DNA of 50,240 bases from Methylobacter sp. (GTDB lineage: Bacteria > Pseudomonadota > Gammaproteobacteria > Methylococcales > Methylomonadaceae), in NCBI RefSeq assembly GCF_030680395.1, contig NZ_JAUXVR010000043.1:1-50240 (forward strand). Direction: 5' to 3'. The notes beneath the pieces are model-generated. The model searched no databases. It was not told the origin of the DNA and saw only the letters and a program-made list of their open reading frames with translations. This document shows positions 1 through 50,240 of this stretch, one piece after another. Each line of letters starts with the position of its first letter. The stretch's first letter is position 1. The position numbers and the translations under genes are program-made.

Positions 1-1
1 G

Positions 2-466
2 GGATCGCGCATTCTCAGCGTGGTCAGTGACTATATTGCCTTTCTTGATGGCTCAATGACAGGCACAGAACTGTTCGCCGACGCCGCACTCAGCCAATTA
101 ATGATTCGGAAAAACAGTTGTTATGATCCTGATGTTGTCGATGTTTTCATTAATGTGCTCAAAGGCGCAACCGTTGATGAACTCAAAGACGCCATCGCTA
201 AATCGAAACTGCTCGCTGTGGCTACAGAACGATGGAGAAAAGGAGTCCTGCTTAATGCGCGCAATAAGGATGTCCATTCTCCCACGATTGTTGAAATTGC
301 ATTGCCGCAGCTGAAACTAGGCATGAGAGTGGATAGCATCTATTTTGGGAATGAGCCTTATATTAGGAATTGCATTGTCGATCAAACGATAATTGATAAC
401 GTCATCCGATTAACAAAAATCAACGGCAAATACCCCATCATTAAAATCTTCCTGAACGTGAAATAA
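2..466 (+). CDS. C-terminal end of an HD-GYP-type phosphodiesterase/response regulator (5' cut by window edge)
   Basis: The frame is open from the first bases of the window, so the gene begins upstream; the GTG at 20 is probably internal. The first ~55 residues (RILSVVSDYIAFLDG ... YDPDVVDVFINVL) match the final helices of an HD-GYP domain, where xFDPxVVxxFL is typical. The last ~60 residues include LPQLKLGMRVDSIYFGNEPYI, resembling the small 'LxxGMxLxxDI' domain that follows HDOD or HD-GYP modules. Such proteins usually hydrolyse cyclic di-GMP or act as degenerate sensors; the catalytic HD and GYP motifs lie outside the window, so activity cannot be judged. It converges tail to tail with a second HD-GYP gene at 640-1704. 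Confidence 0.65.
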   Translation, partial: GSRILSVVSDYIAFLDGSMTGTELFADAALSQLMIRKNSCYDPDVVDVFINVLKGATVDELKDAIAKSKLLAVATERWRKGVLLNARNKDVHSPTIVEIALPQLKLGMRVDSIYFGNEPYIRNCIVDQTIIDNVIRLTKINGKYPIIKIFLNVK

Positions 467-639
467 TTCATGCAAATCCGCTCCGGGCAGATTTGTGTTA
501 TTCGGTGCTGGCGAGGCTCAACCGGTCTCCCACAGAAAACCCCGCAGACTCACTTCATAAATGCTCAAAACTTGCCGCGTACTTGAAGCAGATGCATCGT
601 TCTCCGCTGCGCTTAATATCCCCCTGCCGGTCAATTGAG

Positions 640-1704
640 TTATCCGTCATTCTCCGGCTCTGAAAACTGGTCACGAATATTAAGAATTTCAGGCAGTTGC
701 TCCAAAAACACAGTCACCAGATCAGGATCAAAATGTGTACAGCGGTTTTCCTTGATCAGGTCAACGGCGGCCTCAACCGTCCACGCTTTTTTGTAGGGCC
801 GCACCGAAGTCAGGGCATCGAATACATCAGCCAGCGCCGCAATGCGCCCCGTCAACGGAATAGCCTCACCGGACAGACCGTGGGGATAGCCGCTGCCGTC
901 CCATTTTTCATGATGGCTAAGCGCAATTTCGCCGGCACACTTCATCAAATCGGAATCATCGCTTTCGAGAATATTGGCGCCGATGACAGCATGGGTCTTC
1001 ATGATTTCCCATTCTTCGGATTCGAACTTGCCGGGCTTAAGCAGTATATGGTCAGGAATGCCGATTTTACCGATATCGTGCATGGGACTGGCATGCAGCA
1101 TTAATTCGCAATCGGCCTCATCCCAACCGATGTTTTTTGCCAGCAAGGCCGAGATGTGGCTCATACGCAAAATATGGTTGCCGGTTTCGTTATCGCGATA
1201 TTCGGCGGCGCGTCCCAACTGCTGTACAACCTGTAAGCGGGTGCGGCGCAGCTCGTCGGTGCGCGTCTGCACCATTTCGTCCAACACCGATTTTTGATCA
1301 TAAAGCATACGATGCATCAATTGTGCATCAAGCATATTGCGCACTCGCGCCAGCAGCTCATTACAATAAAAAGGTTTGGTGATAAAATCGCGAGCACCTG
1401 AGTTAAGGGCTCGCAGCAAAAAATCCCGGCCATGCTGTGCAGTGAGTATCACTACGGGCGGAGATAGGGGGTCATTAAGCGCCTTAAGCTGTTCCATAAC
1501 CTCGAAACCATCCAGATGAGGCATATTAATATCGAGCAAAATCAAGTCCGTACGCGCCTGCCGATAAATCTCCAGTACCTGTCTGGAATCCTGTACCAAC
1601 ACCAGATTACTATAGCCTTGAGTAGACAACATTTTATCCAGCAACTTCAGGTTTACCGACTCATCATCTACAATGAGAATACGGGCGCCCTCCTTTTTAT
1701 ACAT
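640..1704 (-). CDS. Response regulator with REC and HD-GYP domains (cyclic-di-GMP phosphodiesterase)
   Basis: A 354-aa protein. Residues ~8-125 form a receiver domain: acidic pocket VDDE near residue 13, phospho-acceptor D58 in LILLDINMP, Thr in VVILTAQ and Lys in FITKPF. A coiled linker (~130-165) leads to an HD-GYP domain with HDIGK near residue 209 and HHEKWDGSGYP near 264, so both the metal-binding HD motif and the GYP signature are intact. The family hydrolyses cyclic di-GMP to pGpG/GMP in the cytoplasm, gated by phosphorylation from a histidine kinase. No kinase is visible nearby. The neighbouring PilZ protein and HD-GYP fragment make this a small cyclic-di-GMP cluster. The 173 bp between this gene and the convergent upstream gene show nothing distinct. 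Confidence 0.93.
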   Translation of the reverse strand: MYKKEGARILIVDDESVNLKLLDKMLSTQGYSNLVLVQDSRQVLEIYRQARTDLILLDINMPHLDGFEVMEQLKALNDPLSPPVVILTAQHGRDFLLRALNSGARDFITKPFYCNELLARVRNMLDAQLMHRMLYDQKSVLDEMVQTRTDELRRTRLQVVQQLGRAAEYRDNETGNHILRMSHISALLAKNIGWDEADCELMLHASPMHDIGKIGIPDHILLKPGKFESEEWEIMKTHAVIGANILESDDSDLMKCAGEIALSHHEKWDGSGYPHGLSGEAIPLTGRIAALADVFDALTSVRPYKKAWTVEAAVDLIKENRCTHFDPDLVTVFLEQLPEILNIRDQFSEPENDG

Positions 1705-1826
1705 GGTGTTTACCTTATATTTATCATCTGACCGGCCTTTTGTGATTGTAAATCAACACGTCACGTTTTCAAATTTTAACGCTTCTTTTTGATCTACGTA
1801 AATTCTGCTGCAAGTACAGAAATACA

Positions 1827-1890
1827 GGAGGTAGAGCACCAACAGTAGGCACTTTGGGCGGCGCTGGAGCAGTTGCCGAGAACAATACAT
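1827..1890. repeat. Degenerate copy of a dispersed hairpin-type repeat
   Basis: This stretch between the response regulator and the PilZ gene shares exact blocks with other places in the window. GGAGGTAGAGCA (1827-1838) recurs inside acnB at 32145-32156. GGAGCAGTTGCCGA (1866-1879) recurs in acnB at 32188-32201. ACCAACAGTAGGC (1838-1850) recurs at 30735-30747 beside icd. The surrounding gap (1705-1940) holds no gene that I can support. Confidence 0.6.
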
Positions 1891-1940
1891 GGAACAGGCA
1901 TAATTACGTACCAAGTGACTACGGGAATTTAGTTGCGCCT

Positions 1941-2900
1941 TTACATACCAAAAAAAACGTAGCAAGTGATAGCGACTACGCCAATTACAGCTATCTTGAG
2001 TTTATTGATCAGAGACTGCTCCCGCCAATAAAACAGTACGCTTTCTTTCTGTTGCTCGCAGGCTGCAAACAGGCTGTTTTTACAACGCCGACAAAAAGGC
2101 GGCAGCACCCGCACCAAGCGATAAAGCGCATAGAGAACGGAAAACACTATAATATAAAAAACAATGACCTGAGTTTGGTGAAGATCAGTATGAAAAAGAT
2201 GTTCGATGAGGTGATCAAGACCGGACTCGACAAACTCAAACACGATATGAATGATGTGGAGAATTAGCTCGAACAGGAAATGGACGAATTCGAACAATAA
2301 ACCGAATACGACATCGGGCACAGCGATAACGGTAATGACAGCGGCCAGGATAACGCCGTTAACCCGATTTTGTAGCCCTCGCTTTTTATCCACATACTTG
2401 ATCAACAATTTCCGGTCTTCATCTTTCATATTGACAAAATGAGCGCCGACAAAACAAGAATGCGGACTGTCGCTTGGGCTATCGTCTGATTGCAGGTTTT
2501 TGCAATAAACAACCTGGCTGTACGTCACGATCGCCGCCATACTGGATGCCAGCTGTATTTTGATGACAAGAATATCGCCTTCTTTCAGCGCATCTTCACA
2601 ATTAAAAGCCATCCCGCTCGCACTGATATTAACGTGGCGGGTTTCACTTTCGTTAAATTGAGATTCCGGCGTCAGAATATCCGGCAAGTTTTTTGCCAGC
2701 TTCGGCAATGACGATGCCGAGTCTTGCGATATCTTTTCAGCATCTGTAGTTGATGAAGGGGTATTCGAAATATTCTCGAAAGTAGAGTATGGTTCGGTCA
2801 GCAGTTTTTCATCTATTTTCTGGTAAAACAGATTAACTTCATCATAAATTCGAAAAAAAACTCTCCGATTTTTATTTTTCGTCATGTCGACCTTACCCAT
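1941..2900 (-). CDS. PilZ-domain membrane protein
   Basis: About 319 aa. The N-terminal half contains RRVFFRIYDEVNLFYQKID and, near residues 90-170, ETRHVNISASGMAF ... GDILVIKIQL ... CFVGAHFVNM, which fit the PilZ pattern (R-rich start, (D/N)xSxxG, then a beta-barrel). The C-terminal half has hydrophobic segments (NGVILAAVITVIAVPDVVFGLLF, VIVFYIIVFSVLYALYRLV, IAVIGVVAITCYVFFGM), so it is membrane anchored with a soluble PilZ head. PilZ domains bind cyclic di-GMP, consistent with the HD-GYP genes alongside. The partner is unknown. A GAGG lies ~12 bp before the annotated ATG; an internal ATG five codons later is an equal candidate start. Confidence 0.75.
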   Translation of the reverse strand: MGKVDMTKNKNRRVFFRIYDEVNLFYQKIDEKLLTEPYSTFENISNTPSSTTDAEKISQDSASSLPKLAKNLPDILTPESQFNESETRHVNISASGMAFNCEDALKEGDILVIKIQLASSMAAIVTYSQVVYCKNLQSDDSPSDSPHSCFVGAHFVNMKDEDRKLLIKYVDKKRGLQNRVNGVILAAVITVIAVPDVVFGLLFEFVHFLFELILHIIHIVFEFVESGLDHLIEHLFHTDLHQTQVIVFYIIVFSVLYALYRLVRVLPPFCRRCKNSLFAACEQQKESVLFYWREQSLINKLKIAVIGVVAITCYVFFGM

Positions 2901-3010
2901 AATCTACAACCTCTACACTTTATATTGTCAGGATTTGATTATACTTATCACACTTCAGACATATCTGAGCCTGATTATTTTATTGCATCCTGGCTTGGTT
3001 GAAGACACGT

Positions 3011-6000
3011 TTAGCCTACCCAGACTCTGGCGTTTCTGAATAGTCGCATCCACGCGCCATATTCATCCCAGTCATCCGGGCGCCATGAGTTTTGCAGGGT
3101 TCTAAAGCAGCGCTCCGGATGCGGCATCATAATGGTAAAGCGCCCGTCCGTGGTGGTCAGTCCGGTAATACCGAACGGCGAACCATTGGGATTGGCAGGA
3201 AATTCCGTGGTTAATTCGCCATAGTTATCGACATAACATAAGGCAACCGCGCCCGCTTCAAGCGCAACTGCCGGATCTATGGCAAATTCTGCGCGCCCTT
3301 CTCCATGCGCAATGGCGACCGGCATTCTGGAACCTTCCATACCGGCAAACAGGATGGAAGGCGATTTTTGCACTTCAACCAAGGCCACCCGCGCTTCGAA
3401 TTGTTCCGAGGTGTTGCGCATGAATCGCGGCCAATGTTCGGCGCCGGGAATGATGTCTTTCAACCCCGACATCATCTGGCAACCGTTACAAACACCTAAA
3501 CCGAAAGTATCCGGACGTTGGAAAAATGCGGCAAATTCATCCCGGCAGCGCGGATTGAACAGGATGGATTTTGCCCAGCCGCCGCCTGCGCCCAATACGT
3601 CGCCATAAGAAAAGCCGCCGCAAGCAACCAGGCCGGTAAAATCAGCCAAACTCACCCGACCGTGAATAATATCGCTCATGTGCACATCGATGCTGGTAAA
3701 CCCGGCGCGATCGAATGCCGCCGCCATTTCTACATGGCCGTTAACGCCCTGCTCGCGCAGTATGGCGACTTTGGGTCTTGCTGCGTTTTTAAACAGCGCT
3801 GTCACATCGTCGTTAACATCAAACGTCAATGCAACATTCAAGCCGGGATCTTCATCATCGGCGATGCGTTCGAACTGTTGCTGCGCACATTCCGGGTTAT
3901 CGCGCAAAGCCTGCATCTTGTAACTGAGTTCAGACCAAATGCCCTGCAGTTCGGCCCGACCGGCGGAATAAACAACCTCCCCCAAATGGCGAACGGTCAG
4001 CAGCTGTTCTTCCATGACTTTGCCTATGACATAAATGCAATCGATCAGGCCTGATTGTGTTAACAACTCCACGACGTCCTTACAATCGCTCTGGCGCACT
4101 TGCAAAACCGCGCCCAGTTCCTCATTAAACAATGCCGCCAGCACATCATCGCCTAAGCTGTCGAGCGTCAAAGTCACGCCCAATCTGCCGGCGAACATCA
4201 TCTCCGCCACTGTTGCCAGCAAACCACCATCGGAACGGTCATGATAGCTAAGCAGTTTACCTTGGCCGTTAAGTGTTTGTATCGCATCGAAGAAGGCTTT
4301 CAACAGACCTGCTTCATCCAGGTCGGGGCAGTCATTGCCGAGCTGGTTGTAAACTTGCGCCAGCACCGAGCCGCCCAAACGATTTTTACCGGCGCCCAAA
4401 TCGATCAGGATCAAGGCGCTGTCTTCATCCGGCACACAGCGCAATTGCGGAGTCAGGGTAAGAGTAATATCGGCAACAGGCGCAAACGCGGTAATCACCA
4501 ACGACAATGGCGCGGTCATGATCTTTTCAGCAGAATCATCTTTCCACACGGTTTTCATCGACAAGGAATCCTTGCCTACCGGTATTGCGATACCCAGCGC
4601 CGGACACAATTCCATGCCCACCGCTTTGACCGTATCGAACAATGCCGCGTCTTCGCCTTGATAACCTGCTGCGGCCATCCAGTTTGCTGACAGTTTGATT
4701 TTCTTCAGGGAATCTATGTTGGCGGCGGCAATATTGGTAATGGCCTCGCCTATCGCCATACGACCGGATGCCGGTGCGTCAATAACCGCAATCGGCGAAC
4801 GTTCGCCCATCGCCATCGCCTCACCGGTCACCGCATAAAATCCCGATGCAGTGACTGCAACATCGGCCACCGGTGTTTGCCAGGGGCCGACCATTTGATC
4901 CCGCGCGACCAATCCGGTTACCGAGCGGTCGCCGATATGAATCAAAAAGCTTTTATCGGCAACGGCGGGAAATGACAAGACGCGCTTGACCGCCTCGTCC
5001 AGCGTGATGCCGCTAACATCCAGCGCTTGGGTATTGGGTTGAACGTGCTCGACATTGCGGTGCAGCTTGGGCGACTTGCCGAATAATACCGACATCGGAA
5101 TATCGACCGGCTTGTCGCCCAACAACTCGTCGCCGAGCGTTAGGTGCTCTTCTTCGGTCGCTTCGCCGATCACCGCAAACAGGCAATGTTCGCGCTCGCA
5201 AAAAGCGGTAAATAGTTCCAACGATTCCGGTTTAATCGCAACCACATAACGTTCCTGCGCTTCGTTGCACCAGATTTGCATCGGCGACATGCCTTTATCG
5301 GCATTATGCACATTGCGCAATTCAAAGCGGCCGCCGCGATCGCAATCATGGATGATTTCCGGCACCGCGTTGGACAAACCACCCGCGCCAATATCATGAA
5401 TGGAGACTATTGGCGTATCGTTGCCCATGGCATTGCAGTGATTAATGACTTCCTGACAACGGCGTTCCATTTCGGGGTTTTCCCGTTGTACCGAGGCAAA
5501 ATCGAGATCTTCCGAGCCTTCGCCGGAAGCCTGCGATGAAGCGGCACTGCCGCCCAACCCGATTAGCATGGCCGGACCGCCTAGGATGATGATTAACGAA
5601 CCGGCGGGGATCGGGTGTTTGTCGACCAACATCGGTCGTATGTTACCCATGCCGCCTGCGATCATGATGGGTTTGTGATAGCCCCGAAATTCATTGTCCT
5701 TACCCGGCACGGATTGCTCAAAGCTGCGAAAATAACCGGCCAGGTTGGGCCTGCCGAATTCATTATTAAAGGCTGCGCCGCCGAGCGGACCTTCCAGCAT
5801 GATGGTTAACGCCGAGGCGATACGTTCCGGCTTGCCGTTATCCGCTTCCCAAGGCTGCGGAAAGCCTGGGATTTTCAAATGCGATACGGAAAAACCGGTT
5901 AAACCGGCTTTGGGCGAAGAACCACGGCCGGTCGCGCCTTCGTCGCGAATCTCACCGCCGGAACCGGTTGCCGCTCCGGGATAAGGCGAGATGGCCGTAG

Positions 6001-6883
6001 GATGATTATGGGTTTCCACTTTCATCAGCAAATGCGCGTCTTCTTCAGTATAGGCATATTCACCGGTCTGGGGATTGCGCAAAAAAACCTGCGTAGTTGA
6101 ACCCATCGCTACCGAGGCATTATCGCTGTAGGCCGACAAGATACCTTCCGGACTTTTTTCCGCAGTATTGCGGATCATTTTGAATAAGGTCTGCGCCTGC
6201 TCTATGCCGTCAATCGTCCAGTCGGCGTTAAAAATCTTGTGTCGGCAATGCTCCGAATTGGCCTGGGCAAACATCATCAATTCAACATCGGTCGGATTTC
6301 TGCCCAAAGTTTGAAAGCTTTCGGTCAGATAATCGATTTCGTCATCGGACAAGGCCAAACCCAATTCCGTATTAGCGCTAACCAGCGCATCACGGCCTTG
6401 CTCGATAACAGCAATGCTCTGCAACGGTTTAGGGGAATGTTGAATGAACAGTTCCGGTTCGATATTGCCTACCAAAACGCTTTGTGTCATACGGTCATGG
6501 AGTAACGCTTTTACGGAAGCCGATAAAGGCTGATTGACATCCAGCGTGTACTCAATACCCCGCTCGATCCGATTAACCTCGGATAATCCGCAGCGCTGGG
6601 CAATCTCTGTCGCCTTGCTGGACCAGGGTGAAATCGTACCCGAGCGCGGCACAACCAGTAAATGCTCCCCCTGAATATCAGAGCCGGATAGCGTCGTGGA
6701 ACCGTAAGCCAGCAACTGCTTTAAAATCCCGGTTTGGCTATCATCCAAGTTATTCTCAATATCCACAAAGTGAATAAACCGTGCTGAGACAGCTTTGATA
6801 GCAGGATCTACGGCCTGAAGTTCGGCCAGCAATTTGTTAATGCGAAAGTCGGAAAGCGCGGAAGTTCCAGAGATTTTTAACAT
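3011..6883 (-). CDS. purL: Phosphoribosylformylglycinamidine synthase
   Basis: A 1290-aa single-chain FGAM synthase of the large gammaproteobacterial type, close to the usual ~1295 aa. It converts FGAR, glutamine and ATP to FGAM in step four of purine synthesis. The order visible is an N-terminal PurS-like region, two AIRS-type synthetase halves ([32 protein letters not shown] near residue 290; [22 protein letters not shown] near 770) and a C-terminal class I glutaminase with nucleophile Cys in [11 protein letters not shown] and the HPE pair in [10 protein letters not shown]. All key motifs are intact. It reads away from bamC-dapA and is separated from bamC by a strong inverted repeat, so it may be its own transcription unit. 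Confidence 0.98.
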
Positions 6884-6913
6884 GTAAAAAAAAGATTCAA
6901 GATAAAAGGTAAA

Positions 6914-6971
6914 AGGCGAAAGGCGAAAGACGAAACAGCTTTTTTAGCCTTTCGTCTTTCGCCTTTCGCCT
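6914..6971. repeat. Perfect 22-bp inverted repeat (stem-loop) between bamC and purL
   Basis: The arms 6914-6935 and 6950-6971 are perfect reverse complements (22 bp) around a 14-nt loop. Each arm is itself repetitive, built from GGCGAAA/GACGAAA units. On the minus strand it lies just after the bamC stop and before purL, followed by a T-rich stretch, so it could terminate the dapA-bamC transcript. It lacks an immediate T-tract, so a mobile palindrome is equally possible. Confidence 0.8.
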
Positions 6972-6977
6972 CATAAA

Positions 6978-7622
6978 TTACTTAGCCAAATCGGACTTAA
7001 TAGTGTCATGCAAAAGTGTCAACAAACTTAAACTCGTCGCGTCAGCCACCGGCTTTTGTTCTTTGTCCATGATAATAACATCGGTTTGCTGGTCGTTTTC
7101 TACCAATTTAAGAACGTACTCTTGTTCAGTGATTTCAAATCCTGTGAATAAAAAAACGACCTCATCCCAAATAGACCCGTCTTCCACTTCCTTTTTGTTC
7201 GGGTCATATTGAACATGAAACAGCCCTTCTTCCTGATTGCGATTAGTCACTTCAATAGACTTTCTGCTTAATGCTTTACCCACCATACGCCATGCTATTG
7301 TTGAGGGCGCACCGATACGTAATCGCTTTGTTCCCTGATCAGCATCAACCAAATCAACCTGAATTAATTTCCGGTCTACAGTCGGAACTGGTTCGGTTGA
7401 CGGGACAGTGGTGGCAACATCAGCTGCTTCAGCGGCCTGAGCGGCGGCGGGAGCGTTTGCGATTGAACCGCCTGCAAGATCAGGCGGTATGGTCAGCGGT
7501 GGGATTTCAGTCGTAAACTGATAATCTTTTTCTTTATCCGGGAATAAATTCTTTATGGTGCTGCAGGCCGATACATTGACCAATGCAGCAACGATAATGA
7601 ACGACCTGATTTTAGTTTTCAT
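6978..7622 (-). CDS. bamC: Outer-membrane assembly lipoprotein BamC (short form)
   Basis: A 214-aa lipoprotein with a signal peptide and lipobox ending at Cys20 (VNVSAC). The early region [21 protein letters not shown] matches the proline-rich N-terminal lasso with which BamC contacts BamD. One helix-grip domain follows ([33 protein letters not shown] ... WDEVVFLF). E. coli BamC is ~344 aa with two such domains, so this version appears to keep only the first. It overlaps dapA by 4 bp (ATGA), the classic dapA-bamC arrangement, so the two are translationally coupled. It acts at the inner face of the outer membrane in the BAM complex. Confidence 0.88.
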
Positions 7623-8551
7623 GACGCGTTCGACTGCATGGACGCAGAAGGTAGCGCAACGCAGGGGTCGTTGCCGGAAATAACTTCGGCCTGCCGCATT
7701 GCGTCACGAACCGCATCAAAGCAATCTTCCGTTAACCAGGTTAAAGGTAAACGTATGCCCTTACCCATCAAACCCATTTCAGCAACCGCCCATTTGACCG
7801 GGATCGGGTTAGACTGAATAAACAGGTTTTTGTGTAACGCGGCCAGTTTTTTGTCGATGGCTAAAGAGGTTTCTTCATCGCCCGCAATCGCCAGCATAAT
7901 CATTTCATGTACCAGTTTTGGCGCGACATTACCGGTTACAGTAATGCTGCCGTTGCCACCCAGCAGGCAAAACTCGCGACTGGTCGCATCGTCGCCGGTA
8001 TAGATTGCAAAATCATCACCGGCCAAATTACGAATTGTTTTAACTCTGGACAGGTCACCGGTCGCCTCTTTAACGCCGACGATGTTCTTGATATGAGACA
8101 GGCGGCCAACGGTTTCGGGCAGCATGTCGCAAGCGGTGCGTCCGGGTACGTTGTATAAAATCTGGGGAATATCGACGGCTTCGCTAATAGCCTTGTAATG
8201 CAGGTATAAGCCTTCCTGAGTAGGCTTATTGTAATAAGGGGTCACGATCAGACAGGCATCGGCGCCGGCTTCTTTGGCCAAGCGGGTCAGGGTAATCGCT
8301 TCGGTAGTCGAGTTTGCGCCGGTTCCGGCAATCACCGGAATTCTGCCCCCGACATACTCGACAATAGACTTGATAACGTCGCAATGCTCATGCTCATCCA
8401 GCGTCGCCGACTCGCCTGTAGTACCGACGGCAACAAGGGCATCCGTCCCTTCTGCTATGTGAAATTCCACTAACCTTTTTAAGCTCTCCTTATCCACCGC
8501 ACCGCGTTCATCCATCGGTGTTATTAAAGCTACGATACTACCTTGAATCAT
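7619..8551 (-). CDS. dapA: 4-hydroxy-tetrahydrodipicolinate synthase
   Basis: A 310-aa TIM-barrel lyase (family usual ~292 aa; this one has ~15 extra C-terminal residues). It condenses pyruvate with aspartate semialdehyde at the entry to lysine and diaminopimelate synthesis. Visible are the substrate loop [10 protein letters not shown], the triad tyrosine in [27 protein letters not shown] and the Schiff-base lysine in GVKEATGD. It starts at an ATG after a short AT-rich leader (8552-8803, no other gene seen there) and runs into bamC with a 4-bp overlap. Confidence 0.97.
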
Positions 8552-8803
8552 GAAGTCTCTCGATCAGAATTAATGCTGTTACAAAATTGAAACCATTATA
8601 ACAAGCAAATAACTAAAACTCAGCCTGATACGCAATTTTACTCATATTTAGCAAAAAAACGCTCCGGTTCTTATCGAATCATGAGCCTAACCTGATTTTT
8701 AGATGCTCCCATAAAGTATGTTTTGATTTTTTCACGTTTGCCAAGAAGATTTATATAGCAGGGATTGCAGTACGGTGAATCAATCCTGGATGGCAATACG
8801 ACG

Positions 8804-9424
8804 CTAAAATATGTACGGGATAAGCCGGTAATGCACTTTAAGCATATATTCACAATAAAGAGGGTCAAGAGCGATATGTTTCTCTTCCCGAAATATTCTT
8901 ATACATAAAAAAACCATAGCTATCAGATAAACAAGAACATTTGCAAGTGTTGTGTTTGTCAACACATAGCCGAGGAATACCAGGCAATAGCTGGCATAGA
9001 GCGGATGGCGCACGATGCGATACATCCAGCCTGTCTTGATTTCACGCTTTGCAGCAACGAGTGCAAAACTGCGATTAAGGGAAATGATGCTCAATATCTG
9101 AAAAAACGCACCTGCAATAATCGCGATATTTGCCAAGGGAAGTATTCCCCACAATGCCGGCCGAAAAAACAGCGGCGTAAAAGTTCCACCAATTGCAATT
9201 ATCCAGTCAAGAGGATTGACTGAAATAGTCTTTGGCCTGCTTCGAAAAAGATAGAAAGTGACAACCAGTGTTTCGGAAAAACAAAACAATAACAATGACC
9301 ACTGATGTGTTTTTAAAAATCCCAGCATATGCGCATAAGCAAAGATCCCCCAGATTACGGCAAGAAAAATCCCACTGCACACATTGACGCGTTTCGACTG
9401 TAGTGCTTCTGCTAATGTACTCAT
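8804..9424 (-). CDS. Isoprenylcysteine carboxyl methyltransferase-family membrane protein
   Basis: About 206 aa from the ATG at 9424, chosen because GAGAG lies ~9 bp upstream and the hydrophobic pattern begins there; a longer in-frame start at 9523 exists. Five or six membrane segments are visible. The C-terminal half has the phospholipid/ICMT-type signature YRIVRHPLYASYCLVFLGYVL followed by ...FREEKHIALDPLYCEYM, matching RxxRHPxY and the EE of the S-adenosylmethionine site. Bacterial members methylate unknown small molecules or lipids; the substrate here cannot be inferred. It sits alone between dapA and the Tad locus. Confidence 0.75.
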   Translation of the reverse strand: MSTLAEALQSKRVNVCSGIFLAVIWGIFAYAHMLGFLKTHQWSLLLFCFSETLVVTFYLFRSRPKTISVNPLDWIIAIGGTFTPLFFRPALWGILPLANIAIIAGAFFQILSIISLNRSFALVAAKREIKTGWMYRIVRHPLYASYCLVFLGYVLTNTTLANVLVYLIAMVFLCIRIFREEKHIALDPLYCEYMLKVHYRLIPYIF

Positions 9425-9597
9425 ATTGATGTACTCTCTAATAGATACTTTAAAATCAAGATTGATCCCCGATAAAAACTTAATTCTAGCGACCACCCAA
9501 TGTAGCACGCGGTTGGATTGCAAAAGATGCCTCTACAGTAGATGCGCTTTACGGCTGTATTGAGCAGTATGCGGACTACAGTGCCAACCGATCAGCA

Positions 9598-10794
9598 TTA
9601 TGATAAAAAAGTTCTAAAACGGCTGAGCAGATGTTTTCTTTCACTTTCAAGCTCAATGTTCCCCAGATTTTTGGCAAGCGCCTTTAGATCATGGGCAATC
9701 TTTGAATTAGCCGATGACTCGCATAGCGGAACTCCCAGATTTGATGCGCCGGCAACCCGTTCATAATCATTGGCAATCATATAAACCTTGTCGTGATTAA
9801 CCATGTTTTTTAAATCATCTACTCGCAAACTATTTTTGGGATCATATCGATTAGCCACAATTGATATTCTATCCAAAGGGATATCCAGGTCTTTATTTAA
9901 TATTTGAACTAATCTGCGTCCATCCCTGAATTGAGCCAGGCTCTGCTGAATAACCAGCGTAATCTGATCCGCTTGTTCCATAATCATGCTTGATACAGGA
10001 TCGATGAGTCTTGGCAAATCAACAATTATTTGACTGTAATTAATTTGCAGCAATTCCAGCATCGTCTTTAAACTGGAAACATTAATCTCTCCGGGCAGTA
10101 AAATATCCGATGGCGATGGCAATAACAGGCTCAAATTATCATTATATTTCGACATATATGCCTCTAATGAAATCGAATCCAAATCCTCTATCGCATTTAA
10201 TGCTTCCGTAATTGTATATTTAGAGATTTTATCGAAATTAAGCCCAATTGAACCAAATTGAAAATCAAGATCAACCAATGCCACTTTTAAGTCGGTATCT
10301 TTTGATAAAATATAAGCTATATTACTGGCTATAAAACTGGCGCCGCTGCCTCCTTTAGTATTAATAATCGCATTTAAGCGCTTAACATTTCCATTGCTGC
10401 AAAAATGCGTTATATTTTTTTTAATATTGCAAAATACGCGATCCAATTTATCTTGATAATCATTATAATCGATGAATTCTTTAACCCCGGCGCGGATTGC
10501 CTGACTTAATAATTCAATATTTTTCTGATCCCCGATAATGATAATGGAAGCTTTCTTGCCGTTAATATCATTCAGGACCTGCAACTCTTTCAAGCCATTT
10601 TCGGTTAAATTTATAATGACAATGCTGTTCTCGTCCTGGGTATGTTTACTGATGGAATCAATTATTGACCCGCTACAGATTACCTTACTTTTAATGTCGC
10701 CCGAGTAAGAAAGAATATTGAACTGTTTTTTAAGAACAAGCTCATCAGCGCCGATTAATACCAAATTTATTTTGTTTTCAGTTATTTTATTCAT
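9598..10794 (-). CDS. tadZ: Tad pilus localisation ATPase TadZ/CpaE
   Basis: A 398-aa protein. The N-terminal ~120 residues form a receiver-like domain without an obvious phospho-aspartate, as in the family. From ~140 there is a ParA/MinD-type P-loop with a deviant Walker A (INTKGGSGASFIASNIAYIL), then LVDLDFQFGSIGLNF and IIVDLPRLIDPVS. The A-S in place of K-T at the end of the P-loop is typical of atypical TadZ proteins. It places the pilus machine at the pole. It is the last gene of the minus-strand Tad locus, 149 bp after the second pseudopilin; no feature is evident in that gap. Its coding sequence is visibly more AT-rich than purL or the tadBC genes. Confidence 0.88.
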   Translation of the reverse strand: MNKITENKINLVLIGADELVLKKQFNILSYSGDIKSKVICSGSIIDSISKHTQDENSIVIINLTENGLKELQVLNDINGKKASIIIIGDQKNIELLSQAIRAGVKEFIDYNDYQDKLDRVFCNIKKNITHFCSNGNVKRLNAIINTKGGSGASFIASNIAYILSKDTDLKVALVDLDFQFGSIGLNFDKISKYTITEALNAIEDLDSISLEAYMSKYNDNLSLLLPSPSDILLPGEINVSSLKTMLELLQINYSQIIVDLPRLIDPVSSMIMEQADQITLVIQQSLAQFRDGRRLVQILNKDLDIPLDRISIVANRYDPKNSLRVDDLKNMVNHDKVYMIANDYERVAGASNLGVPLCESSANSKIAHDLKALAKNLGNIELESERKHLLSRFRTFLS

Positions 10795-10943
10795 CTGTTA
10801 TCTTCTTAAAAAAATAAATTTAAATAATGCCAAAAAGAGTAACTATTAGAACCGCCTTAATTTGCAAAATTCAGGAAGACAATAAACTAAATGGTTACCC
10901 TAACTAATTGAGTAATGAGACGTCAAAAACATACAAACAATCT

Positions 10944-11444
10944 TTAAAAGCTACAATCGGGCGCCTCCACATCTTCACCCGGATAGGTAGGCACAGCGCC
11001 CAGGCTTTCAGTGTTCAAGGTGGTCTTGAATTCTGGAGACGTTACCGAACTGCCCCAGAGCGGAATCATTAAAGTGTGCGTATAACCAGTGATACTTACC
11101 TCGGTAAACTTTGCCTGCGTTGGATCGGTAGTCGAGGTCTTAACCCCCGCAGGATCAACATAGAAATAACTTACAGCCACCATGTCAAGCGTCAAACCAG
11201 GAATAATCGTCTCTCCTAAGCCAGTAACAGCATGTTTAAAAATGGCAGCCTGCTTTGGAACATCGCTCCCAACGGGGCAAATAACCGCCATCCTCGCGCC
11301 TCTGCGGGTTGCTTCCGTCAAGGCATTCCAGACAAACATAGCCCGGCTGAACTCGATGATGGCAAACAGGACTGCAAAGAACAGTAATGCAATCATGGCA
11401 AATTCAACGGTTTCAGCGCCTTTCTGTTTATGTTTGTTTATCAT
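10944..11444 (-). CDS. tadE: TadE-family pseudopilin (second copy)
   Basis: A 166-aa protein with a prepilin-like N-terminus: KQKGAETVEFAMIALLFFAVLFAIIEFSRAMFVWNALTEATRRGAR. The G/AETVE-F site with Glu at +5 followed by a ~20-residue hydrophobic helix is the TadE/TadF pattern, so TadV should process it. The remainder is a periplasmic beta-rich domain with two cysteines (VICPVG, EAPDCSF). The start overlaps the previous pseudopilin stop by 4 bp, so the pair is translationally coupled. TadE and TadF are minor pseudopilins needed for Flp pilus assembly; which of the two this is cannot be decided. Confidence 0.85.
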   Translation of the reverse strand: MINKHKQKGAETVEFAMIALLFFAVLFAIIEFSRAMFVWNALTEATRRGARMAVICPVGSDVPKQAAIFKHAVTGLGETIIPGLTLDMVAVSYFYVDPAGVKTSTTDPTQAKFTEVSITGYTHTLMIPLWGSSVTSPEFKTTLNTESLGAVPTYPGEDVEAPDCSF

Positions 11445-11875
11445 TGGGCGAACCTCATTACGCTACTGGCTCTGAGCTCCATAGGCTCGCCGGACAAATT
11501 GAGAAACGCTATAACAGCGCCGACCAATATCCAGTCTGCCGGATATCTTGCTGATACGGCGATATGCCCGGAAGCGGCAGATGGCAGAGGGTCTAAAACT
11601 AATTTAGCCTGACATTCCGGTACAATCTGTGCGCCAGCTCCCCCAATATCCCCGGAACAAATCAGATTTTTAACTTGAGCATTAGTCAAGGCAATGTTTG
11701 GATTAGTAGAGACATCAGACAGATAGCGGGCAGCATCTTGTACTGACTTGGTCACAGCGTTCAGCCGATAAAACATAGTCCCTAATTCAGACACCATAAA
11801 TATCAGCATTAACAGCACCGGCAGTATCATGGCAAACTCTACGGTTGAAGTACCTTTTTGTTTAATGATGTTCAT
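11441..11875 (-). CDS. tadE: TadE-family pseudopilin (first copy)
   Basis: A 144-aa protein beginning MNIIKQKGTSTVEFAMILPVLLMLIFMVSELGTMFYRLNAVTKSVQDAARYLSD. It has the pseudopilin cleavage context G/TSTVE-F, a transmembrane helix and the conserved TadE helix after it (RLNAVTKSVQDAARYL). It overlaps tadG by 4 bp upstream and the second pseudopilin by 4 bp downstream. It could be called tadE or tadF. Confidence 0.87.
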   Translation of the reverse strand: MNIIKQKGTSTVEFAMILPVLLMLIFMVSELGTMFYRLNAVTKSVQDAARYLSDVSTNPNIALTNAQVKNLICSGDIGGAGAQIVPECQAKLVLDPLPSAASGHIAVSARYPADWILVGAVIAFLNLSGEPMELRASSVMRFAQ

Positions 11876-13044
11876 GAGTCTTTACTCTCGTAGCTTTTAA
11901 ATAATACGATTTTATAAGGGCCATTCAATACAGGATTTTTGGGATCCCATGCACCAGTCTGTGGACAAGAACCAATAAACTGAATAGTGACATCAAACGG
12001 TGAACCATGTGGCGCATGTTTGGTTAAAAAAATGCACCCTACTCCAACTTTGGGTAAATCCGTAGAACCATTCTGAATGCCTCTGCAATCGCCAATTGGC
12101 ACTGCCATTACCCTAAAACCACTTCCGCCATCGCTCAGGTAATCTTGATAAGATGTTGACCCCGTATAGTCCTCTGATGAGCCACCGTCATTATCAACTC
12201 TGTAGTTAACTCCATCAGCAACTGGTCCCCATGTTCTTCCGCTCTTAGTATCTAGGGGATCCAAGTTATTAATTGCACATGTGTTTAATGCCCCTCCTTT
12301 TAATATAGTATTGATATCATTTCCTCCCTGAGCGCCTGGCAAATTCAGAAGATTAAAATTTCCAGCTTCTACATCAGCATCTGCACAATTATTATTCTTA
12401 CAAAAAAACTGTTCTACGCTACTTACAGCGCCTATTTCATAGCCATAACAATCCAGACTGCCATCACCGTTAGAGTCATTTGTACAATCAGGGTCTTCAG
12501 GAACCGGATTATCTTTGTCAGCAGGCATATCAGCGCACAACAAAAAAGGGGAGAGATTGCAATTCTGTCCTGTCGGACCGGCAGTAGCAATGGCCGGAAT
12601 CGGTATGTCATTACTAAATTGGTTAAAAATCCTTATTAACACCGGAGTCACATTCAACATGTTTGTTGATGTGACTCTAACAAACGCAAAAGAGTCTGCA
12701 GCAGCATTAAAGCTCCCCCAAGGATTTAATGTTTTGGAATAGTCAAATACCAGATCATTCGCCACCAAGCCCACCAATTCATCATTACCTGAGCCGGCTA
12801 TGAACTTGTTAAACGTCGCTTTCCCTGCATCCGTTGCCGGCCCTGTGCCATTTTTGATATTCTTGTTAATGGCTATCGCCGCGCTTAATGCGGTGGCATC
12901 AAGCGCATTTTGCAAACGCGTTTTATTGACAAACACATGCCCAAAATCCAAAGCCAACCCCATAATAAGCAACAATATCGGCAAGGCAATGGTCACGGCT
13001 ACAACAACGACACCCCGCTGTTTCTTTGTACAATTTATTCTCAT
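11872..13044 (-). CDS. tadG: TadG-type pilus assembly protein
   Basis: About 390 aa from the ATG at 13044, preferred because AGGAGAAGG lies directly upstream; a longer in-frame start at 13104 has no such site. The N-terminus KKQRGVVVVAVTIALPILLLIMGLALDFGHVFVNKTRLQNALDATALSAAIAINK is the TadG signature: one membrane helix, then the VNKTRLQNALDAAALAAA helix. The periplasmic part is rich in Asp, Asn and Cys (DNPVPEDPDCTNDSNGDGSLDC), suggesting Ca-binding and disulfides. TadG proteins are membrane-anchored Flp pilus components. It overlaps the first tadE by 4 bp. Confidence 0.9.
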   Translation of the reverse strand: MRINCTKKQRGVVVVAVTIALPILLLIMGLALDFGHVFVNKTRLQNALDATALSAAIAINKNIKNGTGPATDAGKATFNKFIAGSGNDELVGLVANDLVFDYSKTLNPWGSFNAAADSFAFVRVTSTNMLNVTPVLIRIFNQFSNDIPIPAIATAGPTGQNCNLSPFLLCADMPADKDNPVPEDPDCTNDSNGDGSLDCYGYEIGAVSSVEQFFCKNNNCADADVEAGNFNLLNLPGAQGGNDINTILKGGALNTCAINNLDPLDTKSGRTWGPVADGVNYRVDNDGGSSEDYTGSTSYQDYLSDGGSGFRVMAVPIGDCRGIQNGSTDLPKVGVGCIFLTKHAPHGSPFDVTIQFIGSCPQTGAWDPKNPVLNGPYKIVLFKSYESKDS

Positions 13045-13113
13045 TATCCTTCTCCTGCTAACTGTCGAGTCAGCATGTCTGAGCCCCGGCATTAACCACG
13101 CCAAAGCCTATAT

Positions 13114-13425
13114 CTAATCAGATCCGACATTCTTCACGTCAAAGCTTGCGCCTTGCTTGGCCTTATCCAGCCTATCGGAAGCGCCCTCCCGATAGGCCCT
13201 GATAACGGCTTGTGATTTTTGCCCATCCAGCCCCAGGATAGGGGTATCATCCTGACCATGCTCGGGATACAAAGTCTGGTTTTTAATCATATTGTTGACT
13301 GCATGACCGAAATTTTGTTCGGTAACGACCGGATGGGAGTTCCACTCGGCACAGCCTGTCATCAGGGTTAAAAACAATATGCCAGCCACTGCCTGTTTGA
13401 TATTTTCTTTATTTAACGTTTGCAT
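13114..13425 (-). CDS. Tad-locus lipoprotein (possible CpaD/RcpB-like pilotin)
   Basis: A 103-aa protein with a signal peptide and lipobox ending at Cys25 (LTLMTGC). After Cys the chain reads AEWNSHPVVTEQNFGHAVNNMIKNQTLYPEH, then a C-terminal LDGQKSQAVIRAYREGASD segment. The N-terminal 'NFGxAVxxMxxxQ' and 'DGxxxxxVxxxYR' elements recall small outer-membrane lipoproteins beside the secretin in Tad loci (CpaD/RcpB position). It starts in a TAATG overlap with the rcpA stop, so secretin and lipoprotein should be made in step. A secretin chaperone or pilotin role is inference. Confidence 0.72.
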   Translation of the reverse strand: MQTLNKENIKQAVAGILFLTLMTGCAEWNSHPVVTEQNFGHAVNNMIKNQTLYPEHGQDDTPILGLDGQKSQAVIRAYREGASDRLDKAKQGASFDVKNVGSD

Positions 13426-15014
13426 TATTGACCTCCTTCCATTAATTGCTGACCATAGTCGCCATCGAGACCGCCTTTATTGCTGATCGGATTGGCATCA
13501 TTTTGTACCCAACGGTTTCTGGTCTTTCTTGATTCGGTTCTGCCCAACACATAAAAATCAACATCATCCGGTGCAACAAAACTATCGGTCGGCAATTGCG
13601 CATTTTGCGCCAGTACCGGTTTAGCCAGACGGGGGGTAACGAAAATCACCAGTTCCGTCTGCTGATTCAGGAATTTTGAACTCCTAAATAACGCCCCCAA
13701 CCCGGGTATATCGCCCAGCCCCGGAAACTTGTTCACATTCTCGCGCAATTTATCGCTGATTAACCCGGCAATACTCATGGTTTGTCCGTCCGCCAATTCC
13801 AGCGTACTGCTTGCTTCCCGTTTGGTCAGCGATGGTATGGCAAACTGGGTATTGGTATCGCCAGCCTGAGCAATAACAGCGGCATCCTCGGATAGTTCGC
13901 TGACACTGACATTCATGTTCAGATTGATTCGCCCGGAATCGAGCACCACCGGGACAAATTTCAAGCCAATACCGAATTCTTTAAATACAACAGTAATTGA
14001 CCCGTTACTTATCCCGCCTTGCGGTACCGGAACGGGAAATTCTCCGCCTGAAATAAAGGTTGCCGGTTGCCCTGATAACGTCGTTAACGTGGGCTGGGCC
14101 AGAATTTTCGCCAATTGCTGATCATTGGCCGCATCAATGGTCAGATTAAACATGGCTGTCCCGCTGATCGCCTGTAAAAACAGGGCGCCGGCGTCAAAAC
14201 TATGGTTATTAAGCAAGCCGCCAATACCCACTGAATTTAAACTCCCACCCCCGTTAATAGCCCCGACCGAAAAGGCATCAGAGGTTGATAACGCGCCAAA
14301 TTTAACATTCAGACCTTTGATCAACTTCCGGTCAATCTCGGCTACTTTTACATCCAGCATGACCTGCTGCGCGCCGCCGACACTCATCAAATTTATAACC
14401 GACGGAGTTGCACTTTTGCTGGGGTCGACTTCTGGCTGGGCCGTATTTGTTGTTACATTAGTGCTGCCGGAGCCTCCGGGACTCCCGCTACCGCCCGCAC
14501 TAAGGGCCGTTGAAGACCCTAAATAACCTTGCGCCAGATCAATTGCCGCCTGCATATTAGCCAAGGTGCTGACTTCGCCGCTTAACACGATATTTTTCTG
14601 CGATGAGCGGACCGCTATATTTTCATTAGGAAGTAATTCATTGAGCTTGGCTTTTACTGAATCCAGGTCATGCGTCACTTCAATATCCAGGATTTGCACA
14701 ACTTTCTGGTTCTCTCCCCACAGGTACAAATTCGTGGTGCCTATTGATTTTCCACGGATTAATATCTGGTTCGGCGGCATAAAACTGGTCTCCGCCGCCT
14801 CCGTGTCCACCGGAAAATCCGCAATAGCTGAATTGCCTTGCGATATTTCAACGATTCTTTTGTCCAGCGTAATCAGCCTGGATTTGTTTAACCCAACCTG
14901 CACATTGACAGATTTAATGTCTGCACTACTCATCGCAACAACCGAATGATGTGCAACACATAACGCGATAAATGAGAAAATACAGAGTAATTTTTTATTA
15001 ATTTTATGGTTCAT
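13425..15014 (-). CDS. rcpA: Tad/Flp outer-membrane secretin RcpA/CpaC
   Basis: About 529 aa from the ATG at 15014, which gives a clean signal peptide (NHKINKKLLCIFSFIALCVAHHSVVA); an in-frame start eight codons earlier is possible. An N-terminal pilus-secretin/BON region (SRLITLDKRIVEISQGNSAIADF ... LIRGKSIGTTNLYLWG) and a Gly/Ser-rich linker near 185-205 precede the type II/III secretin domain (VMLDVKVAEIDRKLIKGLNVKFG ... LAQPTLTTLSGQPATFISGGEFPVPV ... ELADGQTMSIAGLI ... KFPGLGDIPGLGALFRS ... ELVIFVTPRL). All hallmark secretin motifs are present. It forms the outer-membrane channel for the Flp pilus. Confidence 0.95.
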   Translation of the reverse strand: MNHKINKKLLCIFSFIALCVAHHSVVAMSSADIKSVNVQVGLNKSRLITLDKRIVEISQGNSAIADFPVDTEAAETSFMPPNQILIRGKSIGTTNLYLWGENQKVVQILDIEVTHDLDSVKAKLNELLPNENIAVRSSQKNIVLSGEVSTLANMQAAIDLAQGYLGSSTALSAGGSGSPGGSGSTNVTTNTAQPEVDPSKSATPSVINLMSVGGAQQVMLDVKVAEIDRKLIKGLNVKFGALSTSDAFSVGAINGGGSLNSVGIGGLLNNHSFDAGALFLQAISGTAMFNLTIDAANDQQLAKILAQPTLTTLSGQPATFISGGEFPVPVPQGGISNGSITVVFKEFGIGLKFVPVVLDSGRINLNMNVSVSELSEDAAVIAQAGDTNTQFAIPSLTKREASSTLELADGQTMSIAGLISDKLRENVNKFPGLGDIPGLGALFRSSKFLNQQTELVIFVTPRLAKPVLAQNAQLPTDSFVAPDDVDFYVLGRTESRKTRNRWVQNDANPISNKGGLDGDYGQQLMEGGQ

Positions 15015-15113
15015 GGCTAACTCATCTGATAATAACAAGCATTAATTTATTATTTAATTTGGCTATCAACTTGCTGCAACATGCGGGGATACTTCAATCG
15101 CCTATGGACGGCT

Positions 15114-15389
15114 TTAGTTCCTTACAAGAGTAGGTTGAAAGTGAATCATTAAACAGCCGTCATGAGTGGACGAAACAAGGATAATGTCCCCGTATTCAGG
15201 ATGTCTAACGCACTTGGCCGCAATCATCCCGGCGTGAACAACTCGTTCAATTTCATCGTAAATATCTTCGGATATTTCTACATATTGCATTATTGAGAGG
15301 GGGGTTATCTTTGCCTCTTTCATTAAGAAAGCCCCCGGTAAATTAAATGAAAGATGAGTATCAGATAGTGCTATTTTGTTTTTGTTCAT
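15114..15389 (-). CDS. Small hypothetical protein inside the Tad locus
   Basis: A 91-aa protein with an AAGGGGAT ribosome site 7 bp before its ATG, so probably real. I do not recognise a family. It has no signal peptide or membrane segment. A helix-prone middle (EISEDIYDEIERVVHAGMIAAKCV) leads to a hydrophobic, strand-like end (YGDIILVSSTHDGCLMIHFQPTLV). It lies between cpaB and rcpA, where Tad loci normally have nothing, with 194 bp before it and ~100 bp after it, and so could be transcribed apart from the pilus genes. A regulatory or chaperone role is possible but unsupported. Confidence 0.55.
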   Translation of the reverse strand: MNKNKIALSDTHLSFNLPGAFLMKEAKITPLSIMQYVEISEDIYDEIERVVHAGMIAAKCVRHPEYGDIILVSSTHDGCLMIHFQPTLVRN

Positions 15390-15583
15390 GCCATATCCCC
15401 TTCTTCTTACTTATTGAAATTCAAATCTGACACACTAAAGGTAAGCTGTCCCACAGTGAAGAAAGCGGAGGGTGAAAAACCTACACTTAAATATGCCTCT
15501 ACAAAGACAACAAATTCAAATAATCGGCATTGCTGTCGCGCCTCAAATCGATAATTCTTAAGATTTCTTGTTTAGAGCCCACT

Positions 15584-16330
15584 TCACAGCCATGGAATTA
15601 TCTTTAGTACCCGTTTTCTACTTCTTACTTTTTCAACCAGTTTCGGTTGTACTTCTGCCAAGATGACAGCCGTGTCTTCTACTACGCTATCCAGCGGGTT
15701 CCTTAAGGTCAGTTGTATCGTTCCTTCCTGCATGGCCTGTACCATTATCTCGGCCTGATCCGGCTTTAACTCCAGCGTAACCGCCCTGACGATGGCCGGC
15801 TTTTCTTTTTCCTGAGAAGCTTCCTGATCCACCGCCAATACTTTGATATTCTGCAACAGCGTCTGCGTAGTGGCCTTATTTGTCGTCCGATCCTTTTTTG
15901 TAGACAGAATATCGATCTTGTTCCCAGGCAAAATAAATCCTGCCACACCAACCACGTCGTCCACCCGCACCGAAATAGCGCGATACTCTTTGGCAATCAA
16001 TGCGGAAAGCGTACTGCCGCCCAAATACTCTGAAACTCTTTTTTCCGTGATGATTTCGTCAGGATAGAATTTGTTCATCGCAACCTTGTTGACGACTTGT
16101 TCTTTTGACGTATAAGCGCCTTGCGGCGGAGCTGAGTTGCCCGGCCAGGCGATGAGCTTAATCTGGGATTCTTCAAGCTTGACGCCAAAAGGGATTTCGA
16201 CTGCAGCGACAACAACAGACATTGCCGTATCGGGCACCGCCCGGCCTTGTATCCAACGATTGGCGACCCAGGCTGCAAGCAAAGACAGCAGCAATGCAAT
16301 ACTCAGCATAATAATAAAACGTCTGTTCAT
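15584..16330 (-). CDS. cpaB: Tad pilus assembly protein CpaB/RcpC
   Basis: A 248-aa protein with an N-terminal membrane anchor (RFIIMLSIALLLSLLAAWVANRWI), an SAF domain (VVVAAVEIPFGVKLEESQIKLIAWPGNSAPPQGAYTSKEQVVNKVAMNKFYPDEIIT) and the RcpC/CpaB C-terminal region (YRAISVRVDDVVGVAGFILPGNKIDILST ... VTLELKPDQAEIMVQAMQEGTIQLTLRNP). These are the two domains of the family, which works in the periplasm with the secretin. An AAGGAAGG site precedes the ATG. It lies 14 bp after the AAA ATPase gene. The 194 bp downstream show nothing distinct. Confidence 0.93.
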   Translation of the reverse strand: MNRRFIIMLSIALLLSLLAAWVANRWIQGRAVPDTAMSVVVAAVEIPFGVKLEESQIKLIAWPGNSAPPQGAYTSKEQVVNKVAMNKFYPDEIITEKRVSEYLGGSTLSALIAKEYRAISVRVDDVVGVAGFILPGNKIDILSTKKDRTTNKATTQTLLQNIKVLAVDQEASQEKEKPAIVRAVTLELKPDQAEIMVQAMQEGTIQLTLRNPLDSVVEDTAVILAEVQPKLVEKVRSRKRVLKIIPWL

Positions 16331-16344
16331 TTTGTTACCCTTCC

Positions 16345-17613
16345 TTATATTTCAATAAAATAGGTGTCCCACGCGAGCCTGATATTTTCCTGACTTAGAC
16401 GACCCCGGTTATTTTTAAATGCAGCCATATCGAGTCCTAAGCCAATCAAATCCCGAGGTTGACACGGTAAAAAAGGCCGTTTTGTTCGATCATACAATTC
16501 GAAAACGCAATCCAGTACGCCGTCCTCAACCGTTACCGCCCGATCCCGACACACATCCCCCCAGATCAGGGTGAATTGTTCCTTAGTAATGTCAGTGAAA
16601 TGTATTTTGTAGCCCAAACGCCTTAGATAAGCCTCATCTGCCAATTCCAGCGGATGTAAATTGGATGAGAACACCAATACGGTATCAAACGGCACCGGGA
16701 AATGCTGACCTGTTCCCACCGTCAAATAATCGAGGTGCTCTTCCATCGGCACAATCCAGCGGTTTAACAATTCAATGGGAGGCATGCGCTGCCGCCCCAT
16801 ATCGTCAACGATATAAATGCCATTGTTGGTTTTTAACTGGATGGGCGCGTGGTTTAACCGGGTGACAGGGTCGTAACGCAATTCGAGCCTGTCCATAGTC
16901 AACTCGCCGCCGCTGATAGCAACCGGGCGCTCGCATAAAATCAAGCGTTGATCGGTGCGGGTTTCAAAGTGATAACCGACTTTCTCGCTGATTTGATAAA
17001 CCGGTACATGAATCAAAGGATCAAAAAACTGGATGATTTCCCTGCCCACAGCAATAGCATAGGGTAGGTGAACCGGACCGCCTAGACATCGCGCCAGACG
17101 CTTGCAAATATAGGTCTTGCCGCTACCCGCCGGGCCATAAATCATGATGGCCCGGCCGGAATGCAATGCAGGCCCCAGCTGATCAAACAAATGGTCTTCT
17201 ATCACGACATCGGCAAAAGCGTCCTTTAGTTGTTCTTTGCTTACCGTGCAATTGAACACGGATTGCGCTTCAACCAACTGTCTGTAATGCTCAATCGTAA
17301 TCGGGGCGCGGCCAATGTAGCCGCTTCTCAAATAGGCGTTTTTCGCTTCGGCACGGCCTAACTCGGTTAACTGGTAACGCACTCCGGCGCTATTTTCTTT
17401 TGCAGCCAACACCTCAATTCGGGAGTCTTTGCGCAAGGTAGCCAAGATTCCTTCCAGCAGGTTTCCTGTCAATGCCATCCTGTCGGCCAACTGATGCAAA
17501 TCCAGTACGCCGCCGTCATAAAAATGCTTTAGCGTCAAATCAAGCAATAACTCGGCATCGAGAGCGGTCTCGTCAATCGTGCGGGGTTGTTTAATGAGTT
17601 CTAATAGAGACAT
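16345..17613 (-). CDS. AAA-type ATPase embedded in the Tad locus
   Basis: A 422-aa cytoplasmic protein, not one of the standard Tad ATPases (TadA and TadZ are both present). Residues ~1-120 look like winged-helix or DNA/protein-binding segments (LDLTLKHFYDGGVLDLHQLADRMALTGNLLEGILATLRKDSRIEVL). The ATPase core has Walker A GPAGSGKTYICKRLA near 162 and a Walker B-like IYIVDDMGRQRMPPIELLNRW near 265, then SNLHPLELADEAYLRRLGYKIHF, a sensor/arginine-finger-like region of MoxR/RavA-like AAA proteins. It overlaps the tadV stop by 13 bp and precedes cpaB by 14 bp, so it is in the pilus operon. Its role (chaperone or assembly motor) is unknown. Confidence 0.8.
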   Translation of the reverse strand: MSLLELIKQPRTIDETALDAELLLDLTLKHFYDGGVLDLHQLADRMALTGNLLEGILATLRKDSRIEVLAAKENSAGVRYQLTELGRAEAKNAYLRSGYIGRAPITIEHYRQLVEAQSVFNCTVSKEQLKDAFADVVIEDHLFDQLGPALHSGRAIMIYGPAGSGKTYICKRLARCLGGPVHLPYAIAVGREIIQFFDPLIHVPVYQISEKVGYHFETRTDQRLILCERPVAISGGELTMDRLELRYDPVTRLNHAPIQLKTNNGIYIVDDMGRQRMPPIELLNRWIVPMEEHLDYLTVGTGQHFPVPFDTVLVFSSNLHPLELADEAYLRRLGYKIHFTDITKEQFTLIWGDVCRDRAVTVEDGVLDCVFELYDRTKRPFLPCQPRDLIGLGLDMAAFKNNRGRLSQENIRLAWDTYFIEI

Positions 17614-18149
17614 AAATTTGCCATAAATCCTGAGTTGTAAAGTGCCGGATATAAAACATAACAGGTAGCGAGTGCGATAGCCGGTGCCAGAGGCAATCGG
17701 CTACTTGCTGCATCTGATTGGTCCGGTTTCTGATAAGCCAATACTCCCGTAAACAAACCATAAATAAGAGTCCGCAACCTGCACAACAGCTTAACCAGAT
17801 CCCCTTTCACCACTATAAAAAGTATGGCCATTACAAACATTGCCATGTAGCTATAAAAGACCAAGTCCAGCACCTGATTAATACCTACTACCGATCCTAT
17901 CGCTGCCATGAGTTTCACGTCGCCAGCCCCCATGCCGCCGAAAACATAGCTCGGTAACATCAGCAAAAAACCGGCAAGCAGGCCAAAGCCGCTATCCCGA
18001 ACGCCTAACCCTTCAGCGGAAAAAATATTCCAGCCCAACCCCAACACAACAATAACCAATGAAGTCCAGTTAGGTATTTTTTGTAGGGCCGCATCGTAAA
18101 TCGCTGCAATCAATACAAATGCAATTAATATTAAGTAAATAATAATCAT
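17601..18149 (-). CDS. tadV: Prepilin peptidase TadV/CpaA
   Basis: A 182-aa multi-pass inner-membrane aspartic protease of the A24 family. The first catalytic Asp is D19 (AIYDAALQKIPNW) and the second is D77 in the GxGD motif GGMGAGDVKLMAA. It cleaves Flp and the TadE/F pseudopilins after the glycine of their short leaders. Its start lies ~260 bp after the flp stop, beyond a terminator-like hairpin, and its end overlaps the AAA ATPase gene by 13 bp. Confidence 0.93.
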   Translation of the reverse strand: MIIIYLILIAFVLIAAIYDAALQKIPNWTSLVIVVLGLGWNIFSAEGLGVRDSGFGLLAGFLLMLPSYVFGGMGAGDVKLMAAIGSVVGINQVLDLVFYSYMAMFVMAILFIVVKGDLVKLLCRLRTLIYGLFTGVLAYQKPDQSDAASSRLPLAPAIALATCYVLYPALYNSGFMANLCLY

Positions 18150-18343
18150 AAACCGGCCATAAGGTTATTAATTAAGGTTTAACGGCCAAACTTAAAAACA
18201 ATAGCCATTAATAATATATGCCTTGCTATACTGCTATTGTAATAATACATAAATATCCAATAATTCAGCGGCTTCGTTGCCTGTTTTTTAAAATACTATT
18301 CATAGCTTGTTATAGGATATTAAAAAACCGAATACTTATGATA

Positions 18344-18392
18344 AAAGCGGCCTTCTCCACAGCCTGGAGACCAAGGGGAGAAGACCGGTTTC
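18344..18392 (-). terminator. Terminator/attenuator-like hairpin between flp and tadV
   Basis: Downstream of the flp stop on the minus strand, GGTCTTCTCC pairs with GGAGAAGGCC (one G-U pair) around an ~18-nt loop, followed by GCTTTT. Partial termination here would let Flp pilin be made in excess over the assembly proteins. Confidence 0.6.
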
Positions 18393-18411
18393 TATCTTTC
18401 TAACAGATTAA

Positions 18412-18597
18412 TTAGCCAGCAGTGCTCATTGAAGTATTTATTTTGGCTATAGCTGCATTAAGACCACCTTGTAAGGTAGTCCAAAAAACAACAGTTATAA
18501 TGGCAGCCAAAGTGGCAGCAATCATTACCCATTCAACGGTTTCTGCGCCTTTTTCATCAGCAAAAAAAACTTTTACCAGGTTTGTTATTTTCTTCAT
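18412..18597 (-). CDS. flp: Flp-family major pilin
   Basis: A 61-aa prepilin. Its short leader ends at Gly17 (VKVFFADEKG), then AETVEWVMIAATLAAIITVVFWTTLQGGLNAAIAKINTSM. Glu at +5 after the cleavage site is present, but the usual Flp Glu-Tyr pair is Glu-Trp here (E22-W23). The ~20-residue hydrophobic helix fits the Flp fold. GAGGA lies 8 bp before the ATG. It is the structural subunit of the pilus encoded by this locus; TadV should process it and TadA should power its assembly. Only one flp gene is seen. Confidence 0.93.
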   Translation of the reverse strand: MKKITNLVKVFFADEKGAETVEWVMIAATLAAIITVVFWTTLQGGLNAAIAKINTSMSTAG

Positions 18598-18660
18598 GGT
18601 TTATTCCTCAATATGAAATTAAAAAAGTATTATTTACACTGTTTTGAATCATAAATTACA

Positions 18661-19322
18661 TTATCAAAGATCCGTCTATCAAAAATACCCCCTTCTCACA
18701 ACTACCGGCCAGTATAGGTTGACAAACGATTAATATATTACCGTGCGTTATTTCGATACAGGCATGCAGCATGTTCTTTCAATTATCAATAAACTTTACC
18801 GACACAGAATTTGATATCATTAAATATTTAACTCTTTGACACAATACAACTATTATCCATATCACTATTGCCAGCCTTAAATGGCTTGAGTCATCTATAA
18901 AATAACTTAAGTATATTTTAAGCATAAAATGAGTTAAAAAATATTGGTAATAATACCTACAACTCAAGCCAATGTTTTTCACAAAAATAAAGTTAATTAT
19001 CAAATATCCGTTTATAAAAAACTCCAGCTTTTACGACTGCCGGCCTATATCAGTCGCTAACGGTTAATACATTACCGTAAATTTATTTAAATACAGATAG
19101 ATAGGTAACCTGCCGCTTTAATGATTAATAAAATTTACCGACACGGGCTTAATATTAATAGCTTTTTTATATTTAACTCTTTGAAACACTGAAATCACTA
19201 TTGCAGTCTTAAATAGTTTGAATCATCTATAAAATAACTTGAGGATATTTTAAGTATAAAATGAGTTTAAATATATTAGTACGAGTACCTACAACCTAGG
19301 TCAGTGGTATTCAAATTATTTC
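18661..19322. repeat. Imperfect tandem duplication (~336 + ~326 bp) upstream of flp
   Basis: Block A (18661-18996) is followed directly by block B (18997 to ~19322). Matching landmarks in the same order include TTATCAAA.ATCCGT at the start, TTAATA.ATTACCGT, TTTACCGACAC, TATTTAACTCTTTGA, TCATCTATAAAATAACTT, ATATTTTAAG.ATAAAATG and TACCTACAAC at the end. No open frame runs through either block. They lie 5' of flp on its coding strand, so they may carry duplicated promoter or regulator sites. The best-kept part is the AT-rich tract around 18890-18935 and 19226-19266. Confidence 0.85.
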
Positions 19323-19477
19323 CTTATTAGCAGGATGTTTCGGCCAGCGCTAAAAAGTATGTCATTCAATATGAATGCCGGGACCGACCCGTCAGAGCGC
19401 AAAGAGAGTCCAAGTACCAGGACGTGAAGTTATGGACTGGCATTGCCTATATGGATATAAGGAGCGGAGACTTAGAA

Positions 19478-19640
19478 ATTAACGCCATGGATGGCGTTAA
19501 TACAAAATCTGCATGAGCAGATATTTGCTCGCATTCACCACATCCATGTGGATTTATGTAGTAAGGACCGTGAGTAGCGGAAGCTTCCCCACGTCCCTGT
19601 GGGTTATGCAGAAGGTATGACCCCAAAGGGTGGGAAGGTA
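19478..19640. other. Array of short hairpins between tadD and flp (candidate structured RNA/CsrA-type sites)
   Basis: Several short palindromes follow one another: AACGCCATGGATGGCGTT (core 19481-19498), ATCTGCATGAGCAGAT (19507-19522), on the minus strand CCACATGGATGTGG (19538-19551) and CCCACAGGGACGTGGG (19588-19603), and CCCCAAAGGG (~19622). The two minus-strand hairpins carry ACATGGATGT and ACAGGGACGT, which fit the CsrA/RsmA high-affinity pattern ACANGGANGU in a hairpin loop. The array lies after the tadD stop and before the duplicated region leading to flp. The rest of 19323-19705 shows no gene. Confidence 0.5.
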
Positions 19641-19705
19641 GAATCGCGTCTGGAACAGCTATCGAGAGCTCGTAGATTGAAAATCAGAAAAATAATTTAT
19701 CTGAC

Positions 19706-20629
19706 TTACTGCTGTTCCAGTATTTCCAGCCGCTTTAAATTGTCATTGGCTTTTTTATAAAACCGGGGCGATATATTGATAGCTTCTTGCAAATAATTGT
19801 TCGCCTCGGAGTAATCACCATTCATCATCGCAATATAGCCGGTATTATTATTGGCTTCGGCCGCTGAAGACACTTTGGCAAAGGCAATATGGGCCTGTTC
19901 ATAGTGGCTTAAGCGCGCCTGTAGCAATGCGTAGTTATAGATCGCCTTTTTAAAACCGGGATTAATTTGCAGGGCTTTAACATAATAGGGCGCTGCCTCG
20001 ACCAGTTTGTCAGCTGAATAGAGCGCAAAGCCGATGTTATTTAGCAATTCTGGCGAATTAGGCGAAATGGCGTCAGCTTTTTTGAAAAAACTTTCGGCTT
20101 TCAGATAGTCGCCTTGTAAATTAGCAATAATTCCCAAGCCGTTATAAGCAGGCCAACTTTGCTGTTTGGCGACAACCTGACCGAGATGTTTCTCTGCATC
20201 AGGGTATTTTTTTAGCTTGATCAACAGTAATCCGTATTGTTCGGTTACCTTTAAATCCCCCGACTGCTGCTGTAATATCAAGTTGAGAGTGACTTCTGCC
20301 AAGTCGTATTTTTTTAGCTCGGTATATAAGTCAGCCATTTTTTGCAAAACCCTGACATTATTCGGCTCCAGATCGTAGGCTTTTATATAATAAAGTTGAG
20401 CCAGATCCATATTGCCGTTCTGCGCCGCTTTTTCCGCTTTTAACACGGCGTCTTCCACCGAATTGACATCAAGCCCGGCACTTTGCAAAATCTCTTCGGT
20501 TTCCTGTTCGTTGCCACTACGCTCTGCTTCTTTAATGTTGCCGGGATTGCAGGCAGTCAGCAGCGATTGACTTAAAATAATCAAAAAAATGAGATGGGTT
20601 AGTTTTTTTATTTTATTCATTATATTCAT
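19706..20629 (-). CDS. tadD: Tad pilus TPR lipoprotein TadD
   Basis: A 307-aa lipoprotein with lipobox ending at Cys27 (SQSLLTAC). From ~60 to the end it is built of TPR units: DLAQLYYIKAYDLEPNNVRVLQKMADLYTELKKYDLAEVTLNLIL, PAYNGLGIIANLQGDYLKAESFFKKADAISPNSPELLNNIGFALY, AAPYYVKALQINPGFKKAIYNYALLQAR and a last EANNYLQEAINISPRF. TadD is needed for secretin assembly and pilus biogenesis and probably acts as a periplasmic-facing scaffold. It follows tadC by ~100 bp and is the last gene before the non-coding gap upstream of flp. Confidence 0.9.
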   Translation of the reverse strand: MNIMNKIKKLTHLIFLIILSQSLLTACNPGNIKEAERSGNEQETEEILQSAGLDVNSVEDAVLKAEKAAQNGNMDLAQLYYIKAYDLEPNNVRVLQKMADLYTELKKYDLAEVTLNLILQQQSGDLKVTEQYGLLLIKLKKYPDAEKHLGQVVAKQQSWPAYNGLGIIANLQGDYLKAESFFKKADAISPNSPELLNNIGFALYSADKLVEAAPYYVKALQINPGFKKAIYNYALLQARLSHYEQAHIAFAKVSSAAEANNNTGYIAMMNGDYSEANNYLQEAINISPRFYKKANDNLKRLEILEQQ

Positions 20630-20728
20630 CCGGTTAGGAAATCACTCTCTGCACTCATAACAAAAATCAGGGGATTTCGACAGCTAAGGTTCATCATTTA
20701 TTACTGTTACGAGCGGTAAAAAAAATCG

Positions 20729-21685
20729 TTATCCGGGAGTTATATGTCTAAGAACCAATACGGCAGGCAACATAACAACCATTAAAAATGCCGGTAATAA
20801 ACAAACGGTCAACGGAAAAATCAGCTTTGTACTAATTTTAGCCGCCACTTCTTCGGCAGCTTGCGTTCTTTTATCCCTGAGATCTTCCGAATAAACATTG
20901 AGCGTCTCGACAATGCTTGTACCAAAGCGCATGCTTTGTGACAGCGCTGCTACCAGACCTCTGATGTCTTCTACTCCAGTCCTTTCAACCAGTCTTTGCA
21001 AGGCCTTATGCCGATCAATGCCAGCGCGGGTTTCAGCAATAACAATTTCCAGCTCGGCAGCCAATACCGGTTGACTGATGCCGCTTTCGATAACCACTTT
21101 TTGTATCGCCGCATCCAGGCTCAAGCCAGCCTCGGAACAAACCACTAACAAATCAAGCATATCGGGAAAAGCTCTGCGAAGCATTTTTTGCCGGTTGGTA
21201 ATGAGTTTATCCAACATAAAACTAGGCCCCATATAACCTAGTGCTATCGCTCCCAATGCGGATTGAAATATTGTTTCACTCTTCATACCGGGAACTAGCG
21301 CCATGGCCATCAGCACTAACAAAGGCAACAAAATCATTAACAACATGCGTATCGCGTAATAATGCAACAAGCTATTCTTATTATGAAATCCGCCATAATG
21401 AAGGCGTGTCGTTGTTCTTTGTAATAACGGCAGGCTGGTCGGAACAAACACGTTATTATGTTTACGGAGCTTTTCCGATAGGGCATTGGGTTCAAGCATG
21501 AAAACCGCGTCGGTATTTACCTCCCGCTTAAAACGGGAACGCACCGGGTCAAAAAAATCGTCGAATAGTGACATCAGCGCCAACGCTAAAACAAAGATCG
21601 CCCCTGACACCAACAAAACAGTACCCCATTGGCCTACTTGTTGATTTGCCATCAGCCCTGTCAATAATTGCATCAAAAAGTCCAT
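20729..21685 (-). CDS. tadC: Tad inner-membrane platform protein TadC
   Basis: A 318-aa GspF/TadC-type membrane protein. It starts with an N-terminal membrane helix (WGTVLLVSGAIFVLALALMSLF), then a pair (YYAIRMLLMILLPLLVLMAMALVPG ... QSALGAIALGYMGPSFMLD), the cytoplasmic four-helix domain (RRAFPDMLDLLVVCSEAGLSLDAAIQKV ... GVEDIRGLVAALSQSMRFGTSIVETLNVYSEDLRDKR) and a C-terminal helix pair (KLIFPLTVCLLPAFLMVVMLPAVLVL). The AFPDxLDLLxxxxEAGLSLDxA motif is typical. GAGGTGA precedes the ATG. It is 10 bp after tadB. Confidence 0.94.
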   Translation of the reverse strand: MDFLMQLLTGLMANQQVGQWGTVLLVSGAIFVLALALMSLFDDFFDPVRSRFKREVNTDAVFMLEPNALSEKLRKHNNVFVPTSLPLLQRTTTRLHYGGFHNKNSLLHYYAIRMLLMILLPLLVLMAMALVPGMKSETIFQSALGAIALGYMGPSFMLDKLITNRQKMLRRAFPDMLDLLVVCSEAGLSLDAAIQKVVIESGISQPVLAAELEIVIAETRAGIDRHKALQRLVERTGVEDIRGLVAALSQSMRFGTSIVETLNVYSEDLRDKRTQAAEEVAAKISTKLIFPLTVCLLPAFLMVVMLPAVLVLRHITPG

Positions 21686-21695
21686 TCACTTCACC

Positions 21696-22670
21696 TCATG
21701 CATCAATGGTAATAATGCGCCGTATCCAAAAGGCTGCGCTCAACTCCAGGCCCATAAAAATATAGACATACGTCATTCTATCGGGTGACTCATAAACCGG
21801 CTTAAAGTAATCAGGATTCATCAAACTCATCAATCCAAACAAAGCCAGCGGCAGCAACAGCAACACCCAAGCCGACAGCATGCCTTCCGCCGACAATGTT
21901 TTTATGCGTCGCTGCAATTTAAATCGCCCTCTTAGTACATTGCTGATTTTCAATAGCACCTCGGCAAGATTACCGCCGGTTTCCCTTTGGATTATTATTG
22001 CTGTCGCCATCGCTATTAAACTGAGACTGGGAACCCGCTCTATCATCAATGCAAATGCCACTTCAATATTGCGCCCGTAATTGATTTCTTCATAAGTCAT
22101 GCCAAATTCCTGACTGATGGGTTCGTTCATTTCTGTGGAAATTATTTTCATGCATTCGGTGAACGGATACCCCGTCCGCAAGGCTCTGGCCATCATTTGC
22201 AAGGCTTCGGGCAATTGCTCTTCAAATTTGTCCAGGCGCTTGGCTCGCTGTTTGTTTAGCCACACTACCGGTAAAACCGCCGCAACCATAAACGCCGCCA
22301 AGGTGAATATCAGATGATGAAAGTACAGCCAGACTAAAAACGCTATGCCGCCGGATAAAAGCAATACAGACAATGCAAACCGGTAAGCTATTTGTTGTTT
22401 TCCCGCCTGCTCCAGCAATGTTTTTAACCTCGCCATACCGGGCAAACGCTCAAGTCTCCGTTCTACGAGTCCTAACCGGTTAAGGTATTTTTCTTTGATA
22501 ATCGACGCTTCAGAATCGCCATGCGCCAGAATAATGCCTTCCAAACGTTGTTTCAGCTTAAGGCTGTCTGCCCGACTCGTTCCCAAGGTCGGTAATACGA
22601 GAATTTGTGATGCAAAAAAAACCGTTAAAAAGACTAATCCAACAAATAACATTGCCATGTCGCTGATCAT
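21696..22670 (-). CDS. tadB: Tad inner-membrane platform protein TadB
   Basis: A 324-aa paralogue of TadC with three or four membrane helices and a central GspF-type domain (QLPEALQMMARALRTGYPFTECMKIISTEMNEPISQEFGMTYEEINYGRNIEVAFALMIERVPSLSLIAMATAIIIQRETGGNLAEVLLKISNVLRGRFKLQRRIKTLSAEGMLSAWVL). The RxxTGGNLAExL stretch is a TadB hallmark. AGGAGGG lies 5-6 bp before the ATG. It sits 13 bp after tadA, so tadABC form one operon. TadB and TadC together make the membrane base on which TadA works. Confidence 0.95.
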   Translation of the reverse strand: MISDMAMLFVGLVFLTVFFASQILVLPTLGTSRADSLKLKQRLEGIILAHGDSEASIIKEKYLNRLGLVERRLERLPGMARLKTLLEQAGKQQIAYRFALSVLLLSGGIAFLVWLYFHHLIFTLAAFMVAAVLPVVWLNKQRAKRLDKFEEQLPEALQMMARALRTGYPFTECMKIISTEMNEPISQEFGMTYEEINYGRNIEVAFALMIERVPSLSLIAMATAIIIQRETGGNLAEVLLKISNVLRGRFKLQRRIKTLSAEGMLSAWVLLLLPLALFGLMSLMNPDYFKPVYESPDRMTYVYIFMGLELSAAFWIRRIITIDA

Positions 22671-22683
22671 ATTACCCTCCTGC

Positions 22684-24087
22684 TTAATTGAGATTATTGG
22701 TAAAAATGGCCAGATCTGCGTTGGCGCCTCTTTGTTTCAAGTTAGTCATACATTTTGGAATGATTCCTGTCGAACAATATTGCCCCACTACAACGCCTTT
22801 TTCATCGACACCGCGCCTATGATATTTAAAGATTTCAGACAAGGTAATCACGTCGCCTTCCATGCCATCGACCTCCTGGATGCTAATGACTCGCCTGCTG
22901 CCGTCTTCGAGCCGACCCAGTTGAATAATGATGTTAATTGCCGATACGATTTGCGCTCTGATCGCCTTAGCCGGCATCTCCAATCCTGCCATAGATACCA
23001 TGTTTTCAAGACGCGCCAAGGCATCTCTCGGAGTATTGGCATGGACGGTTGTCAAGGAACCGTCATGACCGGTATTCATCGCCTGTAGCATGTCGAATGC
23101 CTCCCCGCTCCTGACTTCGCCGATAACGATGCGATCCGGCCGCATTCTAAGGCTGTTGCGCACCAAGTCACGTAATGTTATCTCGCCCTTGCCTTCGACA
23201 TTGGCCGGTCTGGTTTCCAGGCGCAACACATGGGGTAACTGCAACTGTAGCTCTGCGGAATCTTCCAGGGTGATGATTCTTTCATTACTGGGGATAAAAT
23301 TTGAAATGGCATTCAGCATCGTTGTTTTGCCTGAACCTGTGCCGCCGGAAATCAGGATATTCAATTTAGACTTTGCCGCGCCTTTAAGAAATTCAGCCAT
23401 ATAGCCGGTTAAGGCATCCCTTTTTACCAAGTCATCAAGCCCCATTTTATCGACCGCAAACCGTCTTATCGACAGCGAAGGCCCGTCAATCGATAGCGGC
23501 GGAATAATAGCGTTTACCCTGGAGCCATCCTGCAACCGGGCATCGACCATCGGCGACGACTCATCAATCCTGCGGCCAATCCTCGACACAATCCGGTCAA
23601 TCACTTTCATCAGGTGATTGTCATCATTAAACCTGACCGGCGTTAACTCCAGCTTGCCGTATCGTTCGACATACACTTTTTTGTGACCGTTAACCAGAAT
23701 GTCGGAAATGGTCGGGTCGTACAGTAAAGCTTCCAAAGGTCCAAGTCCCAATACGTCATCTTCAACTTCCTTAATTATTTGATGTCGGGTCTGCGTATTT
23801 AACGGGATAGATTCGTCGTCGATCAATTTTTGCGCCACCGCCCGAATCTGTTTCCTGGCCTCCTTTTCTTCTATGCCGCTGATTAGCGACAAATCAAGAA
23901 TATCAAGTAGCCGGGAATGGATACTCTCTTTAAATTCCAACTCTACCGAGGAGAGTATTTTGAGTAACAATGGCGCAAAAGGTTGTTCCGTTTTTTCATT
24001 TGGCGTGTCTGATTTAGTTGCTTTATCATCCGCATCCATTGCAACTTTGGGCAGACTAAAACATTGCATTCTTGTTTTTAATCCCAT
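22684..24087 (-). CDS. tadA: Tad pilus assembly ATPase TadA/CpaF
   Basis: A 467-aa secretion ATPase of the VirB11/GspE superfamily. The N-terminal domain (~30-150) is followed by [41 protein letters not shown] (Walker A GGTGSGKT), an Asp box [89 protein letters not shown] (Walker B and His box). All ATPase motifs are intact. It drives Flp pilus extension and probably retraction from the cytoplasm. GGGAG lies ~8 bp before the ATG. The 149 bp upstream to the preceding gene contain no evident feature beyond AT-rich sequence. Confidence 0.96.
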
Positions 24088-24236
24088 GGGTAGACTCCCG
24101 TCAATTGTCTAGCATTAACTGTAAGTGCAGTTCATCTTATTATTTAAGGGTAACCTGCATTAATATTGGAAAAATGTTAATAAAAGTCAGTAATCAATTA
24201 CTCTGAATTTATTGAAGCAATATGTTTGTGGGTTAT

Positions 24237-24653
24237 TTATTTTTCTTCATCGGATCGTGAATCATAATTAAAGCGGCCGCTAGGTCGGACAAATGTGTAG
24301 TTACCCGGTCTGACAATAAGAAAATCCGCTGCTTTTTGTATTGCGTCATGAGGATATAAAGCCGTCATCAAGCCGGTAAAAGGGCTTGTGGCGATAAAAA
24401 GGCCCGTACCGACAACAGTTGTAACAAATCCCCCCAGACGTAACGGTATATCCAATACCGTATCAAGACCTTGCGTCTCGACCATGGTAATTTGCTTTCT
24501 TTCCGCTCCGGCTCCGCTTTCTGAAAAACCGTTAAATGTTTGGTTTTGCTCGACAGGAGAGGCGCCGGCAGCAGAAATGAATACCGTCTGCCCGATAACA
24601 CTCAGCAGTATCGTTAACCCTATTGTGGGGGAATATTTCGTTTTATTTTTCAT
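24237..24653 (-). CDS. Secreted hypothetical protein upstream of tadA
   Basis: About 138 aa from the ATG at 24653, chosen because AGAGGAG lies ~10 bp upstream and a signal peptide begins there (KNKTKYSPTIGLTILLSVIGQTVFISAAGA, cleavage after AGA). The mature part has a polar stretch (VEQNQTFNGFSESGAGAERKQITMVE), a Gly-rich hydrophobic segment (LGGFVTTVVGTGLFIATSPFTGLMTAL) and a charged tail ending SRSDEEK. I do not recognise a family. It is probably membrane-associated or periplasmic. It reads toward tadA and could share its promoter. Confidence 0.6.
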   Translation of the reverse strand: MKNKTKYSPTIGLTILLSVIGQTVFISAAGASPVEQNQTFNGFSESGAGAERKQITMVETQGLDTVLDIPLRLGGFVTTVVGTGLFIATSPFTGLMTALYPHDAIQKAADFLIVRPGNYTFVRPSGRFNYDSRSDEEK

Positions 24654-25129
24654 CGTATAGTGCTCCTCTTGTTTGTTCGACATTCTATGAACCTAAATTA
24701 GGGTGTAACATTAAACATAAGCAGCCGGAGCCTGGGCGGGAAGTATTAAAAGATCATACTTACAGCGGCGGGGCGGGCGGATGTGTCAGCATAAGACGCA
24801 CTCTTATCCTTCCAAAAGGCATTTGATAGTTAAAATCTTTTCACCTTAAAAAGGGCTCAATAAGTGCTCAATAATTGCTTAATAATATAGCCTCTGTTTC
24901 TATTAAATATCTATTAGTACAAATACTAGGGATTGCTGCTTATTTTCGATGAAATTCAATTAATTCATATACTTAAATAAATTATAAATAAAATTTATAC
25001 TCAGCAGTAACATACTTAAGTGCTCTGCTTGGGCTATAGCTGTCACTTTTACGTCTTTAATCCGATCATTAGCACTAATTTAAGTGATTGCCGATAATGA
25101 ACTTATTCCACGGAATAGATTATGCCGGG

Positions 25130-25245
25130 CAGTTGCGGATGATTGAACGGATGCCGCATGACTGTATGAAGCCGTTGCCGGCAACTGTAGGGATTCAAGA
25201 GCTAGAGCAATGCAGGGAGCAATTGCCAAGGAACGAGAGCTTTGA
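25130..25245. repeat. Hairpin repeat in the tadA/deaD intergenic region
   Basis: GCAATGCAGGGAGCAATTGC (25207-25226) folds into a GCAAT/ATTGC hairpin with AGGGA at the loop. It matches the acnB insert unit GCAATGCATGGAGCAATTGC except for one base. Neighbouring pieces (CGGATGATTGAACGGATG, GCCGTTGCCGGCAACTG) are also GGA-rich or palindromic. The rest of the 24654-25363 gap is AT-rich (about 24880-25020) and holds no supported gene. Confidence 0.6.
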
Positions 25246-25363
25246 ATAACGCTTTGTCCGGTTAAATTTTCTGCAATTTGTAATAGAGTCCGGTATAATA
25301 TCCTGATAAACAAACACATTTCCCCGCGCTTACGCGCATTCTATATCTACAACAGGTAAATCC

Positions 25364-27154
25364 ATGTCCAATGATGTTTCTACATTACCCTCTTTCCGTG
25401 ATTTAGCTCTGATTGAACCGGTGCTAAGAGCGCTGAATGATGTCGGTTATGAAACACCCTCACCCATACAAGCACAAACCATCCCGCTCCTACTGAAAGG
25501 CAAAGACGTTCTGGGGCAAGCACAAACAGGAACCGGCAAAACCGCCGCTTTCGCATTACCCATTTTGTCGCGTATCGACCTCAAACAAAAAGACCCGCAA
25601 GTTCTGGTTCTGGCGCCAACTCGCGAACTGGCCATTCAGGTGGCAGAAGCGTTTCAACGTTATGCCGCGCACTTAAAAGGTTTCCACGTTCTGCCTATCT
25701 ACGGCGGACAAGACTACACTACCCAGTTACGCCAGCTAAAACGCGGCGCTCATGTGGTTGTCGGCACACCGGGCCGGGTTATGGATCACATGCGTAAAGG
25801 CACTCTAAACCTGAAAGGACTGGGCTTTTTGGTTCTTGATGAAGCCGACGAAATGCTGCGCATGGGCTTTATTGATGACGTGGAATGGATTCTGGATCAA
25901 ATTCCTGAACAAAGACAAATAGCCTTATTTTCCGCGACCATGCCTTCGGTTATCCGCAAAATCGCTCAGCAATATCTTAATGAGCCTGAACACATCACCA
26001 TCAAAGTAACTACCGCATCCGCTGAAAATATACGCCAACGCTATTGGCTGGTCAGCGGCGTACATAAACTGGACGCGCTAACCCGTATTCTGGAAGCGGA
26101 GACGTTTGACGGCATGATTATCTTTGTCAGAACTAAAACCGCAACAGTTGAGCTGGCAGAAAAACTGGAAGCGCGCGGTTATTCCGCCGCCGCTATTAAC
26201 GGCGACATGTCTCAAGCGTTACGCGAGCGCTCCATTAATAACCTGAAAAACGGCAAACTGGATATTTTGATTGCGACTGACGTTGCTGCACGCGGACTGG
26301 ATGTAGACCGTATCACCCACGTGGTTAACTACGACATTCCTTACGATACCGAATCTTATGTTCACCGTATCGGCAGAACCGGCCGCGCAGGACGTACTGG
26401 CGATGCCATTTTGTTTATTGCTCCCAGAGAAAGAAATCTGTTGGCTAATATTGAAAAAGCGACCAAGCAAAAAGTTGAAGAAATGGGCTTGCCTTCAACC
26501 GAGGTCATTAACAATAAACGTATCGCACGCTTTAAACAGAATATTACCGACACTTTGGCCGCAGAGGAACTGAGCTTTTTCAGCCAACTGATAGAACAAT
26601 ACCAACAAGAGCACAATGTAACTGCATTGGAAATAGCCTCCGCACTGGCAAAACTGGTTCAGGGCGAAACGCCGTTGTTACTGCAAAATCTGCCTAAAAG
26701 ATCTAAAGATAGCCGCGACGACAGACCATCCAGGGATGATAGATCGGCAAAACCCGACAGACCGCAAAAAGACCGCAAGCCAAAACGTGCTTTCGGCGGC
26801 GGAGCGGATGTTGAAATGGAAACGTACCGGATTGAAGTCGGCCATAACCACGGCGTAAAACCCGGCAACATCGTTGGCGCCATAGCCAATGAAACCGGCA
26901 TTGACGGCGACCATATCGCCCGCATCAGAATCCAGGACGACTACAGCACTGTTGAATTACCGGCAGGCATACCGAAAGAATTGTTTGAGGAATTGAAAAA
27001 AGTCAGGGTAGCCGGCCAGCAACTTAACATATCCAAAATGGATGAAAATGCTAAAAAAGCGGCGAAAGACGACGATAGCACTAAAAAAGTGGATAAAAGC
27101 AAAAAAAGAGTAGGTTCGCCATCCAGACGGGCAAAGCCAAAAGCGGCTGAATAA
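25364..27154 (+). CDS. deaD: DEAD-box RNA helicase, CsdA/DeaD type
   Basis: A 596-aa helicase. In order: Q motif (YETPSPIQAQTIP), Walker A AQTGTGKTAAF, motif Ia PTRELAIQV, TPGRVMDH, DEAD box VLDEADEMLRMGF, motif III SATMPS, and the second RecA lobe with IIFVRTKTATVELAEKL, ATDVAARGLDV, YDTESYVHRIGRTGRAGRTG. After a basic linker (SKDSRDDRPSRDDRSAKPDRPQKDRKPKR) comes a DbpA/CsdA-type RNA-binding domain (METYRIEVGHNHGVKPGNIVGAIANETGIDGDHIARIRIQDDYSTVELP) and a Lys-rich tail. This layout matches DeaD/CsdA, which helps ribosome biogenesis and mRNA decay in the cold. It starts after AGGT, ~6 bp before the ATG. Confidence 0.96.
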   Translation: MSNDVSTLPSFRDLALIEPVLRALNDVGYETPSPIQAQTIPLLLKGKDVLGQAQTGTGKTAAFALPILSRIDLKQKDPQVLVLAPTRELAIQVAEAFQRYAAHLKGFHVLPIYGGQDYTTQLRQLKRGAHVVVGTPGRVMDHMRKGTLNLKGLGFLVLDEADEMLRMGFIDDVEWILDQIPEQRQIALFSATMPSVIRKIAQQYLNEPEHITIKVTTASAENIRQRYWLVSGVHKLDALTRILEAETFDGMIIFVRTKTATVELAEKLEARGYSAAAINGDMSQALRERSINNLKNGKLDILIATDVAARGLDVDRITHVVNYDIPYDTESYVHRIGRTGRAGRTGDAILFIAPRERNLLANIEKATKQKVEEMGLPSTEVINNKRIARFKQNITDTLAAEELSFFSQLIEQYQQEHNVTALEIASALAKLVQGETPLLLQNLPKRSKDSRDDRPSRDDRSAKPDRPQKDRKPKRAFGGGADVEMETYRIEVGHNHGVKPGNIVGAIANETGIDGDHIARIRIQDDYSTVELPAGIPKELFEELKKVRVAGQQLNISKMDENAKKAAKDDDSTKKVDKSKKRVGSPSRRAKPKAAE

Positions 27155-27221
27155 CCTGCAACTCCGGGAGTGGACGACCTACCCAGTCGGCGCCCGCTCC
27201 CAAACTGCGTAATTCATTTCA

Positions 27222-27253
27222 GGATGAGTCCAAAGCAAGCTTTGGACTCATCC
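27222..27253. terminator. Perfect 15-bp stem-loop after deaD
   Basis: GGATGAGTCCAAAGC (27222-27236) pairs with its exact reverse complement (27239-27253) across AA. It lies between the convergent deaD and dnaQ genes and may stop or stabilise both transcripts. No T-tract follows on the plus strand, so intrinsic termination is uncertain. Confidence 0.55.
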
Positions 27254-27311
27254 CCTTCGTGGCGGATCGTACCGCCAGTCAGTCGCAGTTTATTGATCAA
27301 TCCGCTTACAT

Positions 27312-28037
27312 TTACTGATTCCAAAGACAAGCGCCGCCGGCTTTTTCAATAGCTTCCAGACGTTGTTGATGCGCATTTAATTCTTCTTCCGTACAGCGTA
27401 TGATTTTTAATGCGGGACGGTCCGCAGACAAATGTTTAATCTCCCTATTCACAGTTACTCCTTCCGACCTTCCCTGCCCATCATCCAGCAACGAAGATTG
27501 TCCGCCAGTCATCAATAAAAATACATCGGCCAGAATTTCAGCATCCAGCAATGCGCCATGCAGATCCCTGTGGCTGTTATCGATCCCGTAACGTTTACAC
27601 AGCGCATCCAAGCTATTACGTTGTCCGGGATGTTTTTTTCTGGCATAGGTCAGCGTGTCGAATACTTTACTGTAATCGGTGACCGTTCCCGTCTGACTAT
27701 TCAACCGTGAAAATTCATAATTGATAAAGCCGACATCAAACGGCGCATTATGAATAACTAACTCGGCATCCTGAATAAAGGCAATAAAATCCTTAACGAC
27801 ATCCGCAAAACAAGGTTTATCCTCTAAAAACTGATTGGTGATACCATGAACCTCAATAGCGCCGTCATCAATTATCCGCTCGGGATTAATATAGGTATGA
27901 AACCGCTTGCCGGTTAAGCGGCGATTAACCAATTCGACACAGCCAATCTCGATAATTCTGTGCCCTTCCTGCGGATTTAATCCGGTCGTTTCGGTATCGA
28001 GAACTACCAATCGATTTGTAAATGTTCGTTTATCCAC
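27312..28037 (-). CDS. dnaQ: DNA polymerase III epsilon subunit (3'-5' exonuclease)
   Basis: A 241-aa DEDDh exonuclease. Exo I is VLDTETTGL (D14, E16), Exo II HNAPFDVGFINYEF, Exo III is the HRDLHGALLDAEILADVFLLM segment with the catalytic His and Asp. GHRIIEIGCVELVNRRLTG and FHTYINPERIIDDGAIEVHGI are typical of DnaQ. A C-terminal tail (~185-241) carries the region that binds the alpha subunit. It starts at GTG (28037) with AAGGTGA just upstream. In E. coli dnaQ adjoins rnhA; here rnhA is 12 kb away, so that pairing has been lost. Confidence 0.95.
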   Translation of the reverse strand: MDKRTFTNRLVVLDTETTGLNPQEGHRIIEIGCVELVNRRLTGKRFHTYINPERIIDDGAIEVHGITNQFLEDKPCFADVVKDFIAFIQDAELVIHNAPFDVGFINYEFSRLNSQTGTVTDYSKVFDTLTYARKKHPGQRNSLDALCKRYGIDNSHRDLHGALLDAEILADVFLLMTGGQSSLLDDGQGRSEGVTVNREIKHLSADRPALKIIRCTEEELNAHQQRLEAIEKAGGACLWNQ

Positions 28038-28227
28038 ACGTCACCTTAGACTTTTGTTAACCTCTTTTAAGTATAAATTTTTTAAGACGACATTACTTAT
28101 TAATTTTTCAAAGCTAATCGATCGCCTTCGCACCAACAAAAGTCGATCCTATCCTTTAGTGTTTTTCTGTTAGAATTTAATCATACCGTTTAGCGTGACC
28201 TTTCCGCACATTACAGAAGATATTTAC

Positions 28228-28608
28228 ATGACTATCAAAAAAAACCAGCCAGATAGAAATAAACTGGATCAAATCGTGACCGATGCACGGCGCAATCAGG
28301 AACTCAGGGAACAGTCTTATCGCGGTCAGGCTCTTAAGTTATATCCGTGGGTATGCGGTCGATGCGCCCGCGAATTCGACCATAAAAACCTGACCGAATT
28401 GACAGTGCATCATAAAAACCATAACCACGACGACAATCCGTCCGACGGCAGTAATTGGGAGTTATTGTGTCTTTATTGCCATGATAATGAACATTCAAGA
28501 TACGAAGAAACCCGCTTTGACGGCTCAAAATCGGGCAAAACCACTGCACCTGTCGCCACTCACAACCCATTCGCAGACCTGAAATCGCTATTGGGCAGTA
28601 AGAAGTAA
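28228..28608 (+). CDS. yajD: YajD-like HNH nuclease-family protein
   Basis: 126 aa from the ATG at 28228. YRGQALKLYPWVCGRCAREFDHKNLTELTVHHKNHNHDDNPSDGSNWELLCLYCHDNEHSRYEE contains an HNH core: CxxC (CGRC), the VHH dyad, N-x-x-D and a second CxxC (CLYC) followed by HDNEH. The end NPFADLKSLLGSKK matches E. coli YajD (NPFADLKAMMNKKK). The family is predicted to bind zinc and cut nucleic acid, but its biological role is unknown. The gene diverges from dnaQ across ~190 bp with an AT-rich promoter region. Confidence 0.88.
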   Translation: MTIKKNQPDRNKLDQIVTDARRNQELREQSYRGQALKLYPWVCGRCAREFDHKNLTELTVHHKNHNHDDNPSDGSNWELLCLYCHDNEHSRYEETRFDGSKSGKTTAPVATHNPFADLKSLLGSKK

Positions 28609-28628
28609 AACGGACTAAGCCCCGGAAA

Positions 28629-29075
28629 TTATTTAAGACGCGTTTGCCTTTGATAAAAGCCCCGTCGCTGGACTTCAAAGCCGTTTTTACAGCCGGATTC
28701 GATAAGATAATCCCTGAACTGGGGATAATGCTGTTCAAAGTGGATGCCGTATTTAAAAGGCAACGGGATAGGTAACGCCGACTCCCCAAGAAACAATTCT
28801 ACAAACTCATCATCCCCGGAATTGCCTGGTTTATTAAACGAGTGCACAACCTGTCCATTGAGAAAAAAACTGTCGCCCTTTATAAAACAAAGCGTTATTT
28901 TAAGGCGATGGTTTCTTTTTAACGCCTGACTACTACAAATGGCGATACCTTGTTTACTAATGTTAAGAATTTTTACCGGCTGTTCCCGGTTAAAGAAAAC
29001 GGGTGTTTTGTTTAAAACGGCATTAATGTCGTTTCTTTCGTAACGCACTTGTTTTCGCGCCGTTTTTTCCGCCAT
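28629..29075 (-). CDS. PilZ-domain protein
   Basis: 148 aa. It begins RKQVRYERNDINAVL, a PilZ-style RxxxR, then VKILNISKQGIAICSSQALKRNHRLKITLCFIKGDSFFLNGQVVHSF (the DxSxxG position reads NISKQG), then DEFVELFLGE and YGIHFEQHYPQFRDYLIESG. It has no membrane segment. Cyclic-di-GMP binding is plausible but the DxSxxG is degenerate. GGAGTA lies upstream of the ATG. It converges with the yajD-like gene. It is a second PilZ protein in the window and may link to the HD-GYP genes at the left end. Confidence 0.75.
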   Translation of the reverse strand: MAEKTARKQVRYERNDINAVLNKTPVFFNREQPVKILNISKQGIAICSSQALKRNHRLKITLCFIKGDSFFLNGQVVHSFNKPGNSGDDEFVELFLGESALPIPLPFKYGIHFEQHYPQFRDYLIESGCKNGFEVQRRGFYQRQTRLK

Positions 29076-29189
29076 AACGTCTACTCCAGATGCATTTGAT
29101 TTACCCCAACTCCCTTATCTAACCAAAATGAAGCATCTTCATAGAAGTCGCTGATGGCTTTAAAAGCTATATTGAAAAGGGCTTATCCA

Positions 29190-29226
29190 TTGAGAGCAAG
29201 TTGATGGAAAATCAACTTGTTCTCAA
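29190..29226. terminator. 16-bp stem-loop downstream of icd
   Basis: Arms 29190-29205 and 29211-29226 pair (one G-U/C-A type mismatch) around GGAAA. It lies between icd and the PilZ gene in a gap of ~300 bp (29076-29375) without any gene. A termination or mRNA-stabilising role is possible. Confidence 0.5.
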
Positions 29227-29375
29227 TAATAAGGTCAAAGCCAACTGTCATCTATTCGTATCATTACCTAAAAATCATCACTCGTTGTGAACTACACGGG
29301 TGATCAACTTAAGAATAACTCAATCATTTTGCACAATGGGCGACTAGCCGGTAGCCCATTGCGCTCTCTTGGGCG

Positions 29376-30677
29376 CTACTTCAAATTCTCAATCAATACA
29401 TCAGCAAACTCGCTACATTTGACTTCTGTCGCCCCTTCCATCTGTCGGGCAAAATCATACGTCACCCGTTTACCGGCAATAGCGGCATCCATCGCATTAA
29501 TGACCGCATCGGCGGCTTCTGTCCAACCCATATAGCGCAGCATCATTTCGCCGGACAGGATCAATGAACCGGGATTGACTTTATCCAGATCAGCGTATTT
29601 GGGCGCCGTGCCATGCGTAGCCTCAAAAACAGCGGTGCCGGTTTGATAATTGATATTGCCGCCGGGAGCAATGCCGATGCCGCCGACTTGCGCGGCCAAG
29701 GCATCGGATAAATAGTCGCCGTTCAAATTCAATGTCGCGATCACATCAAAGTCTTCAGGCCGGGTCAAAACCTGCTGCAAGGTAATGTCGGCGATAGAGT
29801 CTTTAATTAAAATACGCCCTTTTGCCAACGCTTCGGCCTGAACCTTGTTTGCCGCCTCTACGCCGAACTCGGCGCGGGTTTTTTCCCAATGTCCCCAGGT
29901 ATAGACATGCTCGGGATATTCGCGCTCCGCCAGGTTATAGGCCCATTTACGAAATGCCCCTTCGGTAAATTTCATAATATTACCCTTATGCACAATCGTC
30001 AGGGATTTTCTCTTATTGACGATGGCATACTCGATAGCTGAACGGATCAGACGCTCTGTGCCTTCCTGCGACACCGGTTTTATGCCGATGCCCGCAGTTT
30101 CCGGAAAACGGATTTTTGCGTATTGCTTGGGGAAATTCTCTTTTAACAGGGTTAGAAAAATCTTTACATCGTCGCTGCCTTGTTCAAACTCGATACCGGC
30201 GTAAATATCCTCGGTATTTTCCCGGAAAATCACCATATCGACGGCTCCGGGATTTTTTACCGGCGAGGGTACGCCCTGAAACCATCTGACCGGCCGCAAA
30301 CACACATACATATCCAACAGTTGGCGCAAAGCCACGTTTAAAGAGCTGATGCCGCCGCCTACCGGTGTAGTTAACGGGCCTTTTATGGACACCAGATAAT
30401 TCTTGCAGGCATCGACGGTTTCATCGGGAAGCCAGGTATCGAACAAGCGGTGGGCTTTTTCTCCTGCATATACTTCCATCCAGTGAATTTTCTTTTGTCC
30501 TGAATAGGCGCTTGCTACAGCCGCATCCAAAACACGAACGGTGGCGCGCCAAATATCCGGCCCGGTACCGTCGCCTTCAATAAATGGAATAATCGGATTA
30601 TCCGGCACGACCAGCTTGCCGTTTTGCATCGTGATGGCACTGCCGTTTGCGGGTGGGTTGAGTGTGAGACTAGCCAT
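29376..30677 (-). CDS. icd: NADP-dependent isocitrate dehydrogenase
   Basis: A 433-aa prokaryotic type I enzyme (E. coli Icd is 416 aa). It oxidises isocitrate to 2-oxoglutarate with NADP. Visible are [14 protein letters not shown], the phosphorylatable-serine loop [44 protein letters not shown] and the coenzyme segment [20 protein letters not shown], where Lys-Tyr after GTAP is the NADP-type signature. AAGGAG precedes the ATG. It diverges from a second, NAD-type IDH at 30891; the gap holds a short repeat. Confidence 0.96.
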
Positions 30678-30734
30678 AACAACTCCTTCAAATAATATTG
30701 AGCAATGTTGCGCAAGGTAGCGACGTCGGACCGT

Positions 30735-30760
30735 ACCAACAGTAGGCGCATTAGGCGACG
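30735..30760. repeat. Fragment of the dispersed repeat between icd and the NAD-type IDH
   Basis: ACCAACAGTAGGC (30735-30747) is identical to 1838-1850. The following CATTAGGCGACG resembles CTTTGGGCGGCG there. The gap 30678-30890 otherwise carries the divergent promoters and no gene. Confidence 0.5.
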
Positions 30761-30890
30761 TCTCTATGGACTTAAAGCATCATAACAAAAGGTTGGCGAT
30801 TTGTACCATTTAACCACTGCAACTGGATAAAGACAGGCCTAAAGCACTATAATTCACAAGATGATCTATTTTTTAAACTTGGAGAAATGA

Positions 30891-31904
30891 ATGCACGCAG
30901 TTACGTTGATAAAAGGTGATGGCATTGGCCCATCGATAATGGATGAAGCAGTTAAAGTTATTGACGCGTCCGGCGTAAAAATTCAGTGGGAAGAAGCATT
31001 TGCCGGTTTGGCTGCTTTTGAACAATTCGGCACGCCGCTGCCGGATGAAACCATGGCATCGATAGACAAAACCCGCCTGGCATTTAAAGGTCCGTTAACC
31101 ACAGTTGTCGGCGGCAACGGTTTCAGAAGCATTAACGTGGCATTGCGGCAGAAATATGAGCTGTACGCCAACGTCCGTCCCGCCAAAAGCTGGGCCGGCA
31201 TAAAAACCCGTTATGACGATGTTGATATTGTTATCGTCAGGGAAAATACTGAAGGACTCTATGCAGGACTTGAGCATTATCTAACCCCTAAAAAAGACAT
31301 CGCAGAAAGTCTGGCCGTAGTCACCCGAACCGGTTCGCAACGCGTGATCGACTATGCTTTTAAATACGCACAGGACAACAATCGCAAAAAAGTAACCGTT
31401 TGCCATAAAGCCAATATCTTAAAATTCACCCAAGGACTGTTTCTGGATGTCGCCAGAGAAACAGCCGCGCGTTATCCCGACATTCAGTTTGACGAAAAAA
31501 TCATTGATGCAGCCTGCATGCACATGGTGATGGATCCATCGCAGTTTGACGTCATTGTCTGCACCAACATGTTCGGCGACATATTGTCCGATTTGACCGC
31601 AGGTCTGGTGGGCGGACTGGGTTTGATTCCCGGCGCAAATATCGGTAACGATGCGGCATTGTTTGAAGCCGTGCACGGCAGCGCGCCGGACATCACCGGA
31701 AAAAATCTGGCTAATCCTACTGCGGTAATCATGGCTGGCGTGATGATGCTGGATCATCTCGGCGAATACGAAGCGGCCGCTAAAATAAAAGCAGCGGTTG
31801 AAAAAGTGGTTAATGAAGGCACATTTGTTACACCGGATCTTAATCCGCAATCGAAATGCGGAACGATTGAAATGGGTAATGCGATTGTTGAGGCGATGAA
31901 ATAA
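30891..31904 (+). CDS. NAD-type isocitrate dehydrogenase (beta-decarboxylating dehydrogenase family)
   Basis: 337 aa. It has IKGDGIGPSIMDEAVKVI, the isocitrate-specific GFRSINVALRQKYELYANVRP (S and N as in IDHs rather than LeuB), VIVRENTEGLYAGLEH, CHKANILKFTQGLF, DAACMHMVMDPSQFDVIVCTNMFGDILSDLTAGLVGGLG, and HGSAPDITGKNLANPTA, where Asp after SAP marks NAD use. So icd and this gene, divergently placed, would give NADP- and NAD-linked forms of the same step. Homoisocitrate or isopropylmalate use is less likely given the substrate loop. GGAGAA lies upstream. It runs toward acnB. Confidence 0.9.
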   Translation: MHAVTLIKGDGIGPSIMDEAVKVIDASGVKIQWEEAFAGLAAFEQFGTPLPDETMASIDKTRLAFKGPLTTVVGGNGFRSINVALRQKYELYANVRPAKSWAGIKTRYDDVDIVIVRENTEGLYAGLEHYLTPKKDIAESLAVVTRTGSQRVIDYAFKYAQDNNRKKVTVCHKANILKFTQGLFLDVARETAARYPDIQFDEKIIDAACMHMVMDPSQFDVIVCTNMFGDILSDLTAGLVGGLGLIPGANIGNDAALFEAVHGSAPDITGKNLANPTAVIMAGVMMLDHLGEYEAAAKIKAAVEKVVNEGTFVTPDLNPQSKCGTIEMGNAIVEAMK

Positions 31905-31910
31905 AGTAAA

Positions 31911-31946
31911 TTAATCGTTCCCACGCTCCGGCGTGGGAACGATTAA
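31911..31946. terminator. Perfect 16-bp stem-loop between IDH and acnB
   Basis: TTAATCGTTCCCACGC (31911-31926) pairs perfectly with 31931-31946 around TCCG. The 'CGTTCCCACGC...GCGTGGGAACG' core is a palindrome type I recall as a frequent intergenic repeat in related bacteria. It may attenuate transcription into acnB. Confidence 0.6.
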
Positions 31947-31983
31947 AGAACAACAGTTTTAAACCATCTTCCAGGAATTCCCC

Positions 31984-34647
31984 ATGCTAGAACAATACCG
32001 TATACATGCAGCAGAACGTGCCGCCGAAGGCATCGTCCCTAAGCCGCTTGATGCCGAACAGGTCGCCGCTTTGGTTGAGCTGATTAAACAACCGCCCGCA
32101 GGTGACGACTGCATGGATGCAGGAGGTACGACTCCACGGATGGAGGAGGTAGAGCAATGCATGGAGCAATTGCCGAGAGCAACGCATGGAGCAGTTGCCG
32201 AACAAGAATTCATACTCGATCTGTTTGCTAACCGTATTCCCGCCGGTGTTGACGAAGCGGCTTATGTCAAAGCAGGATTCCTGGCGGCCATCGCAAAGGG
32301 CGAGGACAGCTCGCCGATTCTGGATGCTGCACGCGCTACCGAATTACTGGGCACTATGCTGGGCGGTTATAACATTGCGCCGTTAATCGAGTTGCTGGAT
32401 AACGAAGCATTGGCTCCGATTGCCGCCAAAGCGCTTTCCCATACTTTGCTGATATTCGATGCTTTCCACGATGTGCAGGAGAAAGCCGATGCAGGCAACC
32501 CATTCGCCAAACAGGTGCTTAATTCCTGGGCGGAAGCGGAATGGTATACCAGCAAGCCCAAAATGCCTGAAAAACTCACGGTTACCGTATTTAAGGTAAC
32601 CGGCGAAACCAATACCGACGATTTGTCACCGGCACCCGATGCCTGGTCGAGGCCGGATATTCCGTTACACGCCAAGGCTATGCTGAAAATACCGCGTGAA
32701 GGCATTACCAACGCCGAACAACAAATTGCCGAACTCAAGCAAAAAGGTTTTCCGGTCGCTTATGTAGGCGATGTAGTCGGCACAGGGTCTTCGCGCAAAT
32801 CGGCGACCAATTCGGTATTATGGTTCATGGGCAATGATATTCCGTACATTCCCAACAAGCGCGAAGGCGGCGTTTGCATCGGCAGTAAAATCGCGCCGAT
32901 ATTCTTTAACACGATGGAAGATTCAGGCGCCCTACCCTTTGAATGCGATGTGACCCAAATGGCGATGGGAGATGTAATCGACATTTATCCGTATGCAGGC
33001 GAGGTTAAGCGTCACGACAACGGCGAACTGATCTGCAAATTCGAACTGAAAACCGAGGTAATTCTGGACGAAGTGCGCGCCGGCGGCCGTATTCCGTTAA
33101 TTATCGGCAGGGGGTTGACTGACCGTGCTCGTAAGGCACTGGGACTTTCGGCATCCACGGTTTTTTGCCGTCCGGTTAATGCCAAAGACAGCGGCAAGGG
33201 CTTTACGCTGGCGCAAAAAATGGTCGGTCAGGCCTGTGGCGTTGCGGGTGTTCGTCCCAATACTTATTGCGAACCGCACATGACTACCGTGGGTTCTCAA
33301 GACACTACCGGTCCTATGACTCGCGACGAATTGAAAGACTTGGCTTGCCTGGGTTTTTCAGCCGATCTGGTGTTGCAATCGTTCTGCCATACCGCCGCGT
33401 ATCCGAAGCCGATTGACGTCACCATGCAGCATACGCTACCGGATTTTATTATGAATCGCGGCGGCGTATCGCTCCGTCCCGGCGACGGCATTATCCATTC
33501 CTGGTTAAACCGGATGTTATTGCCGGATACGGTCGGCACCGGCGGCGACTCGCATACCCGCTTCCCTATCGGTATTTCATTTCCCGCCGGTTCAGGATTA
33601 GTTGCGTTTGCCGCCGCAACCGGCGTGATGCCGCTGGATATGCCGGAATCGGTTTTGGTCCGGTTTAAAGGCGAGATGCAGCCCGGTATTACCTTACGCG
33701 ATCTGGTCAATGCGATTCCTTATGTAGCGATACAGCGCGGTTTGCTGACTGTTGAAAAACAGGGCAAGAAGAATGTATTCTCAGGCCGCATTCTGGAAAT
33801 CGAAGGCTTACCGGATTTAAAAGTCGAACAGGCTTTTGAATTGTCTGATGCATCCGCTGAACGTTCTGCCGGTGGCTGCACGGTGCGCTTGAATGAAGCG
33901 CCGATTCGCGAGTATTTGAATTCAAACATCACCCTGCTGCAATGGATGATTGCCGAAGGTTACGGCGATGTGCGCACCATAGAGCGTCGCATCAAGAGCA
34001 TGGAAGAATGGCTGGCTAATCCGGTATTGCTTACACCTGACGCCGATGCGGAATACTTTGAAATCATCGAAATCGATATGAGTGAAATCAAGGAACCGTT
34101 ATTAGCCTGCCCCAACGATCCTGATGATGTGAAAACCTTGTCCGCTGTGGCTGGAACTAAAATCGACGAAGTGTTTTTGGGTTCCTGCATGACCAATATC
34201 GGCCACTTCCGCGCCGCCGGAAAATTGCTGGAAAAACAACAAGGCGAATTGCCGACCCGTTTGTGGGTTGCCCCGCCCACCAAAATGGATCAAACCCAAT
34301 TAACCGAGGAAGGGTATTACAGCACCTTCGGCAAAGCCGGAGCGCGCACTGAAATGCCGGGCTGTTCATTATGCATGGGTAATCAGGCGCGGGTGGCTGA
34401 AAACGCTACCGTAGTTTCCACCTCGACGCGCAACTTCCCCAATCGTTTGGGCAATGGCGCAAATGTGTATCTGTCATCGGCCGAACTGGCGGCTGTGTGT
34501 TCGATTATGGGCAAGATTCCGAGTTTTGACGAATACATGCATTATGCGAATCAGATTAATGAAACAACCGAAGACACCTATCGTTATTTGAACTTTGATC
34601 AGATGGATAGTTATCGGCAAAAGACTGGTGAAGTCTTACAAAGTTAA
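31984..34647 (+). CDS. acnB: Aconitate hydratase B with an in-frame repeat insertion
   Basis: An 887-aa bifunctional aconitase/2-methylisocitrate dehydratase; E. coli AcnB is 865 aa. The N-terminal HEAT-like domain begins [40 protein letters not shown] and resumes [33 protein letters not shown]. The residues between (about 41-74) have no counterpart in normal AcnB and are encoded by a hairpin repeat. The swivel domain ([19 protein letters not shown]) and catalytic domain ([53 protein letters not shown]) keep the [4Fe-4S] cysteines. It acts in the TCA cycle with the two IDHs upstream. AGGA lies before the ATG. Confidence 0.96.
32104..32205 (+). repeat. Array of four GGA-loop hairpins inserted in frame in acnB
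   Basis: Four hairpins in ~90 bp: CTGCATGGATGCAG (32109-32122), CTCCACGGATGGAG (32132-32145), GCAATGCATGGAGCAATTGC (32154-32173) and GCAACGCATGGAGCAGTTGC (32179-32198). All present A(T/C)GGA at the loop on the sense strand. The block encodes ~34 residues absent from other AcnB proteins, keeps the reading frame and has no stop codon. Related pieces occur at 1827-1879 and 25207-25226. Confidence 0.8.
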
Positions 34648-34698
34648 GTTTCTGGGTTATTAAATTCAAACTCTGAGCTATCGCACAATTTGTATCAA

Positions 34699-34729
34699 CG
34701 TCATCCCGGCAGGGAATACCGGGATGACG
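34699..34729. repeat. Short stem-loop after acnB
   Basis: CGTCATCCCGG (34699-34709) pairs perfectly with CCGGGATGACG (34719-34729). It may end the acnB transcript. A looser relative (CGTCATCCCGGCAGAG ... GGAATGACG) lies at ~37168-37217 after the DUF2780 gene, so it is probably a common intergenic palindrome. Confidence 0.6.
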
Positions 34730-34798
34730 AGTTACATTGTTACCTTGACTTTCTCCTCGCCTCGCTAGAGAAGATCTATCCCGCCTGCAAAAGCAACT

Positions 34799-35953
34799 AT
34801 GCTAAAAAAGCCTTCCCGACAAACAATCTCAAACTTATCCCAAGTCGAAACCGGCTTGCTCGAAAAGCAATACAACGACTTAGTCGCCCAAGGCCACATC
34901 CAACACGAACCAGCGCAAATCACAGCCCTACATTACCTGCAAACCCTACTCGACAACTTGCTGACAAATGTCGAGTACAACCAAAAATCTCCTCTGCATA
35001 AACTATTCCTACCCAAACCGGCCAATTTCCAAAGCCTGTATATATTCGGCAACGTAGGCCGAGGCAAGTCCATGTTAATGGATTTGTTTTTTGATGCCTG
35101 CCCTATCAGTCAAAAACGCCGGGTGCATTTCCATGCATTCATGCTCGAAGTCCACGCGTTCATCCACCAATGGCGCAGGCAGAACAACACCGATGCGATT
35201 TCCGCATTGGCAAAACATATCAGGGAATCGGAACTGTTGCTTTGCTTTGACGAGTTTCATGTTTCCGATATAGCCGACGCAATGATTCTAATGCGACTGT
35301 TCACCAGACTGTTCGACTTGGGTATTGTTGTCGTAATTACTTCCAACTGCCATCCCAATGCGCTCTATCATGACGGTTTGCAACGGGAACTATTCCTGCC
35401 CTTTGTCCGACTCCTGCAACAAAAAGCCGACGTCATAGATCTGGTTGCAAAACAGGATTACCGGCTCAGTCATTTACACGCGTTAAAGACAACTTATTAT
35501 TATCCGCTGGATGAACAGGCTGCAAAATTCATACGACAAAGCTATAACGAATTAACTAATTTTGCCCCGCTGAAACCGGGCATACTGGAGGTATTAGGCA
35601 GAAAGGTGATGCTGTCTGCGGTACACGGCAATGTCGCCCTCACCTCCTTTGACGAACTCTGCATGCAAGCCTTAGGTCCTGCCGACTATCTGGAAATCGG
35701 TAACCGGTTCGACATAGTGGTACTGGCTGGCATTCCCAAACTGACCATAGAAAAATGCAACGAAGCCAAGCGCTTTGTAACGCTGATAGATGCGCTATAC
35801 GAACATAAAGTGAAACTGATTTGTACGGCCGAAGTACCGGCTCAGGAACTTTACACCGACGGCGAAGGCTCGTTTGAATTTGAACGGACGGTCTCGAGAT
35901 TGATTGATATGCAATCGGAGAGTTATTTGCATATTGAGCATGCCAGTCGCTGA
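34799..35953 (+). CDS. zapE: ZapE/AFG1-family cell-division ATPase
   Basis: 384 aa, near the family's usual ~375. Walker A is YIFGNVGRGKSMLMDLFF, followed by RVHFHAFMLEVHAFIHQWR, Walker B LLCFDEFHVSDIADAMIL, RLFDLGIVVVITSNCHPNALYHDGLQRELFLPFV, and the C-terminal ITRIL-type region. ZapE associates with the Z ring and modulates FtsZ in E. coli. The ATG at 34799 lacks a strong ribosome site; the N-terminal SLSQVETGLLEKQYNDLVAQGHIQHEPAQITALHYLQTLL fits the family, so the start is at or near this ATG. Confidence 0.93.
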   Translation: MLKKPSRQTISNLSQVETGLLEKQYNDLVAQGHIQHEPAQITALHYLQTLLDNLLTNVEYNQKSPLHKLFLPKPANFQSLYIFGNVGRGKSMLMDLFFDACPISQKRRVHFHAFMLEVHAFIHQWRRQNNTDAISALAKHIRESELLLCFDEFHVSDIADAMILMRLFTRLFDLGIVVVITSNCHPNALYHDGLQRELFLPFVRLLQQKADVIDLVAKQDYRLSHLHALKTTYYYPLDEQAAKFIRQSYNELTNFAPLKPGILEVLGRKVMLSAVHGNVALTSFDELCMQALGPADYLEIGNRFDIVVLAGIPKLTIEKCNEAKRFVTLIDALYEHKVKLICTAEVPAQELYTDGEGSFEFERTVSRLIDMQSESYLHIEHASR

Positions 35954-36514
35954 TAACGAGGTTTATTTTGATGCGTTTAATTCCGGCATATAAAGTTCTT
36001 AAAATGCCTGTTTCATTATTCGGTGATGTTACGCTGTCTTCTGATTCTCCTTATAAAACTGGTACCGGGCTCCATCCAATATTTGACGGAGTAATCATAG
36101 GGCCTCGGCAGGAACAAAACCTCGCTGTCGATATAGCAAGAATGGTTTTTTGCTATACAAGGAATCCACCGTTTTCCACCGTCACCTGCCAATGTAATTC
36201 CGGCATCGTTAGCGCAACCTTCCCGTATTCCTTACCGCATGTGGAAAAGCTGCAAGGTGGGTTCGCCTTTAGGCAATCCGCCATGAACGGAACCTTGAAT
36301 CCGCCCCCTGCCCGGACTTTTCCAAGCAGGGATTTTTTATGTCCGATCTTTTCTGATATTGTGCGTTGTTGACGGTTTGCTGCCGCGAAGCCCTATACCC
36401 TACGGCAATGCGAGGCGCATCATTCGAAAACTACCGGCTTAATCTCAATATAAGTTTTATCCCGTACTATATCGGGTTTTTAAACACTGCTTTAACTCAA
36501 TGAGAGGAAAATAT
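35954..36514 (+). other. Gap without a firm gene; possible small ORF or structured RNA
   Basis: An open frame from ATG 35971 to 36372 encodes ~134 aa with no family I recognise, a poor ribosome site, many Pro/Ser/Cys residues and low coding feel. The same stretch holds a hairpin TATAGCAA/TTGCTATA (~36131-36157) and ends with a terminator-like structure at 36306-36338. A plus-strand small RNA and a true small protein are both possible. 36373-36514 looks like the promoter region of the next gene. Confidence 0.3.
36306..36338 (+). terminator. Rho-independent terminator-like hairpin
   Basis: CCCTGC (36306-36311) pairs with GCAGGG (36326-36331), with an inner GGA/TCC pairing, then ATTTTTT. It would end a plus-strand transcript from the 35954-36300 region. 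Confidence 0.6.
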
Positions 36515-37102
36515 ATGCAGCAAAAGACAATTCTAACGCTATGTGCATCGCTGGCCTTTTCTATGGCGTTGGTCAACAATGCCGATGCCGCAAATTGGAA
36601 GGATGTGCTTAATGCTGTCAATAGCAACGTTAATGGTCAGGCGAATAACGCAGGCCAAGCATTGCAGCAAGGCCAACAAGCTACTAATGCAGCCCAAACG
36701 GTGCAACCCGGCAGTCTGGCCGAGTTATTGGTGCAGCGGACAGGCGTGACAGGAGCTCAGGCTCAAGGGGGTGCAGGCGCTTTGTTTCAGATTGCTAAAA
36801 CCAAGATGTCGACGGATTCATTTACCCAGCTGGAACAGTCGGTTCCGGGTATGCAGGGAATGCTGGGGGCTGCTGCGCCTACCCTATCGCAGCAGGGTGG
36901 TTTGGCGGGGCAATTGTCTTCTATAGCAGGCGCTTCGGGTGGAACGGCAGGGAATTTGATTTCTGTAGTTTCCGCTTTTCAGCAGCAGGGCATGTCGCCT
37001 GCGATGGTACAGCGATTTATTCCGGTAGTAATCGATTATGTCAAAGCCCATGGTAATGACGCTTTGGTAAATACTTTAAGCGCTGCATTAATCGGGCGTT
37101 GA
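36515..37102 (+). CDS. Exported DUF2780-family protein
   Basis: About 195 aa from the ATG at 36515, chosen for AGAGGA upstream and a signal peptide starting there (QQKTILTLCASLAFSMALVNNADA). A Gln/Ala/Asn-rich low-complexity region (VNGQANNAGQALQQGQQATNAAQTVQ) precedes the conserved domain: LAELLVQRTGVTGAQAQGGAGALFQIAKTKMSTDSFTQLEQSVPGMQGMLGAAP ... LISVVSAFQQQGMSPAMVQRFIPVVIDYVKAHGNDALVNTLSAAL. This matches the periplasmic DUF2780 (VcgC/VcgE-like) family, whose function is unknown. The 199 bp downstream to mltD hold only a degenerate palindrome. Confidence 0.82.
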   Translation: MQQKTILTLCASLAFSMALVNNADAANWKDVLNAVNSNVNGQANNAGQALQQGQQATNAAQTVQPGSLAELLVQRTGVTGAQAQGGAGALFQIAKTKMSTDSFTQLEQSVPGMQGMLGAAAPTLSQQGGLAGQLSSIAGASGGTAGNLISVVSAFQQQGMSPAMVQRFIPVVIDYVKAHGNDALVNTLSAALIGR

Positions 37103-37301
37103 TTTAGAATATCTTCTTTATTTATCAGTACCCTATAGGTATAGGTATCGAACGAAAATTGTATCATCGTCATCCCGGCAGAGATTAACTTCGTGCTCTA
37201 ACCGACGCTGGAATGACGCGCGGTTAATATATCTATGTCTTGATACAAATTAAGAGCTTTCCAAAAAGCACAATCCAAACCGTGTACGGTAAAGCCATCC
37301 A

Positions 37302-38915
37302 TCAAGTATTAAGAATCACTTTCAGTTTTTTACCTGGAGTAAGCGAATTGCTTATTATCGGTGGATTCCATTTGCGCAGGTCTGCGATTGAGACATTAAA
37401 TTTACGCGAAATTTGTGCCAGTGAATCGCCTTGCTTAACGGTATAACTAATCGAACGAATCCCGGCAGATGAAGCTACAGCCTGTTGATTGGCAGCTTTA
37501 ATAGTTAGTTTTTGACCTGAAACCAATGCGGATTTTGAAGTGATTTTATTCCAGCCCGCGATATCATTAACGCTAACTGAAAACTTCTGCGCGATATTCC
37601 AGAATGTGTCCCCTCGCTTTACGACATAAATCTGGGCACTTCCGGATTTATTGCTAACTGTTTTGGAGGTGGGCTGGGTATCAGTTGATTTTTGCGGAGG
37701 CGGCATTTTTAAAAACATACCGGAGTGGATAGCATTACTCGCCAAATGATTGGCCTGACGGATTGATTTGACTGTTGTATTATTTCGGTCAGCAATTGAT
37801 GCAAGACTTTCCCCTGCTTTAACTTTGTGCTGATTTTGGATAGTCTGAGTTTGGTCATGCCGAATTTGCGCCATTGTCTCATCATGGTAACGCTTCATAT
37901 CGACCCGTTCATCATAGGGCAGCTGAGCCAGGTTTTGTTTAAATGATTGTGCGTTGGCAACAGGAATCAATAAGTGATGCGGCCCTTGCGGCGCAGTGCT
38001 TGAATGGTTAAAGCCGGGATTTAATTTTAAAAACTCATTAAGCGGTGTATTAGCCAGCTCGGCAGCTTTGTTTAAATCCAGCTGAGATTTGACGTCAACA
38101 AGTTCACAATAAGGTTTATTCGGGATGCGTTGTAAATCAATATTGTATTTGTCGGCATTGGCAAATATTTTGGCAATAGCCAGCAACCGTGGCACATAGT
38201 CTGCTGTTTCCTTGGGAAGATCTAATGACCAGTAATCGGTTGCCAAACTGAGGTTTTCATTCTTTTCAATAGCTTTTCTTACATTGCCTTTGCCATAATT
38301 ATAGGAGGCCAACGCAAGATACCAATCGCCATCAAAAGTCTCGCCCAAGTGTTTGAGAAAAGAGGTTGCCGCTTTGGTTGAGGCATAAACATCGCGGCGA
38401 CCGTCGTACCATGCGTTTTGTTGAAGACCGTACAGACGACCGGTAGCCGGAATAAATTGCCAGAGTCCTGACGCATCGCTTTTTGAGTATGCTTCCGGCA
38501 GAAAGGCACTCTCAACAATAGGTAACAAAGCCAATTCGCCGGGAATATTTTTAGCTTCAATTTCGTTGAGTATTAGATGTAAATAAGGTTCTGCACGTTG
38601 CTGAACTCTGGCAAGATAGGCGGGGTGTCGTAAGTACCAGTTTATCTCGCGTTGAATCCGTTCATTTTCAATTTCGGGTAATGAATATAGCGATATTAAT
38701 CGCTCCCAAACTGTATTCTTGTATTTTGATGATACATCGTATTTTTGTTTGCCGAACGGATGGAGAGCGTGTCTCATATAGCTGTTATCCATTTCAGCGC
38801 TGGCAGGCGGCCTATCGTTAAAAGAGTCTTTTGAAGTGGTAGAGCAGCCTGTTGCGATTAAAGAGATCAACACTAATAAAAATTTAACTGATCTGTTAAA
38901 GTTAACGCTCATCAT
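37302..38915 (-). CDS. mltD: Membrane-bound lytic transglycosylase D with three LysM domains
   Basis: A 537-aa lipoprotein (lipobox ending at Cys24, LISLIATGC). The MltD N-terminal region (VWERLISLYSLPEIENERIQREINWYLRHPAYLARVQQRAEPYLHLILNEIEAKNIPGELALLPIVESAFLPEAYSKSDASGLWQFIPATGRLYGL) carries the catalytic Glu in PIVESAF and the SLT motif ASGLWQF; then LALASYNYGKGNVRKAI. Three LysM units follow near 365-410 (HKVKAGESLASIADRNN), 430-475 (YVVKRGDTFWNIAQKFS) and 490-535 (YTVKQGDSLAQISRKFN). It cleaves peptidoglycan from the periplasmic side. It diverges from the methyltransferase gene, as mltD does near yafS/rnhA in gammaproteobacteria. Confidence 0.96.
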   Translation of the reverse strand: MMSVNFNRSVKFLLVLISLIATGCSTTSKDSFNDRPPASAEMDNSYMRHALHPFGKQKYDVSSKYKNTVWERLISLYSLPEIENERIQREINWYLRHPAYLARVQQRAEPYLHLILNEIEAKNIPGELALLPIVESAFLPEAYSKSDASGLWQFIPATGRLYGLQQNAWYDGRRDVYASTKAATSFLKHLGETFDGDWYLALASYNYGKGNVRKAIEKNENLSLATDYWSLDLPKETADYVPRLLAIAKIFANADKYNIDLQRIPNKPYCELVDVKSQLDLNKAAELANTPLNEFLKLNPGFNHSSTAPQGPHHLLIPVANAQSFKQNLAQLPYDERVDMKRYHDETMAQIRHDQTQTIQNQHKVKAGESLASIADRNNTTVKSIRQANHLASNAIHSGMFLKMPPPQKSTDTQPTSKTVSNKSGSAQIYVVKRGDTFWNIAQKFSVSVNDIAGWNKITSKSALVSGQKLTIKAANQQAVASSAGIRSISYTVKQGDSLAQISRKFNVSIADLRKWNPPIISNSLTPGKKLKVILNT

Positions 38916-39011
38916 CTAAGCCTTTTAAGAATGAAGTTTATTATTAAGATGTTATCATTATAGCTTGTTTTTATTGAAAATCATCAAAGTCAGATAGTGT
39001 AGAATTCGGAC

Positions 39012-39731
39012 ATGAAACGTAATTTCTTATTTGCATGGTATCAAACCCCTAGAGGCAAGCTGCTACAACAGCTTGAAGCCGACTATTTACAACGGTCTAT
39101 TACTGTCAGTTGTCAGCAAACTATCTTGCAAATTGGTGGATTAGACTGGGAAAGTGAGTTTATCGACTGCACTTTATACAAGAATTTCACAGTACTCGAT
39201 GCCAAAAACCTGGGCTGCGACAAGGCACGAAAAATTCAGGCTAAATCATACAGACTGCCCTTGCAAAGTAACTGTATTGATATGATTATAGTGCCCCACT
39301 TACTGGAGTTTGATGCCTTTCGATTTCAAACTATGCGAGAAATAGAACGTGTTTTGAAGCCGGAGGGAATATTGGTCGTACTGAATTTTAATCCTTGGAG
39401 TCTATGGGTTAGATACCAGTATTTGTGGGATAAAAAAATGGCCGATTCATGGGGAGGACACTTTATTTCCCGTTCAAGAATTTTAGATTGGCTAAAGTTA
39501 TTAAATTTTGAAGTAATCGTATCGTCGGAGTTTAATCTGGATACGGTAAAATCGACTCATGAGAAATCTATAACCCGAGGGCACTCGCTCACATCGACCG
39601 CCTATGCGATTAAAGCTATCAAACGCCGTTATAACCTGATTCCATTAACGCCGGTACGAGCGTTAAATCCCCGTCTAATTCTGACAAACCCACTTAACAC
39701 ACCAACTACACAGCTAAATAAACATGACTGA
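39012..39731 (+). CDS. Class I SAM-dependent methyltransferase, YafS-like
   Basis: 239 aa. [18 protein letters not shown] is a degenerate SAM motif [54 protein letters not shown] contains motifs II-III with the [11 protein letters not shown] signature of methyltransf_11 enzymes. E. coli YafS, also next to rnhA, has the same features. Its substrate is unknown. The stop overlaps rnhA by 8 bp, so the two are probably co-translated. Confidence 0.85.
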
Positions 39732-40179
39732 TTCTGTCATTATTTACACCGATGGCGCCTGCCGTGGCAACCCTGGACCGGGCGGCTGGGGCGCAATACT
39801 CTGTTATAAGGGAACCGTTAAGGAAATCTACGGCGGCGACCCGGACACCACCAATAACCGCATGGAACTGATGGCTGCGATCCAGGCGCTGGAAATTCTG
39901 ACCAAGCCCTGTTCGGTACAGATCAATACCGATTCGAAATATGTCATGCAAGGTATAACCGAATGGATTAGCAACTGGAAAAAACGCGGCTGGAAAACCG
40001 CCTCCAGGACACCGGTTAAAAATGAAGACCTGTGGCGTAGGCTGGATGCCGCCATTCAAGGGCACAATATCGAGTGGTTTTGGGTAAAAGGCCATTCAGG
40101 CCATAAAGATAACGACCGGGCGGATGAACTGGCTAACCTTGGTATTGATTCATTAAGGAATGAACACGAAATATCTTGA
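39724..40179 (+). CDS. rnhA: Ribonuclease HI
   Basis: 151 aa, the standard length. The four catalytic acidic residues are in canonical positions: D10 ([17 protein letters not shown]), E48 ([10 protein letters not shown]), D70 (INTDSKYV) and D134 (NDRADELAN), with the handle region [24 protein letters not shown] and the catalytic His loop KGHSGHKDN. It cleaves the RNA strand of RNA-DNA hybrids. It overlaps the methyltransferase gene by 8 bp. Confidence 0.98.
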
Positions 40180-40400
40180 GTATTTGAGGACGAATTCGAC
40201 TTTGGGCACAAGTTTTTAGGACAATTTACTCAACTCAGCCTTATCGGGTGTTCGTTTTAGACCACTAGACAGTACAATCACTTGGGTTATGGCCATCACG
40301 AGCTTATTGTGAAAATATTTTTTACAACAATTCCGGAATGGCTAGGTTTGTCTTTCTGCTAATTTCAGCATTCAAATTCAACAATCAAGCACCTACAATC

Positions 40401-40615
40401 TTTTCCACAATTCCTGTGCATAACTCTGTGCATAAACTATAAATAACATCGTTCAGACTCGATAAAACCTGCTTGTTTGTTAAATTGTAGTATTTTTATA
40501 CAAAAATACTATTGTATTTTATAATCAATAAGTTATATTTATAAAGCTTCAATGCACAGAGTCTGCCTCAAGCTGGAATTCAGCATTTATTACAACAAAA
40601 TCAATCTGTGCATAA
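40401..40615. promoter_or_regulatory. Cluster of DnaA-box-like 9-mers with an AT-rich tract
   Basis: Four matches to TTWTNCACA: TTTTCCACA at 40401-40409 (+), and TGTGCATAA (reverse of TTATGCACA) at 40415-40423, 40427-40435 and 40607-40615. A near match CAATGCACA is at 40550-40558. Between them, 40478-40548 is very AT-rich and contains a 10-bp hairpin TAGTATTTTT/AAAAATACTA (40488-40511). The 40180-40706 gap holds no gene. It could be a replication origin, a DnaA-titrating site or a DnaA-controlled promoter. Confidence 0.6.
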
Positions 40616-40706
40616 ACACCATTTAATAAGTCTATGAACTGTGTAACTTTAATCAGTTCAATTCTTTATCGCTTTAACCCCATCCTAACGAATAAGGTTA
40701 GATTAT

Positions 40707-40901
40707 GTGAGCGATAGCGAACCACAATCTGAACCGGTTGTTGGACAAGCTCGGTGGAAGTCGGAAGACTGGTTTTATTATAAAAAATATCTTTTCGGAT
40801 TTTTTGGGTTGCGGCGAGGATTTTATAACCGTAATAGTCAAGAACAAGCCGAACGCGTTGCTTTGGTAACGCCTTTAGTGGGTGGTGATGATTTAAGGTG
40901 A
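40707..40901 (+). CDS. Small hypothetical protein
   Basis: 64 aa starting at GTG 40707, with AAGG ~9 bp upstream; the preceding ATG at 40705 is out of frame and meets TGA at once. The protein is polar at the ends with an aromatic, basic middle (WFYYKKYLFGFFGLRRGFYNRNSQEQAERVALVTPL). No family is recognised. A terminator-like hairpin follows immediately, which supports a real transcription unit. It sits just downstream of the DnaA-box cluster. Confidence 0.5.
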   Translation: MSDSEPQSEPVVGQARWKSEDWFYYKKYLFGFFGLRRGFYNRNSQEQAERVALVTPLVGGDDLR

Positions 40902-40911
40902 ATAACAGCCT

Positions 40912-40944
40912 TTTTTAAGCCAAGCACGGCCCTCGGCTTAAAAA
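40912..40944. terminator. Bidirectional terminator-like hairpin
   Basis: TTTTTAAGCC (40912-40921) pairs perfectly with GGCTTAAAAA (40935-40944), with T/A runs on both flanks, directly after the small ORF. Confidence 0.65.
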
Positions 40945-41005
40945 TGCCGATTTTGAGCCCTCTCGGAATGACGAATGCGGTTACATAACCGATTGCGCCT
41001 CCACT

Positions 41006-41273
41006 TCAGTTAGCCGGATGGCGCAAACCGCCCGAATGCCAACGGGGGGGGATTCGCGGTTGCTCAATTCGTATTGCACCGCCACCGCAGCAAGGGCGCT
41101 TGATCGGGGGACGTTTTACCACCCCTATCGGGGTCTTAACCGGGTTCAGCTTGAACAGCATATAAAGCAATTCCAACACCCGCTTGCTGTTGGAATGCAA
41201 AAAACCGAAGTTACGGGTGCGCCGGAAGCCTTTTGGCAGCACATGCTGCAAAATCAGCCACAAGAACTTAGAA
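41006..41273 (-). pseudogene. C-terminal remnant of an IS91-family transposase
   Basis: The minus-strand frame reads KFLWLILQHVLPKGFRRTRNFGFLHSNSKRVLELLYMLFKL ... RPCCGGGAIRIEQPR. The 'F(L)xxxxxHVLPKGFxRxRxxGFL' segment and the following zinc-like CCG are characteristic of the C-terminal part of IS91/ISCR rolling-circle transposases. Everything upstream is missing, cut off at ~41270 where the IS5-family sequence begins. It is non-functional. Confidence 0.72.
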
Positions 41274-41504
41274 GCTGTTTAAAAACCTAAGCGACGGTTA
41301 TAAGCTGGAACATTTTTGGCCTAGGAGGGCTGGCGGTTGTACTTGACGAATTTAACCGACGAGCAATGGCAGTTATTATGTCCAGTACTTGAAACTGCAC
41401 GTACCCCAAAAAAAGGGGGCAGACCGCGAAGCTATCCATTTCGCGAAATCGTTAACGGCATTCTCACTATCACCAAGACAGGCTGCCAATGGCGGATGCT
41501 ACCG

Positions 41505-41771
41505 ACGCTGCGAGACAGGAGTCGAGTAGTCCCCAGAAGCGATAGTGCATGTGTTTTCACGAAGCGTTTTTTGCGTAGTGAAAATGCAGGCTTTCCCGAC
41601 ATCGCGTCGAGTCATTGCGAGAATGATGTTGGATACCCCTTGCTGGGTATCCAACGAATGAAGCAGGACGGCTGGGGCCGCCGCAGGCATAAGCGGTCGC
41701 GTAGCTTTTGCCGCTTGTTGGGCAGGGATGCCCATAAAAGCTTTCGCAAAAATAGCGACTCCCCGGCGTAT
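41505..41771. mobile_element. ~265-bp MITE-like insertion within the IS5 transposase gene
   Basis: IS5-group proteins read CQWRMLPxDFPPWxxVYxYF. Here ~89 codons separate CQWRMLP from FAPWSSVYGYF, with no stop and no frame change. The insert contains a perfect 11-bp hairpin GTTGGATACCC/GGGTATCCAAC (~41629-41656) and a short inverted GGAGTCG (41517-41523)/CGACTCC (41756-41762) near its ends. It carries no recognisable gene. A target duplication is not clear. Confidence 0.65.
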
Positions 41772-42131
41772 TTTGCACCTTGGAGTTCAGTTTACGGATA
41801 CTTTAGAACATGGAAACTCTCTGGAGTATGGGATGAGGCATTAACGCTCTTTCGTGAAACCTACCGGATCCAATTCGGGAAAAACGCGCGGCCGACGGCG
41901 GCCATTATTGATGCACAATCGGTAAAAACCACGGGACCAGGCAAGCAACGCGGTTTTGACGCAGGTAAAAAGATTAAAGGGAGAAAACGCCATATCGCGG
42001 TCGATACGATGGGGAATCTGCTTGCGGTGCGTGTTCATTCAGCGGGTATACAAGATCGGCGCGGCGCTCGGTTGCTCATGATCCGGCTGTACGCGATGTT
42101 TTCTGCCTTGAGTGTAATTTGGGCTGATGGC

Positions 42132-42139
42132 GGTTATAG
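42132..42139. repeat. Left 8-bp target-site duplication of the IS66 element
   Basis: GGTTATAG here and at 49929-49936. Joining the flanks across one copy gives GAT GGC GGT TAT AGC GGC GTT, i.e. DGGYSGV, the normal IS5 sequence. Confidence 0.92.
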
Positions 42140-42153
42140 GTATGCGTCAGTCG

Positions 42154-42384
42154 CTACCAGGTAGATTTTTCAGGAGCGTTCTGTTTAATCGTATCAATCC
42201 ATTCTGGCGTCAAGGGTAGCAACTCATCAATACGTCGATTAGGCCAAGTAGGCAGTTTTTCGAGCGTATCCCTTAACCAATCGGTTGGATTAATGCCATT
42301 GAGTTTAGCCGTACCCAGCAAGGTCTGTATCGCAGCCGCCCGTTTACCGGCACGCTCGGAACCGGCAAATAGCCAGTTCTTTTT
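42154..42384 (-). pseudogene. tnpC: IS66 transposase tnpC, C-terminal fragment
   Basis: KNWLFAGSERAGKRAAAIQTLLGTAKLNGINPTDWLRDTLEKLPTWPNRRIDELLPLTPEW is the standard end of IS66 transposases. It continues the middle fragment, which stops at NCIRPIALGK (45853). The recombinase element sits between them, in the GGAAAAAAG run that encodes GKK. Confidence 0.92.
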
Positions 42385-42406
42385 GTTATGCAAAGCTTTG
42401 CATAAC
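42385..42406. repeat. 22-bp perfect palindrome at the left edge of the RIT element
   Basis: GTTATGCAAAG followed by its exact reverse complement. It lies between the IS66 T-tract and the left terminal repeat of the recombinase element, with no counterpart at the right edge. Confidence 0.75.
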
Positions 42407-42495
42407 AAAAATTATGCTCAGTCCGTTATTATGCTGAGTAAGTATCGTAAACCGACAGCGCGCCTGGCTTTCCACGCTGGCGACTTTGCATAATT

Positions 42496-43509
42496 TTAAA
42501 GACCCTCCAAGAACTTTAGAAGGTCATCCGATGGGTGATAGCGCACCTGCCCAATCTCTGGCGGTAGTGCGATCATGGCTAGAGCCCGTTCCTTCATGGA
42601 TAGATCAGCCTCAATGTAACCGTGTGTGGTCACAGGGCTTTCATGGCCCAGCCATAAAGCGATGATGGTGATATCTACGCCAGCTTGCAGTAAGTGCATG
42701 GCCGTTGTATGTCTCAAGGTATGCGGCGTTACGCTACGACCTTGCAATTGTGGACATTGGTTCGCCGCCAAGTTTACTGCCAGAGCAATCCGTTCGGCTA
42801 CATTTGAGCGCGTCATTGGTAAGCCTTGACGAGTCGGCACTAAAGCTTGTTCAGCCTTCAAATTGGCGAACACCAGCCAGTGCCGTATTTTGGCGGCAGT
42901 CTCTTTCCATAGAGGTACAGTCCGTTGTTTGCGGCCCTTACCATGCAGGCGTACTGAAGGTGATACGGTTAGTTCAACATCGGCCACCCGGATACCAATC
43001 AACTCCGATACCCGAGCGCCGGTGTTATAAAGCAGTGTTAACAAAATATGATCCCGACAGCCACACCAAGTTTGTTTATCGGGCGCTTCCAGCAAAGCTT
43101 GCATTTCCTCGCGCGACAGGAAGCTCAGCATAGGCCTTTCAAAGCGCTTCATCGGAATTGCCTGAATCTGCTGGGTCAACAGCAAAGCTTCCGGGCATTG
43201 CAAAGCCACATAGTGGGCAAAAGCCCGTATAGTCGCTAAGCGAGCATTACGGGTTCTGACAGAATTGTGGCGTTCGGATTCCAGGTATGTAAGGAAGTTA
43301 AGTATCAAGGTCACATCAAAGTCGACCAGAGCAAGCTTGGCAGGTGGCTTACCTATTTCGCGTTCGGCATAACACAGTAGCATTCGAAAGGTATCATGGT
43401 AAGCAGCGATAGTTCTGGGACTTGCATTCTTCTGCTGCAACAATCGATCGGCAAAAAAGCGTTGAACCAAAGCGGCAAATTCGGCAGGATTAGTCAGCAG
43501 ACAGTTCAT
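42496..43509 (-). CDS. Tyrosine recombinase, third gene of the trio
   Basis: About 337 aa from the ATG at 43509; an in-frame start 6 codons earlier exists. The N-terminal SAM-like core-binding domain (LVQRFFADRLLQQKNASPRTIAAYHDTFRMLL) precedes the catalytic domain: TGARVSELIGI (Arg I), LHGKGRKQRTVPLW (Lys), HTLRHTTAMHLLQAG (HxxR), LGHESPVTTHGYIEAD (His and nucleophilic Tyr). All catalytic residues are intact. Its start lies inside the end of the middle recombinase gene (20-bp overlap), so the two are translationally linked. Confidence 0.93.
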   Translation of the reverse strand: MNCLLTNPAEFAALVQRFFADRLLQQKNASPRTIAAYHDTFRMLLCYAEREIGKPPAKLALVDFDVTLILNFLTYLESERHNSVRTRNARLATIRAFAHYVALQCPEALLLTQQIQAIPMKRFERPMLSFLSREEMQALLEAPDKQTWCGCRDHILLTLLYNTGARVSELIGIRVADVELTVSPSVRLHGKGRKQRTVPLWKETAAKIRHWLVFANLKAEQALVPTRQGLPMTRSNVAERIALAVNLAANQCPQLQGRSVTPHTLRHTTAMHLLQAGVDITIIALWLGHESPVTTHGYIEADLSMKERALAMIALPPEIGQVRYHPSDDLLKFLEGL

Positions 43510-44469
43510 AGCTGACCTCCTGAGCATATCGATGGAAACGTTCGGCCGCGATAGCCATCAGTTCTGGAATGCCGGTGAAATACCAATAGGTGTCGCTGAC
43601 CCGAGCGTGCCCGACATAAGTTGATAACGCCAGCACTGCGTGGTCAACATCAACACCCTGTTGATAAAATCGCAACAAGCTATGCACTATAAAGGTATGT
43701 CGAAGATCATGCAGGCGATGATGTATATAATCGCCACGCGGCTTCCAGCCAAGTTGTCGGCAAATCGTCTGTAAGGTATTCAATATGTTTGCCCGATTAA
43801 CTGGCTGACCTTCGTCGGACAGGAAAAATCGATTGCAGATGGGATGCGGTATGATCTGATCACGTAACCGGGCATAGTCATTTAGCGCATGCGTGGTGCT
43901 CGGATGCAGTGACGCCCAGCGACTCTTGAGAAACTTAACATCATGGATACAAAGTACTCCAGAATCAAGATCAACATCGCCACGAGAAAGCCAAGTCGCT
44001 TCTGAAATGCGCAGTCCGTTTGAGGCCAGTAGTCCGAAAATAGTGCGACAGGTGGCTGGGCGTAAACCGTGTCGAGATACGAGATTATCGGTTGCGTTGA
44101 GGAGTGCAATCAGTTCGACTTCGGTATAGATATGAGGAATAAGCCGTCGGTGAGCCGGGCCAAATAATCCTGATGGGGAATCTCCGTGGATGGATCAAGT
44201 CGCTGGCAGAATCGGGCAAAACCGCGTAAAACTTCAATGCGCCGCGCTCGGGTGATGGGGCGATCTCGTTTTGAATCTTGAGCCCATTGCATAGCAAGAG
44301 CCATCGTCAGGCTTTGCTGATCGCCACTGGCATCAGCAAAGCGAGCGAATCCTTTTAGAACTGTTTCATCAATAGTCAGTTTATAACCAAGGCTGTGTCG
44401 TTGAACTAAGTACGCCTCAACCCGTAACAGCCAAAAATTAGAGGCGTTCATGAGCAACTCCCAGGCCAA
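43490..44469 (-). pseudogene. Tyrosine recombinase, second gene of the trio, frameshifted
   Basis: The first frame (44469 to ~44171) encodes the N-terminal domain (VEAYLVQRHSLGYKLTIDETVLKGFARFAD ... LRGFARFCQRLDPSTEIPH) and would stop at 44110. The rest (to 43490) is open in another frame: GLFGPAHRRLIPHIYTEVELIALL ... LLASNGLRISEATWL (Arg I), RLHDLRHTFIVHSL (HxxR), YVGHARVSDTYWYF (His, Tyr). Restoring one G at CATCAG-GATTATT (about 44169-44171) gives a normal ~325-aa protein. No slippery heptamer is seen, so mutation or a sequencing error is likelier than programmed frameshifting. Confidence 0.85.
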
Positions 44470-45695
44470 GGTAACGCCACAGCCCGTAAGCGTTCAAGAT
44501 CGACACGGGCATAGGTCTTTGCAGTATCAAGGCATTGATGTCTCAGCAAGTCTGCAATGTCCTTGATGGACGCGCCCGCCTTTTGTAGACGTGTCGCGGT
44601 GGTTGAGCGCAGAACATGGGTATTGCAAAATTGATTGCGCAGGCCGCAACGAGTAAACGCACGATTCATTGCATTACGAATAGCGGGCACAGATAACGGT
44701 TGATCAAAAGGGGCTCGATGCCTGACAAACAGGATTCGACTTGATGCCAGTGGTCGGCCTTTAAACAGATATTGTGCAATAGCTTGCCCTGTAGATACTG
44801 GGAGTGGCAACTGCTGCACGCGTTTACTTTTATTACTACTAATGGTTAGCGTTGCGTTACGCCAGTCCACGGAATCTAGCTTTAAATAGGTCACCTCATG
44901 ACCGCGTAACCCAATATCCAGCAAGCAACGGGCGATGGCATAATCGCGCATACCGACCCCGTACGTACAATCGAATGCCTTTAGAAATGCATCGACTTGT
45001 GTGTCGGATAGCACCTTGGGCAAGGTTGCAGGTGACCAGGATGCAATCCTTGGAATAAAGGCTGACAAAACGGTGGTGGGCTCGCCCTGTAAAGCGCAGA
45101 AGCGTAAATAGCTGCGCAAACTGGCACCGGCGACTTTTAGTGATGCTGGTCGCCATCTCAAGGCCATGTGTTGAAAAAAAGCATCAATATCAGCGCCAGA
45201 AATTTGCGCGAAAACAGGCGCTTCTGAGCAAAATCGATGACTAAGAAACGCACCAACATGCTGGCAACGGTTCACACAGGTCTGCGGTGACATACCGCAA
45301 ATATTCAGCAGGTAATCAGTAAATCGTTCAAGTTCCGCTTCTATCGGACTCTTGGTGATGATTGAATATTGTTGTGGCAAAAAAGTGAGCAAATGCTTTA
45401 GCGCTGCTCTATCCATTTTAATGGGGTCACTGGAATTAACAGAATTGGAAGACAACAAAAGCAGATCATGAAGGTAGTGGTGAAAGAGCGCCTGATTAAT
45501 GCTTTGCAATTCCACACCTTCGGCATTTAGCCAGCAACCGAAATGAATTACACAGTTGACATAGCGCTCAATGGTATACCTTGCATAGTGCTGGGCATTT
45601 AATGCTTCAACATAGGGAGCGGCAATGCTGCTGAGCGGATTATCGACAAGCGAATCCAGGTGAGTAAGATCCGCCAGATGGGTTTCAGTAAACAT
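44448..45695 (-). CDS. Tyrosine recombinase, first gene of the trio
   Basis: About 415 aa from the ATG at 45695; a longer in-frame start at 45740 has no better support. An N-terminal SAM-like region (APYVEALNAQHYARYTIERYVNCVIHFGCWL) and a second (FTDYLLNICGMSPQTCVNRCQHVGAFL) precede the catalytic domain: DIGLRGHEVTYLKLDSVDW (Arg I), TISSNKSKRVQQLPLP (Lys), HVLRSTTATRLQKAG (HxxR), LLRHQCLDTAKTYARVDLERL (His, Tyr). It overlaps the second gene by ~22 bp. Confidence 0.93.
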   Translation of the reverse strand: MFTETHLADLTHLDSLVDNPLSSIAAPYVEALNAQHYARYTIERYVNCVIHFGCWLNAEGVELQSINQALFHHYLHDLLLLSSNSVNSSDPIKMDRAALKHLLTFLPQQYSIITKSPIEAELERFTDYLLNICGMSPQTCVNRCQHVGAFLSHRFCSEAPVFAQISGADIDAFFQHMALRWRPASLKVAGASLRSYLRFCALQGEPTTVLSAFIPRIASWSPATLPKVLSDTQVDAFLKAFDCTYGVGMRDYAIARCLLDIGLRGHEVTYLKLDSVDWRNATLTISSNKSKRVQQLPLPVSTGQAIAQYLFKGRPLASSRILFVRHRAPFDQPLSVPAIRNAMNRAFTRCGLRNQFCNTHVLRSTTATRLQKAGASIKDIADLLRHQCLDTAKTYARVDLERLRAVALPWPGSCS

Positions 45696-45852
45696 GGTTT
45701 TATTCCTGTAGTAAGTAAAGAAGCTACAGGAAACCACCAAATTATTATGCTGAGTTAAAATCAGTCATGTGGAGCTGTAAATCGCGCCGTTATGCGGCTT
45801 CGCAGTTGACTACAGGCGAACTATGCATAATAACGAACTGAACATAATTTTT

Positions 45853-46454
45853 TCCAAGAGCAATAGGCCGAATACAGTTTTCCACCGGATTATTATCGAT
45901 GGGTAAATGCCCGGTTTCAGCATAGCGGATGATGGCAGGCCAGCGCTTTAGGGTATAGTCCATAGCCTTGGCGGACGCGCTGCCGTTGGCAATGCCGATA
46001 CGGGTTTTAACTAGCCAGTCATGAAAGTCTTGAAGTTGTGGCAGGGTTTTTTCTGCGCGTAGCTGCTGACGCGCGTCGATGCTCGATGTCTGGCCTTCTG
46101 TTTCGATGGCATACAATGTCGCAATGCGTTGCAAAGCTTCTAGCGCCATTGGGCTTTGATTGGCCTGATGCAGGTCGAAGAACTTACGCCGCGCATGCGC
46201 GAGACAAGCCAGCTCGATACAGCCTTGCCGGTTACCGGTGTTTGCGAACAACGCTTTGTAGCCGGCATAATCATCCACGAGCAGATGGCCGCTCCAGTTT
46301 CCCAGAAATTGGCGGGCATGCTCGCCGCTTCGTCCCGGTTGGTAGTCGAAGACGATGAGTCGCGGCTGATCTTCTTGAAGATCATTACTACGGTAGGCCC
46401 ATAGATAGGCTTTGCGGGTTTTGCCCTTGCCAGGGTCAAGTTGCGCCACCGGCG
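45853..46454 (-). pseudogene. tnpC: IS66 transposase tnpC, middle fragment
   Basis: It begins CG CCG GTG GCG CAA (PVAQLDPGKGKTRKAYLWAYRSND) right after the intron and ends at IRPIALGK. It carries the second catalytic Asp (LLVDDYAGYKALF) and the catalytic Glu (DNNPVENCIRP) plus CLAHARRKFFDL. The frame joins the N-terminal fragment exactly when the intron is removed. The apparent residues after GK (NYVQFVIMHSS) come from the recombinase element. Confidence 0.93.
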
Positions 46455-46494
46455 GTCGAGTCACCCAAGGGAACTTCCCCCTCAGGTGCTCACG

Positions 46495-46528
46495 GAACCG
46501 TACGTGAACCTCTCGATTCATACGGCTC
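46495..46528 (-). ncRNA. Group II intron domain V
   Basis: The 34-nt hairpin begins GAGCCGTATGAATCGAGAGG and closes with CACGTACGGTTC, the AGC/CGU-type catalytic helix. It lies 3 bp after the maturase stop and 40 nt before the 3' splice site. Confidence 0.92.
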
Positions 46529-46531
46529 TTC

Positions 46532-47833
46532 CTATCCAGTCAATTTCATACCATAAAACAATCGCCAATGTGCAAACAAATCAGGTTGACTCCGGGCTAT
46601 GCCCAGCAACCAATTCTCTGCACGCTGTCGGTGTCCACGAAAGTGTTTAAACTTCCGCGCTGCCCACAAAACAAGTTTCCGATTTAAATGTCGCCAAACC
46701 GGATTTAATGCCGACCGATAGAACACCCCGTAATACGCTATCCAACCGCGTATCACAGCATTAAACATCCTTGCCAGATCGTGCAGGCTCTTATCGCTTT
46801 TCTTCTGGAGCGCCCATCCTCGAATTTCCTGACGTATCGCTTTGGCTGCTTTATTACTGATAGCCGGAACAAAGCCGGTGAACAAGCCACCTTCTTTGCT
46901 TTTCGCTCCACGAGGCCTGAATGTGAACCCTAGAAAATCAAACGAAACGTCCGGGTAATCCTCTTTGCACCGATAGTTTTTACAGTAAACCACACGGGTT
47001 TTCAGAGGATGCAGTTCAAGTCCACAGACTGCAAACCGCTCCTGCAACACTTGTTTTAGCCTTTCCGCCTGTTCTCTACTCCGACAATGTATAACGCCAT
47101 CATCGGCATAGCGCTCAAATGGAAATTCGGGGCAGTGCCTCTGCATCCACATATCAAATGCGTAGTGCAGAAACAAATTAGCCAGCAAGGGGCTGGCAAC
47201 TCCACCTTGCGGGGTTCCCCGATCTCTCGGCTGCAGTGTCCCATCCGCCATCTGCACGGGTGTTTTCAGCCAACGCTCAATGTACAGCAGCACCCATTTT
47301 TCCTGGGTATGCTTGCGTACCGCGCGCATTAACAGATCATGGTCGATATTATCAAAATAACCCTTAATATCGAACTCTAGCACCCAATTGTATGTCCAAC
47401 AGCGTTTCCGCGTCATAGACAACGCCTGATGCGCTGATCTTCCGGGCCGGTATCCATAGGAATCAGGATGGAAGTGCTTCTCCAATTTCGGCTCCAGTAC
47501 CTGCTTGACCACCGTTTGGGCGATTCGATCCGTCACCGTTGGAATACCCAAAGGACGGGTTCCTCCATTGGCTTTGGGGATTTCGACGCGCTTGACCGGT
47601 GGCGGCTGATAGCTTCCTGATGCCATCCGATTCCATAGCTTGTAGAGATTATTACCAAGATCCTGGTCAAACTTTCCCAGTGTCTGTGCATCAACCCCCG
47701 CTCCGCCCCGGTTGGCTTTTACTCGTTTGTAAGCTTCCCACACCTGATGTTTGGTAATAGGAAACGATTTTGCCGGGTTCAATAGAATCCTCCTGTTGCC
47801 AGTTGTTTTATCGTTCCAAGCCAGATAGGGCAA
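46532..47833 (-). CDS. ltrA: Group II intron reverse transcriptase/maturase
   Basis: About 433 aa starting at TTG 47833 (AAGGGG is close upstream; the exact start is uncertain). RT motifs: PKANGGTRPLGIPTVTDRIAQTVV (RT1-2), YGYRPGRSAHQAL, FDIKGYFDNIDHDLL (RT3), GTPQGGVASPLLANLFLHYAFD (RT4), FERYADDGVIHCRS (catalytic YADD, RT5), KTRVVYC, FDFLGFTFRPR (RT7). The maturase X/thumb domain follows (RMFNAVIRGWIAYYGVFYRSAL). No HNH endonuclease domain is seen at the C-terminus. It supports splicing and retrohoming of its host intron. Confidence 0.94.
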   Translation of the reverse strand: MPYLAWNDKTTGNRRILLNPAKSFPITKHQVWEAYKRVKANRGGAGVDAQTLGKFDQDLGNNLYKLWNRMASGSYQPPPVKRVEIPKANGGTRPLGIPTVTDRIAQTVVKQVLEPKLEKHFHPDSYGYRPGRSAHQALSMTRKRCWTYNWVLEFDIKGYFDNIDHDLLMRAVRKHTQEKWVLLYIERWLKTPVQMADGTLQPRDRGTPQGGVASPLLANLFLHYAFDMWMQRHCPEFPFERYADDGVIHCRSREQAERLKQVLQERFAVCGLELHPLKTRVVYCKNYRCKEDYPDVSFDFLGFTFRPRGAKSKEGGLFTGFVPAISNKAAKAIRQEIRGWALQKKSDKSLHDLARMFNAVIRGWIAYYGVFYRSALNPVWRHLNRKLVLWAARKFKHFRGHRQRAENWLLGIARSQPDLFAHWRLFYGMKLTG

Positions 47834-48326
47834 CCCCTTCGCTCCAGCACCATTACAGTCCCTTCGACACTACTACGGGTTGCTCCGTCCCTGTACTCCG
47901 CATCGGTACTCTCACACTTAGGATACTCCCCCTTGTGTTTCTCCCTTAACATCGGAGTGACGGTTCCCACGTTCTACACAAGAGCCCGGATCGCACTCTC
48001 GCCACCTCCATGCCGGATGCCGACCGGGCCGTCAACAGTCACCTCCCGGACTTATCCTGCGGTAACGAAACCTCCGCAGTTTTGACATCATCTCCACGTT
48101 TCGACACGTCATCAGTGGTTCACTTGCGTTCGACTTTACGACCCATACCTGACCAAATCGAGTTTGGCCTTTTCCTATCTCGCTCACCACAACGCCTCTT
48201 AAACGTCGCAGCAGTAGGTGGTTTGAAGCCTCCGCCTGTACGGCGACTCCGAGGGACCCACCCTCATCTCTTGTGCAGCATAGCTGCACGGAGGAGTTTC
48301 ACCCCCTGTGCGCCTTCGTGGCACAC

Positions 48327-49131
48327 TTTCATCGGCATGCAAGGTATTGCCTTGCAGCAGATGCCAAATGAGGCGATCCATCAGGGGTTGTAACGCCACG
48401 CCCACACGTCCCACCCATTCGGCTAAGGTTGAACGAGACAGGATGACATTCTCGCGGGCGGCGATCTGCTCCAGGCGATAGAGCGGCAGATGGTCCTGGT
48501 ATTTGCTGATCATCACCCAGGTCAGCAAACCCACGGCGGCCATGCCGCCATCAATCACAGCCGGTGGAATCGGCGCGGCGGTGATGGTTTCGCAGTTTTT
48601 ACAGGCATATTGAGGGCGAATGTGACGATGGACAGTAAACTTAGCAGGCTCGACATCCAGTTGTTCGGTGACGTCTTCGCCGATTTTGACCAAGTCTTGG
48701 CCGCATTTCCCGCAAGCGCATGACTCGGGTTCATGACGGTGTTCGATGCGCGGCAAATGCGCCGGCAAGGGTTGTCGACCGGCACGTGGGCGTTTAGGTT
48801 TAACAACCGTCTCGCCGGGTTCATGGTCTTGGAGTTGTTCAAGTTCCGCTTCAATCGCGGAAACATCGGTATTCCAGGTTTCCTCAAACACATCGCGCTG
48901 TAAGGGCGATAGAGCTTCACTTTTTACGCTAAAGCGTAGACGCCGGTAATAGGCCACTTCATGCGTCAACGCTTCGATTTTGAAGTCTTTGGCTTTGATG
49001 AGGGCGTCTTTGGATTGCAATAGCGCGGCATCGCGTTCTGTTTGATCAAGGAGCGATTGAATCAAGGCCGCTACTTGAGTTTTAGCGGTCGGATCAAGGT
49101 CTAAATGATCAAGCTCAGCGAGTGGTTTCAT
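48327..49131 (-). pseudogene. tnpC: IS66 transposase tnpC, N-terminal fragment (5' exon)
   Basis: 268 codons plus one base. MKPLAELDHLDLDPTAKTQVAALIQSLLDQ and a coiled coil (LLQSKDALIKAKDFKIEALTHEVAYYRRLRFSVKSEAL) open it, then the zinc finger CACGKCGQDL ... CKNCETITAAP, and the start of the catalytic domain up to LLQGNTLHADE. The intron begins one base into the next codon. Sequence continuing to 48199 in the same frame is intron, not transposase. Confidence 0.92.
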
Positions 49132-49227
49132 GGGAGAAATTATACCGTGAATTTCACCATAACGCCTTATTTTTATTGAGTTTGTCTATGATTTTTCGCT
49201 GTTTTTTAAATGAAAAAATCACCCTAT

Positions 49228-49578
49228 TTAGACCTGCCAATGGGCTTGGGGCACCGCCGATAATCGCTGCCAATCCACACCGGTTACCAGCCAATCCCAT
49301 TGCGCCTGACTGATAGCAAAACCGGCGTCCAGCACCTTGGGCCAAACAAAACCACCTTGATGTAAACGGCGCTGACACAACCAAACGCCATTGCCATCCC
49401 ACACTAACAGCCGCAAGCGAGTGCCCGCCCGATTGCGAAACACGAACGCCGATCCCGCGCACGGCGATTCACCCAGCACTTGTTGGACAAGTGACGATAA
49501 TCCATCGATACCGCGTCTCATGTCAACGGGTGCAACGACTAACCAAATCTGAGCTGGACTGGCAATTAATCCAGGCAT
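49228..49578 (-). CDS. tnpB: IS66 accessory protein TnpB
   Basis: 116 aa. IWLVVAPVDMRRGIDGLSSLVQQVLGESPCAGSAFVFRNRAGTRLRLLVWDGNGVWLCQRRLHQGGFVWP is the invariant core of IS66 Orf2. It is needed for transposition of IS66-type elements with tnpA, though its biochemical role is unclear. It overlaps tnpA by 13 bp and precedes tnpC by ~96 bp. Confidence 0.95.
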   Translation of the reverse strand: MPGLIASPAQIWLVVAPVDMRRGIDGLSSLVQQVLGESPCAGSAFVFRNRAGTRLRLLVWDGNGVWLCQRRLHQGGFVWPKVLDAGFAISQAQWDWLVTGVDWQRLSAVPQAHWQV

Positions 49579-49853
49579 CGCAGCAGTTCCGCCAGCCAGG
49601 AGGCAGAAGTCGATGTGGGCATATCGACTTGATGGCCCTTGGCATGTTTCAAGACGATGCTCCCTGTCACCGATGCTTTTAACTGAACGGGAATCAACGC
49701 CGGTAACGTGCCATTTTGCGCCTTTCGATAATCACTTAATCGGGCTCCAAAGGTGTTGTCATTTAAACCTTGCTGCCGACAATACTCAGATTGTTTTAGA
49801 CCACTATGCTGCCAGGCTTCAATATGATTGATCCACTTGATCGTTAGCGCCAT
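49566..49853 (-). CDS. tnpA: IS66 accessory protein TnpA
   Basis: 95 aa. KWINHIEAWQHSGLKQSEYCRQQGLNDNTFGARLSDYRK is a helix-turn-helix of the IS66 Orf1 type, with a basic, strand-rich C-terminal half. It is the first gene inside the right end of the element; the end lies 75 bp upstream. It probably binds the IS ends or regulates tnpBC. Confidence 0.92.
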   Translation of the reverse strand: MALTIKWINHIEAWQHSGLKQSEYCRQQGLNDNTFGARLSDYRKAQNGTLPALIPVQLKASVTGSIVLKHAKGHQVDMPTSTSASWLAELLRCLD

Positions 49854-49928
49854 CTCTTATCCTCGTCAAAAAGCATAAGGATGTTCGATTTGGGATTTTC
49901 AATCTAGATGGTCGGGTTGGACGAATAC

Positions 49929-49936
49929 GGTTATAG
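49929..49936. repeat. Right 8-bp target-site duplication of the IS66 element
   Basis: GGTTATAG, identical to 42132-42139. Confidence 0.92.
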
Positions 49937-50060
49937 CGGCGTTTTAGTCGAATGGGCAAAAAACATGTTCAACTGGAACCTGACCATTGTTAAACGGACC
50001 GACGCCATGCGAGGCAAGTTTGTCGTGTTGCCCCGCCGATGGGTTGTTGAACGCTCTTTT
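49937..50060 (+). pseudogene. IS5-family transposase, C-terminal continuation (truncated)
   Basis: Reading on from the target duplication, the frame gives [42 protein letters not shown], the usual IS5-group stretch before the catalytic Glu (RRWVVERxFAWL). It ends at ~50060 where AWLxRYRRLxKDYE should follow, so the transposase is dead even without the IS66 insertion. Confidence 0.88.
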
Positions 50061-50149
50061 CCCCAGGACCCTGGAAAGTTTTGCACACTTTTTAACAAGC
50101 GATGAGCCCCGTGCGTCTGCGCGTGATTTTCCCCAAATTGCGGTCAAAA

Positions 50150-50179
50150 AAAAACCCAAGCGTTTGGGCTTGGGTTTTT
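50150..50179 (-). terminator. rRNA operon terminator
   Basis: AAAAACCCAAGC (50150-50161) pairs with GCTTGGGTTTTT (50168-50179) around 6 nt. On the minus strand the stem is followed by a run of T. It lies 8 bp after the inferred 5S end. Confidence 0.92.
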
Positions 50180-50186
50180 AATTTAA

Positions 50187-50240
50187 GCGCTTGGCAATTC
50201 CCTACTTTCGCATGGCAAACTGCCACACTATCATCGGCGC
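50187..50240 (-). rRNA. rrf: 5S rRNA, 3' end (partial; gene continues past the window)
   Basis: On the minus strand the sequence GCGCCGATGATAGTGTGGCA, then GCCATGCGAAAGTAGGGAAT and TGCCAAGCGC, matches the 3' third of gammaproteobacterial 5S rRNA. The 5' part, and presumably 23S and 16S, lie to the right of the window. Confidence 0.93.

Follow-up and report, generated by a model that had tools for sequence, protein, structure and literature searches.

Protein-coding REPs and Rickettsia palindromic elements (RPEs) inside genes have been published (PMC3733652), as have the MITEs QMITE1 and QMITE2 that lie in frame in Coxiella genes (PMC5896051); each paper named in this section is represented by part of its text. 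GTAG REPs are small, dispersed stem-loops that carry GTAG at the base of the hairpin and have alternative paired residues in the stem, lying mostly between genes and sometimes in frame in genes, including those for a Rep/UvrD-type helicase and for tRNA synthetases (PMC3733652). RPEs, as described there and in general background, place palindromic DNA in frame in many unrelated proteins, and the two Coxiella MITEs are non-autonomous, add in-frame residues to proteins and are described with direct repeats that reflect target duplication and with inverted repeats at their ends (PMC5896051). The biochemistry of TnpA_REP, with its CT cleavage ends, is treated in PMC8266576, and CsrB/RsmZ-type RNAs and CsrA sites carry a repeated ANGGAN loop on a short stem (PMC7652899). 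The palindromic insert that we describe here shares traits with all of these systems.

The window, which is the whole 50,240-nt stretch of DNA that we analyzed, contains an acnB gene whose coding sequence is extended by a nested pair of palindromic units (Table 1). The repeat starts about 120 nt into the coding region, between PPAG and EFILDLF, and the inner unit is placed exactly at GGTA/GAGC of the outer one (here and below, the slash marks the point of insertion). A preliminary description of the window had counted about 34 extra codons at this place; extra residues are present there, but relative to related genes acnB is longer by 96 nt (32 codons), with 34 residues replacing two (e.g. EE). 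The four hairpins that it had noted were recovered when the insert was folded alone, with the loops ATGGA, ACGGA, ATGGA, and ATGGA. The folding energy of the insert alone was not exceptional (z −1.6; 13/200 shuffles equally low), and with a few flanking bases the minimum free energy fold adds long-range pairs (z −2.66; 4/200 shuffles equally low); the case against chance is recurrence and covariation, and folding energy is not counted in it. We consider it very probable that what acnB has gained is a mobile palindromic element, non-autonomous and about 48 nt long, which works in the manner of REPs and RPEs.

Table 1. The acnB insert and further copies of the palindromic unit in the window.
Feature	Position	Strand	Support
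acnB (aconitase B, 887 aa), host of the insert	31984..34647	+	ORF; Pfam Aconitase_B_N, Aconitase_2_N, Aconitase; E. coli AcnB 1l5j
Insert of 96 nt, made of two palindromic 48-nt units nested one inside the other	32106..32201	+	
First part of the outer unit, with hairpin B (loop ATGGAT, 32113-32118) and the linker to GGTA	32106..32128	+	
Inner unit, with hairpin B (loop ACGGAT, 32136-32141) followed by hairpin A (loop ATGGA, 32161-32165)	32129..32176	+	model match, 76.6 bits
Remainder of the outer unit, with hairpin A (loop ATGGA, 32186-32190) and the end CCGA	32177..32201	+	
Another copy, antisense in the last codons of ORF 7619-8551 (minus)	7631..7677	+	58.5 bits
Another copy, intergenic, 135 nt before ORF 25364-27154 (plus)	25182..25229	+	52.3 bits
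Diverged copy, intergenic	19618..19665	+	24.4 bits
Weak, interrupted copy, intergenic	1822..1879	+	nhmmer E 7e-4

Across 30 aligned units the layout is CGA, a stem (positions 4-7/14-17) with its loop (8-13), a linker (18-25), a second stem with a bulge (26-32/38-45) around a loop (33-37), and the end CGA (CCGA). Hairpin B has a 4-bp stem and the loop ANGGAN; hairpin A has 7 bp plus a bulge and the loop ANGGA or AGGA. Both loops keep A, G, G, and A, and any of the four bases can occupy the second position, which hairpin A often lacks (giving a 47-nt form). The loop of hairpin B reads ANGGA in 61/62 matches from elsewhere, 73/88 from the source genome and 35/35 from the congener G019. The linker contains GTAG, directly before hairpin A and within the 48 nt, invariant in 46 near-consensus units and present in 57 of the 62 matches from other taxa. 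The ends of the unit are not inverted repeats, five of the six consensus frames are free of stops, and subfamilies with other A hairpins exist. The structure is supported by covariation: 98.5% of 330 cells pair as against 92.4% in shuffles, and two-sided changes occur in 5 of 11 pairs (25 cells), values that were each reached by 0/500 shuffles. Structures slid along the aligned units gave at most 60% pairing, and further pair types were unexceptional (76/500 shuffles).

The unit is highly repeated. BLAST found 43 matches in the source genome, the best other copy at 95% over 97 nt, and the covariance model R1 (E up to 0.01) returned at least 117 matches there and at least 149 in G019, counts that are lower bounds from the best-scoring 150 candidates and miss weak copies. 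The genome-wide search thus bore out the suspicion of a dispersed repeat, and related fragments, which the preliminary description had placed elsewhere in the window, are present at four positions (Table 1). Tandem and nested arrays occur as well. At several loci (L117, L118, L119, L170, L171, and L079) composites of about 150 nt occur in which a larger relative has a reversed unit within its hairpin B loop, and these composites are 96% alike between two species; other copies (L049, L055, L057, L059, L060, and others) are nested in other palindromic repeats (e.g. GGGTTACG...CGTAACCC).

We then compared the start of acnB between relatives. The preliminary description had reasoned that an old protein feature would be carried by all close relatives; the search took in 22 genomes of the genus, and acnB could be read in 19 (G009, G013, and G014 had no usable acnB match), of which 17 lack the insert and two, G022 and G001, have a shorter related insert. 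Outside the genus the short form of acnB was found in 8 of 10 loci, the other two being missed by the recognition pattern. In a tree built on the 1700 nt downstream of the insert, whose backbone is weak, the insert-bearing source genome (G000) pairs with the empty G021 (support 0.997), G001 with the empty G006 (0.996), and G022 groups with the empty G020 and G005 (1.000). G022 and G001, in which the related insert occupies the identical acnB codon, are therefore sisters neither of the source genome nor of each other. Because insert carriers pair with empty relatives, the history of the site may be one of repeated insertion, regional recombination, or loss of the insert, and letters common to the remnants in G022 and G001 favour a link between those two.

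Gain of the unit was also seen in other genes. We compared nine of them, picked together with acnB for their clear in-frame copies and so not a random sample; gene names other than acnB and pglX, and the label IS3-like used below, were read from protein letters. The site was empty in 9/9 relatives for rep, in 5/5 for pip (among them G008, whose row lists stops), and in 2/2 for cobJK. For leuS it was empty in seven of eight relatives and filled in one; a leuS counted as empty, that of G001 (L334), has a different 51-nt insert close to the unit site. A 3-hydroxyacyl-CoA-dehydrogenase-like gene was empty in five of six relatives, the sixth giving no clear state, and among eight relatives of a methyltransferase-like gene four were empty, one had the same unit, two had larger inserts and one a partial copy. 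For a sensor kinase one relative was filled and one empty, with GAGCA/GGAGC as the empty site. For hypF one relative was empty and one congener had a single unit, where the source genome carries an enlarged insert with additional sequence in this linker, which fits growth by nesting. The site in the ninth gene (L129) was unalignable in five relatives. Filled sites were longer than empty ones by 48 nt or by more than a single unit, and at the pairs compared no target duplication of variable sequence was visible; some sites may have a short target duplication identical to the unit end (GCCGA or CGA). At the DNA level, an in-frame palindromic repeat is therefore present in unrelated proteins and missing from their orthologs in acnB, rep, pip, cobJK, leuS, and others. 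Together with the dispersed copies and the 17 congeners without the acnB insert, these pairs uphold the earlier proposal that a mobile or spreading repeat entered acnB in frame.

The insertions favour a particular target. Among single copies with intact ends and a length of 46-49 nt, counted once per distinct flank pair, 39/60 have A before and G after the unit, against a frequency of 0.049 for the AG step, and the same A/G flanks were found in 35/47 matches, tandem copies among them, from viral contigs and other taxa. The site GGTA/GAGC within the unit is itself an A/G site, and the right end, CCGA/G, resembles the target. Palindromes in the flanks (stem score at least 8 in 4/60, with 0.4 expected) are suggestive only. 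The A/G preference and the insertion without visible duplication point to a mobilizing enzyme. The whole unit inserts mostly between A and G and also sits inside itself at such a site, as in acnB. It would move as folded single-stranded DNA; from the A/G target, the self-nesting at GGTA/GAGC and the target-like right end we infer that a putative enzyme acting in trans cuts after A at both ends and joins them into A/G. Such cutting and joining would be like the single-strand transposition of the IS200/IS605 kind.

The unit could instead be a classical GTAG REP mobilized by a host RAYT (TnpA_REP) transposase, which we think possible but unlikely. The position of GTAG before hairpin A and its invariance, the bulge and short tail of hairpin A, and the frequency of Y1 genes in the genus all fit such an origin. 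However, 127 Y1 places were listed across 24 genomes, and the 38 of them examined with 1.5-kb flanks yielded one marginal match to the unit (17 bits, E 0.017), and a short-motif search for units near Y1 transposases found no linkage. The filled and empty pairs and the flanks moreover put the ends of the unit at A/C and A/G, not at the CT described for TnpA_REP in the part of PMC8266576 cited above, and GTAG is internal to the unit. The unit also differs from GTAG REPs in its two unlike hairpins held in a fixed 48-nt frame, in its self-nesting, and in its ANGGA loops, since the loops described in the cited part of PMC3733652 are mostly of 2-3 nt; the comparison covers the description of the 24 published GTAG REP families in the text, and the unit may belong to one of them. 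From RPEs, known by description, the unit appears to differ in sequence and ends, and it has a broad range in Pseudomonadota, and neither the direct repeats nor the terminal inverted repeats described for the Coxiella MITEs were seen in it.

The loops raise a different explanation, which we hold to be improbable, namely that the unit is a mobile CsrA/RsmA binding module in which two ANGGA hairpins about 25 nt apart suit a CsrA dimer, and which, as it spreads, would bring acnB and other mRNAs under CsrA control or titrate CsrA. The constant A, G, G, and A with a free second position fit ANGGA(N), and a hexaloop ANGGAN carried by a short stem corresponds to the CsrA/RsmE site, as far as the cited part of PMC7652899 goes. 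csrA is present once in the genome, a UACARGGAUGU-like stretch occurs in 6/62 matches elsewhere, and in 43 diverged copies GGA outlasts the linker (231/258 vs 280/344, p = 0.006). Both loops are kept more often in sense than in antisense copies (49/57 vs 21/37, p = 0.003), but in an analysis that leaves out L173 and L189 (further copies of one insertion sequence) and units outside 44-50 nt, this difference weakens to 46/55 vs 23/37 (p = 0.03), and to p = 0.08 when copies are stratified by age. Loop retention differs inside genes (sense 25/30 vs antisense 3/10, p = 0.003) and not between them (21/25 vs 20/27, p = 0.5). Stem, linker and ends, which CsrA alone would not need, are conserved across families like the loops, and the acnB copy lies far from the start codon.

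The distribution over strands bears on the same question, since a role in RNA would lead one to expect an excess of sense copies. With genes called by our own script in the fetched stretches, uncurated, the 115 elements of the source genome comprise 75 intergenic copies, 33 in genes (21 sense, 12 antisense) and seven partial ones, and the 48 of G019 comprise 35 intergenic, 12 in genes (nine sense, three antisense) and one partial. The 110 intergenic elements are balanced, 36 being in sense to both neighbours and 36 against both, with 21 flanked by convergent and 12 by divergent genes and five unassigned. Deep in genes (n = 22) 16 copies are sense and six antisense (p = 0.05 against one half; p = 0.003 against a ratio of 2:3, the expectation when only consensus frames without stops survive). 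This excess may reflect tolerated peptides and coding constraint, or selection at the RNA level; tolerance could account for it because the forward frames give polar, acidic peptides. The likeness of the loops to CsrA/RsmA sites, pointed out in the preliminary description, therefore holds, whereas its further suggestion of control over acnB is compatible with the data but has the strand balance of the intergenic copies against it, so that CsrA control of acnB mRNA is a minor candidate reading, possible but not likely. We likewise give little credence to a phylum-wide mobile element that would hand twin putative CsrA hairpins to mRNAs or form a dispersed sponge, with CsrA binding having also fixed the ANGGA loops. 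Compared with CsrB/RsmZ-type RNAs, the unit occurs as dispersed copies on both strands, and at the Rfam gathering threshold the window contains no such RNA, the only hits being parts of a group II intron. These lie at 46455-48265 on the minus strand, with domain V at 46455-46530, D1D4-2 at 48147-48265 and ORFs in between.

It is very unlikely that the unit is itself immobile and carried as a passenger by insertion sequences, recombination and local duplication. An IS3-like insertion sequence in G019 (L173, L181, L189, and L190) does carry a 47-nt copy inside its first ORF, with three near-identical and two related copies of this insertion sequence present, which gives the unit one way to spread as a passenger, and the tandem and nested arrays fit this reading; most copies, however, stand alone between unrelated flanks, and the empty sites indicate gain of the unit alone. 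An old AcnB protein feature that resembles repeats by chance is almost certainly wrong, since the same DNA occurs at more than 100 further places, on both strands and in several frames, and is absent from 17/19 congeners, even though two congeners carry a shorter, related insert at this codon. The dispersed copies already refute it, and chance resemblance was rejected too.

A mobile element of the proposed kind could become part of proteins. Its 48-nt length keeps the frame and five of six frames are stop-free, so that housekeeping proteins can tolerate copies in their loops, which, at the DNA level, turn into coding sequence. All 20 intact units deep in genes are 48 nt long, as compared with 17/52 intergenic units divisible by three, a contrast to which we give no weight because the ORF caller can place a unit inside a gene only where the frame continues. 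In acnB the frame is kept, and the earlier placement of the insert in a loop of the N-terminal domain agrees with the alignment of relatives, with the interruption of the alignment to E. coli AcnB (1l5j) at the insert, and with an AlphaFold model in which residues 41-69, between helices 24-35 and 69-83, have pLDDT below 50. That model is middling (mean pLDDT 67; 226/887 residues below 50; 32 sequences). Most likely, the insert encodes a tolerated disordered loop with no new function.

The range of the unit is wide. By BLAST it is present in 22/22 sampled congeners and in one of two other genera of the family, and weakly in 3/16 genomes of other families. Among evenly drawn gammaproteobacterial genomes, the source genome included, 51/274 match (E up to 1e-6), spanning 42/222 genera and 36 family labels (counted from the listed rows), and several of these units score level with the best of the source genome. 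Across Pseudomonadota 20/249 genomes match, eight of the same class (source genome included) and 12 of other classes, the latter from two families. Carriers also include five Pseudoalteromonas plasmid records and six IMG/VR contigs; INPHARED phage records gave no match. In BREX pglX, copies were found on one Moellerella and one Salmonella plasmid and in 2/5426 E. coli genomes, with BLAST covering 69% of the query in these plasmid and E. coli matches. The pglX of E. coli ZF34 (L392:3001-3048) and of the Moellerella plasmid (L393:3001-3048) contains a diverged unit in frame: the CDS is annotated at full length, the covariance match (47 bits) extends over all 48 nt with hairpin A diverged, and the unit is read through as 17 residues with no stop.

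Coding palindromes are thus known in kind. The 48-nt unit family was not found in print: in a search that covered the running text of part of the journals, no paper contained the six 16-letter pieces of the unit and none was found by topic. A near-identical palindrome under 36 family labels of the sampled Gammaproteobacteria, which reaches more than 100 copies in single genomes and has repeatedly entered housekeeping proteins in frame, offers a natural experiment on proteins that gain segments, and gene annotation and structure prediction encounter such inserts as unexplained loops. At L390:780-880 in another gammaproteobacterial family, the unit lies in the D-loop of an apparent tRNA 5′ fragment (GTTGGTTA/GAGC). 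ARAGORN calls only a neighbouring tRNA-Met at this locus, and the linker of the unit, GGTAGAGC, is similar to a tRNA D-arm.
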